DNA from: Hyphomicrobium sp.
GTDB lineage: Bacteria > Pseudomonadota > Alphaproteobacteria > Rhizobiales > Hyphomicrobiaceae
DNA length: 51,687 bases
Assembly (NCBI RefSeq): GCF_020852195.1
Contig: NZ_JADZBI010000011.1
Location: forward strand, 1-51,687
Direction: 5' to 3'
Shown here: positions 1 through 51,687 of the stretch, one piece after another
Layout: each line of letters begins with the position of its first letter
Numbering within the stretch: the first letter of the stretch is position 1
Translations under genes and position numbers: made by a program
Notes under the pieces: model-generated
What the model saw: the letters and a program-made list of their open reading frames with translations, nothing else
What the model was told of the DNA's origin: nothing
The model's database searches: none

Positions 1-272
1 ACATGGTGAAGGACGGCGTTCTTCGCGACCACGTGGCCGCCGTATCGTGCGGCCTCTACAAGGGCACGCCCGTGCTCGATCTCGACTATGCCGAGGACTC
101 GGCGGCGGACGCGGATTCGAATTTTGTCATGACCGGCGCCGGCGGCATTGTCGAGGTGCAGGGCACGGCCGAGACGACCGCCTTCAGCCAGGAGAGCTTC
201 GACCAGTTGATGGCGCTGGCGAAAAAGGGCATTGCCGAGCTGGTCGAGCTGCAGAAGCTGACGGTGGCCTGA
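1..272 (+). CDS. rph: Ribonuclease PH, 3' end only
   Basis: The last 89 codons of RNase PH, the phosphate-dependent 3'-to-5' exoribonuclease that trims tRNA 3' ends. The visible part contains [18 protein letters not shown], whose acidic residues belong to the family's metal-binding active site, followed by the usual C-terminal helix. The gene starts before the window; the reading frame has codons beginning at position 3. It sits upstream of rdgB and hemW, a common alphaproteobacterial grouping, although here two extra genes lie between rph and rdgB. Identification is firm; the N-terminal part cannot be judged. Confidence 0.93.
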
Positions 273-344
273 AGCGGGCAGCGGACACCCATTCCATCTA
301 CTGCTGCCTGATGCCCGCTGCCGCTGCCAAAACGAGGAGCAGCC

Positions 345-773
345 ATGCTCACCGGACACCTCGCGCTGACCGTCGCCGCCCTCTTCACCGGCGCGGCGTT
401 CTACATCAACTTCGCCGAGCAGCCGGCCCGTCTCGCGCTCGACGACCGCGCCCTGCTCACCGAATGGAAGCCCGCCTATAAGCGCGGCTTTGCCATGCAG
501 GCTTCGCTCGCGGTGCTGGGCTTCCTGCTCGGGCTGGCCACCTGGTGGACTACGGGCGACTGGCGCTGGCTTGCAGGCGGCCTCGTGCTCCTCGCCAACT
601 GGCCCTACACGCTGCTCGGCATCATGCCGACCAACAACCGGCTGATGGGCGCGTCGGCCGAATCCGCCGGCCCGGAAACACGCGCGCTGATCGAGCGATG
701 GGGCAGCCTCCATGCCGTGCGGACCGCGCTCGGCGCCCTCGGGACGCTGATATTCCTATGGGCCCTGAATTGA
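345..773 (+). CDS. DUF1772 (anthrone oxygenase-like) membrane protein
   Basis: A 142-residue integral membrane protein with about four hydrophobic segments (near residues 3-25, 50-70, 75-95 and 120-140). The segment NWPYTLLGIMPTNNRLM resembles the conserved core of DUF1772 proteins, which are related to fungal anthrone oxygenases; bacterial members have no settled role. A clear GAGGAG ribosome site lies 6 bases before the ATG. It overlaps the next gene by 16 bases, so the two are probably translated together. No catalytic function can be assigned from the sequence. Confidence 0.8.
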   Translation: MLTGHLALTVAALFTGAAFYINFAEQPARLALDDRALLTEWKPAYKRGFAMQASLAVLGFLLGLATWWTTGDWRWLAGGLVLLANWPYTLLGIMPTNNRLMGASAESAGPETRALIERWGSLHAVRTALGALGTLIFLWALN

Positions 774-1180
774 CCGGATCATCGCACGCGATTCTCGAAA
801 CCGTCCTCTACGCCGGTGACCTTGCCGCGGCGGAAGCGTTCTACAATCGCCTGCTCGGCCTCGAGCCCTACGCCAGGAACGAAGGCCGCCACGTGTTCTA
901 CAAGCTCGAGAGCCAGATGCTGCTGATCTTCAATCCCGAGGCGACGCGCAAGCCTGCTGGCGGACCTTTGCCCGTGCCGAGCCACGGCGCGGAAGGCGAG
1001 GGGCATGTCTGCTTCTCGGCCTCGCCTGTCGGCATCGAAGCCTGGCGCCACCTCCTCGACGACATGGGACTCGCCATCGAGGCCGACTTCGAGTGGCCGG
1101 CAGGCGGCCGCTCCATCTACGTGCGCGATCCCGCAGGCAACTCCGTCGAGTTCGCCGAACCGCGCATCTGGGGGTTCTGA
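758..1180 (+). CDS. VOC (glyoxalase/bleomycin resistance) family protein
   Basis: A 140-residue vicinal-oxygen-chelate protein. It opens with the family pattern [24 protein letters not shown] and closes with [15 protein letters not shown], whose Glu is a usual metal ligand. VOC proteins include glyoxalases, dioxygenases and drug-binding proteins; the substrate is unknown here. The ATG at 758 lies inside the 3' end of the DUF1772 gene, and the stop is only 2 bases before rdgB, so this gene bridges the two in one transcription unit. A longer upstream reading frame exists but runs through the DUF1772 gene, so I chose the ATG at the VOC domain. Confidence 0.85.
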
Positions 1181-1182
1181 GC

Positions 1183-2067
1183 ATGGAAAGAAAGCAGCTC
1201 GCCCCCGGCAGCCGGCTCGTCGTCGCCAGCCACAATCCGGGCAAGGTATGGGAAATCAAGGAGCTGATCGTGCCCTACGGCTTCGACGCCGTCTCCGCCG
1301 GCAACCTCGACCTCGCCGAGCCCGAGGAGACGGAGCCGACCTTCGAGGGCAACGCGCGCTTGAAGGCGCTGGCGGCGGCGAACGGATCGGGCCTGCCCGC
1401 GCTGGCCGACGACTCCGGCCTCGAGATCGATGCCCTCGGCGGCGCGCCCGGAATCTACTCCGCCCGCTGGGCCGGCCCCGGCAAGGACTTCGGCCTCGCC
1501 ATGCAGCTCGTGCATGATGCGCTGGCCGAGAAGGGCGCCTGGGAGGGCCTGCCGCCGCGCGCGAACTTCATCTCCGTGCTCTGCCTCGCCTGGCCCACCG
1601 GCGAGCACCGCCTATTCGAGGGCCGCGTCTACGGCACGTTGCGCTGGCCGCCGCGCGGCGGCAACGGCTTCGGCTACGATCCGATCTTCGTGCCCGACGG
1701 TGAGACGCAAACCTTCGGCGAGATGGAGCCTTCAGCCAAATACGCCATCTCCCACCGCACGCGCGCCTTCGAGGCCTTCAAGCGCGACTGCCTGGAGCAC
1801 GTGAAGCGGGATGGCACCGTTGCCAAGACGGGCCTCGAGGTCGAGGCCCTCGACGCCGCCGCTCGCAACCTCTCGACCCAGGCCGAGCTCGCCCGCTTCA
1901 TCGAAAGCCTGCGCGACGACCTTTCGCACAACGGCACGGCCTGGAAAGCCAGCGACCTCGCGGCCTTCCTGCGCTCTCTTGAACAGGCGGCCGCCGCGAC
2001 CGATGTTCCGGACGCGGAGCCACGCTGGCGGACACTCGCACGCCTGCTTTTTGCGGCCAGCCGATGA
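1183..2067 (+). CDS. rdgB: XTP/dITP diphosphatase (RdgB) with extra C-terminal DUF7660-like domain
   Basis: Non-canonical purine NTP pyrophosphatase, which hydrolyses XTP and dITP to monophosphates and keeps damaged purines out of DNA. The first ~205 residues carry the family motifs: [10 protein letters not shown] (nucleotide binding), [25 protein letters not shown] with the catalytic acids, GFGYDPIF and SHR. The protein is 294 residues, about 90 longer than usual. The tail (residues about 210-294; [18 protein letters not shown], later [10 protein letters not shown]) resembles small stand-alone DUF7660 proteins. The stop overlaps the hemW start as ATGA, so the two are translationally coupled. 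The enzyme call is firm; the tail assignment is from memory of the family. Confidence 0.95.
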
Positions 2068-3431
2068 CGAGCCCCACATCCATACGCACGACCGACAACG
2101 AGCCAGGTTTCGGCGTCTACGTCCACTGGCCCTTCTGCGCGCAGAAGTGCCCGTACTGCGACTTCAACAGCCACGTGCGCTTCGGCGGCTGGGACGAGCC
2201 CCGCTTCCTTGCCGCCTACAAACGCGAGCTCGACCACGTCGCGAGCCTCCTCACCAATCCCCCTCCCCCTCGTGAGGGAGGAGAATCACCGCGCAATAAG
2301 GGCTCAACCGCCCCCGTCACCTCCATCTTCTTCGGCGGCGGCACGCCGTCGCTGATGCAGCCCGCAACCGTCGCCGCCATCCTCGACCACATCGCTGCCC
2401 TCTGGCCCATCGCACCCGACGCGGAGATCACACTCGAAGCCAACCCCGGCAGCGTCGAGGCACAGCGTTTCGCGGGCTACCGCGCGGCCGGCATCAACCG
2501 CGTCTCGATCGGCGTGCAGTCGCTGCGCGACGCCGATTTGAAGCGCCTAGGCCGCATCCATTCCGTCGCCGAGGCGAAGGCCGCCGTCGACATTGCGCAC
2601 CGTACCTTCGACCGCGTCTCCTTCGACCTCATCTACGCCCGTCCCGGACAGACGCCCGCCGACTGGCGCGCCGAGCTCGACGAGGCCCTCGGCATGGCGA
2701 GCGGCCACCTCTCGCTCTATCAGCTCACCATAGAGCCCGGGACGCGCTTCGCCGATCTCTACGCCAAAGGCCGGCTCGTGATCCCGCCGGCCGAGGACGC
2801 TCAAGACCTCTACGAGTTGACGCAGGAGCTGACCGTCGCCGCCGGCCTGCGCCAGTACGAGATCTCGAACCACGCGCGCCCCGGCGAGGAGAGCCGGCAC
2901 AACCTGCTCTACTGGCGCTACGGCACCTACGCCGGCATCGGCCCCGGCGCCCACGGCCGCCTCGCGACACCACGCGCCCATCTCGCGACCGCCACCGAGC
3001 TGAGTCCCGAGCACTGGCTCGCGCGCGTCGAGGAACACGGCCACGGCATCGCCGAGACCGAGGTTCTCTCCCCCGAGGCGCGCAGCGACGAGATGCTGCT
3101 CATGGGGCTGCGGCTCGACGAGGGCATCGACCTCAACCGGCTGGCCCGCATCGGCGGCTTCGCGCCGAGATCCGAAACCGTGGCACGGCTGATCGCACAG
3201 GGCTTCATCGAGCGCATCGACACGCCGCTTGAGCACGCCGATACGGAGCTGGACGAGATCCGCGTCTGCCTCGGACCCGGCCTCGCGCCGTCCGTGCCGG
3301 CAACCGCTGCGCCGCTCGGCCGCATCCGCGCCACTCCGTCGGGCCGTTTCCTCCTGAATCGGCTCGTTCTCGAGCTGTCGGCGAGCTTCACCTCCGCAGC
3401 CCCCAGCCTTCACCACGCTGCCGCGCCGTGA
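2064..3431 (+). CDS. hemW: Radical SAM heme chaperone HemW
   Basis: A 455-residue HemW (formerly mistaken for oxygen-independent coproporphyrinogen oxidase), which binds heme and hands it to respiratory proteins. The radical-SAM 4Fe-4S cluster motif C25-x3-C29-x2-C32 is followed by DFNSH, then [18 protein letters not shown] and the C-terminal HemN domain. HemW lacks the extra cysteine of true HemN (CxxxCxxCxC), as here. It starts inside the rdgB stop. Residues about 65-82 (a proline run followed by [11 protein letters not shown]) are an in-frame insert made by a palindromic DNA element, between the first helix and the GGGTPS strand. Confidence 0.95.
2258..2300 (+). repeat. Palindromic repeat inserted in frame in hemW
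   Basis: CCTCCC (2262-2267) and GGGAGG (2276-2281) form a hairpin inside hemW, and the sequence looks like the short CCCCTCCCC...GGGGAGGGG elements normally found between genes. A related element lies at 8179-8202. It adds roughly 17 codons without breaking the frame, reminiscent of palindromic elements that colonise coding regions in Rickettsia. Confidence 0.55.
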
Positions 3432-3494
3432 TGGACAATCGCCGCCAGGACCACTAATCACGCCGTTGGCAACGGCGGGGGAGCATCCCAGGAC

Positions 3495-4076
3495 ATGATG
3501 CGACGGCTGTACGATTGGATGATGGCGCAGGCGCGTTCGTCACGCGCCCCCCATGCGCTCTTCTGGGTGTCCTTCATCGAAAGCTCGTTCTTCCCCATCC
3601 CGCCGGACGTAATGCTGGTGCCGATGGTGATCGCGAACCGGCTCAAGGCGTGGTGGTATGCGACGATCGCGACGATCGGCTCCGTCATTGGCGGCGTGTT
3701 CGGCTACCTGATCGGCTTCTTCTTCTTCGAGCAGATCGGCCGTCCGATCCTGGAGTTCTACGGCAAGGCCGAGAGCTTCGGCGAGTTCACGAGCTGGTTC
3801 AACGAATGGGGCGTCTGGATCCTGATCATCAAAGGCATGACGCCGTTCCCCTACAAAGTCCTCACCATCACCGCCGGCGTCACCCACATGCCGCTGATCG
3901 AGTTCATGATCGCAAGCGTCATCGCGCGCGCCATGCGCTTCTACCTCGTCGCCGGCCTGCTCTACTTCTTCGGCGAGCCCATCCGGGAGTTCATCGAGAA
4001 GCGCCTGAGCCTCGTGACCACGGTGTTCGTCGTGCTGTTGGTGCTGGGCTTTGTCGCCATTAGGTATGTGTTCTAG
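3495..4076 (+). CDS. YqaA/DedA-type (VTT domain) inner-membrane protein
   Basis: A 193-residue membrane protein of the SNARE-associated/VTT (DedA-like) superfamily. FIESSFFPIPPDVML near the N-terminus is the family's re-entrant loop with its acidic residue and double proline, GYLIGFFFFE is a transmembrane turn with the usual GxxxG-like spacing, and KGMTPFPYKVLTITAGV is the second conserved loop. DedA relatives move lipid carriers or influence membrane potential; the YqaA subgroup is uncharacterised. It follows hemW by 63 bases and may share its transcript. A hairpin repeat follows the stop. Confidence 0.85.
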   Translation: MMRRLYDWMMAQARSSRAPHALFWVSFIESSFFPIPPDVMLVPMVIANRLKAWWYATIATIGSVIGGVFGYLIGFFFFEQIGRPILEFYGKAESFGEFTSWFNEWGVWILIIKGMTPFPYKVLTITAGVTHMPLIEFMIASVIARAMRFYLVAGLLYFFGEPIREFIEKRLSLVTTVFVVLLVLGFVAIRYVF

Positions 4077-4079
4077 ACC

Positions 4080-4131
4080 ATGATCGCTTCGGACCCTTTC
4101 AGTCCGAAGCGTGAATCATCGGTCTCATCAA
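4080..4131. repeat. Dispersed palindromic repeat, copy 1
   Basis: CGCTTCGGAC (4085-4094) and GTCCGAAGCG (4102-4111) form a perfect 10-bp inverted repeat with a 7-base loop, flanked by ATGAT/ATCAT. The unit continues into CGGTCTCATCAA. A diverged copy with the same flanks (TGATCGC at one end, CGGTCTCATCAA at the other) lies at 17966-18013, so this is a dispersed element rather than a private terminator, although it could serve as one for the YqaA gene. Just downstream, AGCGCGATC (4140-4148) and GATCGCGCGCT (from 4167) form a second hairpin. Confidence 0.6.
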
Positions 4132-4206
4132 AATGCTGGAGCGCGATCTCGATTCCATCAAAACTGATCGCGCGCTAGTCCGGCCGGCGCGAGGAGCGCG
4201 GGAGCC

Positions 4207-4731
4207 ATGCTGACATTCGACTTCGACACCCCCGAGCGCAACGCCGCCTATCGCTACGGCGGCTTCGCCCTGTTTCTTGCGGTGGCCGTGATCCTGACCG
4301 CGCTCGGCTTCGAGCATCTCGGCGGCTACGCGCCGTGCCCGCTCTGCCTGATGCAGCGCTATGCGTACTATGCCGCGATCCCGCTCCTCTTCATCGCCAT
4401 GGCGCTCGTCTCCGAGATGCCGCGCCTCGCGGGCTTCATCTTCTTCGCCGTGGCGCTGGCCTTCCTCGCCAACGCCGGGATCGGCGTCTATCACGCCGGC
4501 GTCGAGTGGAAATTCTGGCCCGGCCCCGACACCTGCGGCACGGCGCAGGCGCTTCCCGTGTCGCCCGCCGACCTCTTGACCGGCCTTGCCCAGGACCGCG
4601 TCGTCCGCTGCGATGAGCCCGCCTGGAGCTTCGCCGGCCTTTCCATGGCGGGCTGGAACGTCGTTGCCTCGCTCGTCGTCTTCACGCTGGCCATCAAGGC
4701 AGCCTTCCTGGCGGCCACCGCGCGCACGTGA
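4207..4731 (+). CDS. dsbB: Disulfide bond formation protein B
   Basis: A 174-residue DsbB, the inner-membrane quinone reductase that reoxidises periplasmic DsbA. Four hydrophobic segments frame two periplasmic loops. The first holds the redox pair C44-PL-C47 (PCPLCLMQR), with the conserved arginine that contacts quinone just after it. The second holds C110 (GPDTCGTA) and C135 (VRCDEPAW). The GAGGAGCG ribosome site precedes the ATG. The gene appears single; a DsbA partner is not in the window. Confidence 0.92.
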   Translation: MLTFDFDTPERNAAYRYGGFALFLAVAVILTALGFEHLGGYAPCPLCLMQRYAYYAAIPLLFIAMALVSEMPRLAGFIFFAVALAFLANAGIGVYHAGVEWKFWPGPDTCGTAQALPVSPADLLTGLAQDRVVRCDEPAWSFAGLSMAGWNVVASLVVFTLAIKAAFLAATART

Positions 4732-4940
4732 TTGGCCCGCCTTTTCAAGCGCTTTCACTTATCAACAAACGACGCTGGTTGAACAAAAATCGAGCCGGCT
4801 GAAGCCCTTGCGCGCGACGCATGTGGCCATGTCGCATCAAGTCAAGATCATATCGCGAGCCCGCCGATTTTGCGCCTTTGCGTGGCCACAGTGTCACGGT
4901 TAATTGGTCTCATTCGCGGAACACAAAAGGAACTTCTGTT

Positions 4941-5390
4941 GTGAGCGTACCGCGGTGGGAGGGAATGTCGGAAGTCAGTGAGTCCGTCGGGCAACAGCCG
5001 GCGGCTGTGCCGACCGAAACAGCCATCTCCACCATTGTGACCGAGAAGAAGGAGCGCCCCCGCTCCGAGTCGAGAATTTCAACAGGAGGTCGTTCCGCTG
5101 TCCGGAACCCGTTGAGTGAGCGTTGCGTCAGTAGCGTATCGAGTGCCGTTGCGTTGCGTACCCGTATCCCAGAATTGCGTACCAGTGAGTGGCGTAGCGT
5201 ACCTGCGTACCCCCCTGCATCCCCCAAGGACACGCTTGTCGGCGTGTTCGCAAGAATGAAGCGAGCCGATCGGACAAGGAAGTCCATGCGTATCTCCGAG
5301 CGGCTCGCACTCAAGTTCCAGCGTTCAGCGTCTCAAACCGAGCGTAGGCGTGAAGTGGTTAGCGCTCGCCCGCGCAGGTTCGACGCGTGA
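4941..5390 (+). CDS. Possible small Ser/Arg-rich protein (weak)
   Basis: An open frame of 149 codons starting at GTG 4941 after AAAGGA (8 bases away), or at ATG 4965. The product is rich in serine, arginine and glutamate, has no membrane segment or signal, and matches no family I recognise. Third-position GC is high in the first third and falls later, unlike neighbouring genes, and GCGTAC-like words repeat around 5120-5210. It may be a decayed gene or chance frame. Without it, 4732-5727 would be a gene-free stretch of about 1 kb, in which I otherwise see only a small hairpin (GGAGGC...GCCTCC, 5569-5587). Confidence 0.25.
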   Translation: MSVPRWEGMSEVSESVGQQPAAVPTETAISTIVTEKKERPRSESRISTGGRSAVRNPLSERCVSSVSSAVALRTRIPELRTSEWRSVPAYPPASPKDTLVGVFARMKRADRTRKSMRISERLALKFQRSASQTERRREVVSARPRRFDA

Positions 5391-5727
5391 CAGTGTGAGT
5401 GAAGTCGATGCCGTACGAAGAGAGTGCGTGGCGTTCGTTGCATGATGTTGTTGGCGTTGTTCTCGAGGCCGCTCGCGGCAGGGAACCAGCTCCCGCGGCG
5501 GACAGCACCGGGAAGTAAGACGGGAAGGGTCGAGGCCCGTTTGTCCTGCGTATCTCGGCCATGGAATTCGGAGGCGCACTTTGCCTCCAACGGTAAGGCA
5601 AGCATACCGAGCACCTGACGGTCAGTCCAAGTTGGTGCCGCATGAACCGGTCGCGCGTAGCGGTACTGAAGAGCCGGTGTGCTTGCCCCTTGATACTTTG
5701 CGTTCAAGTGGAATTGAGGAGCGATCG

Positions 5728-5943
5728 ATGATCCCCCAGCACGTCAATCCGATTGAGTGGCACCAGGCCGTCGGCGTCGCGCGCCAATCCTGCGCGCGCT
5801 TCTTCCGCGACGGTGCAACGGCGAAGGACGCCATGCGCGCCTTCGGCGCCGAGGTGGCGACCGCGGACGCCGCCGATTGGGGTAAAGCCGTCGAGGCCAT
5901 CGCCCAAGTCCTGTGCGCACGACCTGAGAAGCGCGCTGCCTGA
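5728..5943 (+). CDS. Small conserved hypothetical protein
   Basis: A 71-residue soluble protein beginning MIPQHVNPIEWHQAVGVARQ. The ATG at 5728 has a good GAGGAG site 6-7 bases upstream, and a strong terminator follows 42 bases after the stop, so this is a compact single-gene unit. Two cysteines are present (near residues 19 and 65). I recall similar short proteins in other Hyphomicrobiales but no function. A longer frame reaches back to 5581 but has no ribosome site. Confidence 0.7.
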   Translation: MIPQHVNPIEWHQAVGVARQSCARFFRDGATAKDAMRAFGAEVATADAADWGKAVEAIAQVLCARPEKRAA

Positions 5944-5985
5944 GCGCGCTGCCCGCGCTGTTGTTTCGTTAGACCTTCCAATCTT

Positions 5986-6011
5986 GGCCCCGTCACCGGG
6001 GCCTTTTTTTT
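5986..6011 (+). terminator. Rho-independent terminator
   Basis: GGCCCCG, a TCA loop (5993-5995) and CGGGGCC form a strong stem, followed by eight T residues (6004-6011). It ends the small gene at 5728-5943. Confidence 0.93.
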
Positions 6012-6033
6012 GGTCTTTGACCTACGCCCCCAT

Positions 6034-6066
6034 ACGTCATGGCCGCCTCAAGAGCGGCCATGACGT
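6034..6066. repeat. GTCATGGCC-type palindromic repeat, copy 1
   Basis: ACGTCATGGCCGC (6034-6046) and its exact complement (6054-6066) flank a 7-base loop. This matches the class of intergenic palindromes common in Hyphomicrobiales genomes; a second copy lies at 11411-11443. It sits between convergent transcription units and could act as a terminator for the HNH gene on the minus strand. Confidence 0.75.
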
Positions 6067-6106
6067 GGGAAATGAAAGGGCCGGAGGTACTTCGTGCCTA
6101 AGGCCG

Positions 6107-6667
6107 CTACGGCTCGAGCTCGGTATCCCAGTAGAGATAGTCGAGCCAGCTATCGTGCAGGTAGTTGGGCGGAAACAGCCGCCCGTTGCGATGCAGCTCG
6201 AATACCGTCGGCCGGTACGGCATCTGATGCGGGCGCATGCCAGCGTCCCACGGCATCGCCCCACCCTTCTTGAGATTGCACGGCGCGCACGCGGTCACGA
6301 CGTTGTCCCACCGCGTCTGCCCACCCCGCGAGCGCGGAATGAGGTGGTCAAACGTCAGGTCCTCGCGCGAGTTGCAGTACTGGCACGAGAAGCGGTCGCG
6401 CAGGAACACGTTGAACCGCGTGAAGGCCGGATAGAGCGCTGGTTTGACGTAAGTTTTGAGCGAGACCACGGACGGCAGCCGCATCTCGAAGCTGGTGCTC
6501 CGGACCGTGCGGTCGTACTCGGAGACGATGTTGACGCGATCCAAAAAGACGGCCTTCACCGACTCCTGCCAGCTCCAGAGCGACAATGGATAGTAGCTCA
6601 GGGGCCGGAAGTCGGCGTTGAGAACCAGTGCCGGAAACGCTTCCGGCGTGGCAGCATGAGCATTCAC
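6107..6667 (-). CDS. HNH endonuclease family protein
   Basis: An HNH-fold protein of the type found singly in most alphaproteobacteria. After a conserved N-terminal region (FPALVLNADFRPLSYYPLSL) comes the zinc/HNH core: CQYC, then LTFDHLIPRSRGGQTRWDN and ACAPCNLKKG, supplying the Cys pairs, the DH pair and the Asn. The C-terminus NYLHDSWLDYLYWDTELEP is typical of this subgroup. Its physiological role is not established. I prefer the GTG at 6667, preceded by GGAAG 7 bases away; the frame can extend to a GTG at 6706, which lacks a good site. Confidence 0.88.
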   Translation of the reverse strand: MNAHAATPEAFPALVLNADFRPLSYYPLSLWSWQESVKAVFLDRVNIVSEYDRTVRSTSFEMRLPSVVSLKTYVKPALYPAFTRFNVFLRDRFSCQYCNSREDLTFDHLIPRSRGGQTRWDNVVTACAPCNLKKGGAMPWDAGMRPHQMPYRPTVFELHRNGRLFPPNYLHDSWLDYLYWDTELEP

Positions 6668-6846
6668 GAGCTTGCTTCCAGTCGGTTCGTCGAATCGGGG
6701 CGTCACCCCCGCTTTGGCGTGCGGATACTAGCGACGCATGTCAGCTCTGTGAAGCCCACGGCCGCCAGGCAAACTTTTCGCGTCCAATCAGCAGGATGGC
6801 TCGCTTTATACGGGGAAAAACGCCGATTGGATGACGGCCCCGCGCC

Positions 6847-7506
6847 TCAGGTTTCGCGGTGCGCGTAGAACGACCACAGCAGCCGCGCAGCGACCCCGCG
6901 CCAGGGCCGCCAGCGCTCGGCGATATCCTCGAGCGCCCGCGCGTCGGGGCGGGCGTCGAGTTCGAAGGCACGCTGCACGGCAACCTGAAGCGCGAGATCG
7001 CCGGAGGCGAAGCCGTCCGCATGGCCGAGACAGAAGAGGGCGTAGATGTCGGCCGTCCACGGCCCTATGCCGTTGATGGCGAGCAGCGCCGCGCGCAAGT
7101 CGTCGGCCGGAGCGCTCGCGTCGAACGCAAGCCTGCCCGCGACGATGGCCTCGGCCGCCGATCGCAGCGTCCGCACCTTGCCTTGCGAGAGCCCCGCCGC
7201 GCGCAGCGCACCGATGTCCTGTGCGAGCAGCGTCTCCGCATCGAAAGGATCGACGACGATCATCGTGCGCTTCCAGATCGCCCCTGCACTGGCCGCCGAA
7301 AGCTGCTGGCTGACGACGACCTGCGCCAGTCCGATGAAGCCCGACGCATGCCGGCGCAGCGGCGGGTCGCCGACGACGTCGTGCACGCGCCGCATCACCG
7401 GGCAGAGCTTGCGCAACGCGCGGGCGCCCGTCCGGATGTCTGCCTCCGTTTCGATCACGCGCCTGAGCACGCGCTTCGCTTTTTGTGGACGAGCTTCTTT
7501 CGGCAC
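6847..7506 (-). CDS. DNA-3-methyladenine glycosylase II family (AlkA-like)
   Basis: A 219-residue helix-hairpin-helix glycosylase that removes alkylated purines to start base-excision repair. FIGLAQVVVSQQLSAASAGAIW is the conserved helix region; the hairpin is INGIGPWTADIYALF (residues about 145-160), followed after a short gap by the catalytic Asp in GDLALQVAVQ. It lacks the N-terminal beta domain of E. coli AlkA and resembles the shorter bacterial and yeast MAG-type enzymes. The start is GTG at 7506. It is divergent from the next gene. Confidence 0.88.
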   Translation of the reverse strand: MPKEARPQKAKRVLRRVIETEADIRTGARALRKLCPVMRRVHDVVGDPPLRRHASGFIGLAQVVVSQQLSAASAGAIWKRTMIVVDPFDAETLLAQDIGALRAAGLSQGKVRTLRSAAEAIVAGRLAFDASAPADDLRAALLAINGIGPWTADIYALFCLGHADGFASGDLALQVAVQRAFELDARPDARALEDIAERWRPWRGVAARLLWSFYAHRET

Positions 7507-7604
7507 GGCTTGGATGCACTCCCCGCTTTTCGTCCCGCATTGCTCAAAGTAGGGTGAGAAGCACGGCTTTGAAATACACCGCGTGGAGGTGATGGGGTGG
7601 CGTC

Positions 7605-8153
7605 ATGGGGCACAAAGGGAAAGGAAGCTGGCAGAAAGCAGCATTGATCCTGAGCTTGGCAGCTGGAGCCGCGCTGGTGACAACGGACGCGGACGCAAGA
7701 CGCGCCAAGCTCACCCAGTGGGAGACGATCCAGAACGAGCGTTACGGGTTCATGATCGCCTACCCGGGCTCGGTCTTCGCACCGAGCGGAGCCGTGCCGA
7801 TCGAGGACGGCCACGTCCTCGTATCGCGTGACGGCGGCGCCCGCCTTCTCGTCGGCGCCTTCGATAACGAGACGGCCGCGACGCTCATCGAGTACCGCGA
7901 GCAGCTTCTGTCCGAGAACTACACCGGCGCCGACCTCGACTATGCGCCGATCAAGAAGCGCTCCTTTGTCATCTCCGGCACCCGCGGCGACATGCATTTC
8001 TACGAGCGCGTGAGCTTCACCTGCGGTGGGCGCCTGATCAACAGTTGGGCGCTTCTCTATCCGGTCTCCGAGCGGCGCATCTACGATCCGATCGTCGAGG
8101 CCATCGCGCGCACCTACACGCCAGGCGCCGGCCGCAACGGCCAATGCAATTGA
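7605..8153 (+). CDS. Exported hypothetical protein
   Basis: A 182-residue protein with an N-terminal signal (GSWQKAALILSLAAGAALVTTDADA, probable cleavage near residue 31) and a mature part starting RRAKLTQWETIQNERYGFMIAYP. That pattern (a residue run followed by ...YGF.i.YP) occurs in exported alphaproteobacterial proteins of unknown function. It has one Cys in the middle and one near the end, which could pair. A GGAGGTGATGG stretch precedes the ATG. The gene lies just upstream of gluQRS, separated by a palindromic repeat. No function assigned. Confidence 0.75.
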   Translation: MGHKGKGSWQKAALILSLAAGAALVTTDADARRAKLTQWETIQNERYGFMIAYPGSVFAPSGAVPIEDGHVLVSRDGGARLLVGAFDNETAATLIEYREQLLSENYTGADLDYAPIKKRSFVISGTRGDMHFYERVSFTCGGRLINSWALLYPVSERRIYDPIVEAIARTYTPGAGRNGQCN

Positions 8154-8178
8154 TGGCCTTCCACAAACCGCAGCCGTT

Positions 8179-8202
8179 CCCCTCCCCACAAGGGGGAAGG
8201 GG
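8179..8202 (+). promoter_or_regulatory. Hairpin containing the gluQRS ribosome site
   Basis: CCCCTCCCC (8179-8187) pairs with the G-rich stretch 8192-8202, which is also the only plausible Shine-Dalgarno sequence for the ATG at 8203. The element resembles the repeat inside hemW (2258-2300). If it folds in mRNA it would hide the ribosome site. This is an inference from sequence only. Confidence 0.5.
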
Positions 8203-9114
8203 ATGAGCGCACGCCCTGTCCTGCGTTTCGCGCCGAGCCCGAACGGCGAGCTCCACCTCGGCCATGCGCTCTCCGCGCTCGTGGGCTTTGACATGGCCAA
8301 GCGCCTCGGCGGACGCTTCCTCCTGCGCATCGAGGACATCGACACCACGCGCTGCCGCGAGGAGTACGTCACGCAGATCTTCGAGGACCTCGCCTGGCTA
8401 GGGATCACGTGGGAGGAGCCGGTTCTGCGCCAGAGCCTGCATTTCACGACCTACAGCGCCGCCTCCGACTGGCTGCTGAAGCTCGGCCTACTCTATCCGT
8501 GCTTCGCGACGCGCTCCGAGATCGGCGAGGCGACGGAGACGCGCCCGACCGCGCTCGATCCGGACGGCACCCCCCTCTATCCCGGCCTGCACAAGAACCT
8601 GCCGAAGGAGGAGGTGGCCCTGCGCCTCGGCCGCAACGAGCCGTTCGCCCTGCGCCTCGACATGGACCGCGCGCTCGACGCGCTCGAAGGCATCACCGGC
8701 GCGCGCCGCGTCACGTTCATCGAGCTCGACGATGAGGACAACCCGCAGCGCATCGAGATGGACCCGGCCGACTGGGGCGACGCCGTCATCGTGCGCAAGG
8801 ACGTGCCCACGAGCTACCACCTCGCCGTCACTGTCGACGACGCCCGCCAGGGCGTGACGCACGTCACCCGCGGCCGCGATCTCTACGCCGCGACCAGCCT
8901 GCATCGCCTGCTGCAGGTTGTGCTCGGCCTGCCCGAGCCGGTCTATCATCACCACCGCCTGCTGCACGGCCCCGACGGACACAAGCTGTCCAAGAGCGCG
9001 GGCGACACCGGCCTGCGCGCGCTTCGCGGGCAGGGGGTCACCCCTTTTGAGATCCGGCAGCGCGTGGGGCTTGCGGGCAACGCGCCGGAAGGATCGGCTA
9101 GGAATCTTTCGTAA
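8203..9114 (+). CDS. gluQ: Glutamyl-Q tRNA(Asp) synthetase
   Basis: A 303-residue truncated glutamyl-tRNA synthetase paralogue (YadB/GluQ-RS) that attaches glutamate to queuosine in tRNA-Asp. The class I catalytic core is complete: RFAPSPNGELHLGHAL with the HLGH form of HIGH (residues 18-21) and KLSKS (residues 261-265) as the KMSKS loop, with no anticodon-binding domain. The zinc site of E. coli GluQ-RS seems reduced: YPCFATRSEI has one Cys where two are usual. Translation probably begins at the ATG just after the G-rich hairpin. Confidence 0.93.
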   Translation: MSARPVLRFAPSPNGELHLGHALSALVGFDMAKRLGGRFLLRIEDIDTTRCREEYVTQIFEDLAWLGITWEEPVLRQSLHFTTYSAASDWLLKLGLLYPCFATRSEIGEATETRPTALDPDGTPLYPGLHKNLPKEEVALRLGRNEPFALRLDMDRALDALEGITGARRVTFIELDDEDNPQRIEMDPADWGDAVIVRKDVPTSYHLAVTVDDARQGVTHVTRGRDLYAATSLHRLLQVVLGLPEPVYHHHRLLHGPDGHKLSKSAGDTGLRALRGQGVTPFEIRQRVGLAGNAPEGSARNLS

Positions 9115-9192
9115 ACCATTTTTTCAGATGGTGGACCATCGGGTTGTCACCTAGACTTCACCCTCGGATTCACGCCGTTTCAGGCCCCCAAC

Positions 9193-10623
9193 GTGAAGAA
9201 GCCGCGCAAGTCACGGCCGAAAACGAAGCCGCACCGCGCCCCGAAGCCTGGGCCCGCCCCGCGGCGCGTGTACGCGCCGGCCCCGAAGCCGCTTCACCTC
9301 AAGGACCTCCGCCGCGCCGCCGGCCGTCGCTTCGCGTCCGCCGTGGCGTCGGGCAGGGAGCACACCGCGCACGCGCTTGCGGAGCTTACACGCCTCGCCC
9401 GGTCGGTGACCTCAGTCGAGCTGCGCCCGAGCCTTCGCCGCCTGCGCGCCGAGGCACGCGCCCTCGCACTGCCCTATTCCAACGATGAGCGCGAAGCTCT
9501 CGCGCTCCTCTTTCTGCCGTTCCTGCTCGTTGCATCTGCGATCGTCACACACCAGTCCGTGCGCGTGTTGCAGAGCTACCTCACCGCCATTGCCATGCCC
9601 GAGCAGGAGATCGTCCCGATCCGGCGCATGACAGGCGACATACCGCCCGCCGCGATCCTTGGTCCAGCCCTCCGCGAGGCGACGTCGACCAGCGCGACAC
9701 TTGCCGCCGTACACGCCGCACCGAAGGCCCGCGACGTCTCCGGCCCGGGGGCAGCACTTGCCACCGCGCCCGTCGGCCCTGGCGTTGCAGCCGTCGCAAC
9801 TCCCGGTTTCCGGCTGCCCGAGCCCGAGCCCCACGCCTTGGCCGAAGTCCCGTACGACGCTGCAACCGAGGCACGTGGCGAAACGCAGATCGCGCTCCTC
9901 GCACCGGCCGACGGTATCCTCGCCGGCATCCCATCAGCGGCCTCGACCGGTGCGATCGAAACCTTCGATGCCGACGAGAGGGGAAAGCCCATTCGTCCGG
10001 GGATCTGCGCGATCGACCAGACGCCGCGCACCCCCGTTCCGTCGACGGTCGCCAGCGATACGGGCACCCTGGGCGGCGACGCCTTCGGCCTGCGCCTGGC
10101 CGAGGCCGCCGAAGCCCAGGTCGGCGCCTTCGTCATCTACAACGATGCCTACCGCAGCATCTCCTACCCCATGGGCGACGTGCATCGTCTGTACGGCGTC
10201 TGCACCGACGTCGTGGTCCGCGCCTACCGGGCCCTGGGCCTCGACCTGCAGGCCCTCGTGCATGAGGCGCGTGCCGGCACCGGCGACACCAACATCGACC
10301 AGCGCCGCACCGAGGTCCTGCGCCGCTTCTTCGCCCGGGAAGGCGAGAGCCTGCCCATCACGACCTTCCCCGAGGACTACCGGCCCGGCGACATCGTCAC
10401 CTACCACCGGCCGCAGAACACGCGTTCGCGCGCGCACATCGCCATCGTCTCGTCGGTCATTGCGCCGTCTGGCCGGCCGATGATCGTGCACAACCGCGGC
10501 TGGGGCCCGCAGCTCGAGGACGCGCTTTTCGTCGACGAGATCACCGGCCATTATCGCTACCTGGGCCCGGCGCCGGACAGATCGAAAAGCGCGGGTTTGG
10601 AAATCCATCGCGTTTCCCGTTAA
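9193..10623 (+). CDS. Membrane-anchored DUF1287 protein with long linker
   Basis: A 476-residue protein with three parts. Residues 1-60 are very basic and proline-rich (probably cytoplasmic). One hydrophobic segment (about 98-115, ALLFLPFLLVASAIVTHQSV) anchors it. A long Ala/Pro/Thr linker then leads to a C-terminal DUF1287 domain (about 310-465). That domain shows YPMGDVHRLYGVCTDVVVRA, NIDQRRTEVLRRFF, YRPGDIVTYH, AHIAIVS and HNRGWGPQLED. DUF1287 is an NlpC/P60-like fold, with Cys in GVCTD and His in AHIAI as likely catalytic residues. A cell-wall role is plausible but unproven. It starts at GTG 9193. Confidence 0.85.
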   Translation: MKKPRKSRPKTKPHRAPKPGPAPRRVYAPAPKPLHLKDLRRAAGRRFASAVASGREHTAHALAELTRLARSVTSVELRPSLRRLRAEARALALPYSNDEREALALLFLPFLLVASAIVTHQSVRVLQSYLTAIAMPEQEIVPIRRMTGDIPPAAILGPALREATSTSATLAAVHAAPKARDVSGPGAALATAPVGPGVAAVATPGFRLPEPEPHALAEVPYDAATEARGETQIALLAPADGILAGIPSAASTGAIETFDADERGKPIRPGICAIDQTPRTPVPSTVASDTGTLGGDAFGLRLAEAAEAQVGAFVIYNDAYRSISYPMGDVHRLYGVCTDVVVRAYRALGLDLQALVHEARAGTGDTNIDQRRTEVLRRFFAREGESLPITTFPEDYRPGDIVTYHRPQNTRSRAHIAIVSSVIAPSGRPMIVHNRGWGPQLEDALFVDEITGHYRYLGPAPDRSKSAGLEIHRVSR

Positions 10624-10821
10624 CGCGACGTTAGCCATACAATTTCAGAATGAGTTTCATCGTCGTGCGGGATCTAGGACCAACACGAAATAAATGCGCT
10701 TGCCTAAAGGTGCGAATAAGCAGAGCTTTTGGAGGCCCACCGAAATGCTGCGAAACCGCCCCGCGCCGCAAATGCGCGGCCACGACTTTCGCGTTGATCC
10801 TACAGCGCAACGGAATTGCGA

Positions 10822-11358
10822 ATGCTCGGCTTCCGCCTTAATCCGCCCGGTCCCTTCTGGTTCGAGGACCTGATGTTCTTCGTCATCGACGAGGGCCGCC
10901 GCCTGCCGAAGCGCGCCGCGGTCGCCCTGTCCCGGATACGGCGCCTGGCCGACACGGCCGCCCGCAAGGCTGCGGACTTCGATCCGAAGGCGCTGCTCCG
11001 CGTGACCCCGACAGCGGCACCCGCGACGGCCATCCAGCGGCACCGCGAGGTGGCCCCTTTAGACGAGTCCGAGACCTGGCTTCTCGCCACCGAGCCGCTG
11101 GCCGCGGTCGGCACCGCAACACACGCCGCCGTCGCCTTGCACAACGCCGCGAGCGAGCAGCTCGATGCGCTGACCTACGTTCTGGCCCGCATGCGCGACG
11201 ACCTGCGCCCGATAATGACCTGCGTCCCCTTCAAGGACGACAACGTCCTGGCGCTCCATGCTGACGCGGAGCTCGAGACTTCCATCGAGGCGCTGCTCGA
11301 GCTGTCGCGGAGGAACGCCGCGACGCGCCCCAAGGACCGCATGCGCACCGCCGCCTGA
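10822..11358 (+). CDS. Hypothetical protein, possibly TIGR-type short alpha-helical
   Basis: A 178-residue soluble, mostly helical protein starting MLGFRLNPPGPFWFEDLMFF. The middle (RRLPKRAAVALSRIRRLADT) is basic and the C-terminal half (AASEQLDALTYVLARMRDDL...ELETSIEALLELSRRN) could form coiled coil. No signal peptide, membrane span or recognised domain. I use the ATG at 10822 although a TTG two codons upstream is also open. The 198 bases between the DUF1287 gene and this one show no other gene. Function unknown. Confidence 0.65.
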   Translation: MLGFRLNPPGPFWFEDLMFFVIDEGRRLPKRAAVALSRIRRLADTAARKAADFDPKALLRVTPTAAPATAIQRHREVAPLDESETWLLATEPLAAVGTATHAAVALHNAASEQLDALTYVLARMRDDLRPIMTCVPFKDDNVLALHADAELETSIEALLELSRRNAATRPKDRMRTAA

Positions 11359-11410
11359 TCCCGCGATAGTGCGTGTTTGCGGTTGGCCGAATGGAGCGTG
11401 GCCATTTTTC

Positions 11411-11443
11411 ACGTCATGGCCGCCTTAAGGCGGGGCCATGACG
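11411..11443. repeat. GTCATGGCC-type palindromic repeat, copy 2
   Basis: CGTCATGGCC (11412-11421) pairs with GGCCATGACG (11434-11443), and the inner GCCTTAAGGC is itself palindromic. Same class as 6034-6066. It lies between convergent genes ending at 11358 and 11468; an A-run at 11459-11467 on the plus strand gives a U-tract on the minus-strand transcript side. Confidence 0.75.
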
Positions 11444-11467
11444 CAAGAGAGCCGAGCAAAAAAAAAG

Positions 11468-12727
11468 CTAACGCGTCGACACGCGTCCGTCCGGCGGCGC
11501 CACGGGCTGCGCAGGATCGAGCACGTTGCCTCCGAACGTCTGCAGCTCGAGCACGGCAAGCCCGCGCTCTGAGAGACCGTCCGGCCGGAACCGCAGGCTC
11601 CCGTCCACGCCGGTGAAGCCCGTGGGCCGCGTGAGCGCCGCCGCCGTGAACCGCTGGCCGGGCTCCGCGGAGGACAGCGTGATGGCGATGCTGACTGCGT
11701 CGTAGGCAAGGCTCGCGAGCCGCGGCGGCCCCTGCCCGAACGAGCGCGAGAAGCGCTGCGCGAAGTCCGCCCAGCCGTGCGGATCCGGCCCCGGATACCA
11801 CCCGCGCACGAAGGCCGGGCTGCGCCCCGCGCCGGCGAAATCCCAGCCGCCGGTGCCGAGAAGTTGGATGCGGTCGCTGCTGATGCCGGCATAAGTCAGG
11901 ATCGGATCGATCTGCGGTAGCATCTCGGGTCCCGCCGCGATCAGCAGCGCATCGATGGGCGCTGTCGAATCCGCGGTGAGCTTCACCTCGTCCGCCAGCG
12001 CCCGAACCGGCGCCAGCATGGCGTTGGGCTCGAGCGGATACGAGGTGACCGCACCCACGGCACCCCCATGACGCGCAACGGCCTCCCGGAACGCGGGCTC
12101 GACCACCTGGCCGTAGCCGTCCGCCGGAACCAGCGCGGCGAAGCGGCGCTTTCCCTTGCCGGCCGCATACGCGACGATCCGCTCGATCTCCTGCTCGGGC
12201 AGCACGCTCATCAGATAAACGCCGTCGCCGGCCACGCGCCGGTCGTTGGAGAAGGTGAGAACCGGCACGCCCGAGCGGCGCGCGACGGGCGCCACCGCAC
12301 TCGCCGCCGCGCCCGTCATCGGCCCCACGATGATCTCAGCGCCCTCGCCGATCGCCTCCTGCGCGGCTTGCGCCGCGCCCTGCGGGCTGCCCTTGTCGTC
12401 CTTGACGATGAGCTGCACGAGCGGGTTGTCGAGCTCGAACAGCGCCAGCTCGCCGGCCTGCTTCATACCCTTGGCGGTGATGGTTTGCGGGCCATAGCCC
12501 GAGAGCGACAGCAGCATGCCGATGCGCACCGGCTTCTGTGGCTTGCCGTCGGCCAGCGGCGGCGCCTGCTCGCCGAGCGCCGATGTCACCCCGTTGGTCA
12601 TCCCGCCGAAATTGGTGGCGCAGCCCGCAACCAGACCCGCCGCAGCGACGGCCACGCCAAGGCGCCACGCGCCGCGCGCCCATCGACGAGCACATACGAG
12701 GCCCCGCCGAAGACCTGCATCCCTCAT
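11468..12727 (-). CDS. Penicillin-binding protein activator (LpoA-like lipoprotein)
   Basis: A 419-residue lipoprotein with a periplasmic binding-protein type 1 fold, starting MRDAGLRRG. The signal ends in the lipobox LVAGC (Cys near residue 31). The mature part begins after a short linker: KPVRIGMLLSLSGYGP, then IVKDDKGSPQGAAQAAQEAI, EIIVGPMTGAAASAV and GVPVLTFSND. It is related both to amino-acid ABC binding proteins and to LpoA, the outer-membrane activator of PBP1A. The divergent rsmI and yraN next door match the E. coli yraL-lpoA-yraN cluster, which favours the LpoA role. I chose ATG 12727, because the longer frame upstream of the signal is not credible. Confidence 0.88.
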   Translation of the reverse strand: MRDAGLRRGLVCARRWARGAWRLGVAVAAAGLVAGCATNFGGMTNGVTSALGEQAPPLADGKPQKPVRIGMLLSLSGYGPQTITAKGMKQAGELALFELDNPLVQLIVKDDKGSPQGAAQAAQEAIGEGAEIIVGPMTGAAASAVAPVARRSGVPVLTFSNDRRVAGDGVYLMSVLPEQEIERIVAYAAGKGKRRFAALVPADGYGQVVEPAFREAVARHGGAVGAVTSYPLEPNAMLAPVRALADEVKLTADSTAPIDALLIAAGPEMLPQIDPILTYAGISSDRIQLLGTGGWDFAGAGRSPAFVRGWYPGPDPHGWADFAQRFSRSFGQGPPRLASLAYDAVSIAITLSSAEPGQRFTAAALTRPTGFTGVDGSLRFRPDGLSERGLAVLELQTFGGNVLDPAQPVAPPDGRVSTR

Positions 12728-13020
12728 GTCTGCGGCCCCTTGCAGCCGGCACAATTGGGTCGTCACGCGGGAAGCACCATGACCATCTCGGATGCGCAAA
12801 CGTTTCGGTCTTGCGGCGGCCGGTGGCCTCACGCGTTGAACGCCCTGGTTACAGCCTCGGCCCGCGCGGGTGAAGCGAAATGTGTTGCATTCGTTGAAAT
12901 ATGTCCTGGATTTTCCAGCACGAAGGCGGGAAAGAGGAAACCCCACGATCGTTCGCGGTGGGAGCATCACCGCTCTCACCGGGAGCATGAAATTCGGACA
13001 TCCGCCAACGCGAGCCGCCG

Positions 13021-13947
13021 ATGAGCGATGAGCCTCCCGAGAGCTTCAAGGTAAACGCCTCGGCGACCGTGGGTCGGGTGGCCTTCGAGCTCGAGCGCCA
13101 GTTCGGGCTGCCCCTGGCGCCGGGCCTCTACCTCGTCGCCACGCCGATCGGCCACCTGGCCGACATGACGCTGCGCGCCATCGCGATTCTCGCCAACGCC
13201 GACGTCGTCTACTGCGAAGACACACGTCATAGCCGCACGCTGCTGGCCCACTACGCGATCAAGGCGACGCTGCGTCCCTATCACGAGCACAACGCCGAGG
13301 CCGAGCGCCCGCGCGTCCTGAAAGAGCTCGCTGACGGCCGTGCCGTGGCGCTGATCAGCGACGCCGGCACACCGCTCGTCTCCGATCCCGGCTTCAAGCT
13401 CGTGCGCGAGGCGACAGCCCTCGGCCACGCCGTGATCGCCATACCCGGCGCCTCGGCCGTGCTGGCGGCGCTCTCGGTCGCCGGCCTGCCGACGGACGCG
13501 TTCTTCTTCGCAGGCTTTCTGCCTGCCAAGGAAGGCGCCCGTAAATCACGTCTGACCGAGCTCGCGACCGTTCCGGCCACGCTGGTCTTCTTCGAGGCAC
13601 CGACGCGCGCCGCCGCCACGCTTGCCGATCTCGCAGCTGTGCTCGGCAATCGGGAGGCGGCGCTGGCACGCGAGCTGACCAAGCTGCATGAGGACGTGCG
13701 CCGCGCGCCCCTCGAAGATCTTGCCCGCGCCTTTGCGAACGACCCGCCCAAAGGCGAGGTCGTGATCGTGGTCGGCCCGCCGGAGGCGGGCGAGGTGAGC
13801 GACGAAGCGATCGCCGCGCGCCTTGCCCCGGCACTCGAGAGCATGAGCATCCGCGACGCCTCGCGCGTGGTCGCGGACACGCTGAAGGTCCCGAAGGGCC
13901 GGGTCTACGACCTGGCGCTCGGCATGAAGCGCGTCGAACGGAGCTGA
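13021..13947 (+). CDS. rsmI: 16S rRNA (cytidine1402-2'-O)-methyltransferase
   Basis: RsmI of 308 residues, which puts the 2'-O-methyl group on C1402 in the ribosomal decoding centre. It is a SAM-dependent tetrapyrrole-methylase-fold enzyme. Motifs: GLYLVATPIGHLADMTLRAI, ADVVYCEDTRHSRTLL, ALISDAGTPLVSDPGF, IPGASAVLAALSVAGLP, FAGFLPAK and VVGPP. An extra ~35 residues precede the domain. YraN starts 4 bases after the stop, with its ribosome site inside the end of rsmI. It is divergent from the LpoA-like gene, with 293 bases between the two starts. Confidence 0.95.
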   Translation: MSDEPPESFKVNASATVGRVAFELERQFGLPLAPGLYLVATPIGHLADMTLRAIAILANADVVYCEDTRHSRTLLAHYAIKATLRPYHEHNAEAERPRVLKELADGRAVALISDAGTPLVSDPGFKLVREATALGHAVIAIPGASAVLAALSVAGLPTDAFFFAGFLPAKEGARKSRLTELATVPATLVFFEAPTRAAATLADLAAVLGNREAALARELTKLHEDVRRAPLEDLARAFANDPPKGEVVIVVGPPEAGEVSDEAIAARLAPALESMSIRDASRVVADTLKVPKGRVYDLALGMKRVERS

Positions 13948-13951
13948 GCGC

Positions 13952-14353
13952 ATGCGCCGCCGCATCCCGCCAACGCCGGATCATGCGACGGATGACAGAT
14001 GGCGAGACGAGCGCCGCGCCCGCGACCGTGCCGGCCGCCGCGCCGAATGGATCGCCGCCCTGGCGCTTCGGCTGCGTGGCTACCGCATCCTCGGTCGGCG
14101 GGAAAAAACCCCACTCGGCGAGATCGACCTCATCGCCGTCCGCGGTCGGCGTGTCGCCTTCGTCGAGGTCAAGCGGCGCGCCAGCGAGGAAGCAGCCGAG
14201 GCCGCGATTACCGACGCCCAGCGCGCCCGGATTCGCCGCGCCGCACAACTCTGGCTGGCCCGCAACGCCCGCTACCAGACCCATGAGCAGGGCTTCGACG
14301 TCATCTTTCTGATCGGACGCCGCTGGCCACGCCACGTCGAGAACGGCCTCTGA
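13952..14353 (+). CDS. YraN family (UPF0102) endonuclease-like protein
   Basis: A 133-residue UPF0102 protein with a restriction-endonuclease-like core: GRRAEWIAALALRLRGYRIL, then LGEIDLIAVRGRRVAFVEVKRR, which matches the E..(x)n..D...E.K arrangement of the fold. The role is unknown; the family is almost always beside rsmI as here. It has a basic 25-residue N-terminal extension. It is co-transcribed with rsmI (4-base gap). The intergenic sequence after it holds a half copy of the GTCATTGCCGGG-type palindrome near 14380. Confidence 0.92.
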   Translation: MRRRIPPTPDHATDDRWRDERRARDRAGRRAEWIAALALRLRGYRILGRREKTPLGEIDLIAVRGRRVAFVEVKRRASEEAAEAAITDAQRARIRRAAQLWLARNARYQTHEQGFDVIFLIGRRWPRHVENGL

Positions 14354-14488
14354 GCATCACAATCACCCGGAGCACACGAATATGTGTCATTGCCGGGTCT
14401 TCCCGCTCGCATCCGTGATGAATTATACGCTACAGTGTAACATCGTTTTGAAACAAGGCCCGCACGAGGCCGCTCTAGGGAGTACGCC

Positions 14489-15028
14489 ATGAGAACATCG
14501 ATCGCCGCACTGATGCTGGCCACGGGGGCCCTGGTCGTCGGGGGCGGGGCAGCCTCGGCCGCGAGCCTCGTCTCGGCCAAGAAGCTCGAGCTCAACGTCG
14601 ACGAGACCAAGACCGAGGAGGAGCGCCGGGCGCTATGGGAGAAGGTCGGCGGCTGGTGCGCCATCAAGGAATGGCACCCGGCCGTGGCCGCCTGCGAGGA
14701 GAGCAAGGAGGGCGACGACACATTCCGTACGCTAACCCTGCAGGACGGCGGCAAGATCAGGGAGAGGCTCGTCGACACGGGGGCCACGAGCTATCGCTAT
14801 GAGATTCTCGAGAGCCCGTTTCCGGTGAAGAACTACGAGGCGCAGTTCTCGGTCACGCCCGACGACGACGACCTTGACGAGATCAACGTCGTCTGGAGCG
14901 CCACCTACGACCCAGCCGACGGCAAGGACGCCAAGGACGCCCGCTCGACCATTGACGGTGTCTTCACGGCAGGCATCGACTCCATCAAGGCCAAGTACGG
15001 CAAGTCGGACGACGACGACAAGAAATAA
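14489..15028 (+). CDS. Exported SRPBCC (START-like) family protein
   Basis: A 179-residue protein with a signal peptide (LMLATGALVVGGGAASA, cleavage near residue 26) and an SRPBCC ligand-binding fold. The pattern LWEKVGGWCAIKEWHPAVAACE, FRTLTLQDGGKIRERLVD, YRYEILESPFPVKNY and VVWSATYDPA matches the polyketide-cyclase-like subgroup often exported in alphaproteobacteria. The ligand is unknown. The C-terminus is a charged acidic/basic tail. It is convergent with the next gene, with a two-way terminator between them. Confidence 0.82.
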   Translation: MRTSIAALMLATGALVVGGGAASAASLVSAKKLELNVDETKTEEERRALWEKVGGWCAIKEWHPAVAACEESKEGDDTFRTLTLQDGGKIRERLVDTGATSYRYEILESPFPVKNYEAQFSVTPDDDDLDEINVVWSATYDPADGKDAKDARSTIDGVFTAGIDSIKAKYGKSDDDDKK

Positions 15029-15059
15029 GCCGACACCGTAGCGGCAGGCCCGAACAACA

Positions 15060-15089
15060 AGGGCGCGGTCCGTTCTCGGATCGCGCCCT
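15060..15089. terminator. Shared terminator hairpin between convergent genes
   Basis: AGGGCGCGGTCC and GGATCGCGCCCT form a 12-bp stem with one G-U pair and a 6-base loop. Read on the minus strand the stem is followed by TTGTTGTT, so it suits the gene at 15116-15445 best, and may also stop transcripts from the SRPBCC gene. Confidence 0.75.
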
Positions 15090-15115
15090 CTCAACTCGGT
15101 GGCGGAAGCCGGTGC

Positions 15116-15445
15116 TCAGTCGGCTGAAGCCGTCATGGACTTCCCGGCCTTGGCGGCGCGGCGGCGGTCCACCTCTGTTCTGGAGACTTCTCCCGCGGCG
15201 ACCAGGGCGTTGACGCAGCGCTTCGAGAGGTGCTCGCCGTGCGAGCGCATGCACTGGCGGACGCCGGCGCTGCCGACCGGATGATGGCTGCAGTAGGAAT
15301 AGTAATCCGCGGCGCAGGCGAGCTTGACGCCGAGGCCGACGGCACTGGCCTGCGTGGTATGCAGACCCATCAGCGCGATGGCGGCGAAAGCGGCGCGGAC
15401 GGTCGCGGACTTGGCGGCGAGAGTGATCAGGGTCATCGGCGTCAT
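15116..15445 (-). CDS. Small exported Cys-rich (GLG1-like repeat) protein
   Basis: A 109-residue protein with an N-terminal signal (AAFAAIALMGLHTTQASA) and a mature part with a four-cysteine pattern: LACAADYYSYCSHHPVGSAG, then RQCMRSHGEHLSKRCVNAL. This resembles single cysteine-rich GLG1-type repeats found in short exported alphaproteobacterial proteins; two disulfides are likely, matching the presence of dsbB. I use the ATG at 15445, with GGAG 6 bases upstream; further ATGs lie at 15457 and 15475. Function unknown. Confidence 0.75.
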   Translation of the reverse strand: MTPMTLITLAAKSATVRAAFAAIALMGLHTTQASAVGLGVKLACAADYYSYCSHHPVGSAGVRQCMRSHGEHLSKRCVNALVAAGEVSRTEVDRRRAAKAGKSMTASAD

Positions 15446-15580
15446 GGCAATCTCCATTGGCCTTGCATGACGCATAAACTACTGGCCATTGCGCGACTTA
15501 GCTGTCCCGCAGGTGACTGGCCCAAATGAACGACCGTCAGTTAAAAACGCGTTAAGCACTGAAAAGAGGAGGAAGCGCTC

Positions 15581-16240
15581 ATGAGCCGGTTGTATGGACT
15601 TCAGCATCGGGAACTGCAGGATCGCTTCGCGAGCAGGGCGATGGCCGACCGCATCGAGCTGATCGCGGCCAAGACCGAGATCGACGACATCGCGCGGAGC
15701 TTCATCGAAAGCCGCGACATGTTCTTCCTGTCCTCCGTCGACCACCAGGGCCGACCGACCGTCTCCTACAAGGGCGGCGATCCCGGCTTCGTCCGCGTGA
15801 TCGATCCCAAGACCCTCGCCTTCCCGAGCTACGACGGCAACGGCATGTACTTCTCGATGGGGAACATCGCCGCCCATCCCGAGATCGGTTGCCTCTTCAT
15901 CGACTTCGAGAAGCCGTTCCGCCTCAGGCTTCAGGGACGCGCCGAGCTGGCCAAGGACGGCCCGCTTCTGAACCTGTTCCGGGAGGCGGAGCTGGTTGTG
16001 AAGGTCACCGTCTCGGACGTCTGGATGAACTGCCCGCGCTACGTCCACCGCTACCGGAAGGAGGCAGCCTCCCGCTACGTTCCGCGCGCCGAGACCGAGA
16101 CGCCGCTCTGCGAATGGAAGCGCATCAACGGCCTGCAGGACATCCTGCGCCCGCACGAGCTGGCGGCCGTCGAGAAGGCGGGCCAAATCAGCGAGGAGGA
16201 ATGGATGGGGCACGTCTTCGCCGGCAACGACAAGGCGTGA
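15581..16240 (+). CDS. Pyridoxamine 5'-phosphate oxidase family (FMN-binding) protein
   Basis: A 219-residue flavin-binding split-barrel protein of the PNPOx-like superfamily. FIESRDMFFLSSVDHQGRPTVSYKGG is the FMN-phosphate region, followed by FPSYDGNGMYFSMGNIAAHPEIGCLFIDF and the strand RLRLQGRAEL. A C-terminal region with NCPRYVHRY is shared with general-stress flavoproteins. The true substrate is unknown; it is not PdxH (too short, lacking the C-terminal motif). The ribosome site is GAGGAGG before the ATG. Confidence 0.87.
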   Translation: MSRLYGLQHRELQDRFASRAMADRIELIAAKTEIDDIARSFIESRDMFFLSSVDHQGRPTVSYKGGDPGFVRVIDPKTLAFPSYDGNGMYFSMGNIAAHPEIGCLFIDFEKPFRLRLQGRAELAKDGPLLNLFREAELVVKVTVSDVWMNCPRYVHRYRKEAASRYVPRAETETPLCEWKRINGLQDILRPHELAAVEKAGQISEEEWMGHVFAGNDKA

Positions 16241-16361
16241 AGGAGTTGGTGCTCTCTCCAAGACTCGCGTTGGTCATGCACCGTCAAGATTAACGGCAGG
16301 TGGCTCGACCGCCCGGCGTGCCGGACCCCTATGATCCGTTGTCGGGATCATGGAGTTCGCC

Positions 16362-16718
16362 ATGCGGAACATCTCGTGCCTGCCGTTGTATGGTCTACTG
16401 ACGGCCATCGGCCTGTCTTCCTGGACGGGGCCTGTGACTGCCGGCACGCTGCCCGCCGCAGCATTCGCATCGAAGAGCGATACGGCACTGATCGAGGTCG
16501 GCAGGCGCTGGTATCGTGGCTACCGCGACGACTTCTACTATCCGCCGGAGTACTACCTCCCGCCTCCGCCGCCCGTCGTCGTCTACGAGCCGCCGGTCTA
16601 TGGCTGGCTCGCGCTTCCACCGCCGCCGCCGTCGAGCTGCGGCAAGTACCGCTACTGGAACGGCGAGCGCTGCGCGGATGCCCGCTACGATCCCCCCTAC
16701 ATCGGACCGCGTTGGTAA
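16362..16718 (+). CDS. Exported Pro/Tyr-rich hypothetical protein
   Basis: A 118-residue protein with a signal peptide ([23 protein letters not shown]) and a low-complexity mature part: paired tyrosines ([11 protein letters not shown]), runs of proline and a short C-terminal module with two Cys ([19 protein letters not shown]). Such proteins are common and uncharacterised in Hyphomicrobiales. The ATG at 16362 has GGAG 6 bases upstream; an in-frame ATG at 16350 does not. It is upstream of gshB, but the 112-base gap need not mean co-transcription. Confidence 0.7.
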
Positions 16719-16830
16719 ACGTCCGCTCGCTCGCAATCGGCCCCCCGCTGCGGATGCGTGCGCTCTTGCCCGAGCGCACCCATCTCGTGCTAAGCCTGCG
16801 CCGATCCTGAACCAGAATTCGTGTGCCCCG

Positions 16831-17802
16831 ATGCCGCTCCGCGTAGCCTGCCAGATGGACCCCATCGAGCGGATCGACATCCGCGGCGACAGCACGTTTG
16901 CGATCCTCCTCGAGGCAGAGCGGCGCGGCCACGAGATCTTCTACTACACGCCGCCCAACCTGGCGCTCGAAGGCGAGCGGCTTCTGGCCCGCGGCCACAC
17001 CCTGAACGTCATCGACAAGGAGGGTGCGCACTATCGGCTCGGCGAGGCGCGGCGCGAGGATCTGGCGTCGTGGGACGTGGTGCTCTTGCGCCAGGATCCT
17101 CCGTTCGACATGGCCTACATCACGACCACGCATCTCCTGGAGCGCATCCATCCGAAGACACTGGTCGTCAACGACCCCGCGCACGTGCGCAACGCGCCCG
17201 AGAAGATCTTCGTCCTCGATTTCCTCGACCTGATGCCGGCAACGCTGATCACCCGCGCGCTCGACGATGTCCTGGCTTTCCGCCGCGCCTACAAGGACAT
17301 CATCCTGAAGCCGCTCTACGGCAACGGCGGCGCGAGCGTGTTCCGCATCCGCCCCGAGGACACCAATCTCGCCTCCCTCGTCGAGCTTTTCCAGACCGTC
17401 TTCCGCGAGCCTTTCATGGTGCAGGAGTACCGGCCCGAGGTGCGCGCCGGCGACAAGCGCATCATCCTCGTCGACGGCAAATTCGCAGGCGCCATCAACC
17501 GCGTGCCGGCCAAGGGCGAGACGCGCTCCAACCTGCACGTCGGCGGCACGGCCGCGAAGACCGAGCTCACGGAACGCGAGCTTGAGATCTGCGCCCGCCT
17601 CGGCCCCGAGCTCAAGCGCCGCGGCCTCATCTTCACCGGCATCGACGTCATCGGCGGCTACCTTACCGAGATCAACGTCACCTCGCCGACCGGCATCCGC
17701 CAGGTGAAGGCTTTCGGCGGCGCCGACATCGCCGCTCTCATCTGGGACGTCATCGAGCGCAAGGCTGCCCGCCCCGGCACACGGCGTGGAAAGCAGAAAT
17801 AG
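16831..17802 (+). CDS. gshB: Glutathione synthase
   Basis: A 323-residue ATP-grasp enzyme that joins gamma-glutamylcysteine and glycine. It starts [20 protein letters not shown], the typical N-terminal strand. [18 protein letters not shown] and [16 protein letters not shown] carry the ATP-grasp lysines and glycine loop. [20 protein letters not shown] and [15 protein letters not shown] carry the metal-binding Glu/Asn. Length is normal. The frame is open far upstream through another gene, so the ATG at 16831 is chosen by domain boundary; no strong ribosome site is visible. Confidence 0.95.
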
Positions 17803-17965
17803 CGCCGTCCCCGACTCAGGCCCGCAGCCGCAGCCCGCTGGAAACGCAGGGGTGTGACGATAAACGTCACCCGGGCGTTACCCCGGCGAAAGGAATTCGG
17901 TGTATGAGACGCAGCATCACCCGACGCCTCAGAATGCCGCGACGGCGACCGCCGACGATCGGGCC

Positions 17966-18013
17966 GTGATCGCCTCGGAGCCCTTGAGCCCAAAGCGTCG
18001 ACCGGTCTCATCA
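17966..18013. repeat. Dispersed palindromic repeat, copy 2
   Basis: TGATCGCCTCGGAG...CAAAGCGTCGACCGGTCTCATCAA aligns along its length with 4080-4131, although the inverted arms are less perfect. It lies just before the SulP gene. Confidence 0.5.
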
Positions 18014-18057
18014 AGCGCCGACGATCCCGCCGCTCCTTGCCCAAGGAGACGGAAGAG

Positions 18058-19773
18058 ATGGACGTGTCCGCGCCCACCCCGCTGAAGCCGCCGCAGCCGA
18101 CGTTCCGCGAGCTCTTCACGCCGAAGCTCGTGACGCTGCTGCGCGAAGGCTACGGCACACGACAACTCACAGCCGATGCGCTGGCGGGTCTCACCGTCGC
18201 CATCGTTGCGCTGCCGCTCTCCATGGCCATCGCAATCGGCTCGGGTTTGTCGCCGGAGAAGGGTCTGTTCACCGCCATCGTCGGCGGCTTCCTGATATCG
18301 GCCCTCGGCGGCAGCCGCTTCCAGATCGGCGGTCCGGCGGGGGCCTTCATCGTGCTCGTAGCAACGATCGTCGAGCGCCACGGCTACGATGGCCTCGTGC
18401 TCGCCACCACCATGGCCGGCCTCATGATGGTGGCGGCGGGCTACCTGCGGCTGGGGACGTACATCAAATATATCCCGCTGCCGGTCACTGTCGGCTTCAC
18501 GGCCGGCATTGCCATCATCATCCTCGCGAGCCAGCTCAAGGAGCTTCTGGGCCTGGACATTGCCCAGGAGCCGGCCGCACTGGCACCCAAGCTCGCCGCC
18601 ATCTGGAGCGCCCTCGGTACCATCAACCCCCCGGCCATCGTGCTCTCGCTGCTCGCCATCGCGCTCATCGTCGGCCTGCGGCGCTATCGCCCGCAGTGGC
18701 CCGGCATGCTGATCGCCGTCGCCGCCACCGCGCTCCTCACCGCGCTGCTCGGCCTCGAGGTCACGACCATCGGCTCGCGCTTCGGCGACATCCCGCGCAC
18801 GCTGCCCCTACCGTCGCTGCCGGCCTTCGACCTCGCCAAGCTGCGCGCCGTGCTTCCGGACGCCATCGCCATCGCCCTTCTCGGCGCCATCGAAAGCCTG
18901 CTGTCGGCCGTGGTCGCCGACGGCATGACCGGCCGCAAGCACCGCTCCAACTGCGAGCTGGTGGCGCAGGGGGTAGCCAACGTCGCCTCCGCCACGTTCG
19001 GCGGCATGTGCGCCACCGGCACCATCGCACGCACGGCGACCAACGTCCGCGCCGGTGCCATCAGCCCCGTCTCGGGCATGCTGCACGCCGTCTACCTGCT
19101 GCTATTCCTTCTGATCGCGGCACCGCTCGCGGCCTACATCCCGCTCGCAAGCCTCGGCGGCGTGCTCGCCGTCGTGGCCTGGAACATGGCCGAGAAGGAG
19201 GAATTCACGAACCTGCTGCGCGCATCGTGGGGCGATGCGACGGTGCTCATGGCGACATTCCTGCTCACCATCTTCGAGGATCTGACCATCGCCATCGCAG
19301 TCGGTGTGACGCTCGGTGCCTTCCTCTTCATGCACCGCATGGCCGAGGACGTGGAGGTGGCGACCGGAAGCCCGCTCGTGGCCGAGGATCAGGCCGACGA
19401 TACGGGCGCGGCGCGCACCGATTACGATCCCGGCGAATACGGGCGCGACGTTCTCGTCTACCGCATCTCCGGCGCCTTCTTCTTCGCGGCGACTGCCTCC
19501 GTGCGCAGCGTGCTCGACCGCATCGGCGAGCACCCGAAAACCTTTATCCTCGACTTCGCCGACGTACCGCTCGTGGACAGCACGGCTGCGAAATCTCTGG
19601 AGAGCTTCGTGCACAAACTGCAGCGCAGCGGCACGCGCGTCTATTTCACCTCCGTCCGCAGGAGCGTGCGCCGCACGCTCTTGCGCGCCGGCCTGCGTAC
19701 GCCGCTCATCGCCTACGCGCCGAGGATCGAGGACGCGGTCACCGCCGCCCGCAAGCTCGAGTCCGAAGGCTGA
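18058..19773 (+). CDS. SulP family inorganic anion transporter with STAS domain
   Basis: A 571-residue SLC26/SulP transporter for sulfate, bicarbonate or a similar anion; the substrate cannot be told. The N-terminal membrane domain has the family signature ALAGLTVAIVALPLSMAIAIGSGLSPEKGLFTA, then GGPAGAFIVLV, and GAIESLLSAVVADGMTGRKHRSNCELVAQGVAN with the central anion-site residues. About 12 hydrophobic segments run to residue ~430. A C-terminal STAS domain follows (DVLVYRISGAFFFAA ... LDFADVPLVDSTAAKSLESF). I use the ATG at 18058 (AAGGAG 9 bases upstream) rather than the TTG at 18037. Confidence 0.93.
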   Translation: MDVSAPTPLKPPQPTFRELFTPKLVTLLREGYGTRQLTADALAGLTVAIVALPLSMAIAIGSGLSPEKGLFTAIVGGFLISALGGSRFQIGGPAGAFIVLVATIVERHGYDGLVLATTMAGLMMVAAGYLRLGTYIKYIPLPVTVGFTAGIAIIILASQLKELLGLDIAQEPAALAPKLAAIWSALGTINPPAIVLSLLAIALIVGLRRYRPQWPGMLIAVAATALLTALLGLEVTTIGSRFGDIPRTLPLPSLPAFDLAKLRAVLPDAIAIALLGAIESLLSAVVADGMTGRKHRSNCELVAQGVANVASATFGGMCATGTIARTATNVRAGAISPVSGMLHAVYLLLFLLIAAPLAAYIPLASLGGVLAVVAWNMAEKEEFTNLLRASWGDATVLMATFLLTIFEDLTIAIAVGVTLGAFLFMHRMAEDVEVATGSPLVAEDQADDTGAARTDYDPGEYGRDVLVYRISGAFFFAATASVRSVLDRIGEHPKTFILDFADVPLVDSTAAKSLESFVHKLQRSGTRVYFTSVRRSVRRTLLRAGLRTPLIAYAPRIEDAVTAARKLESEG

Positions 19774-19776
19774 CGC

Positions 19777-20271
19777 TCAAAGCAGCCGGTACATAACGAG
19801 CGCATCGACGTCGCCGAGAGTCGGATGCGCGAAGGCGCGCGGCAGCCGGCCGACGGTCTCGAAACCGAGGCTCTCCCACAGCCTCACCGCTCGTGTGTTG
19901 TTGCTGACGACCAGATTAAACTGCATGGCGCGGAAACCGCACCCGCGCGCGCGGTCGAGCGAATGCAGGCACATCGCCCATGCGAGCCCACGACCGGCGA
20001 ATGCCGCCGCGGTGACGTAGCCGCAGTTGGCCACATGCGCTCCGCCCCCGGTTTGATTGGCCCTGAGGTAGTAGGTCCCGGCGATCTCGCCGTCGACCTC
20101 GGCGACGAACGTCTCCCGATCCGGCCCGGTCCAGTACGCGAGCGCGTCCGCCCGCGTCATGTCCCGCGCCAGGGCATAGGTCTCGCCGGCCCGGATCACG
20201 GGCTCGAGAACCCTCCACAGCGCATCGGCATCGGTGTTGCGAAAAGGCCGAATGAGCACGCCATCAGCCAT
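19777..20271 (-). CDS. GNAT family N-acetyltransferase
   Basis: A 164-residue GCN5-related acetyltransferase beginning MADGVLIRPFRNTDADALW. The acetyl-CoA site is the region VANCGYVTAAAFAGRGLAWAMC, with the characteristic (R/Q)xxGx(G/A)-like turn (AGRGLA), followed by LVVSNNTRAVRLWESLGFETVGRLP. The substrate is unknown. Its ATG overlaps the stop of the VOC gene by 8 bases, so the two are translationally coupled. The longer frame back to 20376 lies inside that gene. Confidence 0.87.
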   Translation of the reverse strand: MADGVLIRPFRNTDADALWRVLEPVIRAGETYALARDMTRADALAYWTGPDRETFVAEVDGEIAGTYYLRANQTGGGAHVANCGYVTAAAFAGRGLAWAMCLHSLDRARGCGFRAMQFNLVVSNNTRAVRLWESLGFETVGRLPRAFAHPTLGDVDALVMYRLL

Positions 20272-20701
20272 TCGCAGGCTGTGCCCAGGGATCGTAGCTG
20301 CCGAAGCTCCAGGCGTGGCCCTCCGGATCGCGTACGGAGTAGCTACGCCCTCCGTAACTCTCGCCCCTGGGCGCAATCACGGTCTCGGCGCCCGCCGCCG
20401 AGGCGCGGGCAAAGTGCTGATCCACGTCTTCGACGATCACATAGATCGTCTGCGTGCAGCGCCCGCCGGCCCGCTCCGGCAGCGTCATGACCATCTTGCC
20501 GAACTCGCCGCCGCCGTCGGGACCGATCATGATCATGCCGTTGCCGAACGTGAGCTCGGCGTGGACCACCTTCCCCGCCTCGTCGCGATACACCGCATGC
20601 TCCTTGAAGCCGAACGCGCGCACGAGCCAGTCCACGGCCGCACCGGCATCCTCGTAGCCGAGGCACGAGATCAGGCGGCTGCCCTGCGCATCACTGGCCA
20701 T
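20264..20701 (-). CDS. VOC family protein (PhnB/glyoxalase-like)
   Basis: A 145-residue vicinal-oxygen-chelate protein. It begins MASDAQGSRLISCLGYEDAG and continues with AVDWLVRAFGFKEH, ELTFGNGMIMIG, DVDQHFARASAAGA and YSVRDPEGHAWSFG. The last motif resembles PhnB-like and YkcA-like members, often annotated as glyoxalases without evidence. AAGGAG lies 8 bases before the ATG at 20701. It is the first gene of a two-gene unit with the acetyltransferase. Confidence 0.87.
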   Translation of the reverse strand: MASDAQGSRLISCLGYEDAGAAVDWLVRAFGFKEHAVYRDEAGKVVHAELTFGNGMIMIGPDGGGEFGKMVMTLPERAGGRCTQTIYVIVEDVDQHFARASAAGAETVIAPRGESYGGRSYSVRDPEGHAWSFGSYDPWAQPANG

Positions 20702-20873
20702 GTGAATTGCTCCTTCGAGACGGAAAACCTGAATACCGGGATGAAGATATCGATGTTGTCGAGACACCGTACACCCAACCCCGACGCAACAGACCTGTGG
20801 TTTTTCCCAGGTCTCCGCAACGGATTCCCGGCTCCGCGATCGTTTACGCGTGGATCACGATCGGGGGCGTTCC

Positions 20874-22400
20874 ATGTACGGCACCATCGCAACGGTTGCA
20901 TTCGTCGGCGTTGAGGCGCGCGCCGTCGAGGTGCAGGTGCGCATCACGCCGGGTGCCCCGGCATTCATGATCGTCGGCCTTCCTGACAAAGCCGTGGCGG
21001 AGAGCCGCGAGCGGGTGCGCAACGCGCTGCACGCCGTCGGCCTCGGCCTCCCCTACAAGCACATCACGGTGAACCTAGCGCCCGCCGATTTGCCGAAGGA
21101 AGGCAGCCACTTCGATCTCGCCATCGTGCTTGCGCTGATGGTTGCCATGGAGGCCGTGGCCCCGGACGCCATCGAGCGTTACGCGGCTGTCGGCGAGCTG
21201 GCCCTCGACGGATCGATCCGCCCCATCCCCGGCGCACTGCCCGCCGCCATCGGCGCCAACGCCATCGGCAAGGGCCTGATCTGCCCTGCGGAATGCGGCC
21301 CCGAGGCCGCCTGGGCTGGCGAGGACGCCGACATTCTGGCAGCTCCCCACCTCCTCTCGCTCGTTAATCATTTCAAGGGCTTGCAAACGCTCTCGCGGCC
21401 CAGGCCGGCGCTGGACCGGGAGCGCCCCAGCCTGCCGGACTTGCGCGACGTGCGCGGACAGGAAAGCGCCAAGCGCGCGCTGGAGGTCGCTGCCGCCGGC
21501 GGCCATAACCTCCTGATGATCGGCCCGCCAGGATCGGGCAAATCCATGCTGGCGGCGCGCCTGCCCTCGATCCTGCCGCCCCTCACGCCGGAGGAGATGC
21601 TCGACGTCTCGATGGTGCACAGCCTCGCGGGCGAGCTGATGGGCGGCAAGCTCTGCACCGAGCGGCCGTTCCGCGCGCCGCACCACTCGGCCAGCATGGC
21701 CGCCCTCGTCGGCGGCGGCACGCGCCCTCGCCCCGGCGAGGCGAGCCTCGCGCATTTGGGCGTCCTGTTCCTCGACGAGCTGCCCGAGTTCCAACCGTCG
21801 GTGCTCGACGCACTGCGCCAACCGCTCGAGACGGGCGAGCTGGTCATCGCCCGCGCCAACCATCGCATCGCCTATCCGGCGCGGCTCCAACTCGTCGCCG
21901 CCATGAACCCGTGCCGCTGCGGCGGCGGACCGGGACACACCTGCAAGCGCGGCCCGCGCTGCGCAGCCGACTACCAGGCCCGCATCTCGGGCCCGCTGCT
22001 CGACCGCGTGGACCTGCAGATCGAGGTGCCGGCGGTTTCCGCCGCCGACCTCACCTTGCCGCCGCCAAAGGAGGGCAGCGCCGAGGTCCGCGCCCGCGTC
22101 GCGGCGGCCCGCGCGCGTCAGCGCGAGCGCTTTGCCGCCGAGGGCGCATCAACGCTGCGTACGAACTCCGAATGCGTGGGCCACATGCTGGAGAAGATCG
22201 CCCAGCCCGACGACGCCGGCCTCGCGCTCATCCGCCAGGCGGCCGACACGTTGAAGCTCTCGGCGCGCGGGTTTCACCGCACGCTCCGCGTCGCGCGCAC
22301 GCTGGCCGACCTCGACGGCGCCGATACGGTCGGCCGCGTGCACGTGGCGGAAGCGCTGTCCTATCGCGGAGAGAGCCTACGTCGGCAGACGGCCGCGTGA
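20874..22400 (+). CDS. comM: YifB/ComM family Mg-chelatase-like AAA ATPase
   Basis: A 508-residue AAA+ protein of the YifB/ComM family, a helicase that promotes branch migration during transformation in competent bacteria. The N-terminal ChlI/Lon-like domain (MYGTIATVAFVGVEARAVEV ... GLPDKAVAESRERVRNAL) is followed by the AAA domain with Walker A GPPGSGKSML and Walker B LGVLFLDELPEF. A Cys cluster (CRCGGGPGHTCKRGPRC) and the C-terminal Mg-chelatase domain ending LSYRGESLR complete it. The ATG at 20874 is preceded by GGGGG; an earlier GTG at 20850 is open but less likely. Confidence 0.93.
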   Translation: MYGTIATVAFVGVEARAVEVQVRITPGAPAFMIVGLPDKAVAESRERVRNALHAVGLGLPYKHITVNLAPADLPKEGSHFDLAIVLALMVAMEAVAPDAIERYAAVGELALDGSIRPIPGALPAAIGANAIGKGLICPAECGPEAAWAGEDADILAAPHLLSLVNHFKGLQTLSRPRPALDRERPSLPDLRDVRGQESAKRALEVAAAGGHNLLMIGPPGSGKSMLAARLPSILPPLTPEEMLDVSMVHSLAGELMGGKLCTERPFRAPHHSASMAALVGGGTRPRPGEASLAHLGVLFLDELPEFQPSVLDALRQPLETGELVIARANHRIAYPARLQLVAAMNPCRCGGGPGHTCKRGPRCAADYQARISGPLLDRVDLQIEVPAVSAADLTLPPPKEGSAEVRARVAAARARQRERFAAEGASTLRTNSECVGHMLEKIAQPDDAGLALIRQAADTLKLSARGFHRTLRVARTLADLDGADTVGRVHVAEALSYRGESLRRQTAA

Positions 22401-22426
22401 ACCGCACGACGTTTGAGAGCGGTGCC

Positions 22427-22452
22427 AAAAAAAGAAGGGGCCGTGTGGCCCC
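22427..22452 (-). terminator. Rho-independent terminator of folD
   Basis: On the minus strand, GGGGCC-ACAC-GGCCCC is followed by TTC and seven T. It lies just past the folD stop and also between the convergent comM and folD genes. Confidence 0.9.
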
Positions 22453-22458
22453 CTCCCT

Positions 22459-23334
22459 TTAATCCTTGATGTTCTTCTGGATCTTCGCCGCCGTGACCGT
22501 GTTCTGCAGCAGGCAGGCGATGGTCATCGGGCCGACGCCACCGGGCACCGGCGTGATCGCGCCTGCCACCTCGGCGCACTCGGCATAGGCCACGTCGCCC
22601 ACCAGCCTCGTCTTCCCGCCCTCGCCCGGCACGCGGTTGATGCCGACGTCGATGACGACGGCGCCGGGCTTGATCCAGTCGCGCTTCACCATCTCCGGGC
22701 GGCCGACGGCTGCGACGAGCAGGTCGGCAGCGCGACAGACGCCCGGCAGGTCCTTGGTCTGCGAGTGCGCGACCGTCACCGTGCAGCTCTCGCGCAGGAG
22801 CAGCGCCGCCATCGGCTTGCCAACGATGTTCGAGCGGCCGATCACGACAGCGTTCACGCCCTTGAGGTCCGGGATCACCTTCTTGGCCAGGATGGCCGAG
22901 CCGGTCGGCGTGCACGGCACCAGCGTACGCTCGCCGATCCACAGCCGGCCGACGTTGGTCGGATGGAAGCCGTCCACGTCCTTGTCCGGATCGATGGAAT
23001 TGAGCACCTTCTCGGCGTTGATGTGCTTCGGCAGTGGGAGCTGCACCAGGATGCCGTTGACGTTGGGATTCGCGTTGAGCCGCTGCACGAGGGCGAGCAC
23101 ATCGTACTCGGAGGTGTCGGCCGGCAGCTTGTACTCGAACGACTGCATGCCGACCTCGACGGTCTGCGCCGCCTTGTTCTTCACATAGACCTTGCTCGCC
23201 GGGTCCTCACCGACGAGAACCACGGCAAGGCCCGGCGTTAGGTCGTGGCTCGCCTGGAGCGCCTTGACGTCGGCCGCCACTTGCTGTCTGACCTCGGCTG
23301 CGATGGCCTTGCCATCGATGATCTGGGCTGCCAT
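22459..23334 (-). CDS. folD: Bifunctional methylenetetrahydrofolate dehydrogenase/cyclohydrolase
   Basis: A 291-residue FolD, which interconverts 5,10-methylene-THF and 10-formyl-THF with NADP. The catalytic Tyr/Lys pair is in [35 protein letters not shown] and [12 protein letters not shown] are family signatures; [17 protein letters not shown] is the NADP-binding loop; [16 protein letters not shown] is the C-terminal signature. It is 44 bases downstream of yggU on the same strand, the usual grouping yggT-yggU-folD in these bacteria. Confidence 0.96.
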
Positions 23335-23378
23335 GGGCTCCCCCTCCTCCTTGAGTTACGCGCCTTTTCTTGATGCCG

Positions 23379-23726
23379 TCACGTGAGCGCGGCCAGCCGC
23401 TCGGCGAGCCGCGCCTCGATCTCCACCGAATTTCCGGTGATTTCAACCGACTTGACCCGCGACTTACCGCCCTGGGCCAGCTCCACGCTGCTTTTTGCGA
23501 CGCCGAGCCACTTGGCGAGCAGCTTGAGCAGCGCCGCGTTGGCCTCGCCTTCGGACGGCAGCGCACGCACGCGGGCCTTGATCGCCGGCCCCTCCGGGGT
23601 CTCCTCGACACCGTCGATGGCGTCCTTCGACGACTTGGGCGTCAGCCGCACGCGCACGATGACGCACCCGGCGCCCAGGCGCCACGGCACGTCGGCGGGC
23701 CGGCCGGCGACGGCCACTCCCGTCAC
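23379..23726 (-). CDS. yggU: DUF167 (YggU) family protein
   Basis: A 115-residue UPF0235/DUF167 protein. Core pattern: VRVRLTPKSSKDAIDG, IKARVRALPSEGEANAALLKLLAKWLGV and VELAQGGKSRVKSVEI. Function unknown. The GTG start at 23726 overlaps the yggT stop as GTGA, so translation is coupled to yggT. The first ~20 residues precede the conserved fold, and a later start is possible. Confidence 0.9.
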   Translation of the reverse strand: MTGVAVAGRPADVPWRLGAGCVIVRVRLTPKSSKDAIDGVEETPEGPAIKARVRALPSEGEANAALLKLLAKWLGVAKSSVELAQGGKSRVKSVEITGNSVEIEARLAERLAALT

Positions 23727-24013
23727 AGGAACAGCTTGGCGATGTTGGGCAGCACGACGCTCTGGATGAAGAAGAGGCCGAGCAGGAGCACCAGCGGCGA
23801 GAAATCGATGCCGCCGAAGTCGGGAAGCGCGTTGCGGATCGGCCTGAGCACGGGCTCCGTCACCGCGGCCAGCGCCTGGGCCAGCGCACTGACGAAGCGG
23901 TTGTAGGGGTTGACGACCCCGAACGCCATTAGCCAGCTCAGGATGACCGAGGCCAGGATGACGTAGACATAGAGGGTAATGAGGTAACTGATGAAGCCGA
24001 GCAGCTCGATCAT
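23723..24013 (-). CDS. yggT: YggT family membrane protein
   Basis: A 96-residue inner-membrane protein with two hydrophobic segments separated by NPYNRFVSALAQALAAVTEPVLRPIRNALP, the family's hallmark. YggT proteins are linked to osmotic shock and cell division in some bacteria, without a defined mechanism. I chose the ATG at 24013 (MIELLGFISYLITLYVYV); the frame allows a TTG at 24025 that lies directly on the AAGGA site. Confidence 0.9.
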   Translation of the reverse strand: MIELLGFISYLITLYVYVILASVILSWLMAFGVVNPYNRFVSALAQALAAVTEPVLRPIRNALPDFGGIDFSPLVLLLGLFFIQSVVLPNIAKLFL

Positions 24014-24186
24014 TTGGGCGCCCAATCCTTAGGTGCTTCGAAAAATCCCTGCCCGACGTGTAGCCGGAGAGGCGTCATGCGGCAAGCAGCCGTCGATCGG
24101 CGACGGCGTCCGGGATCGGACGAGGTGCGGCGGCAGGCACTGCAGGATCGGCTGCCAGCCCTGCTCGAGGGCTTTCCGGCGTTTCC

Positions 24187-24216
24187 TTGACAAGGCTGAG
24201 AGCCGGACGGTAAATG
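24187..24216 (+). promoter_or_regulatory. Likely promoter of the tRNA-Ala gene
   Basis: TTGACA (24187-24192), an 18-base spacer and TAAATG (24211-24216). The distance to the mature tRNA is about 70 bases. The remaining 24026-24289 sequence shows no gene. Confidence 0.5.
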
Positions 24217-24289
24217 CGCGAACCTTGGGCTGGCGGTCAGACTGGACTCGTCGGTTGCCGCAGCATCAATCGCCCAAGTCCCATGCGTC

Positions 24290-24365
24290 GGGGCCGTAGC
24301 TCAGATGGGAGAGCGCTGCAATCGCACTGCAGAGGTCAGGGGTTCGATTCCCCTCGGCTCCACCA
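24290..24365 (+). tRNA. tRNA-Ala (anticodon CGC), CCA encoded
   Basis: Complete cloverleaf: acceptor GGGGCCG pairs with CGGCTCC including the G3-U70 alanine identity pair. The D arm is GCTCAGATGGGAGAGC, the anticodon stem CTGCA/TGCAG holds the loop ATCGCAC (anticodon CGC), and the T arm is AGGGGTTCGATTCCCCT. The terminal CCA is encoded. Foreign-looking genes start directly after it, so its 3' end is the likely attachment site of the element that follows. Confidence 0.97.
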
Positions 24366-24462
24366 ATTAAATCAATCGCTTACGTCACTTTCCAAAAATC
24401 CCGACGATCTTTGTCGCACACCTGTCGCACACCGATGCAGGTTTGGCGATGTTGCGCCATGC

Positions 24463-25704
24463 TCATCGAGGCCCGCAGCGCGCTTCAAGAAAGCGCACAG
24501 CCATGCCCACTCCGTCCTCCTGACGCACACGCTCGCCGAGCGCGTTGGCGCGTGCGCGCATGTCCGCATCGCTCATCGCCTTGATGGCGAAAGCAATGCT
24601 ATCGGCGGTCATAGTCTTGCGATCGAGTGGAGGCGGAGCGACGCCGAGTTCGTTCATCCGTCTTGCCCAGAATGGCTGGTCGCCCAAGAAGGGACAGATC
24701 GTCATCGGCTTGCCTGCACGAAGTGATGCGGCAACCGTACCCGCCCCGCCATGGTGGATGGTTGCGGCCACCAGCGGCAGCAGCGCGTCATGCGGCGCGT
24801 GATCGATGAGATGAACATGCGGCGGTAGGCGATCAGCCTCAAGCGCGCCACCGCCGCTCGCGAGCAAACCACGCTTTCCACATCGGGCGAGCGCATCGAT
24901 TATCATGGAGGCCATGTGCTGCGGGTCGATCCCCGGCATGCTGCCGAAGCCGGCATAGACCGGTGGTTCGCCGGCATCGAGGAAAGCCTTGAGTGAGGCA
25001 GATGGTGTCCAGTCTTCGCTGTCGAGGAACCAGTAGCCGCTGACCAGAACGTCATCGCCCCAGTCGGATGGAATGGGAACGACATGGCGGCTATAGGCGT
25101 AAAGCGTACCCGATGGAGCGACGCTGCTCTCCCGCCGCCGCGACAAGCCGAGCGTAGTCGCACGCCAATCCATGATGAGCTTGCCGAACAGCAATCCGGC
25201 GCCCTTGATCGCAAGCACATGGCTTGCACGATTGAACGGCCCGAGCGAGCGGAAGGGAAGCAGGGGAGTCGGGAACGCAGACGTGGGCGTGAAGCCCGGG
25301 AGCGGCGAGGCAAGGATGCAGGGGCACCCAATTTTTTCCGCCATGTGAGCCGCTGCGATCGACTTCGGGTGATAGACGATCACGTCCGGTGCAAACGCGC
25401 TGGCTGCGTGCCATTCCTCGTCCAACAATCGGCGCATCAGCGGGCGCACTGTCTTCAGCAGCTTGAACCCGGCGCTGAAGCCTTTGCCGCCCGCTACGGC
25501 CGCCTTGCCTTCCGGTGTGTCGAGCAGCGCCAGGAATTCTCCCGGCAAGGGCGAGAAGGGGACACCGAGCGCGCTCGCCATGCCCTGGAACTGCGCCGGC
25601 GCGGCAAGCTGGACAGCGTGGCCCCTTTTCATCAGGCCAAGAGCCAAGGCGAGATATGGCTGAACATCGCCCCGCGTGCCCAAAGTGTGGATGGCAATTC
25701 GCAT
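24463..25704 (-). CDS. UDP-glycosyltransferase-like (GT1/GT28 fold) protein
   Basis: A 413-residue two-domain GT-B glycosyltransferase resembling sterol and macrolide glycosyltransferases. The N-terminal motif MRIAIHTLGTRGDVQPYLALALGL is the acceptor-side GDVQP signature; the C-terminal donor site is VAATIHHGGAGTVAASLRAGKPMTICPFLGDQPFWA. Sugar and acceptor cannot be inferred. It begins 4 bases after the AbiEii stop and is therefore the third gene of the abiE unit. It is the element gene nearest the tRNA. Confidence 0.88.
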   Translation of the reverse strand: MRIAIHTLGTRGDVQPYLALALGLMKRGHAVQLAAPAQFQGMASALGVPFSPLPGEFLALLDTPEGKAAVAGGKGFSAGFKLLKTVRPLMRRLLDEEWHAASAFAPDVIVYHPKSIAAAHMAEKIGCPCILASPLPGFTPTSAFPTPLLPFRSLGPFNRASHVLAIKGAGLLFGKLIMDWRATTLGLSRRRESSVAPSGTLYAYSRHVVPIPSDWGDDVLVSGYWFLDSEDWTPSASLKAFLDAGEPPVYAGFGSMPGIDPQHMASMIIDALARCGKRGLLASGGGALEADRLPPHVHLIDHAPHDALLPLVAATIHHGGAGTVAASLRAGKPMTICPFLGDQPFWARRMNELGVAPPPLDRKTMTADSIAFAIKAMSDADMRARANALGERVRQEDGVGMAVRFLEARCGPR

Positions 25705-25708
25705 CCGG

Positions 25709-26707
25709 TCAGACCGCCTTCACGCCCTTGCGCCGGCGCCCGGCGCGGCGAGCCGGCTGCTTGTCGGCAAAGAGTGTGTATTGCGCTTCGGGCACCTCGT
25801 GCTTGAGCACTTCGCCAAGTTTGGTCACGAGCGCAATGCGCTTGTTCTTGGTGATGGCATCGAGGTTCTGCATGCGCCATTTCACGGCCGGCAGCTTCCG
25901 GACGTCTTTCACCTCGAGGAGGGACCAGTCGGGTTCGCCCGCTTCGAACGAGATGAGGAACCGGCGATGCTTCTCCGGCATGTTCCCGACCATGGCCTCG
26001 ACGATGGCGGTCCGGGACGTCAGAAGATCTTCGAACGCTACCGGTTCCCGCGTCATGCCCTCAAAGCCATTGGCAAAGGCATCTGCGATGTCCTTGGGCC
26101 TGGCCGCCAGCACCTCCGCCATCGGCCGCTTGTGGCAAAGCAGGTAGACGATGAAGGCGGCGCGCAGTTCATCGCTGATGCCTTCATTGGCTAGAAGGTC
26201 GCGGACATCAAACAGATCCCGCGGATGTTGGCGGTCCAGGGCTGCCACGATTTTGCCGGCGAAAAGATCTGGAAATGAGAGCACCTGCATCTCGGCGAAG
26301 CCGAATTGATCTTCCACGGCTTCGCTCACGGCGCGGATTTCGGGAATGTAGGCACAGCCGCGCATGACCGGCGTCACCTCGACCTTGATCTGCACGCCGC
26401 GTTCGCGGACGAACAGTTTGGTCACGGCACCTTCTTCGGCGTTTTGCGTGACATGTGTTCCAGGCAGGGCTTTCTCGATGCGCCCGGCCACGCGCTTCAT
26501 CGCCTTGTCGATGGCACCAAGCGAACGCGCCCGGTTCAGGACGGGCAGGTAGGTGAGATCGATGTCCACCGAGAGCCGTGGCAGGTCGCGGTAGAAGAGA
26601 TTGATGGCGGTGCCGCCCTTGAGGGCGAACGAGTCTTCGCGTGCGATCAGCGGAATGACGCGAAGCAGCAGATTGACCTGGCGAACATAGATTTCGTTAA
26701 AAGCCAT
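25709..26707 (-). CDS. AbiEii/AbiGii family nucleotidyltransferase toxin
   Basis: A 332-residue DUF1814 nucleotidyltransferase, the toxin of type IV AbiE systems, which act in abortive phage infection and mobile-element maintenance. FALKGGTAINLFYRDLPRLSVDIDLTYL holds the GG motif and the DxD metal ligands (VDID). Further motifs are QVLSFPDLFAGKIVAALDRQHPRDLFDV, which keeps the conserved Lys and Asp residues. The ATG overlaps the antitoxin stop by one base (TGATG); a TTG one codon upstream is possible. Length fits full-size AbiEii. Confidence 0.92.
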   Translation of the reverse strand: MAFNEIYVRQVNLLLRVIPLIAREDSFALKGGTAINLFYRDLPRLSVDIDLTYLPVLNRARSLGAIDKAMKRVAGRIEKALPGTHVTQNAEEGAVTKLFVRERGVQIKVEVTPVMRGCAYIPEIRAVSEAVEDQFGFAEMQVLSFPDLFAGKIVAALDRQHPRDLFDVRDLLANEGISDELRAAFIVYLLCHKRPMAEVLAARPKDIADAFANGFEGMTREPVAFEDLLTSRTAIVEAMVGNMPEKHRRFLISFEAGEPDWSLLEVKDVRKLPAVKWRMQNLDAITKNKRIALVTKLGEVLKHEVPEAQYTLFADKQPARRAGRRRKGVKAV

Positions 26708-27525
26708 CAAAAGTCCTTGGGCACGGTGATCTGGTATTGCGAATCCAGTCGTCCGCCCTTGACCAGCATGCGCTTCCCTGCACCCAGATCAACAGCCTTC
26801 CTGTCGATGCGACCGAGCCACGCGTGGCTATGCCGGTCTGCAAAGAAGAAAAACAACCGCTTGACCTTCACACTCTTGCACTCGGCAAGCAGCCGGTGAA
26901 GCTTGGCTGGACGGAGCGTCGTCAACCCCTGCATCAGCATATCGACGTTGTGGAAGCTTTCGTGATCGGGCAGTTCGTCAAGAAGCTCCAGCACGGCGCG
27001 CTCCGGTGTCGAAAGGACAAGGGGCCAATCATATTGCCCCCATGGCTGCACGACGAAGCTGTCGCTCTTGTCCAGGTCTTTGCGCGCTTCCAGCTTTTGA
27101 GGCCCCGCAGGCATTTGCGCGGCGGGAAACAATGCCGTCGCGTTGCGGTAGATGAAGCGCACGTCCGGAAGGGGAAGCGTATTGAGCCACGTTGGGGGCT
27201 TGCGCGACCCATAGAGATAGAGAGTGGTCCCGCGCTGCCTGAGATAGTGAGCGTAGCCTTGCAGTTCGAGCGCACTTCGGCCGCCGAGGACCAGATCGTA
27301 TCCAAGCAAGGTCTGGAGGGAGACCACTACTTGCTGCCAGGTGAGCGGCGCCGACCGGCGCTGATAAACCCGTCGCGCCGGCTGGTGCAGCCAGTCCCCG
27401 GCCACATATTGGCTGCGCAGGGCAGTCGAGTAGCCTTTGGCGGCAAGCCAAGCGGCGTCCACGAGAAGACCCTCGGGAAGCTCCTGCTCAAGGCGGTTTA
27501 GAGATGAGCGCTTTTGCTTAGCCAT
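26707..27525 (-). CDS. AbiEi-type antitoxin/transcriptional repressor
   Basis: A 272-residue AbiEi-family antitoxin. The N-terminal part (LLVDAAWLAAKGYSTALRSQYVAGDWLHQPARRVYQRR) is the winged-helix DNA-binding domain of the family. The C-terminal domain (VLSTPERAVLELLDELPDHESFHNVDMLMQGL...LRPAKLHRLLAECKSVKVKRLFFF) matches the AbiEi C-terminal region. Related antitoxins repress their own promoter by binding inverted repeats; two candidate repeats are present upstream. The start is taken at MAKQKRSS (27525). Confidence 0.9.
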   Translation of the reverse strand: MAKQKRSSLNRLEQELPEGLLVDAAWLAAKGYSTALRSQYVAGDWLHQPARRVYQRRSAPLTWQQVVVSLQTLLGYDLVLGGRSALELQGYAHYLRQRGTTLYLYGSRKPPTWLNTLPLPDVRFIYRNATALFPAAQMPAGPQKLEARKDLDKSDSFVVQPWGQYDWPLVLSTPERAVLELLDELPDHESFHNVDMLMQGLTTLRPAKLHRLLAECKSVKVKRLFFFFADRHSHAWLGRIDRKAVDLGAGKRMLVKGGRLDSQYQITVPKDF

Positions 27526-27601
27526 ACTTAGCAAAATAGCATATTTTCAAACCGAAGTCCAGTTTATAGTATGCATGATTTGCTAAGCCAAACTTAGCAA
27601 A
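27513..27601 (-). promoter_or_regulatory. abiE promoter with two inverted-repeat operators
   Basis: A perfect 9-bp inverted repeat TTTGCTAAG-CCAAA-CTTAGCAAA lies at 27579-27601. A second, related one (TTTTGCT...AGCAAAA, 27513-27537) overlaps the antitoxin start. On the minus strand TTGGCT, 17 bases and TATAAA form a promoter whose -35 box is inside the first repeat. This is the layout expected for AbiEi autorepression. Confidence 0.7.
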
Positions 27602-27648
27602 AATACGATCTATTAAACCAACTTGGGCGCCCGTATCCGGGTCCAATA

Positions 27649-27690
27649 GGCTGCAACCTAATGTGTGCAGGTACTGATTAGGCTACAGCC
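27649..27690. repeat. Imperfect 14-bp inverted repeat after the relaxase gene
   Basis: GGCTGCAACCTAAT (27649-27662) and ATTAGGCTACAGCC (27677-27690) pair over 14 positions with two mismatches. It lies just past the relaxase stop; it may terminate transcription or bind a protein. Confidence 0.5.
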
Positions 27691-27694
27691 GAAT

Positions 27695-29086
27695 CTACAT
27701 CTCCCGCCCGAAATCGCGTCCCGGATTCCGCCGGCGCCACTCTTCCATCTGCTGTTTGATCTGCTCGACCCGCGCCATCTGGGTGGGCGAGCGCGTGTTG
27801 ACGGCCATATTGAATTCTGCGGCGGATGCGGGCTGCACCTCGGCGGACTGTTGAACCGGCAGGCTGTCATTCGCCGGCTGCCGTTCTGCTAACAGCGATT
27901 CCTTCGCGAGTTCGAGGGTCACGACGGTACGCAGTTGCGCCTCGCGCTCACGCACCAACGCAAAGCGTTCCTCCTTCTGCCGCTCCCTCACGGTCTCGAT
28001 GCGCGTCTTGTACTGAAGCCATAGACGCTCCGAGATCTGCTTCTTGTCTGTCTTCTCGGCTCTGGCCAGAGACCGGCGCTCCTTGTTCTGGATCGCGTCG
28101 ACACGCTGCAAGAGACGGTTGGGGTTCCTGATGAGATGAAACATCTGACGGAATGTGAGCGGCTTGCCGTTGCCCAGCCGCTCGCGCTGCGAATAGACGA
28201 ACACGGCGCGCTCGAACGGATGTGTCGCCACGCGAAGCAGGTGTCTGGTTTCGGCTTTGTGTGCGCGGTAGAGCTCGCGCCATTGCGGCCGGTAGCGGGC
28301 GAACACTGAAGAACACGCCTGATCGACTGCAGCAGCCGTGCTCTGATAAAGAGCCTCACGTTCGCCGCGATGCTGCGTCGTTAACGTCCTGCGGACTTCA
28401 GGATGCGGCTGCGGCATGAGCGGACGGATCTCTGCTCGCAGCTCCTTCATGCGGTGCAGCAGCACCTTCTTGTCGAACCATTCCGCACGTGCAGTCTGCT
28501 GGTGCTTGACCGGGGTAAAGCTGAGGGTCGGATCGGCGTGCCTCGCCGCCGCGACCTCCTTGCGTTTTTCGTTGTTTGCAATTCGCTGCACGCAATGCAC
28601 GCCGTGCTCACGCTCATAGGCTTCTGCCCAGCGGGAAAGGCGCTCCTTGGTGTATTTGAGGGGTGCGGTCAGGCCGCTTGAAGGATGGATCGTGTTGACC
28701 ACGATATGCACATGCAAATGCTCCTTGTCGGAATGGGCGGCCATCACCGCCTGATGTTCGCCAAGTCCCAGCATGTTCAGGGATGAGAGCGCGGTTTCGC
28801 GCATGTGCTCCGGTGTTGGCTTCTCCCCGATCGCCCAGGAGAGCGTGTAGTGCAGGACGGGCTTGGTGTTCTTGCGGCCCCGCGCCGATTGTCCGGATTG
28901 GATTTTCAGCATCGCCTGATCGCGGGCGGTTGCGAACATCTCGAACCAGGCGTCATCCGCCTGCGAGATCAGATTGCGTGTTTCGTTCCAAAGGACCCGG
29001 TCACGGGAGGTCTTCTGCGCGTCGTGCAGGATGTAGCTGCACGCTCCTTTGAAACTCTGCCCGCGTTTGTGGAGGCGGGGGATCAC
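27695..29086 (-). CDS. Relaxase/mobilization nuclease
   Basis: A 463-residue conjugative relaxase that would nick at oriT and lead the strand into the recipient. The histidine triad is H123-L-H125-V-H127 (KEHLHVHIVVNTIHP), preceded by AVMAAHSD, as in MobP/MobQ-type enzymes. A tyrosine near the N-terminus (GACSYILHD) is the likely nucleophile. The C-terminal half is long, charged and helical (EKTDKKQISERLWLQYKTRIETVRERQKEERF), perhaps a coiled coil. The start is GTG 29086, 86 bases inside mobC, so the two are translated together. Confidence 0.9.
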   Translation of the reverse strand: MIPRLHKRGQSFKGACSYILHDAQKTSRDRVLWNETRNLISQADDAWFEMFATARDQAMLKIQSGQSARGRKNTKPVLHYTLSWAIGEKPTPEHMRETALSSLNMLGLGEHQAVMAAHSDKEHLHVHIVVNTIHPSSGLTAPLKYTKERLSRWAEAYEREHGVHCVQRIANNEKRKEVAAARHADPTLSFTPVKHQQTARAEWFDKKVLLHRMKELRAEIRPLMPQPHPEVRRTLTTQHRGEREALYQSTAAAVDQACSSVFARYRPQWRELYRAHKAETRHLLRVATHPFERAVFVYSQRERLGNGKPLTFRQMFHLIRNPNRLLQRVDAIQNKERRSLARAEKTDKKQISERLWLQYKTRIETVRERQKEERFALVREREAQLRTVVTLELAKESLLAERQPANDSLPVQQSAEVQPASAAEFNMAVNTRSPTQMARVEQIKQQMEEWRRRNPGRDFGREM

Positions 29087-29465
29087 TGTCAGGTGTCCTC
29101 GTTCTGAGGGCGGCTATTTTCTGGGCAAGAAGTTCGTCGGAGAGCAGGGTGCTCAACAGCTTGTTGATGGTGCGCCACGCGGACATGACTTCCGTGGGCA
29201 TGTTGTTGTTCGTTGCATGCGCGATCTGGTTCACGTTGTTGCCGATGCGGCGCAGCTCCGTGAACAGCGCGGGGTCCATGGCCCGATAGGAAGGCCGGGC
29301 GGACATATCGACTTTGCCGGTCAGGACCAGTTGCTCGCACAGGCCCGAAACGGTCAGGCCAAGTTCCTTCGCCTGCGAAGCCTTGAGCACGTAATCGTCC
29401 TCGGTCATGCGAATGCAGACCATCTTCGTGCGGGCGCCTTTCTCATGTGTGCGTCGTCGCGGCAC
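29001..29465 (-). CDS. mobC: MobC-like relaxosome accessory protein
   Basis: A 154-residue protein with a ribbon-helix-helix-like N-terminus (KMVCIRMTEDDYVLKASQAKELGLTVSGLCEQLVL) and the MobC signature LRRIGNNVNQIAHATNN. MobC proteins bind oriT and help the relaxase open the strands. The last ~28 codons overlap the relaxase start in another frame. The gene is adjacent to the candidate oriT region upstream. Confidence 0.9.
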   Translation of the reverse strand: MPRRRTHEKGARTKMVCIRMTEDDYVLKASQAKELGLTVSGLCEQLVLTGKVDMSARPSYRAMDPALFTELRRIGNNVNQIAHATNNNMPTEVMSAWRTINKLLSTLLSDELLAQKIAALRTRTPDSDPPPPQTRAEFQRSVQLHPARRAEDLP

Positions 29466-29486
29466 TCGTATGCCTCATAAGGTTGG

Positions 29487-29640
29487 GTTCGGGACGCGGA
29501 ACGCGTCCTGACCGGAGGGGTCCAGGGGAGTGGCGGAGCACTCTCCCCGGCGAGTGGGATTTGGATATCGATATCGGCGTAAGCCGTAATATCGATATCA
29601 AATCCACATCTCGCTACTCCGCGCCTTAAGGTACGTGCTT
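29487..29640. other. Candidate oriT region
   Basis: The 618 bases from 29466 to 30083 hold no convincing gene. Next to mobC there are two inverted repeats: GGACGCG-GAA-CGCGTCC (29492-29508), and a long one formed by GGATTTGGATATCGATAT (29557-29574) and ATATCGATATCAAATCC (29589-29605) with an inner GGC-GTAA-GCC. Such repeats upstream of mobC are typical for oriT. No nic consensus was recognised, so this is positional inference. The AT-rich stretch 29640-29830 beyond shows nothing I can name. Confidence 0.5.
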
Positions 29641-30083
29641 CATCCAATCCGCCTGCATTCGTTTCTTGAGTTATTCCCAATTTCGTTTTCGCTCATTGCG
29701 ATAATTCGCGCAATTATGTGCAGCGATAAACACCACTTCACATAAGCGCTTATACGCGAACATGCGGGCACACATTTTTCTGCGAAATTTTTTAGATCTG
29801 ACGACACACCGCTTATTCTCCCGATGACGACGAGCATGCCGCCGTGCTCGCTTCCGGCAAGGCTGGCCTGCGCCCACCCACGCGCTACACGCATGGGTCC
29901 CTGCGGCTCGGCCACCGCTAACGCGGCTGCCGGCCTTGCCGTGCGCTGCGCTCGGCGGCGTAAGCCCTTGTGTGGGTCGGGGCGGAAGGATGGGTGTACA
30001 GGTCGAACAGAAGGATGGGGATTTTCAACTTGATCGAAGGCCGGTGCGTGCGGCGGATCGTGAGCCGCCGCACGCTAATGCCC

Positions 30084-30368
30084 TCACGCCTGGTTCAGGA
30101 TCTCCTCGCGCAGGAGATCGGCGCTTTCTATCAGCGCGACGGCTTCCTCGGCCTCAGCCTTGGCGATAACCAGAAGGCCGCTGTACCGGTGAAGATCGCC
30201 TGACTTTAAAGCAGCCCGCGCTTTGCGGGTCCAGCTGCGGCTTTTGTCGAGCTTGCGCTCGATGATTGTAGCCGTAGCGGCGATTGCGGCCGGGATCGGC
30301 TCGGACATGTCGTAGCTGGCCGGTTCGAATGTCTGGGCTGGGGGCTTGCGGTCAAAGAAGGAAAACAT
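30084..30368 (-). CDS. Small hypothetical protein under a structured leader
   Basis: A 94-residue soluble protein, MFSFFDRKPPAQTFEPASYD then a helical part (AAIAATATIIERKLDKSRSW ... AKAEAEEAVALIESADLLREEIL). No family recognised. GGAAG lies 4 bases before the ATG, inside the sequence AAACGGAAG that also precedes the gene at 35034. Both genes share the same type of long structured 5' region. The content suggests a small regulatory or accessory protein of the transfer element, but nothing shows its role. Confidence 0.65.
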   Translation of the reverse strand: MFSFFDRKPPAQTFEPASYDMSEPIPAAIAATATIIERKLDKSRSWTRKARAALKSGDLHRYSGLLVIAKAEAEEAVALIESADLLREEILNQA

Positions 30369-30370
30369 GG

Positions 30371-30539
30371 AACTTCCGTTTCGTGAAGGTGAAGGCCGGG
30401 CACCGCGCCCGGCGATGAGGCCGTTTGCACCGAGACATGGGCGAGCGGGTCACACAGGCTTCACGGGAGCGGCCCTTAGGGGCCGCGACTGGCGCGGAAG
30501 CCTGTTGACCCTTAGCGAGCCGTCTCGGTAGGCCTCATC
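30371..30539 (-). ncRNA. Structured leader RNA, family 1, copy 1
   Basis: Nested inverted repeats: GATGAGGCC (30414-30422) with 30531-30539; CCGAGAC (30430-30436) with 30522-30528; GGGTCA (30447-30452) with 30506-30511; CAGGCTTC (30455-30462) with 30497-30504; GCGGCCC (30469-30475) with 30480-30486. A separate hairpin 30395-30413 lies between these and the ribosome site. Unpaired GCGAGC-type stretches (30441-30446 and 30515-30520) flank the third helix on both sides. A second copy at 35041-35230 keeps the unpaired parts and replaces the helices. The strand is inferred from the downstream gene. The interval 30369-30748 otherwise has no gene. Confidence 0.65.
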
Positions 30540-30748
30540 ATTGCCGGACGCGGTGCTCTCCCGCATTCAGATGAACTGAGATGGAAGCGCCGATTCTTTT
30601 TTTATCGCGCCGCCCAAATATTTTTGATCCCCGCATCGCGGAACATGTCCGAACACGGCTGCGCACCGGGGGATTTCCGCACGCGTTTACATTTCAGACG
30701 ATTTCAAACACTGATTGTGCGATCTGCTTTTCAAGAAACGGATCGCAC

Positions 30749-32140
30749 ATGAATAAACCCGTCTTTATTGATGCCGAATTTCCCCCGCGAGGCTCCGGCA
30801 TCGCGGGCCGCCATGAGGCGGCGCCGTCTACGCGATGGGGCCACCCATGGGAGCTCTCGCCGAACTGGACCTGGCAACCGGGGCGCGTGCTTCTGGGTCA
30901 CTGGCAACAGCGGCTCATCGGCCTCGATGATGACCGCCACGTGGTCACCGTGGCGGGCAATCGCGCAGGCAAGTCATCGACGGTGCTCATTCCGAATCTG
31001 CGGCGGTATCCGGGTTCGGTGATCGTGCTCGACCCCAAGGGCGAGCTTGCCCGTGCGACGGCGGAAGCCCGCATGCGTATGGGCCAGCGTGTCTACGTCC
31101 TCGATCCCTTCGGCGAAACAGGCTTTCAAACTGCCGCCCACAACCCCTTCGACGAGCTCGGCCACGGAAACCCTTCGCACATCGCAGCGGATGCGGCGCA
31201 GGTCGCGGATGCGCTGATTATCGCAAACAACAAGGACCCGCACTGGACGGACAGCGCCAAGAACCTCGTCCGCGGCCTTGCACTGCACCTACTGTCTACG
31301 ACCAGTACCGCGACGCTGCGTCAGGTGCGGTCATTGCTGAACGGAACGCCGGCGGAACTGGACGCGTTGTTCACCGCCATGACCGAATCCGGCGCGTTCG
31401 ATGGCATCGTCGCCAATATCGGCAGGTCGTTTCTGGGCAAGCTCGAATCCGGCGGGCGGGAACTGCAAGGCATTCTTTCGACGGCGCAGGAGCAGACCGC
31501 CCCGCTCGACGATATCGTCGCCGTTACCGAACGCAGCGACTTTGCATTGTCCGACCTCGCAACGAGCCGCATCAGCATCTACCTGGTGCTGCCGGGCATG
31601 CGCATGGGCACGCATTACCGTTGGTTGCGTCTCGTGATCCAACTGGCCCTGGCCGCGCTTGAGCGCAACCGCGTGCCACGCGGCGAGCTGCCCGTCTGGT
31701 TCGTGTTGGAGGAATTCCCGTCGCTTGGACACATGCGGTCCATCGAGACGGCCGCGGGCCTGATGGCCGGGTTCGGCATCAAGCTCTGGAGCGTCTTGCA
31801 GGACTTCACGCAGCTAAAGACCCACTATCCCAAGAGCTGGGAAACCTTTCTTGGCAATGCCGGGATCATCCAGGCCTTCGGCAATGCGGATCTGACCACG
31901 ACCGAGCATCTATCGAAGCTGCTCGGCTCGACGCAGGTCATCGAGCGGCAGGCAGTGCGGCTCTCGGGCCATGCCATGAGCCAGGGCGATAGCGGCATCC
32001 GCGAGCATCTGCGCAGCGTGCGCCTGCTCGATCCGAACGAAATCACGACGCTATTCAGCCGGGAAACCAACCGGCAGCTGATCCTCGTGCCCGGACGTCC
32101 GCCCATCTATCTGGAGAGGTTGCCGCATGATGCCCATTAG
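30749..32140 (+). CDS. TraG/VirD4-like coupling ATPase (no membrane anchor)
   Basis: A 463-residue type IV coupling-protein ATPase, which brings relaxase-bound DNA to the secretion channel. Walker A is VAGNRAGKSSTVLIPNL (residues about 68-80), then VIVLDPKGELA; the Walker B region is VWFVLEEFPSLGHM near residue 318; the C-terminal part WSVLQDFTQLKTHYPKSWETFLGNAG is the TraG signature. No N-terminal transmembrane helices are encoded, unlike VirD4. The next gene supplies a two-helix protein that could replace them. The frame is open to 30581, but the domain starts at ATG 30749. Confidence 0.9.
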   Translation: MNKPVFIDAEFPPRGSGIAGRHEAAPSTRWGHPWELSPNWTWQPGRVLLGHWQQRLIGLDDDRHVVTVAGNRAGKSSTVLIPNLRRYPGSVIVLDPKGELARATAEARMRMGQRVYVLDPFGETGFQTAAHNPFDELGHGNPSHIAADAAQVADALIIANNKDPHWTDSAKNLVRGLALHLLSTTSTATLRQVRSLLNGTPAELDALFTAMTESGAFDGIVANIGRSFLGKLESGGRELQGILSTAQEQTAPLDDIVAVTERSDFALSDLATSRISIYLVLPGMRMGTHYRWLRLVIQLALAALERNRVPRGELPVWFVLEEFPSLGHMRSIETAAGLMAGFGIKLWSVLQDFTQLKTHYPKSWETFLGNAGIIQAFGNADLTTTEHLSKLLGSTQVIERQAVRLSGHAMSQGDSGIREHLRSVRLLDPNEITTLFSRETNRQLILVPGRPPIYLERLPHDAH

Positions 32141-32684
32141 TCTTTGGAGCCACGGCCCCGTCCGTCAGCGACACGACGCCGGACGGCTCGCCGTCGCCGG
32201 ATATCGTTGGCACCGGTTTCGCCTGATCGAGTATGCCGGCTATGGCACGGTCGCTCTAGCCGTCGCGGTGTTCGGCTTGGTGTACTTTGTTTGGCACGGA
32301 ACGCCTGCAGCACTCGCCGTCTTCCTGGCAAGCGCCGCCGGCGTCGTGTTTCTCGTCGTCAAGGCGCACTGGCCGCATGTCGTCCTATTCACCGCCGACG
32401 CCCGCGTGCGCACGCCAAACGGCATCGCCGGACGGTTCTGGGTGCGCGATCTCGGACCCATCGGCGAGGTGTCGTCGATCGAACTCACCAATGCCTGTGA
32501 TGAGTTCGGGGTTGTTCTTCTGACCACCGAAGGGCGCACGATCCTGATTGCCGAGCGCATGTTCCGTGTCGATGCGCGGCTGGTGGCCGTGCAGCTGACC
32601 AAGGCGCTGTATGAGATGCGCCAGAGCCTGGCGATGATTGGCGACGAGCGAGTCGAACCGAAGCAGCCCGAATGGATCAGCTGA
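32127..32684 (+). CDS. Two-helix membrane protein coupled to the TraG-like ATPase
   Basis: A 185-residue protein with two adjacent hydrophobic helices (residues about 38-56, VALAVAVFGLVYFVWHG, and 60-78, ALAVFLASAAGVVFLVV). A soluble C-terminal domain of about 100 residues follows (VRTPNGIAGRFWVRDLGPIG ... DARLVAVQLTKALYEM). No family recognised. Its ATG lies 14 bases inside the TraG-like gene, so it is translated with it. The hairpin of two helices matches the membrane part missing from that ATPase, which suggests a split coupling protein; this is inference. Confidence 0.75.
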   Translation: MMPISLWSHGPVRQRHDAGRLAVAGYRWHRFRLIEYAGYGTVALAVAVFGLVYFVWHGTPAALAVFLASAAGVVFLVVKAHWPHVVLFTADARVRTPNGIAGRFWVRDLGPIGEVSSIELTNACDEFGVVLLTTEGRTILIAERMFRVDARLVAVQLTKALYEMRQSLAMIGDERVEPKQPEWIS

Positions 32685-32685
32685 C

Positions 32686-33165
32686 TTACAAAGGGATGAG
32701 GCGGGCGATGAAGCGCCTGCGCTCCTGTAACGGTTCAAGCGCCTCACGTATTCGCGCCAGATCATCCACGGGGTACAAGCAAGCGCGCACGGAATTGGAC
32801 GGCAGCCACGAGCGGTCTTCTTCAGGGTGGCGGCACTGCCAGACAGCAAGCGCATTGTACAGCAGCGGGTCGAGCCTGCGCAGAGCCGAACGGGTCAGGC
32901 CCTGTTCGATCCAGGGGGCATAGACCCTGCGCGTGAAGGTGACCGGATTGTCCTTTCGGCCTATGCGGTTTTCCCAGAGCTCCGGCGCAGTGTCCGGCAA
33001 CGGCTTTGCGCACGCGGGTCTGCCGGCAACGGTATCGATGGTTTCAAGCAGGAGCGAAGACAGGAGATCGACGGCATCAACCGGTGACAGATTTTGATCG
33101 GCCATCGCCTTTTCAAAGGCGGCACGCAACGCGGCTTTGATCTGGGCGGTCGTCTCCTGGCTCAT
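32686..33165 (-). CDS. Hypothetical protein of the transfer region
   Basis: A 159-residue soluble protein starting MSQETTAQIKAALRAAFEKAM, with a central segment KDNPVTFTRRVYAPWIEQGLTRSALRRLDPLLYNALAVWQCRHPEED. No domain recognised. It is convergent with the two-helix membrane gene (stop codons one base apart). AAGGAC precedes the ATG by a few bases. Transfer regions of related elements often contain a gene of this size here, but I cannot name its role. Confidence 0.65.
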   Translation of the reverse strand: MSQETTAQIKAALRAAFEKAMADQNLSPVDAVDLLSSLLLETIDTVAGRPACAKPLPDTAPELWENRIGRKDNPVTFTRRVYAPWIEQGLTRSALRRLDPLLYNALAVWQCRHPEEDRSWLPSNSVRACLYPVDDLARIREALEPLQERRRFIARLIPL

Positions 33166-33321
33166 CCATGTCCTTCGTCGGGGATGGAGCCTAAATCAGG
33201 CGGGAGGAAAAGCGCAAATTTTAGCGACCGGGCAAATTGACGGGCATACGCATGGCCGCAACCAAACTGCGCCGCAATCGCGTTGCACCTTCGTTCAGGT
33301 ATTACCCAATGAGGGAATCTG

Positions 33322-33861
33322 ATGGGCTTCGTCCTGACGCGCAGACAGTTTGGGAGTGGCCTGGTCGGCGCGGCGGCGGCCAGCTTTATCAACCTGCCGA
33401 TCGGCGTCGCCCGGCCTTGGGTCGCGGCTATACCGGTCCCGCCGCGCCTTCGCCCCGAGCTTCCAGACTATATCGTCGAGGAAGTGCGCAATCTCTACGT
33501 CGCAGCCTGCGACGAGCGCACCCATTGGTCGGACTTCGCGAGCGGCACCCGCTGCGGCAGGGCATGGAGCACATCATACATTCTCAAGATCGATGGCATC
33601 TGGGCCATACGCGACTGGACCCGGCGAAACGCCCCTTGGCACTATGCCCTGACAAACTGGCTGGAGGCGATCGAACCGCCCGACAGCGCGGAGCCGAGCG
33701 GCCGGATGCGCGACCTTAGCGCTTCCAAGGCGTGGGCTATTCTTGACACTGAGCCGCGCACGATGGCGGATGCCGCGCTGCACCGGCAGGTCGCCGATTA
33801 TGTCTTCGGCAGGAAGATCGTGTTTGTGCCCTCCACGACGTCATCGATAGTCCGCGCCTGA
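33322..33861 (+). CDS. Exported hypothetical protein with Tat-like signal
   Basis: A 179-residue protein whose N-terminus MGFVLTRRQFGSGLVGAAAA has the twin-arginine pattern (TRRQFGS), a hydrophobic stretch and a plausible cleavage site. The mature domain contains VEEVRNLYVAACDERTHWSDFASGTRC and IDGIWAIRDWTRRNAPWHY. Tat export would mean it folds in the cytoplasm first, possibly with a cofactor. Its last 21 bases overlap the methyltransferase gene end to end on the other strand. Function unknown. Confidence 0.65.
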   Translation: MGFVLTRRQFGSGLVGAAAASFINLPIGVARPWVAAIPVPPRLRPELPDYIVEEVRNLYVAACDERTHWSDFASGTRCGRAWSTSYILKIDGIWAIRDWTRRNAPWHYALTNWLEAIEPPDSAEPSGRMRDLSASKAWAILDTEPRTMADAALHRQVADYVFGRKIVFVPSTTSSIVRA

Positions 33862-34464
33862 AAGCCACCAGAATGCAGCGGGACCCGCATGTTCCGGCGT
33901 CCAGACCGCCCATACATAGCGATGCTTTGTAAAGTATGGGGGCGGCGGGCCATACTCGCCGCCCTCGGGCCAGCAGACGATGTCGTCGATGGCATAGAGC
34001 CTGGCTGGCGGCGCGGATTGCCATTCGGCCGTTCTTATCGGATGACACAGCGAGGCGAGGTTCAGCAGCATGGCGACCTTGCCGCCAGTCCGCATGGCAA
34101 GCGTTAGAGCATGATGCAAAAACCGGTCGGCGAGGCCGTTGCCATAAGGTGGATTGGTGACGATGTGCTTCGCACGCGGTTCGCGCTGCCTTAGGAAATC
34201 GACACCGCTTTCACCGAAGCCGTAACCGTAGAGGTCCGTGCTGACCACTGTGTGCCCGTGGTCGGTCAGCACCTTGGCTATGGCGCCTTTCCCGCAGGCA
34301 GGCTCCCATATGGGACCGTCGAAGGCTTCAACCGACAGCAATGCGCGAGTTGCCTCGGGAGGCGTCGGATAGAACTCGTTCGGAATGCGATTACCGAGAC
34401 GGAAAGGTTGGGGCGGGACGGCTTGCGCCGTCCACGCCCGCGGGGTCGCGAAACGCCTTACCAT
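33841..34464 (-). CDS. SAM-dependent DNA methyltransferase-like protein (NPPY)
   Basis: A 207-residue class I methyltransferase. Motif I is IWEPACGKGAI (residues 52-62), the acidic loop is VVSTDLYGYGFG, and the catalytic motif NPPY (104-107) marks an N6-adenine or N4-cytosine enzyme. FYPTPPEATRALL at the N-terminus is typical of the phage and plasmid orphan methyltransferases. There is no target-recognition domain or nuclease partner nearby, so it is probably an orphan DNA modification enzyme. Its start overlaps the preceding small gene by 7 bases, at the end of a four-gene overlapping unit. Confidence 0.85.
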   Translation of the reverse strand: MVRRFATPRAWTAQAVPPQPFRLGNRIPNEFYPTPPEATRALLSVEAFDGPIWEPACGKGAIAKVLTDHGHTVVSTDLYGYGFGESGVDFLRQREPRAKHIVTNPPYGNGLADRFLHHALTLAMRTGGKVAMLLNLASLCHPIRTAEWQSAPPARLYAIDDIVCWPEGGEYGPPPPYFTKHRYVWAVWTPEHAGPAAFWWLSGADYR

Positions 34465-34640
34465 GATGTCCCGCTTTGCAGCTCGTCACGGTGTCGATCC
34501 ATGAAGTTCGCAACACGATGATGAAGTGCAACGCCATCCCAGCCTGTCGCCGCGTAGTCGATTTTCTCGAGATAGCGTTCGCAATCAGCGATGATATCGA
34601 TGGCATCTGCCAGCCGGGCTTTGAGCTGATGGGAGGTCAT
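34458..34640 (-). CDS. Small hypothetical protein (60 residues)
   Basis: A 60-residue, mainly helical protein, MTSHQLKARLADAIDIIADC ending HRDELQSGTSW. It was hidden inside a longer misleading frame, but its ATG at 34640 overlaps the previous stop as ATGA and its stop overlaps the methyltransferase start by 7 bases. That strongly supports translation. No family recognised. Confidence 0.7.
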   Translation of the reverse strand: MTSHQLKARLADAIDIIADCERYLEKIDYAATGWDGVALHHRVANFMDRHRDELQSGTSW

Positions 34641-34819
34641 AACCAGACCTCCCGTTCGAAGGCATCCAGGGTGCCGGTTTCCACGCAGCCGTCGCGGCGG
34701 CGGAAGACGGTCTCGCCGTCGAGCTCGTAAAGGTCTTCGCCCCGGATGATGGTATCCTCGATGCGGGCCTCGTAGGCGTCGGCGGCAAGACGGCGGGGGA
34801 GGGTGGAAAAGGGGCTCAT
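34637..34819 (-). CDS. Small hypothetical protein (60 residues)
   Basis: A 60-residue acidic protein, MSPFSTLPRRLAADAYEARI then EDLYELDGETVFRRRDGCVE. No known domain; the pattern of short strands suggests a small beta-rich fold. Both ends overlap neighbours as ATGA, so it is the second gene of a tightly coupled unit whose first gene has the structured leader. Confidence 0.68.
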   Translation of the reverse strand: MSPFSTLPRRLAADAYEARIEDTIIRGEDLYELDGETVFRRRDGCVETGTLDAFEREVWL

Positions 34820-35034
34820 TGCTGAGCCCCTTTGTCTTCGCCGTCCTTTTCGGAGAATTCCCGAACCACGACCTTGCTGGACAAGGGCAGGGCTTCGAGA
34901 ATGAGGTTGGCGCCCTTGTTGTCGCCGTGCAGCCAGGCTGCGCCGATCTTGAGCCAGCGGGCATTGTCGCCGTCACCCTGCACCACGTAGACGCCGTGCG
35001 TCGGGGCTTTCTTTTCGTTCGTTTGCTTCTTCAT
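34816..35034 (-). CDS. DUF736-like small protein
   Basis: A 72-residue protein, MKKQTNEKKAPTHGVYVVQG, with a middle DGDNARWLKIGAAWLHGDNKGANLILEALPLSSKVVVREF. That resembles the DUF736 family found on alphaproteobacterial plasmids and integrative elements, whose members have a similar ...W.kIG.AW.h.DgkG.nl.L.alP... core. The role is unknown. GGAAG lies 6 bases before the ATG, in the AAACGGAAG sequence shared with the leader-controlled gene at 30368. It is first in a four-gene unit. Confidence 0.78.
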   Translation of the reverse strand: MKKQTNEKKAPTHGVYVVQGDGDNARWLKIGAAWLHGDNKGANLILEALPLSSKVVVREFSEKDGEDKGAQQ

Positions 35035-35040
35035 ATTGGA

Positions 35041-35230
35041 CTTCCGTTTCTTCTTGTTTTCGGCCAGCACCACGCCGGCCTTGATGGGGGCGTGAACAAC
35101 CGGCGCCCATGCGAGCGGGTCAAACGCAAAGCGCGGCACGCGCTTTCCGAAGGGGCGGAGCTGCACAAGGCGTCAGCCGCGGAAGCGAGCCGCGTTGACC
35201 CATAGCGAGCGGGCCCGGTTAGACCCCATC
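35041..35230 (-). ncRNA. Structured leader RNA, family 1, copy 2
   Basis: Helices at the same places as in 30371-30539 but with other sequences: GATGGGG (35083-35089) with CCCCATC (35224-35230); AACCGG-C-GCCC (35098-35108) with GGGCCCGGTT (35211-35220); GGGTCAAACGC (35117-35127) with GCGTTGACCC (35192-35201). The hairpin GGCCAGC/GCCGGCC (35062-35080) lies before AAACGGAAG. Unpaired GCGAGC occurs at 35111-35116 and 35205-35210, as in copy 1. Inside, AAAGCGC/GCGCTTT (35128-35146) forms a local hairpin. The stretch 35231-35500 beyond it shows no supported gene. Confidence 0.68.
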
Positions 35231-35502
35231 CTTGAAAGGCCATGCGTGCGGCTGAAGCGATCAAGGGAACCGGAGGCGGACCAGAAGAAGCCGAAGAGGT
35301 AGAAACCGCGCCGTCCCGCAGTCTCGTAATTGTCAGGCGAACACCAATGCGCCGATGCGTCCAGCGCCGCATGATGTGCGGAGACAAAGGAGCCCGCCTC
35401 GACTGGAACAATCGATGCAGGACAAGAAGGGCGGTGCAAGAGGGGACCGGATGGCGGGACAAGGCCTTTCCCTAACCACCACTTCCCTAGAAGCCTGCAG
35501 AA

Positions 35503-35532
35503 TTGACCGCAACCCGCATTACACCGTATACT
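35503..35532 (+). promoter_or_regulatory. Promoter of family-2 leader, copy A
   Basis: TTGACC (35503-35508), 18 bases, TATACT (35527-35532). The copy at 43225-43254 has identical boxes and spacing. Transcription should begin near 35539, at the first hairpin of the leader. Confidence 0.75.
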
Positions 35533-35538
35533 GATCAA

Positions 35539-35741
35539 CGGGTCGGTTTGCATCCGGCCCGGGGCTTCGAAACCCCTTTTTTAATCACTGCGGCGGACAC
35601 AGCCGGAAAACGTGTCGCTTCTCGGTCTTAGGCCGGGAGGCGGCGTTATATGTCCAAGCCTTCGCGGCCAAAAAGCGCCGCGCCGTTTCTCAGTGATTAG
35701 CGGTTTCGAACTCCCGGCCACCAGCCAGCAAGTGGTGCCGG
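35539..35741 (+). ncRNA. Structured leader RNA, family 2, copy A
   Basis: Proposed fold: 5' hairpin CGGGTCGG/CCGGCCCG (35539-35546, 35554-35561); outer stem TTCGAAACC (35566-35574) with GGTTTCGAA (35702-35710); inner stem AATCACTG (35583-35590) with CAGTGATT (35691-35698). Inside are hairpins GACAC/GTGTC (35596-35600, 35612-35616), CTTCTCGGTC/GGCCGGGAGG (35618-35640) and CGCGGC/GCCGCG (35663-35682). After the outer stem comes CCGG-C-CACCA/TGGTG-CCGG (35714-35741). GGGG/CCCC plus T run (35561-35582) could instead act as a terminator. The unpaired GCGTTATATGTCCAAGCC stretch is conserved. The next gene starts 31 bases later. Confidence 0.72.
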
Positions 35742-35772
35742 TCTGGTTGGCTATTGCTGTGACGGGGGAGTT

Positions 35773-36075
35773 TTGAAGGCGGCTGCATTTGCCACGCTGA
35801 TTGTTTTGAGTATGGCGACGACCGCAATCGACGCCGCTCATGCTCAGGCAGAGTGTCCGGCCCTGGCGGCTGACGCACTCGATGAAGCCCAGAAGCTCCT
35901 CCAGACCAACGATCAGACAAAACTCAATGCCGCCCTGGCGTGCATCACCTTGGCGCTCGTGCAGACCCGAGCCGAGCTTGATGACCTGCGCGAAGGCCGC
36001 GTTGCGTTTACCGGACAGGTCTATGCGCCCAAGGGCGTGGTGATGGTCAAGCCCTCCGACCAGGAGGGCCGTTGA
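35773..36075 (+). CDS. Small exported protein, first gene of fibre module A
   Basis: A 100-residue protein with a Sec signal (KAAAFATLIVLSMATTAIDAAHAQA, cleavage near residue 26). The mature region is helical: ECPALAADALDEAQKLLQTN, later ALVQTRAELDDLREG. It ends GQVYAPKGVVMVKPSDQEGR. The start is TTG with GGGGGAG 4 bases away. Its stop overlaps the next gene's TTG start (TTGA). It could be a periplasmic partner or anchor of the large fibre-like protein; no family recognised. Confidence 0.75.
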   Translation: MKAAAFATLIVLSMATTAIDAAHAQAECPALAADALDEAQKLLQTNDQTKLNAALACITLALVQTRAELDDLREGRVAFTGQVYAPKGVVMVKPSDQEGR

Positions 36076-39000
36076 ATTGGGAGTACGTGCACAGTGTCTG
36101 GGCGCTCGTTCGATGCCCTCGTAAGCTCAAGCTGGGCGCCCAGACACTGTGCACGGCATTGCTGCTGCTTGCAGCGACGACAAGTCCGGCGCGGGCCAAT
36201 TGCCCTGCGGCACCCATCGCAGACCCCGACGACATGGCGATCAGCTTCCTTGCAGCCAATGGCGTGCAAGCGGCGTCGGCAAGCCTTCTCACATCGACGA
36301 TTAAGGAGGGCACAGTCGTCTATGACGACGCGAACGACGTGCTGAAGCTGTGCGACGGCAACAACTGGATCGAGGTCGGATCGGGTTCCGGCACCGATAC
36401 CCTCGCATCGCTTTCGTGCGCAGCCGGAGAGATTGCAAAGTTCAACGGCACGGCCTGGGCCTGTGCGGATGAAGGCGGAGGTAGCTATTCGTCCAAGGGA
36501 TTCTCGGTGGCAAGCTCCACGACGTCTATCCCAAGCGGGACCGCGACCAAGGTGACGTTCTCGGGATCGCCCACCAATGATTTCGGGAGCGGCTGGACCG
36601 GCAACACCTTTACCGTGCCTGCCGGTGAAGACGGTTGGTACGCGATCACCGGTTCGATCTATTTGCCTGCGGCGAGCGCCCACGCGGTGGCGTATTTGCG
36701 CGTCAATGGCAGTAACGTCGCAATCTCAAGAGACAACTATGCCGGCGGGGTTATCCAGTATCTGTCGGTCGCGGCGGTTGCCAAGCTGGATACGGGGGAT
36801 ACCGTTGAGCTTTTTGGTTATCAGTCCAGTGGTGGCGCCGTTTCCCTGACGGGCGCAAACTTCAGTCTCGCCAAACTCGGTGGCGGATCGGACACGCTGG
36901 CGAACCTGTCCTGCGCTACGAACGAGATTCCCAAATGGAACGGCACAGCCTGGGCCTGCGCGACTGATGGCGGCGGTTCAGGTGGTAGCAGCGGGCTTGA
37001 ATATTTCGCGGGCAACACGCTGCTCGTCGGCGGGATCACCTATCATAACATCACCCCGACCAATGATTACGCTGTCAGCGTTCCTGCCGGCACGAAGGCG
37101 GTGAAGCTGTCAGTCTACTATTATCATGGTCACAACGGAACCAATACGCACGGATACCTGAGCTTCCTCGCCTATCAGAAGGGCCAGACCGGCGCCGACA
37201 AGAAAGTCGCGTACTGGTCGCAGCACTTTAACGACTACGCGAACACTGACATCGCGCATCTGGATATCCCGTGGGACGACAGCCTCGACGATGAGGTGAC
37301 CATTGAGGTAACGGGAAGCTACAATACGAACGCCGCGAACACCTACAGCATCTACCTTGCCGGATATGTCGTCGGCGGCGGGTCGGGCAACGACACGCTT
37401 GCAGGATTGTCATGCGCCTCAGGCGAAATTCCCAAATGGAACGGATCGGCCTGGGCCTGCGCTGCCGACGGCGGTGGATCGGGGGCGGAGGGCTTTATCG
37501 ATGGGATGACCACCGATGCGCAGCCGTCGGGCAACCTGACCAGCGCATGCCCGGCTTATGTGGATGTGCCGTCTGCTTCCAAGTCCATCACGATACCCGA
37601 AGATGGGAATGCACTGATCAACTTTTCGCAGGTCTTTTACATGTCAGCGGGCGGTGGCGGCGTGAACTACCGCTTCTGCGCGGATAGCACCTGCACGTCT
37701 GGACTAAGCTATTTTTCGAACGAAGCATCGTCTCATAAGACGGCAGCGGGCACATGGGTGCTGCCGCTCACCGCCGGTGCCTATTCCGGCAAACTGCAAT
37801 ACTGCAAGACGGCCGGTACGACCGTTCATACAAACGCGTCCGGCAGCGTGTCCTGGAGCATCTCGATGCCCGGTGGCGGTTCGGGCGGCGGCGGAAGCGC
37901 CGCCACTACGATGGTCTCCGGCTGGCCGGATGCCATCATTTGCACGAACGGGAGCGCCACCGAGATTCTGTTCAACAACTGGACGGACGGAACCTTGCGC
38001 ACTTATGCGAGCCCGTATGACGGCTCGGGAGCGCGGCGATACATCCGGTTCAACGTCTCCGGGCAGACGTACAATGCCCATCAGGATCTCGCTGCATGGG
38101 ATTGCGTCATGGGCACGAAATCAATTGCCCAGCTTTATTCCGAGGGCAGGGCTTTCAACTTTATCGGCGACGGCTCATCGCAATGGACCGACGTTAGCGG
38201 CGGCATCAACTACGCGGGCGGCAAGGTAGGCATAGGCACGACGACGCCGGAGGCCAGCCTCGTGACCGTGGATACTGCGGTGGGTACCCCGCGTGGCATC
38301 GTCGCCAGCCAGTACAATACCGGCGTGCAAGGCGCATTGTTCATCGGCAAAAAAGCCCGCGGCGCGCCGGGCAGCGAGGCGGGCGTAGAAGCCAACGACT
38401 ATCTGGTTGCCCTACAGGGTATGGGCCACAACGGCTCTGCATTCTCCAATCCGCAAAGCGTTGTCACGTCCCGTGCTTCCGAGCTTTGGACGACAACGTC
38501 CAACGCAACCATGCTCGGCCTATGGACGACGCCGAGTACGAGCATCGTTGCGCAGGAACGTTTGCGCATCGACTCCACAGGCAGCGTTTCGATTGGCAGC
38601 AGTGCCGACGCAAATGCCAGTTCGTTGCTGGAATTGACATCAACGACGAGGGGCTTCCTGCCACCGAGGATGTCGACGACGGATCGCGACAACATCGCGT
38701 CGCCTGCCGAAGGCCTGGTGGTTTACAACACGACGACCAAATCGCTTGATCTGCGCGTCGCTTCAAGCTGGCTGTCATTCGGCGGCAGCATGACCGGAAG
38801 CACGATGATATCCGGCTGGCCGGATGCGCTTGTGTGTACCAGCGCGGGCGATACGGACATCATGATCATTACCGAGAAGAACGCCGACTACGTTACGTAT
38901 GAAATCGCCGGTGACGACAATGTCGCGGCCTTCGATGTGGCGTCGGGTGCGTGGGACAGCGATAACGACTCGAACATGGCCGGCTATGACTGCCTTAACC

Positions 39001-40394
39001 AAACCATTGCGCAATTGTATGCCGCAGGTAAGGCCTTCAACTTCGTCGGCGGGTCGAGCGCAGCGGCTGACGGTTCGGCCGGACAGATCCAGTTTAACGA
39101 AGGCGGCAACCTGAAAGCGGACGCCGCCCTGCACTGGGACAACACGAACAAGCGGCTCGGCATCGGGACTGCCACGCCGCAGCGCCCCTTGCACGTACAG
39201 GTGAATGCTGCCGGATCTCCCACCATGATTGCGCTCGAGAACCTGGATACTAGCGGCAGCACGGCAGTCATTTCGCACCGAATTGCGACAACGGGTGTGG
39301 GGGCAAGCACCTTCGTCGAAGCGACAGGCATCCAGATGAAGACGGTGGAGCACGATCATGCAACGCGTGCCTCGCAACTCAGTTTCTGGACCGCTGCCAA
39401 TGGCGTCTACAACAACCGCATGATCATTGATGGAAGCGGCAACGTCGGCATCGGGACGACTTCGCCGGGCCAGAAGTTGCATGTCTCGGGAACGGGCGGC
39501 GATACTTATGTCAGGGTCGACACCGCCTCGAGCGCGCATGCGGCAGGGATACATCTGACGGCAGGCGCCATTTCAAATTACGGAAGCATCCTTGTCCACC
39601 GGGCGAGCGATAACGGGCTTCTGTTGCTCAACTCCGAAAACGGCCCTGTAATTCTAGGGGTCAATGAAACAGAAATGATGCGCATTTCGAGCACCGGGAA
39701 CGTTGGCATCGGGACGACTTCGCCGACACAGAGGCTTGAGGTCCGTGACGGAGGCATCGCCCTTTCATCCGAGGAGGCGAGCGTCACTCTGGCCTTCAAG
39801 CCGGAAGACCAGTCGTCCACATACGTCAACACCGCTGACGAACGACGTATGCAACTCACGACGACCGGCATGAACGGCAGCGTCTTCGGATACAAATTTT
39901 CCTGGCGAAACGCCGACGGAAGTGCGCGCACGGATGCACTTTCCATGCACAAGGATGGCCTCATCGGTATTGGGATGAATTCGCCAAGCTACAAGTTGGA
40001 TGTCAACGGCACGGTGCGCGCAACGACATATCTGTATGCGTCGGACCGCAGACTGAAGACCGACATCAAGACGACCAGCGGCCTCGATCTGGTGTCGCGG
40101 ATGCACGGCGTTTCCTTCCGGTGGAAAGACACCGGCAAGGCTGCCACGGGCGTCATCGCGCAGGAAATCGAAAAGGTTCTGCCAAACGCCGTCTCGACGG
40201 ACAAAGCCGGCAGCAAATCGGTTGACTACCCCCAGCTCATCGGCCCGTTGATCGAGGCCATAAAGGAGCTCAAGGCCGACAACGATAATCTGCGCGCCGA
40301 ACTGAAGGCTGCGAACGACAACCACGAGGTCGAACTCGACGAACTGCGCGCAGAAATCGAAGCGATCAAAGGCCTGACCAGCGAGGCGCGTTGA
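36072..40394 (+). CDS. Large exported tail-fibre-like protein with peptidase-S74 chaperone domain
   Basis: A 1440-residue repetitive protein. A Sec signal (TLCTALLLLAATTSPARA) ends near residue 43. Three ~28-residue repeats of DTLAxLSCxxxEIxKWNGxAWAC follow (about 110, 275, 440), each before a variable beta-rich domain. Then come two SGWPDAxxC modules, several phage-fibre repeats (GNVGIGTTSP, KRLGIGTATP) and a C-terminal S74 intramolecular chaperone: ASDRRLKTDI, where such domains self-cleave, VIAQEIEKVLP and a coiled coil to the end. S74 domains trimerise phage spikes. A Sec signal is unusual and suggests a cell-surface adhesin. It starts at TTG after AGGAGG. Confidence 0.85.
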   Translation: MNWEYVHSVWALVRCPRKLKLGAQTLCTALLLLAATTSPARANCPAAPIADPDDMAISFLAANGVQAASASLLTSTIKEGTVVYDDANDVLKLCDGNNWIEVGSGSGTDTLASLSCAAGEIAKFNGTAWACADEGGGSYSSKGFSVASSTTSIPSGTATKVTFSGSPTNDFGSGWTGNTFTVPAGEDGWYAITGSIYLPAASAHAVAYLRVNGSNVAISRDNYAGGVIQYLSVAAVAKLDTGDTVELFGYQSSGGAVSLTGANFSLAKLGGGSDTLANLSCATNEIPKWNGTAWACATDGGGSGGSSGLEYFAGNTLLVGGITYHNITPTNDYAVSVPAGTKAVKLSVYYYHGHNGTNTHGYLSFLAYQKGQTGADKKVAYWSQHFNDYANTDIAHLDIPWDDSLDDEVTIEVTGSYNTNAANTYSIYLAGYVVGGGSGNDTLAGLSCASGEIPKWNGSAWACAADGGGSGAEGFIDGMTTDAQPSGNLTSACPAYVDVPSASKSITIPEDGNALINFSQVFYMSAGGGGVNYRFCADSTCTSGLSYFSNEASSHKTAAGTWVLPLTAGAYSGKLQYCKTAGTTVHTNASGSVSWSISMPGGGSGGGGSAATTMVSGWPDAIICTNGSATEILFNNWTDGTLRTYASPYDGSGARRYIRFNVSGQTYNAHQDLAAWDCVMGTKSIAQLYSEGRAFNFIGDGSSQWTDVSGGINYAGGKVGIGTTTPEASLVTVDTAVGTPRGIVASQYNTGVQGALFIGKKARGAPGSEAGVEANDYLVALQGMGHNGSAFSNPQSVVTSRASELWTTTSNATMLGLWTTPSTSIVAQERLRIDSTGSVSIGSSADANASSLLELTSTTRGFLPPRMSTTDRDNIASPAEGLVVYNTTTKSLDLRVASSWLSFGGSMTGSTMISGWPDALVCTSAGDTDIMIITEKNADYVTYEIAGDDNVAAFDVASGAWDSDNDSNMAGYDCLNQTIAQLYAAGKAFNFVGGSSAAADGSAGQIQFNEGGNLKADAALHWDNTNKRLGIGTATPQRPLHVQVNAAGSPTMIALENLDTSGSTAVISHRIATTGVGASTFVEATGIQMKTVEHDHATRASQLSFWTAANGVYNNRMIIDGSGNVGIGTTSPGQKLHVSGTGGDTYVRVDTASSAHAAGIHLTAGAISNYGSILVHRASDNGLLLLNSENGPVILGVNETEMMRISSTGNVGIGTTSPTQRLEVRDGGIALSSEEASVTLAFKPEDQSSTYVNTADERRMQLTTTGMNGSVFGYKFSWRNADGSARTDALSMHKDGLIGIGMNSPSYKLDVNGTVRATTYLYASDRRLKTDIKTTSGLDLVSRMHGVSFRWKDTGKAATGVIAQEIEKVLPNAVSTDKAGSKSVDYPQLIGPLIEAIKELKADNDNLRAELKAANDNHEVELDELRAEIEAIKGLTSEAR
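36087..36154. repeat. Perfect 19-bp inverted repeat in the signal-peptide region
   Basis: GTGCACAGTGTCTGGGCGC (36087-36105) and its exact complement (36136-36154) flank 30 bases, directly after the TTG start of the large fibre-like gene. As mRNA it would form a very stable hairpin. As DNA the 30-base spacer could be inverted, and both orientations keep the frame open. Confidence 0.85.
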
Positions 40395-41287
40395 GACGAT
40401 ACGTTCTTGCCGCGCTTTTCCTGCTTCTGCTACCGACGCCCGTATTCGCCGCCGACTCCTACCAAGTCAATCACGGCGCGACGGTCGATATCACCGAACA
40501 CGGCGAATGCCGTACCGTTACGAACAACCACGCATCGGGCGCACCGCTTTTCATTCCGACGAAGACAGCGCCGGAATGGTCCTCGTTCTACGGCGCGACG
40601 ATTGCAGGTGTGACGATAGAAGCGTGTAGCGCCTGCAGCGTCACGCCGGGTTCACAAAGCTTCACGACGGCCGGGTCTCATAACTTCGTCGTCCCTTGCT
40701 ACAACACCTTGACCGTAAGGCTCTGGGGCGGCGGCGGTGGCGGCGGCGGAAGTATCTGGAGTGCCAGCCATTCAGCTTACAATGGCACGGCTGGCGGCAA
40801 TTCGACGTTTCAGGGCATGACCGCAGGCGGCGGTGGTGGAGGCCAAGCCGCCTACGGATCATGGGGCCAGAACGGGAGGGCGGGCGGAACCGCGGGCACT
40901 GCCAGCGGCGGTACGACGAATACACCGGGCATCGCAGGCGGAGCGGGGCAAAACTGGGGATCTTCTCCAGCCGGCGGGAATGGTGGCGCTTCGCCAAACG
41001 GCGGCACGGGCGGCATTGGCGGCTACGATTGGGGTGCTGCTCCCACTGCCGGCACTGCGCCCGGCGCTGGCGGCGGCGGCGCGGGATCGTGTGACGACAG
41101 CTGGTCTAATGGTTCTGGCGGCGGTGGCGGCGGTGGATATGTGCAACGGGTCTACAGCGCGGGCGGCCTGACAGTCGGCCAATCCTTAAGTGCTACCGTC
41201 GGTGCGGCCGGATTGGGCAAACCCGGAGAGTGCGGAGACGTTGGCGGCAATGGTGCCGTCGGCCGCGTCACCTTTACATGGAACTGA
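40391..41287 (+). CDS. Exported glycine-rich adhesin-like protein
   Basis: A 298-residue protein with a Sec signal (YVLAALFLLLLPTPVFA, cleavage near residue 21), a short N-terminal domain with a Cys cluster (EACSACSVTPGS), and a glycine-rich C-terminal part. SFTTAGSHNFVVPCYNTLTV followed by RLWGGGGGGGG starts a domain like the glycine-rich ones of phage adhesins (compare the polyglycine gp38 type). Runs of Gly alternate with short loops up to the final strand VGRVTFTWN. TTG start overlaps the upstream stop as TTGA, so it is coupled to the S74 fibre. It may be the binding tip. Confidence 0.75.
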   Translation: MRRYVLAALFLLLLPTPVFAADSYQVNHGATVDITEHGECRTVTNNHASGAPLFIPTKTAPEWSSFYGATIAGVTIEACSACSVTPGSQSFTTAGSHNFVVPCYNTLTVRLWGGGGGGGGSIWSASHSAYNGTAGGNSTFQGMTAGGGGGGQAAYGSWGQNGRAGGTAGTASGGTTNTPGIAGGAGQNWGSSPAGGNGGASPNGGTGGIGGYDWGAAPTAGTAPGAGGGGAGSCDDSWSNGSGGGGGGGYVQRVYSAGGLTVGQSLSATVGAAGLGKPGECGDVGGNGAVGRVTFTWN

Positions 41288-41391
41288 GGGCGGACATCCG
41301 TCTGATTTTCATAATCAGACACAATCCCACAAAACTTGCATTCAGACGGCCCGATCTGCCATGAACACGCAACCCTAACAAAGGAGTATGC

Positions 41392-41814
41392 GTGAATTCT
41401 GACAATGAATTTCTGTTATGTGAGTACTTCAACAAGAATGGCCGTTGTATCGAGCAAATCTGTATCGCCGACGGTGAAACCGCAGCTGCTACCCGTCAGC
41501 TTCGTGAGAGGCTGGCAAAGCGGAGCGGCCGAGCACTTCTTCAAACGATGCGAACCGAGGCGGAAGCCTCCGGCGCTTCGACCAGCCTCGACGACGCGGC
41601 GATGGCGCTGCACGCGCTGATCCATGATGTAGCTGAAGAACGCATTCTGATCGACGAAGCGCGCAAGATCTCTTCCGTGAGCGTCAACTACCGCAAGGCT
41701 GTGACCATCGCAGAAATCGTCCCCACGCTCGAAGCCAGGTTTGGCGGCCATGCGGCCTGCTGGGTACGGGGCATCTTCCCGCACCTGAACCTCGGACCTG
41801 CAGGCGTGAACTAG
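41392..41814 (+). CDS. Hypothetical cytoplasmic protein in fibre module A
   Basis: A 140-residue protein without a signal or membrane span: MNSDNEFLLCEYFNKNGRCI, then a helical part (ATRQLRERLAKRSGRALLQTMRTEAE) and a C-terminal half ending AACWVRGIFPHLNLGPAGVN. GTG start with AAGGAG 5 bases upstream. It lies 104 bases after the glycine-rich gene. No family recognised; its position suggests co-expression with the fibre genes but gives no function. Confidence 0.65.
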   Translation: MNSDNEFLLCEYFNKNGRCIEQICIADGETAAATRQLRERLAKRSGRALLQTMRTEAEASGASTSLDDAAMALHALIHDVAEERILIDEARKISSVSVNYRKAVTIAEIVPTLEARFGGHAACWVRGIFPHLNLGPAGVN

Positions 41815-41919
41815 GCCGACGACAATGTCGGGTGCATCGGTTACGCCCGCAGCTCTCACTGGAACATGGTGGACGGTTCGGTCATTGTGCGGGCTGGGGC
41901 GCGCTGCTGTAGAGATCAC

Positions 41920-42432
41920 ATGACCGACGAACCACCTTTCACACTCGTCGAGCCACAAAAGGCCCGCGCAGCCGCACAACGACTGTTCGAGGCAGTGAAA
42001 GGCGCGCTGAGCGAAGTGTTACCTACAGCCGACATCAGACACATTGGGTCAACCGCCATCCCGGGATGCCTGACCAAGGGTGATCTGGACATTGCCGTGC
42101 GTGTTCCGGTCGACGCGTTCCCGGCCGCTGACGCAGCCCTCGCAAAGATGTACGTGCGCAATGAGGGCTCCATCCGCACGGCCACGTTTTCTGCGTTCGA
42201 GGATGGCGCGAGCGATCCCCATCTCGGAATCCAGCTTGCCGCTATCGACGGTCCGTCCGATTTCTTCCATCTCTTCGTTGATGCGCTCCTGAGCGACCCG
42301 GAACTCGTCGAGGAATACAACGAGCTGAAGCGCGCCCACGCAGGCCAGGCCATGGCCGCATACCGGGCTGCAAAAGATGAATTCATCGAGAGCGTTCTCG
42401 CGCAACGGCGCGCCACCAAGAGCGGAGATTAG
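41920..42432 (+). CDS. GrpB/UPF0157 family nucleotidyltransferase-like protein
   Basis: A 170-residue GrpB-type protein. IRHIGSTAIPGCLTKGDLDIAVRV carries the nucleotidyltransferase-fold GST and DxD residues; LGIQLAAIDGPSDFFHLFVDALLSDPELVEEYNELKRAHAG is the typical second half. GrpB proteins are related to dephospho-CoA kinase C-terminal domains; their activity is unproven. The ATG at 41920 starts at the domain boundary; the upstream frame adds only 18 unlikely residues. Its stop overlaps the end of the antisense recombinase fragment. Confidence 0.8.
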   Translation: MTDEPPFTLVEPQKARAAAQRLFEAVKGALSEVLPTADIRHIGSTAIPGCLTKGDLDIAVRVPVDAFPAADAALAKMYVRNEGSIRTATFSAFEDGASDPHLGIQLAAIDGPSDFFHLFVDALLSDPELVEEYNELKRAHAGQAMAAYRAAKDEFIESVLAQRRATKSGD

Positions 42433-42560
42433 GTCCACATCCTCGCGGCAATCTTCCGCTCTTCGCTGCCGACCGCTTCCAGATAAATCGCCGTCGTCGT
42501 CATGCTGGCGTGTTCCAGCCACCGTTAGACTAGGTTGATCGGAACGCCGCCTTGCCGTCC
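42429..42560 (-). pseudogene. 3' remnant of a tyrosine recombinase gene
   Basis: Reading the minus strand gives VPINLV-stop-RWLEHASMTTTAIYLEAVGSEERKIAARMWT-stop, matching the C-terminus of the intact recombinase at 44537-45130. The intact gene has Gln where this has a stop, and GH where this has EH. Similarity begins at the stop codon and ends near 42560, so about 100-130 bases of a second gene copy remain. The C-terminal Tyr is preserved, but the fragment cannot be functional. Confidence 0.85.
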
Positions 42561-42570
42561 GTTTGACCGA

Positions 42571-42861
42571 TCAGAAATGAATCTGGTGGTCCATCGCCTC
42601 GTGAAGAAGGGTGAGGATCAGCACCCCGTTACCATCCACGCGGTAGAAGATGACGTGGCGATCGTGCTCATGGCGACGCAGGCCGGACCGAATGTCTTCG
42701 GCCTCTCTGCCCAGACGCGGATTCGCGGCGAGGTCCTCAAATACCTGGTACATGGCGCGTGCGTAATCTTCGGCCTGACGATAGCCGAACGTGGTCAGTG
42801 TATAGAGATAGATATTGTCCAGATCCCCGGCAGCACGGTTCGTAAGCCGATAGCTAGCCAT
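42571..42861 (-). CDS. parE: ParE family toxin
   Basis: A 96-residue RelE/ParE-superfamily toxin: YRLTNRAAGDLDNIYLYTLTTFG, then ANPRLGREAEDIRSGLRRHEHDRHVIFYRV and ILTLLHEAMDHQIHF. The pattern matches ParE-type gyrase poisons more than RelE nucleases. Its start overlaps the antitoxin stop by 8 bases, the usual layout with the antitoxin first. It sits between the recombinase remnant and fibre module B, where it could stabilise the module. Confidence 0.92.
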   Translation of the reverse strand: MASYRLTNRAAGDLDNIYLYTLTTFGYRQAEDYARAMYQVFEDLAANPRLGREAEDIRSGLRRHEHDRHVIFYRVDGNGVLILTLLHEAMDHQIHF

Positions 42862-43105
42862 CTATCAGGCCGCGCTCCCTTGCTTTCGTACGGGCGTCTT
42901 CAAAGATTTCGTCGAGAGAACGGACGCTGATGCCACTCGCGTCGGCGTCGTCTATGCGGCGCCGGAGCGCGGAGAGCCTGCTATCCTTGTCTTTCCGGAT
43001 CAGGTCGCGCACATAATCGCTTGAACTCGCGTATTCGCCAGAGTCAATCCGAGTTTCGATCCATGCTTTCATTGGATCGGGAAGGGAAACGGTCATTGTT
43101 GCCAT
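42854..43105 (-). CDS. parD: ParD-type antitoxin
   Basis: An 83-residue type II antitoxin with a ribbon-helix-helix DNA-binding domain (MATMTVSLPDPMKAWIETRI ... ASSSDYVRDLIRKDK) and a C-terminal toxin-binding tail (SVRSLDEIFEDARTKARERG). I chose the ATG at 43105; a longer frame to 43246 has AT-rich, unlikely N-terminal codons. The AT-rich stretch upstream (43106-43160) should contain its self-repressed promoter, though I do not see clear boxes. Confidence 0.92.
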   Translation of the reverse strand: MATMTVSLPDPMKAWIETRIDSGEYASSSDYVRDLIRKDKDSRLSALRRRIDDADASGISVRSLDEIFEDARTKARERGLIDG

Positions 43106-43224
43106 AAGAAGCCTCTCAATATTTAATTTTAGCATCGATAATAAAAATTCACAATATTTATGACGGATAGCTAGAAAACCGGCCAAAGCAATTTCGAGCC
43201 AAGATATTGCACACACTGGATTGG

Positions 43225-43254
43225 TTGACCCTTTCTGAATAAACACCTTATACT
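43225..43254 (+). promoter_or_regulatory. Promoter of family-2 leader, copy B
   Basis: TTGACC (43225-43230), 18 bases, TATACT (43249-43254), identical to copy A in boxes and spacing while the flanking bases differ. It reads toward the fibre paralogue. Confidence 0.75.
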
Positions 43255-43261
43255 GATTATA

Positions 43262-43454
43262 GGCCGGATTATCCGGTCAGGGGCGTGATAACCTCTTTTG
43301 ATGTTGCGGCAGACATGAGCCGGAATTCATGTCGCTTCTCGGCCAATGGCCGGGAGGCGGCGTTATATGTCCAAGCCTCGCGGCCAAAAAGCGCCGCGCC
43401 GTCTCAACATCAGCGGTTATCAACTCCCGGCCACCAGCCAGCATGTGGTGCCGG
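43262..43454 (+). ncRNA. Structured leader RNA, family 2, copy B
   Basis: Same fold as 35539-35741 with changed helices: 5' hairpin GGCCGG/CCGGTC (43262-43278); outer stem GATAACC (43287-43293) with GGTTATC (43415-43421); inner stem GATGTTG (43300-43306) with CAACATC (43405-43411). Inside are hairpins GACATGA/TCATGTC (43312-43333), CTTCTCGGCC/GGCCGGGAGG (43335-43357) and CGCGGC/GCCGCG (43379-43398); CCGG-C-CACCA/TGGTG-CCGG follows (43427-43454). Single-base indels against copy A inside the otherwise conserved part rule out a shared coding frame. The next gene starts at 43491. Confidence 0.72.
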
Positions 43455-43490
43455 TCTGGTGGCTATTGAGTTTCGAGACGACGAGGCTGA

Positions 43491-44510
43491 TTGCGTGTTT
43501 TACTGACCCTCTTGCTCTGGAGCATTGCTGCCCCTGCTTACGCTGTTTGCGCCTTTCCGGACGGCGTCGAGGGCGAGATGGTCTACAACACCACCCACAA
43601 GGTCGCGCAATTCTGCAACGGCACGCACTGGATCAGCATGGCGCCGGGCAGCGCGCCCGCCGCCGATCCGCGCATAGGCATTCTGACCAACGGCAAATGG
43701 TGCACAAGCGACGGCGCAACTGTGAACTGCACCGAAGATGCGCCCGACACCGGACTTGCGGAAGCGGCGGGCGACGCTGGAGAGATTCAGTTCAACGACG
43801 GCGCCGACGGGCTTGATGCCGATGTGAACCTGCACTGGGACAATACGAACAAGCGGCTGGGCATCGGGACAGCGAGCCCTGCAACCACGCTGCATGTGAA
43901 TGGAAGCGTCACTACCGGAAACCGTCTGCTGGGCGGCTTCGCGTATGGGTCGGATTATTTCTGGATGGGCCTAACCGGCACTGCGGCAGCAACTAACCGC
44001 ATTGGGATTGGCTTTGAAGCGAATGATGTTACCGGAGCGATAAAGAATATCCATTTTCGGACGATGGGCAGCACCAACCTAGTGCTTGACGACAGCGGCA
44101 ATGTCGGGATCGGGACGATGGCTCCCGGTGCGAAGCTTGATGTAGCCGGAACGATAAACGCAAGCGGACTGGAGATTGCAGGAGAGCCTTACGCCAGGAC
44201 TTTCGCCGTCCGCAGCAGCGACGCGACCCGAAAGTGCATCTCCGCCAACTACGCCCCGACGGGCTATTCGGACGACGAGTGTACGTGGATAGCTACCGGA
44301 AGCCACCACTACGACGGCGCGACGATCGATACCTTTCCCACATATTCAGACAGCACTTGCACGACGGTCTTTGATGCTCATGGGCTGAAACGTATCCAAT
44401 ACAGCGATGTTCAAAACAACAGCACATACTTCAAGATATCCGTCATTTCGGGCTATTACGACACGCTCCTGTGCATCAAGGGAAGCTCAACGCAAACTCT
44501 GCAGTACTAG
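43491..44510 (+). CDS. Exported fibre-like protein, module B
   Basis: A 339-residue protein paralogous to parts of the large fibre-like protein. Sec signal RVLLTLLLWSIAAPAYA; then VEGEMVYNTTHKVAQFCNGTHWISM, which matches the N-terminal module of the 1440-residue protein (EGTVVYDDANDVLKLCDGNNW). Next come LHWDNTNKRLGIGTASP, GNVGIGTMAP and a C-terminal domain with several Cys (ending LLCIKGSSTQTLQY). No S74 chaperone is present, so it may need another trimerisation aid. Start TTG with GAGG 5 bases away. It is the only fibre gene in its module. Confidence 0.8.
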   Translation: MRVLLTLLLWSIAAPAYAVCAFPDGVEGEMVYNTTHKVAQFCNGTHWISMAPGSAPAADPRIGILTNGKWCTSDGATVNCTEDAPDTGLAEAAGDAGEIQFNDGADGLDADVNLHWDNTNKRLGIGTASPATTLHVNGSVTTGNRLLGGFAYGSDYFWMGLTGTAAATNRIGIGFEANDVTGAIKNIHFRTMGSTNLVLDDSGNVGIGTMAPGAKLDVAGTINASGLEIAGEPYARTFAVRSSDATRKCISANYAPTGYSDDECTWIATGSHHYDGATIDTFPTYSDSTCTTVFDAHGLKRIQYSDVQNNSTYFKISVISGYYDTLLCIKGSSTQTLQY

Positions 44511-44536
44511 GATTCCACTGCACTCCCGGCAGCATC

Positions 44537-45130
44537 TCAGATCCACATCCGTGCAGCGATCTCGCGCTCTTCAGCGCCGACCGCTTGCAGATAGATCGCG
44601 GTCGTCGTCATGCTGGCATGGCCGAGCCAACGCTGCACGAGATTGATCGGGATGCCGCAGCGTATGGCATGAAGCCCGAAGCCGTGCCGGAGCCCTTTTG
44701 GTGTCGCATGTATTCCGGCCTGGATGCCGGCTTCCGCCATCACTTCCTTCACAAGCTGCCAGGCACGGCCACGCGAGAGGGGCCATAGTCGTTGCAGGGG
44801 ATGCGAGGACGAAAGCCCGTGCACGCGCTCGAACTCGGCGATGAGCAGAGGCGGAATCGGCACCTCGCGCACGACGACAAGCCCGTTACGCTTCTTGAGC
44901 GTGCGGATGGCAACGATGCCTTCTGCCGCCTGAACGGAAGCGGCTGTCAACGCAAGCGCCTCCGAAATACGGCAGCCGGTATAGGCGAGGGTGAGGCAGA
45001 GCGTGCGCAGGTCGGAACGCTGCACAGCGAGGCTCGCTGCTAGGAATCGCGCCCGTTCGTCACGTGTGAGATATTTGCGAAGGCCGGTCCCGGAATAGAG
45101 GCTGGCATGTCCATAGTGGCTGTGCTGCAT
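44537..45130 (-). CDS. Short tyrosine recombinase
   Basis: A 197-residue tyrosine recombinase made of little more than the catalytic domain. Visible catalytic residues: Arg in YTGCRISEAL, Lys near TLKKRNG, His-x-x-Arg replaced by the LRHGFGLHA box, GH in WLGHASMTTT and the nucleophilic Tyr in AIYLQAV. The N-terminal SAM-like domain is reduced to about 20 residues. Such short enzymes occur on alphaproteobacterial integrative elements. A second, decayed 3' end lies at 42429. It is convergent with fibre module B. Confidence 0.9.
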   Translation of the reverse strand: MQHSHYGHASLYSGTGLRKYLTRDERARFLAASLAVQRSDLRTLCLTLAYTGCRISEALALTAASVQAAEGIVAIRTLKKRNGLVVVREVPIPPLLIAEFERVHGLSSSHPLQRLWPLSRGRAWQLVKEVMAEAGIQAGIHATPKGLRHGFGLHAIRCGIPINLVQRWLGHASMTTTAIYLQAVGAEEREIAARMWI

Positions 45131-45200
45131 GGCGTCCTACCTTCGCCGGCTGCATCAGCTTCAGGACATTCTTGTCTATTCTGTTCACCTCTACAGATAA

Positions 45201-45215
45201 CCCCGATTCTCGGGG
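45201..45215. repeat. Palindrome upstream of the recombinase
   Basis: CCCCGA-TTC-TCGGGG followed by ATTTT, about 70 bases upstream of the recombinase start. It could be a terminator for a plus-strand transcript, an operator, or a recombination site. The rest of 45131-45395 shows no gene. Confidence 0.55.
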
Positions 45216-45395
45216 ATTTTGTGACGGCCAGACGGGTGACCCTAGCACTCTCAACTGCCGGATCAACCAGTTTCAGGCGGGTTCGGAGGCCGTTCGACAC
45301 TTTAGACAATTCTGTCCGATGGCGCGTGGGCACGATGCTTAAGTCGCGCACGCGGGACCTGATTGTCATAACAGTGTCGATCAGGGGACTCCACA

Positions 45396-46040
45396 ATGCC
45401 GATGAACAAAGACGGCCAGAACCGCATGGATGGTTTCCTGCATGCGGCCACCGGCACGGACAGCGCACATCCCGACGTGCAGATGTACCGGGAGCACTAC
45501 AGAGGCACGTTCAGTGGGCCTGGCCTGGCCGGTTCGTCGTTCGACGGCGCGGGCCTATTCGTACTGCTGGGCTTTGCCGGGGCGGCCTGGCTTGTCTTTG
45601 CTGCCATTCACGTCGCAACCGAATACTGGCCGATCGCTCTGACGGTCGGTATTGCCATAGTGCTTCTGGCTGCTTCCCTCATCATCAATTTCAAGCTTCC
45701 CGGCTACAGAAAGGCGACCCTGATGTTGGTGGCGACGCTCACACTGTCGGCGGCGCTGTGGATTTCAATCGCGACCTACTACAATCTGCACTTCTCGAAA
45801 TTCCCGGCGCCGTCCGCTGAAGCCTATCTACGCATGACTTTCCCGGTGAACGGAACAAGTTTCCCGACCGCACTGGGGATCTACCTGACTGCGATCTACC
45901 TCGTCTCTCTACTGCCGTGGACAAGACGAAAGATGACGCCCGGCAAAGCGATCGTTCTGTCGAACGCGATACTGGTCGCGCCGGTAGCGGCAGCCTTCCT
46001 GGTCGCACTGATGGTGGTCGGCGTCCAAAGACTGCTCTGA
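45396..46040 (+). CDS. Hypothetical four-helix membrane protein
   Basis: A 214-residue protein with a soluble N-terminus (MPMNKDGQNRMDGFLHAATG, HPDVQMYREHYRG) and about five hydrophobic segments (residues about 52-70, 78-95, 103-122, 150-168, 187-210). RRKMTPGKAIVLSNAILVAP is a positively charged loop. No family recognised. It lies between the recombinase and ardC, so it is element cargo or a transfer accessory, without other clues. Confidence 0.7.
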   Translation: MPMNKDGQNRMDGFLHAATGTDSAHPDVQMYREHYRGTFSGPGLAGSSFDGAGLFVLLGFAGAAWLVFAAIHVATEYWPIALTVGIAIVLLAASLIINFKLPGYRKATLMLVATLTLSAALWISIATYYNLHFSKFPAPSAEAYLRMTFPVNGTSFPTALGIYLTAIYLVSLLPWTRRKMTPGKAIVLSNAILVAPVAAAFLVALMVVGVQRLL

Positions 46041-46055
46041 AGGTGAAGCGGCCCG

Positions 46056-46952
46056 CTATGCGGGCGGCTGTAGCCGCTTCAGATACGCAACCGCCTCCGA
46101 CGCCTTGGCGGCAGCGGTGAAGATCGCACGGCTGTCGGACTTCATGAGCGTCAGCCACTGCGCGAGATATTGGGCGTGATCGGCCCGTGTGTCCTGCGTG
46201 ATGCCGAGCTCGGTGCACAGGAAAGCGGACGCAATCTCTGCGACCAGCTCTTCAACAGCATAGGCGGCATCGCCAAATCGCTTGCCCATGTCGCGGCCGA
46301 GCCTCTTGGGGGCGCCGCTCCAGTGCGTCAGTTCGTGGGTGAGCGTGGCGTAATAGCCTTCGCTGCGGGTCATCGTATCGGTCCCGCAGAACAGGCCTTC
46401 ATCTGGCATCTGGATGTGGTCGGTGGAGGGCCGGAAGAAGGCCCTGTCGCCGCCATGCTCGATGCGGGCGCCCGTCGCCGCGATGAAACGATCGACGGCC
46501 TCAAGGCGCTCGATGGGCCCAAGGGCTTCGGGCGCGTCGGGCAGCGCGTAACCATCCACCTGGCTCGCGTTGAATACGTATGACGCACGGGCAACGCGGC
46601 GCTTGCCGTCGTCGTCGGCATTATCGGGATCGGGCGCGGCTTCGTACTCCTTGTAGAAGACGACGAGGGAGGACTTCTCGCCCTTGCGGACCTGCGCACC
46701 AAGCTCCGACCACTGGCGATAAGTGGCCCAGACGGGCGCGGTGTAGCCGGACACTTCGGCCGACCCCCAGAGGCTGACGATATTGATGCCGTTATAGGCA
46801 TTGTTGGTGAGCGCATTGGTCGGCATGAACAACGGCCCTGATGCGCGGCGCCACGGCATGCTGGGCTTACCCGGATCGGCCTCGATGGCGGCGATAAGCT
46901 TGCCGGTGATTTCGGCGTGGATGTCGCGGCGCGGTGCGCGTTGAGATGACAT
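46056..46952 (-). CDS. ardC: ArdC family antirestriction protein
   Basis: A 298-residue ArdC-type protein, which protects incoming single-stranded DNA from restriction during conjugation. The N-terminal ArdC DNA-binding domain (DIHAEITGKLIAAIEADPGK ... PTNALTNNAYNGINIVSLW) is followed by a zincin-like metalloprotease domain with the HELTHW zinc motif (near residue 205) and the downstream Glu in AVEELVAEIASAFLC. I chose ATG 46952, preceded by AAGGAG; the 93-residue upstream extension is GC-rich noncoding. The region 46953-47277 has no gene, only hairpins such as CCCGC/GCGGG. Confidence 0.93.
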   Translation of the reverse strand: MSSQRAPRRDIHAEITGKLIAAIEADPGKPSMPWRRASGPLFMPTNALTNNAYNGINIVSLWGSAEVSGYTAPVWATYRQWSELGAQVRKGEKSSLVVFYKEYEAAPDPDNADDDGKRRVARASYVFNASQVDGYALPDAPEALGPIERLEAVDRFIAATGARIEHGGDRAFFRPSTDHIQMPDEGLFCGTDTMTRSEGYYATLTHELTHWSGAPKRLGRDMGKRFGDAAYAVEELVAEIASAFLCTELGITQDTRADHAQYLAQWLTLMKSDSRAIFTAAAKASEAVAYLKRLQPPA

Positions 46953-47277
46953 GGCGGTCTCCTTCGTCGTGACGACCCCGCGTGATTGCGGGCTCGATGG
47001 CGAACGAAGGGCGCCGGGGATGAAGCGGGCGCGGAACCGAAGCCTGCCGACTGTCAAAGGAGGAGGCGAGGCGGCCCGGCGAAGCCGAAGGCCGAGGGCT
47101 TTAGCCCTTGCAGCGGCTGCGCCCCGGCGCAAAGTCGCCGTCAATGAAGAGCCCGCACCGCGGGACGCGTCGACGAAAAAGGAGCGGCATGATCCTCTGG
47201 CCCGGGCGGCGAGCGGACCGTAGACTATCAACGGTCATTGCCAAAACATCCGCGACGAGGTTTGGAAAAAGCGCCTG

Positions 47278-49911
47278 ATGCAGCCAGAAGGCTCCCCTGA
47301 GATTCGCAGAAGCGTCTTGTCATGGCTGTTGCGCAGCCTGTTCGGGAGCCCGCTTCGGAGCCTGCGTCTTGCAGGCCACGGCATCGACCTCGCCGGAGGC
47401 CGGCAGCGGCAGGTTCGCTTTACGGAAATGGCAGGTCCGGCACGGGCATCCGGCTCCGGCGCGATCATCTTTCCGCTCGCGGATGCGTCGGAATTGCGTG
47501 CTTCCGGATTCAGGCAGGCAGATGTGCCGCCCTTCGTGCAGGCGGTGAACGAGGCCCGCCGGCACTGCATGACCGAACTGTTCGATCAGGCGCAGACAGA
47601 GCTCGCCGCGTTGGCGCAGGCCAAAGAGCGTCTGGATCAGCCAAGACGCTATCCGGCCGCGTGTTTGCTCAAGCCCTTCGTGAAGCGGGCCGAACGCATA
47701 TTCGAGGGATTGCCCCGAGCTGCGCCCGCGGACCTGCTGTTGGACGAGCAAAAGCGCATGTTCGACGCTGCCTCAGCCCTGCGCAACGAGCCCGCAAAGC
47801 TCCGCGAGGCAGCGATCAAAGCCTTCATCGAAACCGAACTGATCGAGATGAAGGAATTCTTCGATGCAATAGACGCGCATCCCCTGACCGCCGAGCAACG
47901 GCTGGCCATCGTTACGGATGAAGATGCGACCCTTATTCTTGCCGGCGCGGGTTCCGGCAAGACAAGCGTGATCGTGGGCAAGGCCGCCTATCTGATCGAG
48001 CGGGGGATTCGTTCTCCCGACGAAATCCTGCTTCTGGCGTTCGGGAAGGATGCAGCGGAAGAAATGGCGGGAAGGATCAGGCAGCGATGCGGGGCGCCTG
48101 TCGATGCGATGACCTTCCATGCGCTCGGTTACGAAATCATCCGGCAGGTGGAAGGGCAGGCGCCGGCCCTTGCCGCGCATGCGAGCGACGACGCGCAGTT
48201 TTTCGCACTGTTGCGGGATATCCTGGCGAGCGAGATCGCCACGCGTGCGGGTTCCTGCGCCCTGCTTCTCAGCTGGTTTGCAGAGTTTTATCGGCCCTGG
48301 AAGACGGAATGGGATTTCAGTTCGGCGGATGAGTACGCCCGCTACGTGCGGGTAACCGAACTGCGGACGCTCCAGGGCGAGCGCGTGCGCAGCTTCGAGG
48401 AACTGGTGATCGCGAACTGGCTTTACCTGAACGGCATCGCCTACGAATACGAGCCGGACTACGAACACGTGCTGTCAGAAAATACAAGGCGGGCGTACAC
48501 GCCTGATTTCCGGCTGATCGAAAGCGGCGTCTATATCGAGCATTTCGGGGTTCGCAGGGAACGCGGTCCGGGCGGCGAAACGCGCCTGACGACGGCGCCC
48601 CATGTCGACCGCGAGCGGTATCTCGAAGGCATGGTCTGGAAACGAAAGGTCCACAAGGCGCATGGCACCGTCCTGATCGAGACGTACAGTTACGAGAATG
48701 TCGAAGGGCGGTTGCTCGAAGAGCTTGCAAAGAAGCTCGAACCTTACGCCAAAACCAACCCGATTCCGCCGGCAGCCGCATTCGAGCGGCTTTCGCAACT
48801 GGGACTGGTCGATGCGTTCACGCAGACGCTCGGCATCTTCCTGCGGCACTTCAAGAGCCGCGGGCTGACCTTGGAGAATTGCCGGGAGCGTGCCGGATTG
48901 TCGTCCGGCGCGCAGCGGAGCCAGGCCTTCCTCAAGATCTTCGAGCTCGTCCTTGAGGCCTATCAGGCGCGGCTTGGCGAGAGGATCGATTTCGAGGACA
49001 TGATCAACCGCGCCGCCGATCATGTGCACTCAGGCCGGTTTCGAAGCCCCTACAGGCATGTGCTGGTCGACGAGTTCCAGGACATATCGGACGGCAGGGC
49101 CGGGCTGCTTCTTGCGCTGAAGGCACAGCACGAGGATGCGCGCATATTTGCCGTCGGCGATGACTGGCAGTCGATCTACCGCTTTGCAGGCTCCGATCTC
49201 AACCTCATGCGAAGATTCGGCGAGGTGTTCGGCGGGGCAATCGCAAGCTCAAATGCCGTCCACAGTGTCGTGGATCTGGGCAGGACATTCCGCAATACCG
49301 ACCGGATCGCGCTTGCAGCGCGCCGCTTCATATTGAAGAACCCGTCGCAACTCGAAAAACAGGTTATCCCGGCCGCCCAAGGAGACGACCCGGCGATCAG
49401 CTTGGTCTATTGCACGCGCAGCACCGAAGGCGAGGCCTTGAGGGCAGTGCTCGATGAGATATGCGAACGCTCGAGCGGAAGGGCCAGTGTTCTTCTTCTT
49501 GGGAGGTATCGCTTCGTGCAGCCGGACAACCTGGCCGCACTTGTGTCGGAGTATCCAGAGCTAGATATGCGCTTCCTGACCGTGCACCGATCCAAGGGAC
49601 TCGAAGCGGATCACGTCATTGTTCTGCGCGCCGCACGCGGCCGGATGGGGTTTCCGTCCGAGATCGTCGACGATTCGCTTCTCGATCTGGTCCTGCCGGA
49701 GCCTGAGGGTTTCGAGCACGCCGAAGAGCGGCGGCTCTTCTATGTGGCCTTAACGAGGGCGCGGCATTCAGTAACGATACTGACCGACCCGGACGCTCCA
49801 TCTGCCTTCGTCACGGAGCTCTTGGAGGACAAGGCGTATGGCGCCGTTCTCCTCGACGATCAGGGCGTGCCCTCAAGAGCAGCGTCGTACGTCGCCGGAC
49901 CAAAGACATAG
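47278..49911 (+). CDS. DNA helicase IV-like UvrD/Rep family protein
   Basis: An 877-residue superfamily 1A helicase with the layout of E. coli HelD (helicase IV). The N-terminal HelD domain (about 1-200) precedes Walker A LAGAGSGKTSV (about 220-231). A nuclease-like insertion follows (about 373-475): FEELVIANWLYLNGIAYEYEP, YTPDFRLIESGVYIEHFGV and WKRKVHKAHG, arranged like a PD-(D/E)xK fold. Motif II is VLVDEFQD near residue 597, then VGDDWQSIYRFAGSD and FLTVHRSKGLEADHVI, and YVALTRAR. A DNA repair or defence role is possible. The convergent PIN-like gene ends 4 bases after it. Confidence 0.87.
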   Translation: MQPEGSPEIRRSVLSWLLRSLFGSPLRSLRLAGHGIDLAGGRQRQVRFTEMAGPARASGSGAIIFPLADASELRASGFRQADVPPFVQAVNEARRHCMTELFDQAQTELAALAQAKERLDQPRRYPAACLLKPFVKRAERIFEGLPRAAPADLLLDEQKRMFDAASALRNEPAKLREAAIKAFIETELIEMKEFFDAIDAHPLTAEQRLAIVTDEDATLILAGAGSGKTSVIVGKAAYLIERGIRSPDEILLLAFGKDAAEEMAGRIRQRCGAPVDAMTFHALGYEIIRQVEGQAPALAAHASDDAQFFALLRDILASEIATRAGSCALLLSWFAEFYRPWKTEWDFSSADEYARYVRVTELRTLQGERVRSFEELVIANWLYLNGIAYEYEPDYEHVLSENTRRAYTPDFRLIESGVYIEHFGVRRERGPGGETRLTTAPHVDRERYLEGMVWKRKVHKAHGTVLIETYSYENVEGRLLEELAKKLEPYAKTNPIPPAAAFERLSQLGLVDAFTQTLGIFLRHFKSRGLTLENCRERAGLSSGAQRSQAFLKIFELVLEAYQARLGERIDFEDMINRAADHVHSGRFRSPYRHVLVDEFQDISDGRAGLLLALKAQHEDARIFAVGDDWQSIYRFAGSDLNLMRRFGEVFGGAIASSNAVHSVVDLGRTFRNTDRIALAARRFILKNPSQLEKQVIPAAQGDDPAISLVYCTRSTEGEALRAVLDEICERSSGRASVLLLGRYRFVQPDNLAALVSEYPELDMRFLTVHRSKGLEADHVIVLRAARGRMGFPSEIVDDSLLDLVLPEPEGFEHAEERRLFYVALTRARHSVTILTDPDAPSAFVTELLEDKAYGAVLLDDQGVPSRAASYVAGPKT

Positions 49912-49914
49912 ACA

Positions 49915-50814
49915 TCACGATCGAGGCGATGCCGATCTGCGTTTCCGCCGTCGGGAGTCGGGCCAGTTGAATTCGGGATGAACCGGATAGGAAGCGTTGT
50001 GGTAGCTGAAGAGCCTGGGGGAAACTGGCAGCAACCTGAAGAGAAGACCGAAGGCCTCGGGGCTCATCACACGTGTTTTGAGACCTGCAATCGCCGGATG
50101 CTTTTGCTGCGACGCGACTGCCCGCAGCAGCCTGAAATCCATGGTGAGAAAGCAGAAGCAGCCTGAGCTTTCAGCGGTGGCAATATGCCATGCGTCCTGG
50201 CTGTTGCCGGGTCCGAGCACTGCGACAAGCGCCTGGAACAGAGGATCGGACTGCGCTGCAAGACGCGCACGGCGCTGTTCGGTCAATGACGGCACACCGA
50301 GATACGCCGGCCCGATGCGCATGCTGTATGCCGGGTCATCCAGATGCCCGAACCGGATGCCGGAGAAGACGCTGTAATCGTAGTACCCGTAGCCGCTGAA
50401 CCGGCCAATGGGCTGCGTGAGCCGTTCGTCCATCAATTCGGGGGAGCTGTAGAGCGTCAATGCGCCCTGACGCGCCAGGCTGGCGATAGCAGGGAGGAAT
50501 CGGACCGAGCGCGCCGCGTCGGAGTCGTCGTCCTCCCGATGGACCGGTATCCGCGCTGCAAATCCTGTATCGATCGGAACCTTGCCACCCCACATCTGGC
50601 GTCCGGTATCAATCCAGGCCGTCTCGTGCGTGACCGCATGCCCCATGACCGTATTGTCGACAAGAACGCGGGACGCATTCTGCGCGAGTATGCGTTTGCG
50701 GGCGGATGACGCGGCGACCCGGACAGCCCAGTCGACAGTCTTGGGGAGGTAATTGTAAAGGGCGCGAGATTTTGCATTGCGCACCACGCGCTGGCAGCGC
50801 TCCACGAATTTCAT
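49915..50814 (-). CDS. PIN-domain-like hypothetical protein
   Basis: A 299-residue protein with a PIN-like pattern: the first acid in ASRVLVDNTVMGHAV, a mid Glu in LYSSPELMDERL, Asp/Glu in GNSQDAWHIATAESSGC and the last Asp in FCFLTMDFRLLRAV. These could form the acidic ribonuclease site. The flanking regions are unusual for small toxins. AAAGGAG precedes the ATG. It is convergent with the helicase gene (stops 3 bases apart), so it is a neighbour rather than an operon partner. The PIN assignment is by eye. Confidence 0.65.
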   Translation of the reverse strand: MKFVERCQRVVRNAKSRALYNYLPKTVDWAVRVAASSARKRILAQNASRVLVDNTVMGHAVTHETAWIDTGRQMWGGKVPIDTGFAARIPVHREDDDSDAARSVRFLPAIASLARQGALTLYSSPELMDERLTQPIGRFSGYGYYDYSVFSGIRFGHLDDPAYSMRIGPAYLGVPSLTEQRRARLAAQSDPLFQALVAVLGPGNSQDAWHIATAESSGCFCFLTMDFRLLRAVASQQKHPAIAGLKTRVMSPEAFGLLFRLLPVSPRLFSYHNASYPVHPEFNWPDSRRRKRRSASPRS

Positions 50815-50860
50815 CTGCCGTCTCCTTTCGGCAGAGGTTATCCGATTCGTAAGGACCGAT

Positions 50861-50917
50861 CCGGCTGCACCTTGCGGCGCAGCCGGAAGGTGCAGCCGGA
50901 AGGTGCAGCCGGAAGGA
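50861..50917. repeat. 13-bp hairpin and three 13-base tandem repeats
   Basis: CCGGCTGCACCTT (50861-50873) is complementary to AAGGTGCAGCCGG (50887-50899). The unit GCAGCCGGAAGGT is repeated three times (50879-50917, the last ending in A). It lies after the parB stop and before the PIN-like gene, so it may be the parB terminator with slippage-made copies. Confidence 0.8.
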
Positions 50918-50923
50918 AGCAGC

Positions 50924-51687
50924 CTACTCAGCTGCCTGGGTATGGTTGGTGCAATCGTTGTCGTTGACAGCGACGCGCAGCAGCTGGGGCAGCCACGATG
51001 TGCCCGCGATCAACTGCTCGGCGCGGCTTGCCAGCTCAGACCTCTTCAGCTTTTCGAGGGCAGGGGCGTGCGAGCCGTTTGCCTCATCGATGGCGACAAG
51101 GATCTGAGCGCGATTGACACGGCCGAAATAGTTCTCTGCCGTCGGCTTGAACCATTCGCCCATGTCGAGGCCCAAAGCCTGGGTCAACAAGTTCGCATGG
51201 ACCAAACGGGACGAGCCGGGATGCTCGGCCTTACGCTGCACGGCATCGATGCTTGTCGCCGCGATGAAAGCCAGAAGGTCCAGCTTCTCGTCGCGAGAAC
51301 GGTCAAGCAGCCATTGCCAGAGATCGTCCGCATTGCCGGGGAGACGGTCACCGAAGCGTTCGCGCTCCTGCTCGATGGCGATCAGGCCCTTGCAGGTGTC
51401 GGAATCGGCGATCAGTCGGCTCAATCCGGCACTGCTGACATCGAGCTTGAGACAGCTATCGACGGCGTGACCCAGATAGAAGACATCGAGCACCAGCGCA
51501 TGCACGATTGCTGCGAGGGCGATATCCGGCTGCCCCATCAGTTCGGCGCCAATGGCAGCACTGCGCTGCGCGGTCAGATCCTCGATGAGCTTCGGTGAAT
51601 GACCGTCCGAACGATGATTGTGCCCTGCGAATTGATGTGGAGCGTCATGGCCTGTGGAGGCAAGCTTGTGCGCATCCGCCTTTCGGA
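50924..51687 (-). CDS. ParB/RepB/Spo0J family partition protein, 3' part
   Basis: The C-terminal part of a ParB/RepB-like protein that continues past the right edge, so the start is not visible. The frame is open to the last base. It contains PKLIEDLTAQRSAAIGAELM, ALAAIVHALVLDVFY, LLAFIAATSIDAVQ, ANLLTQALGLDMGEWFKPTAENYFGRVNRAQI and AGTSWLPQLLR, all typical of the C-terminal region of ParB-like nuclease-domain proteins on alphaproteobacterial plasmids and integrative elements. The DNA-binding half is outside. It would help maintain or transfer the element. Confidence 0.88.
   Translation of the reverse strand, partial: RKADAHKLASTGHDAPHQFAGHNHRSDGHSPKLIEDLTAQRSAAIGAELMGQPDIALAAIVHALVLDVFYLGHAVDSCLKLDVSSAGLSRLIADSDTCKGLIAIEQERERFGDRLPGNADDLWQWLLDRSRDEKLDLLAFIAATSIDAVQRKAEHPGSSRLVHANLLTQALGLDMGEWFKPTAENYFGRVNRAQILVAIDEANGSHAPALEKLKRSELASRAEQLIAGTSWLPQLLRVAVNDNDCTNHTQAAE

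Follow-up and report, generated by a model that had tools for sequence, protein, structure and literature searches.

What kind of RNA precedes two exported fibre-like genes on a mobile island of Hyphomicrobium sp., and how could it act on them? The window, i.e. the whole analysed stretch of 51,687 nucleotides (contig NZ_JADZBI010000011.1), contains two similar leaders at 35503-35772 and 43225-43490. A first-pass annotation had seen in them an unrecognised structured RNA, kept by selection as a riboswitch or regulatory leader. Here, we describe their parts, their alternative folds and their relatives.

Parts of the two leaders

Both copies follow the same promoter spacing (TTGACC-18-TATACT; boxes at 35503-35508 and 35527-35532 in copy 1, 43225-43230 and 43249-43254 in copy 2). 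With their flanks they align over 355 columns at a mean column identity of 82%, and the single-base indels described between them are present in this alignment. The outer stem of copy 1 (TTCGAAACC at 35566-35574 with GGTTTCGAA at 35702-35710) corresponds to GATAACC (within 43285-43293) and GGTTATC (within 43415-43423) in copy 2. The inner stem (AATCACTG within 35582-35590, CAGTGATT within 35691-35699) corresponds to GATGTTG (within 43299-43306) and CAACATC (within 43405-43412), and the arms GACAC (35596-35600) and GTGTC (35612-35616) change to GACATGA (43312-43318) and TCATGTC (43327-43333). The proposed compensatory changes between the copies were confirmed. These last arms had been taken for a hairpin; they exist, but the alignment assigns them to half of an H-type pseudoknot, with the stem CGGC/GCCG and a loop pairing with the strand immediately before hairpin B.

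Copy 1 and its genes (evidence in brackets):
35503..35532, + strand: predicted promoter TTGACC-18-TATACT (sequence match)
35561..35576, +: b1 hairpin, GGGG-loop-CCCC, its strand 35566-35574 pairing with b' (pair counts, RNAalifold, sequence)
35582..35590, +: a1 strand, partner of a' (loop-matching test, sequence)
35591..35616, +: H-type pseudoknot, stem CGGC/GCCG, loop GACAC with GTGTC (alignment, pair counts)
35618..35639, +: hairpin B, CTTCTCGG (35618-35625) with CCGGGAG, 3' arm common to P1 (pair counts, permutation, sequence)
35631..35639, +: P1 5' strand GGCCGGGAG, where the RF02221 match begins (Rfam match, pair counts, sequence); RNase P may cut at its 5' end
35640..35681, +: P2 hairpin, its internal loop conserved, GTTATATGTCCAAGCC..GGCCAAAAAG (alignment, pair counts)
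35683..35704, +: P3 (CCG/CGG) with loop a', CAGTGATTA at 35691-35699 (pair counts, sequence)
35702..35710, +: b', GGTTTCGAA (pair counts, sequence)
35711..35723, +: P1', CTCCCGGCC, then ACCA (pair counts, RCC count, sequence)
35717..35751, +: P4 hairpin, GCCACCAG with CTGGTTGGC, overlapping the end of P1' (sequence)
35764..35772, +: ribosome site GGGGGAGTT, with a 7-nt exact complement to AACTCCC of b'/P1' (complementarity search)
35773..36075, +: gene 1, protein of 100 aa whose N-terminus resembles a signal peptide, TTG start codon
36072..40394, +: gene 2, fibre-like product of 1440 aa carrying a Peptidase_S74 chaperone domain (domain match)

Copy 2 and its gene:
43225..43254, +: predicted promoter TTGACC-18-TATACT (sequence match)
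43280..43295, +: b1 hairpin, GTGATAACC at 43285-43293 pairing with b' (pair counts, RNAalifold, sequence)
43299..43306, +: a1, TGATGTTG (loop-matching test, sequence)
43307..43333, +: pseudoknot, CGGC/GCCG and GACATGA with TCATGTC (alignment, pair counts, sequence)
43335..43356, +: hairpin B and P1 5' strand, the latter at 43348-43356 (pair counts, sequence)
43357..43397, +: P2 (pair counts)
43405..43432, +: a' (43405-43412), b' (43415-43423) and P1' (43424-43432), then ACCA (pair counts, RCC count, sequence)
43430..43463, +: P4 hairpin (sequence)
43491..44510, +: exported 339-aa protein with weak tail-fibre PHROG matches, TTG start codon (profile matches)

These matches support the exported fibre-like genes assigned to the leaders. 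A fourth place in the same genome (C51) was read as a chance match in coding sequence, and a search of phage and plasmid records for close relatives of copy 2 gave none. Window-type members were collected by sequence (25 in total), with six of 26 pattern stretches (L030, L035, L038, L041, L047, L050) dropped as chance matches. Alignment A4 excludes L028 and L049, in which the script found no b1 (L049 appears 5'-truncated). The covariance model built from 23 members then gave 32 matches; of 386 alphaproteobacterial genomes, 35 contained it.

Two mutually exclusive folds

No dinucleotide shuffle of either leader (200 each) folded as well as the leader itself (z -3.33 and -6.17). From these two copies a single static fold seemed likely; the homologues show two folds in competition, with antisense-type loops that are specific to each locus. 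In the closed or precursor-type fold the 5' segment b1-a1 pairs with the loops a'-b'. Across the 23 aligned homologues 93.4% of its cells are paired; double changes occur in 57 cells, where shuffles give 19.0 +/- 4.1, and the covariation score is 0.299 against 0.175 (0/500 shuffles for both). Further pair types went in the opposite direction (26 versus 28.8; 486/500 shuffles as high). The other fold, P1/P2/P3, resembles C4 RNA and has an acceptor-like stem, in many cases with ACC directly behind it. Here 99.2% of cells are paired and covariation reaches 0.265 against 0.139 in shuffles (0/500); it is also the fold that RNAalifold returns unaided, with double changes in 12 of 39 pairs. The two folds use strands in common and exclude each other, and both covary; selection on an RNA fold, as the annotation had supposed, is therefore supported.

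According to ViennaRNA the closed fold has the lower energy in 23/23 members (median gap 12.3 kcal/mol, smallest 0.1), and cutting off the 5' part in silico lets P1 form. In the minimum free energy structure of copy 1 it is the b1 segment, and not P1', that pairs with the ribosome site. The trinucleotide RCC stands directly 3' of P1' in 23/25 members and 21/32 model-found copies, and is missing from 11/32 of the latter.

Loop pairing and likeness to sRNA-Xcc1, C4 and IsrK

The loops a'-b' fit the b1-a1 segment of their own locus better than those of other loci in the window-type set (n=25; 0/20000 permutations). Among 29 model-found loci, from which L126, L128 and L130 were removed as near-duplicates of L125, the own b1-a1 ranks first for 27 (0/20000), and the covariance model encoded no b1-a1:a'-b' pairs. 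Hairpin B pairing in this set likewise gave 0/20000. Towards the own downstream leader the window-type loops show no set-level match (4291/20000 permutations for n=25, 1699/20000 for the model-found set).

The claim that no Rfam family fits holds insofar as no match reaches its cut-off: the Rfam scan of the window gave no leader family above it, only a tRNA. It has to be qualified because the core of sRNA-Xcc1 (RF02221) matches both copies below the gathering cut-off of 53 bits (34.1 and 34.8 bits, E 2.5e-4 and 1.4e-4), in each case over the full model (1-87) and with the three-stem core P1/P2/P3, including a P2 with internal loop. One model-found copy (L121) exceeds the cut-off at 56.2 bits. 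RF02221 matched 9/19 model-found loci at E <=1, five of them at E <0.01; the other 10/19 had no match at E <=1, nor did two of four window-type loci tried (L003 and L008). Unlike sRNA-Xcc1, the window variant carries a pseudoknot and hairpin B before P1 and, as a set, has no downstream a2-b2 match.

In 41 sRNA-Xcc1 loci the parts follow the order b1-a1-core(a'-b'), as in the C4 region of phage P1. The loops of these loci were compared with the downstream leaders by duplex energy at first; the own sum lay beyond 10000 permutations. Exact-run and two-block tests replaced this test since the reversed-loop control nearly equalled it (means -27.9 and, for own pairs, -28.8) and only 1/41 loci ranked first. 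In the two-block test a'-b' match the own downstream leader as a set (0/20000), the own partner ranking first in 9/41 loci downstream and 12/41 upstream. Single loci are weak in the exact-run test (downstream 4/41 first and 1/41 with p <=0.01; upstream 7/41 for both) and only the sums are strong (281 versus at most 250; 335 versus at most 270).

Proteins behind RF02221 loci (n=38, without L021, L023 and L080; L021 was scanned separately) include Bro-N (5), Phage_pRha (3), P22_AR_N (2), KilA-N (1) and SymE (2). Some sRNA-Xcc1 loci stand before phage antirepressors. The literature search, outside of which the 2011 sRNA-Xcc1 paper lies, found no listed publication naming both sRNA-Xcc1 and an antirepressor, and an earlier notice may exist. 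In the one publication that names both sRNA-Xcc1 and C4 antisense RNA, the accessible passages give them as separate families; Rfam places c4-a1b1 in the same clan as C4, and RF02221 in no clan.

With C4/c4-a1b1 (RF01695, RF03163; phages P1 and P7) the leaders share the order b1-a1-core with P1, P2 and P3, an a' that lies within the P3 loop and a b' that lies ahead of P1', a P1 whose 5' strand starts with GG, and complementarity of a'-b' to the upstream segment (0/20000 in two sets). In phage P1 itself c4-a1b1, isrK-like and C4 matches occur in that order. The C4 model RF01695 matched neither the window copies (E up to 10) nor their relatives (E up to 1; 16 loci and 19 model-found loci). C4 has a plain hairpin as P2 whereas that of the window variant contains an internal loop, and C4 addresses the ribosome site downstream; complementarity of a'-b' to the next gene's ribosome site was not found in the window-type sets, and in RF02221 loci it is seen for the set as a whole (0/20000).

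IsrK of the Gifsy-1 prophage (RF01394) is described as a leader whose 5' segment has two options, pairing with a strand further on or folding by itself, and whose two folds set translation (PMC4825925); mutually exclusive folds are likewise seen by covariation in the window-type members. The terminator end and the trans action, which were experimentally tested (PMC4825925), are IsrK's, while the window variant has its pseudoknot at the terminator's place. By eye, no clear terminator follows the 5' segment in the window copies.

A proposed switchable leader and its rivals

We regard it as rather probable that the 5' leader in the window is bistable and belongs, in a new variant, to the phage C4/IsrK kind. 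Transcription would begin at the sigma-70-like promoter, and the intact leader would adopt the closed fold, with b1-a1 paired to a'-b' and the P1 strand held by hairpin B. RNase P may then remove the 5' segment at the 5' end of P1, following the precedent of C4, for which RNase P processing and pairing with the ribosome site are described (PMC5320573); alternatively, the segment may be titrated in trans by its own copy, after the precedent of IsrK with its two folds and trans activation (PMC4825925). As hints of RNase P processing, the sequences contain GG at the start of P1 and the above RCC in 23/25 members. Loss or titration of the segment would let P1:P1' close, and the C4-like RNA formed in this way would expose its loops a' and b'. 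At sRNA-Xcc1 loci these loops would address the next gene's ribosome site, and we therefore propose that this RNA represses the translation of that gene. The downstream address would be mostly gone from the window variant, where the exchange of folds could reach the gene via b'/P1' (AACUCCC), which may pair with the ribosome site GGGGGAG(UU) in about half of the members.

The element might instead be mainly a trans-acting small RNA, whose transcript ends at P4 and a U-rich tail, whose a'-b' addresses messages elsewhere and whose gene is reached by read-through only. sRNA-Xcc1 was reported as an RNA of ~88 nt on Northern blots (PMC2996969), and several members show, by eye, a U-rich stretch behind P4. 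We consider this unlikely: copies 1 and 2 have no clear U tract there (by eye), the address of copy 1 (TCGAAA-N(2-25)-AATCACTG) occurs in its own genome only at its own two strands, and that of copy 2 at two own and three other places, with one match for the reversed control. Less likely still is a ligand-sensing riboswitch, in which pseudoknot and P2 internal loop would bind a small molecule and hairpin B/P1 would form the expression platform. A pseudoknot, a nearly invariant internal loop, two exchanging folds and a position upstream of translation starts would suit it; yet the genes behind members (exported and outer-membrane proteins, regulators, nucleases) have no common pathway, the variable, locus-specific a1/a' loops are antisense-like rather than aptamer-like, the close relative RF02221 is antisense-type, and no riboswitch family is among the Rfam matches of the window. 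From the earlier alternative of riboswitch or regulatory leader the second part stands, and the first has found no specific evidence. Very improbable is a site at which single-stranded DNA would recombine or be transferred, comparable to integron attC. Its appeal lies in the mobile context (relaxase, coupling protein, ArdC, integrase) and in sRNA-Xcc1 being carried by integron cassettes (PMC12444791), but the promoter upstream is constant, translation starts 50-150 nt downstream and the Rfam match is to an RNA family. Many kept pairs are G-U (in hairpin B, two pairs are U-G in 18/23 and 14/23 members). In DNA they would be G-T, and their frequency fits RNA rather than single-stranded DNA.

Returning to the bistable leader, a wider reading is possible, though we offer it only tentatively. 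It may represent a widespread self-addressed expression module, in which the private antisense loop pair of each copy recognises only its own 5' segment and so gives every island gene an independent, orthogonal on/off leader. Such modules would derive from C4/sRNA-Xcc1-like antirepressor switches by loss of the downstream address; in Alphaproteobacteria and Verrucomicrobia they would now stand before the cargo of islands, exported fibres and defence-like genes among it. As a corollary, sRNA-Xcc1 itself would act in cis and repress the antirepressor or SymE gene that follows it. The bistable leader, if true, would give a concrete and testable job to sRNA-Xcc1, a small RNA noted chiefly for its horizontal movement and uncertain in function; sRNA-Xcc1, C4 and IsrK would be united as one class of phage-derived switches, and the window variant would be such a switch reused for non-antirepressor cargo.

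Complementarity of the ribosome site to b'/P1' over at least 6 nt is found in 12/25 members against 14/382 control sites, some of the run lengths being lower bounds as some antisense strings were one base short in this count. The match of copy 2 comprises 4 nt only. Many of the members with an 8-nt match have related genes.

The two leaders and their relatives

The two similar structured leaders described in the first-pass annotation (copy 1, 35503-35772; copy 2, 43225-43490) are present in the sequence as stated, and both fold better than shuffled versions, in line with the folded RNA proposed there. A third, longer copy (C180) is found elsewhere in the same genome. Close relatives occur in the own genome and, among 40 relatives, in G003 and G006, and a later model search gave matches in four of the eight genomes of the genus. 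A relaxase and a coupling protein are also encoded in the window, together with an AbiE pair, ArdC and an integrase-family gene, so both leader modules sit in a mobile region. Two features of the window are:

25709-27534, minus strand: AbiEi/AbiEii toxin-antitoxin pair, near relaxase and coupling protein
42854-43246, minus strand: ParD-like antitoxin gene, divergent, adjoining the promoter of copy 2

That no Rfam family fits was true only in part. At curated cut-offs a scan of the whole window returned tRNA only, but at relaxed thresholds both copies match sRNA-Xcc1 (RF02221) over its full length with 34.1 and 34.8 bits (E 2.5e-4 and 1.4e-4; cut-off 53). Of four window-type loci, L006 (37.6 bits) and L005 (33.4) match this family and L003 and L008 do not; C4 antisense RNA (RF01695) is matched by none of the window-type loci tested.

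A P2-loop pattern search yielded 26 stretches in genome contigs and one in viral contigs. Reading retained 20 of the former and the viral one, and addition of both copies, L005 and L003 gave 25 members. By record title these include Hyphomicrobium, Filomicrobium, Devosia, a Bradyrhizobiaceae MAG, Micavibrio, other alphaproteobacterial MAGs and three MAGs labelled Verrucomicrobia. A covariance model, as suggested earlier, was built from 23 of these members (alignment A4, model R1) and not just from the two copies, and gave matches in 35 of 386 alphaproteobacterial genomes. The model-found set comprises 32 hits from 31 loci (29 from the 386-genome search, two from the genus search) and was gathered with R1 blind to the b1:b' and a1:a' pairs. 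One locus, L121, carries two model-found copies back to back and divergent, at 1501-1663 (minus) and 1802-1953 (plus), one of them above the RF02221 cut-off.

Two mutually exclusive folds

In the closed, precursor-type fold the 5' segment (b1-a1) pairs with loops a'-b' of the core, and the C4-like fold consists of P1:P1', P2 and P3. Both are mutually exclusive because b' runs on into P1' and the P1 strand doubles as 3' arm of hairpin B. The precursor-type structure, scored on A4 as b1:b', pseudoknot, hairpin B and P2, has 93.4% of cells paired and a covariation of 0.299 versus 0.175 ± 0.009, with 0/500 shuffles as high and slid controls at most 0.114. Three adjacent pairs of b1:b' show two-sided changes in 12, 11 and 10 of 23 members. 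Further pair types in this fold are no more numerous than in shuffles (486/500). The C4-like structure is 99.2% paired, with 34 double-change cells versus 8.9 and a covariation of 0.265 versus 0.139 (0/500; further pair types 132/500). The claim that selection keeps an RNA fold is thus supported, as covariation in the 23 members exceeds all 500 shuffles in both folds. Unaided, RNAalifold gives a b1 hairpin, another hairpin and then P1/P2/P3. With energies calculated without pseudoknots the closed fold is lower in 23/23 members (median 12.3 kcal/mol, least 0.1), and in silico removal of the 5' part leaves P1 complete in 21 and partial in L032 and L039.

The pairing is locus-specific. Two-block complementarity of a'-b' averages 37.3 with the own 5' segment versus 25.9 with those of other loci in the 25 members, the own segment ranking first for 17 (0/20000 permutations as good). 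In 29 model-found loci, after removal of three near-duplicates, the values are 33.5 and 17.9, with 27 ranking first (0/20000), and hairpin B scores 17.1 with its own partner versus 14.1 (0/20000). Several of the model-found loci, such as L106 and L116, have hairpin P4 and then a T-rich stretch after P1', possibly a terminator competing with P1'.

A plan shared with sRNA-Xcc1, C4 and IsrK

Within the order, 11 of 150 genomes contain RF02221 (6 above cut-off), and within the phylum 55 of 397 (36 above), as opposed to 0 of 14 control genomes. By eye, many of 41 sRNA-Xcc1 loci show promoter, b1, a1, a hairpin with T run and the core with a'-b', followed by b and a copies that overlap the ribosome site. 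As a set, their loops fit the own upstream (33.6 versus 25.8) and downstream regions (28.6 versus 23.8; both 0/20000). Since the downstream test window was 120 nt, ribosome-site overlap is known by reading only, as in L082 (CTTATCAGGAG), L064, L061 and L059 (CTCACAG). Proteins downstream (n=38) match Bro-N (5), Phage_pRha (3), P22_AR_N (2), KilA-N (1) and SymE_toxin (2), with P22_AR_N also in the separately scanned L021; PHROG matches are mostly "anti-repressor", and in Haemophilus phage Aaphi23 an L060-like region lies over a gene annotated ant. L059 and L079 precede proteins read as SymE-like (the SymE_toxin matches are counted without naming members), which suggests that these leaders may hold the SymE ribosome site. 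In L014-L026 and L059-L087 the T-run hairpin between a1 and P1, often CGG..CGGtaTTTTTgTGCC, resembles an intrinsic terminator, and a similar one stands ahead of C4 in phage P1.

In phage P1 the matches follow one another as c4-a1b1 (RF03163, 51.0 bits), isrK (35.1, below its cut-off of 50) and C4 (RF01695, 68.8); b1, a1, a', b', b2 and a2 are readable by eye. C4 is described as having three stems, with RNase P cleaving at the 5' end of P1, loop b' covering ribosome sites and a' conferring specificity (PMC5320573). For IsrK, a leader with one silent and one active fold and translation activated in trans by short IsrK are reported (PMC4825925). In Xylella strain De Donno, annotations of C4, isrK and sRNA-Xcc1 fall within ~400 bases of one another (PMC12189769). 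C4, sRNA-Xcc1 and the window variant have the order b1-a1-core(a'-b') in common; for these three and IsrK this may reflect shared descent or a likeness of plan alone. It is well supported that the architecture is a C4/IsrK-like bistable leader, kin of sRNA-Xcc1. The 5' segment might be released by RNase P or in trans, after which the ribosome site of the next gene would be controlled.

Ribosome site and cargo of the window variant

Where sRNA-Xcc1 loci have a T-rich hairpin, the window variant has a pseudoknot. Its loops as a set do not match the own downstream leader (4291/20000 in 25 members, 1699/20000 in 29 model-found loci), with single exceptions by eye, e.g., L131. Complementarity of 6 nt or more between the b'/P1' stretch AACUCCC and the ribosome site is seen in 12 of 25 members versus 14 of 382 control sites, a count in which several genes are related and cases are not independent; the match is 7 nt in copy 1 and only 4 nt in copy 2. 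L034 departs from the usual form jointly at the base ahead of AACUCCC and at the ribosome site (CAACUCCC with GGGAGUUG).

Downstream genes of window-type leaders are cargo, encoding fibre-like and exported proteins, and those of the model-found set encode outer-membrane proteins, regulators, DUF4268 and a PD-(D/E)XK protein. PADLOC gave candidate matches to PDC-S11 (best E 1.5e-96) and PDC-S26 (8.6e-23) in this set. In L103, L104 and L125 window-type leaders stand ahead of candidate anti-phage genes (DUF4268, PD-(D/E)XK), assigned to these matches by reading of the proteins.
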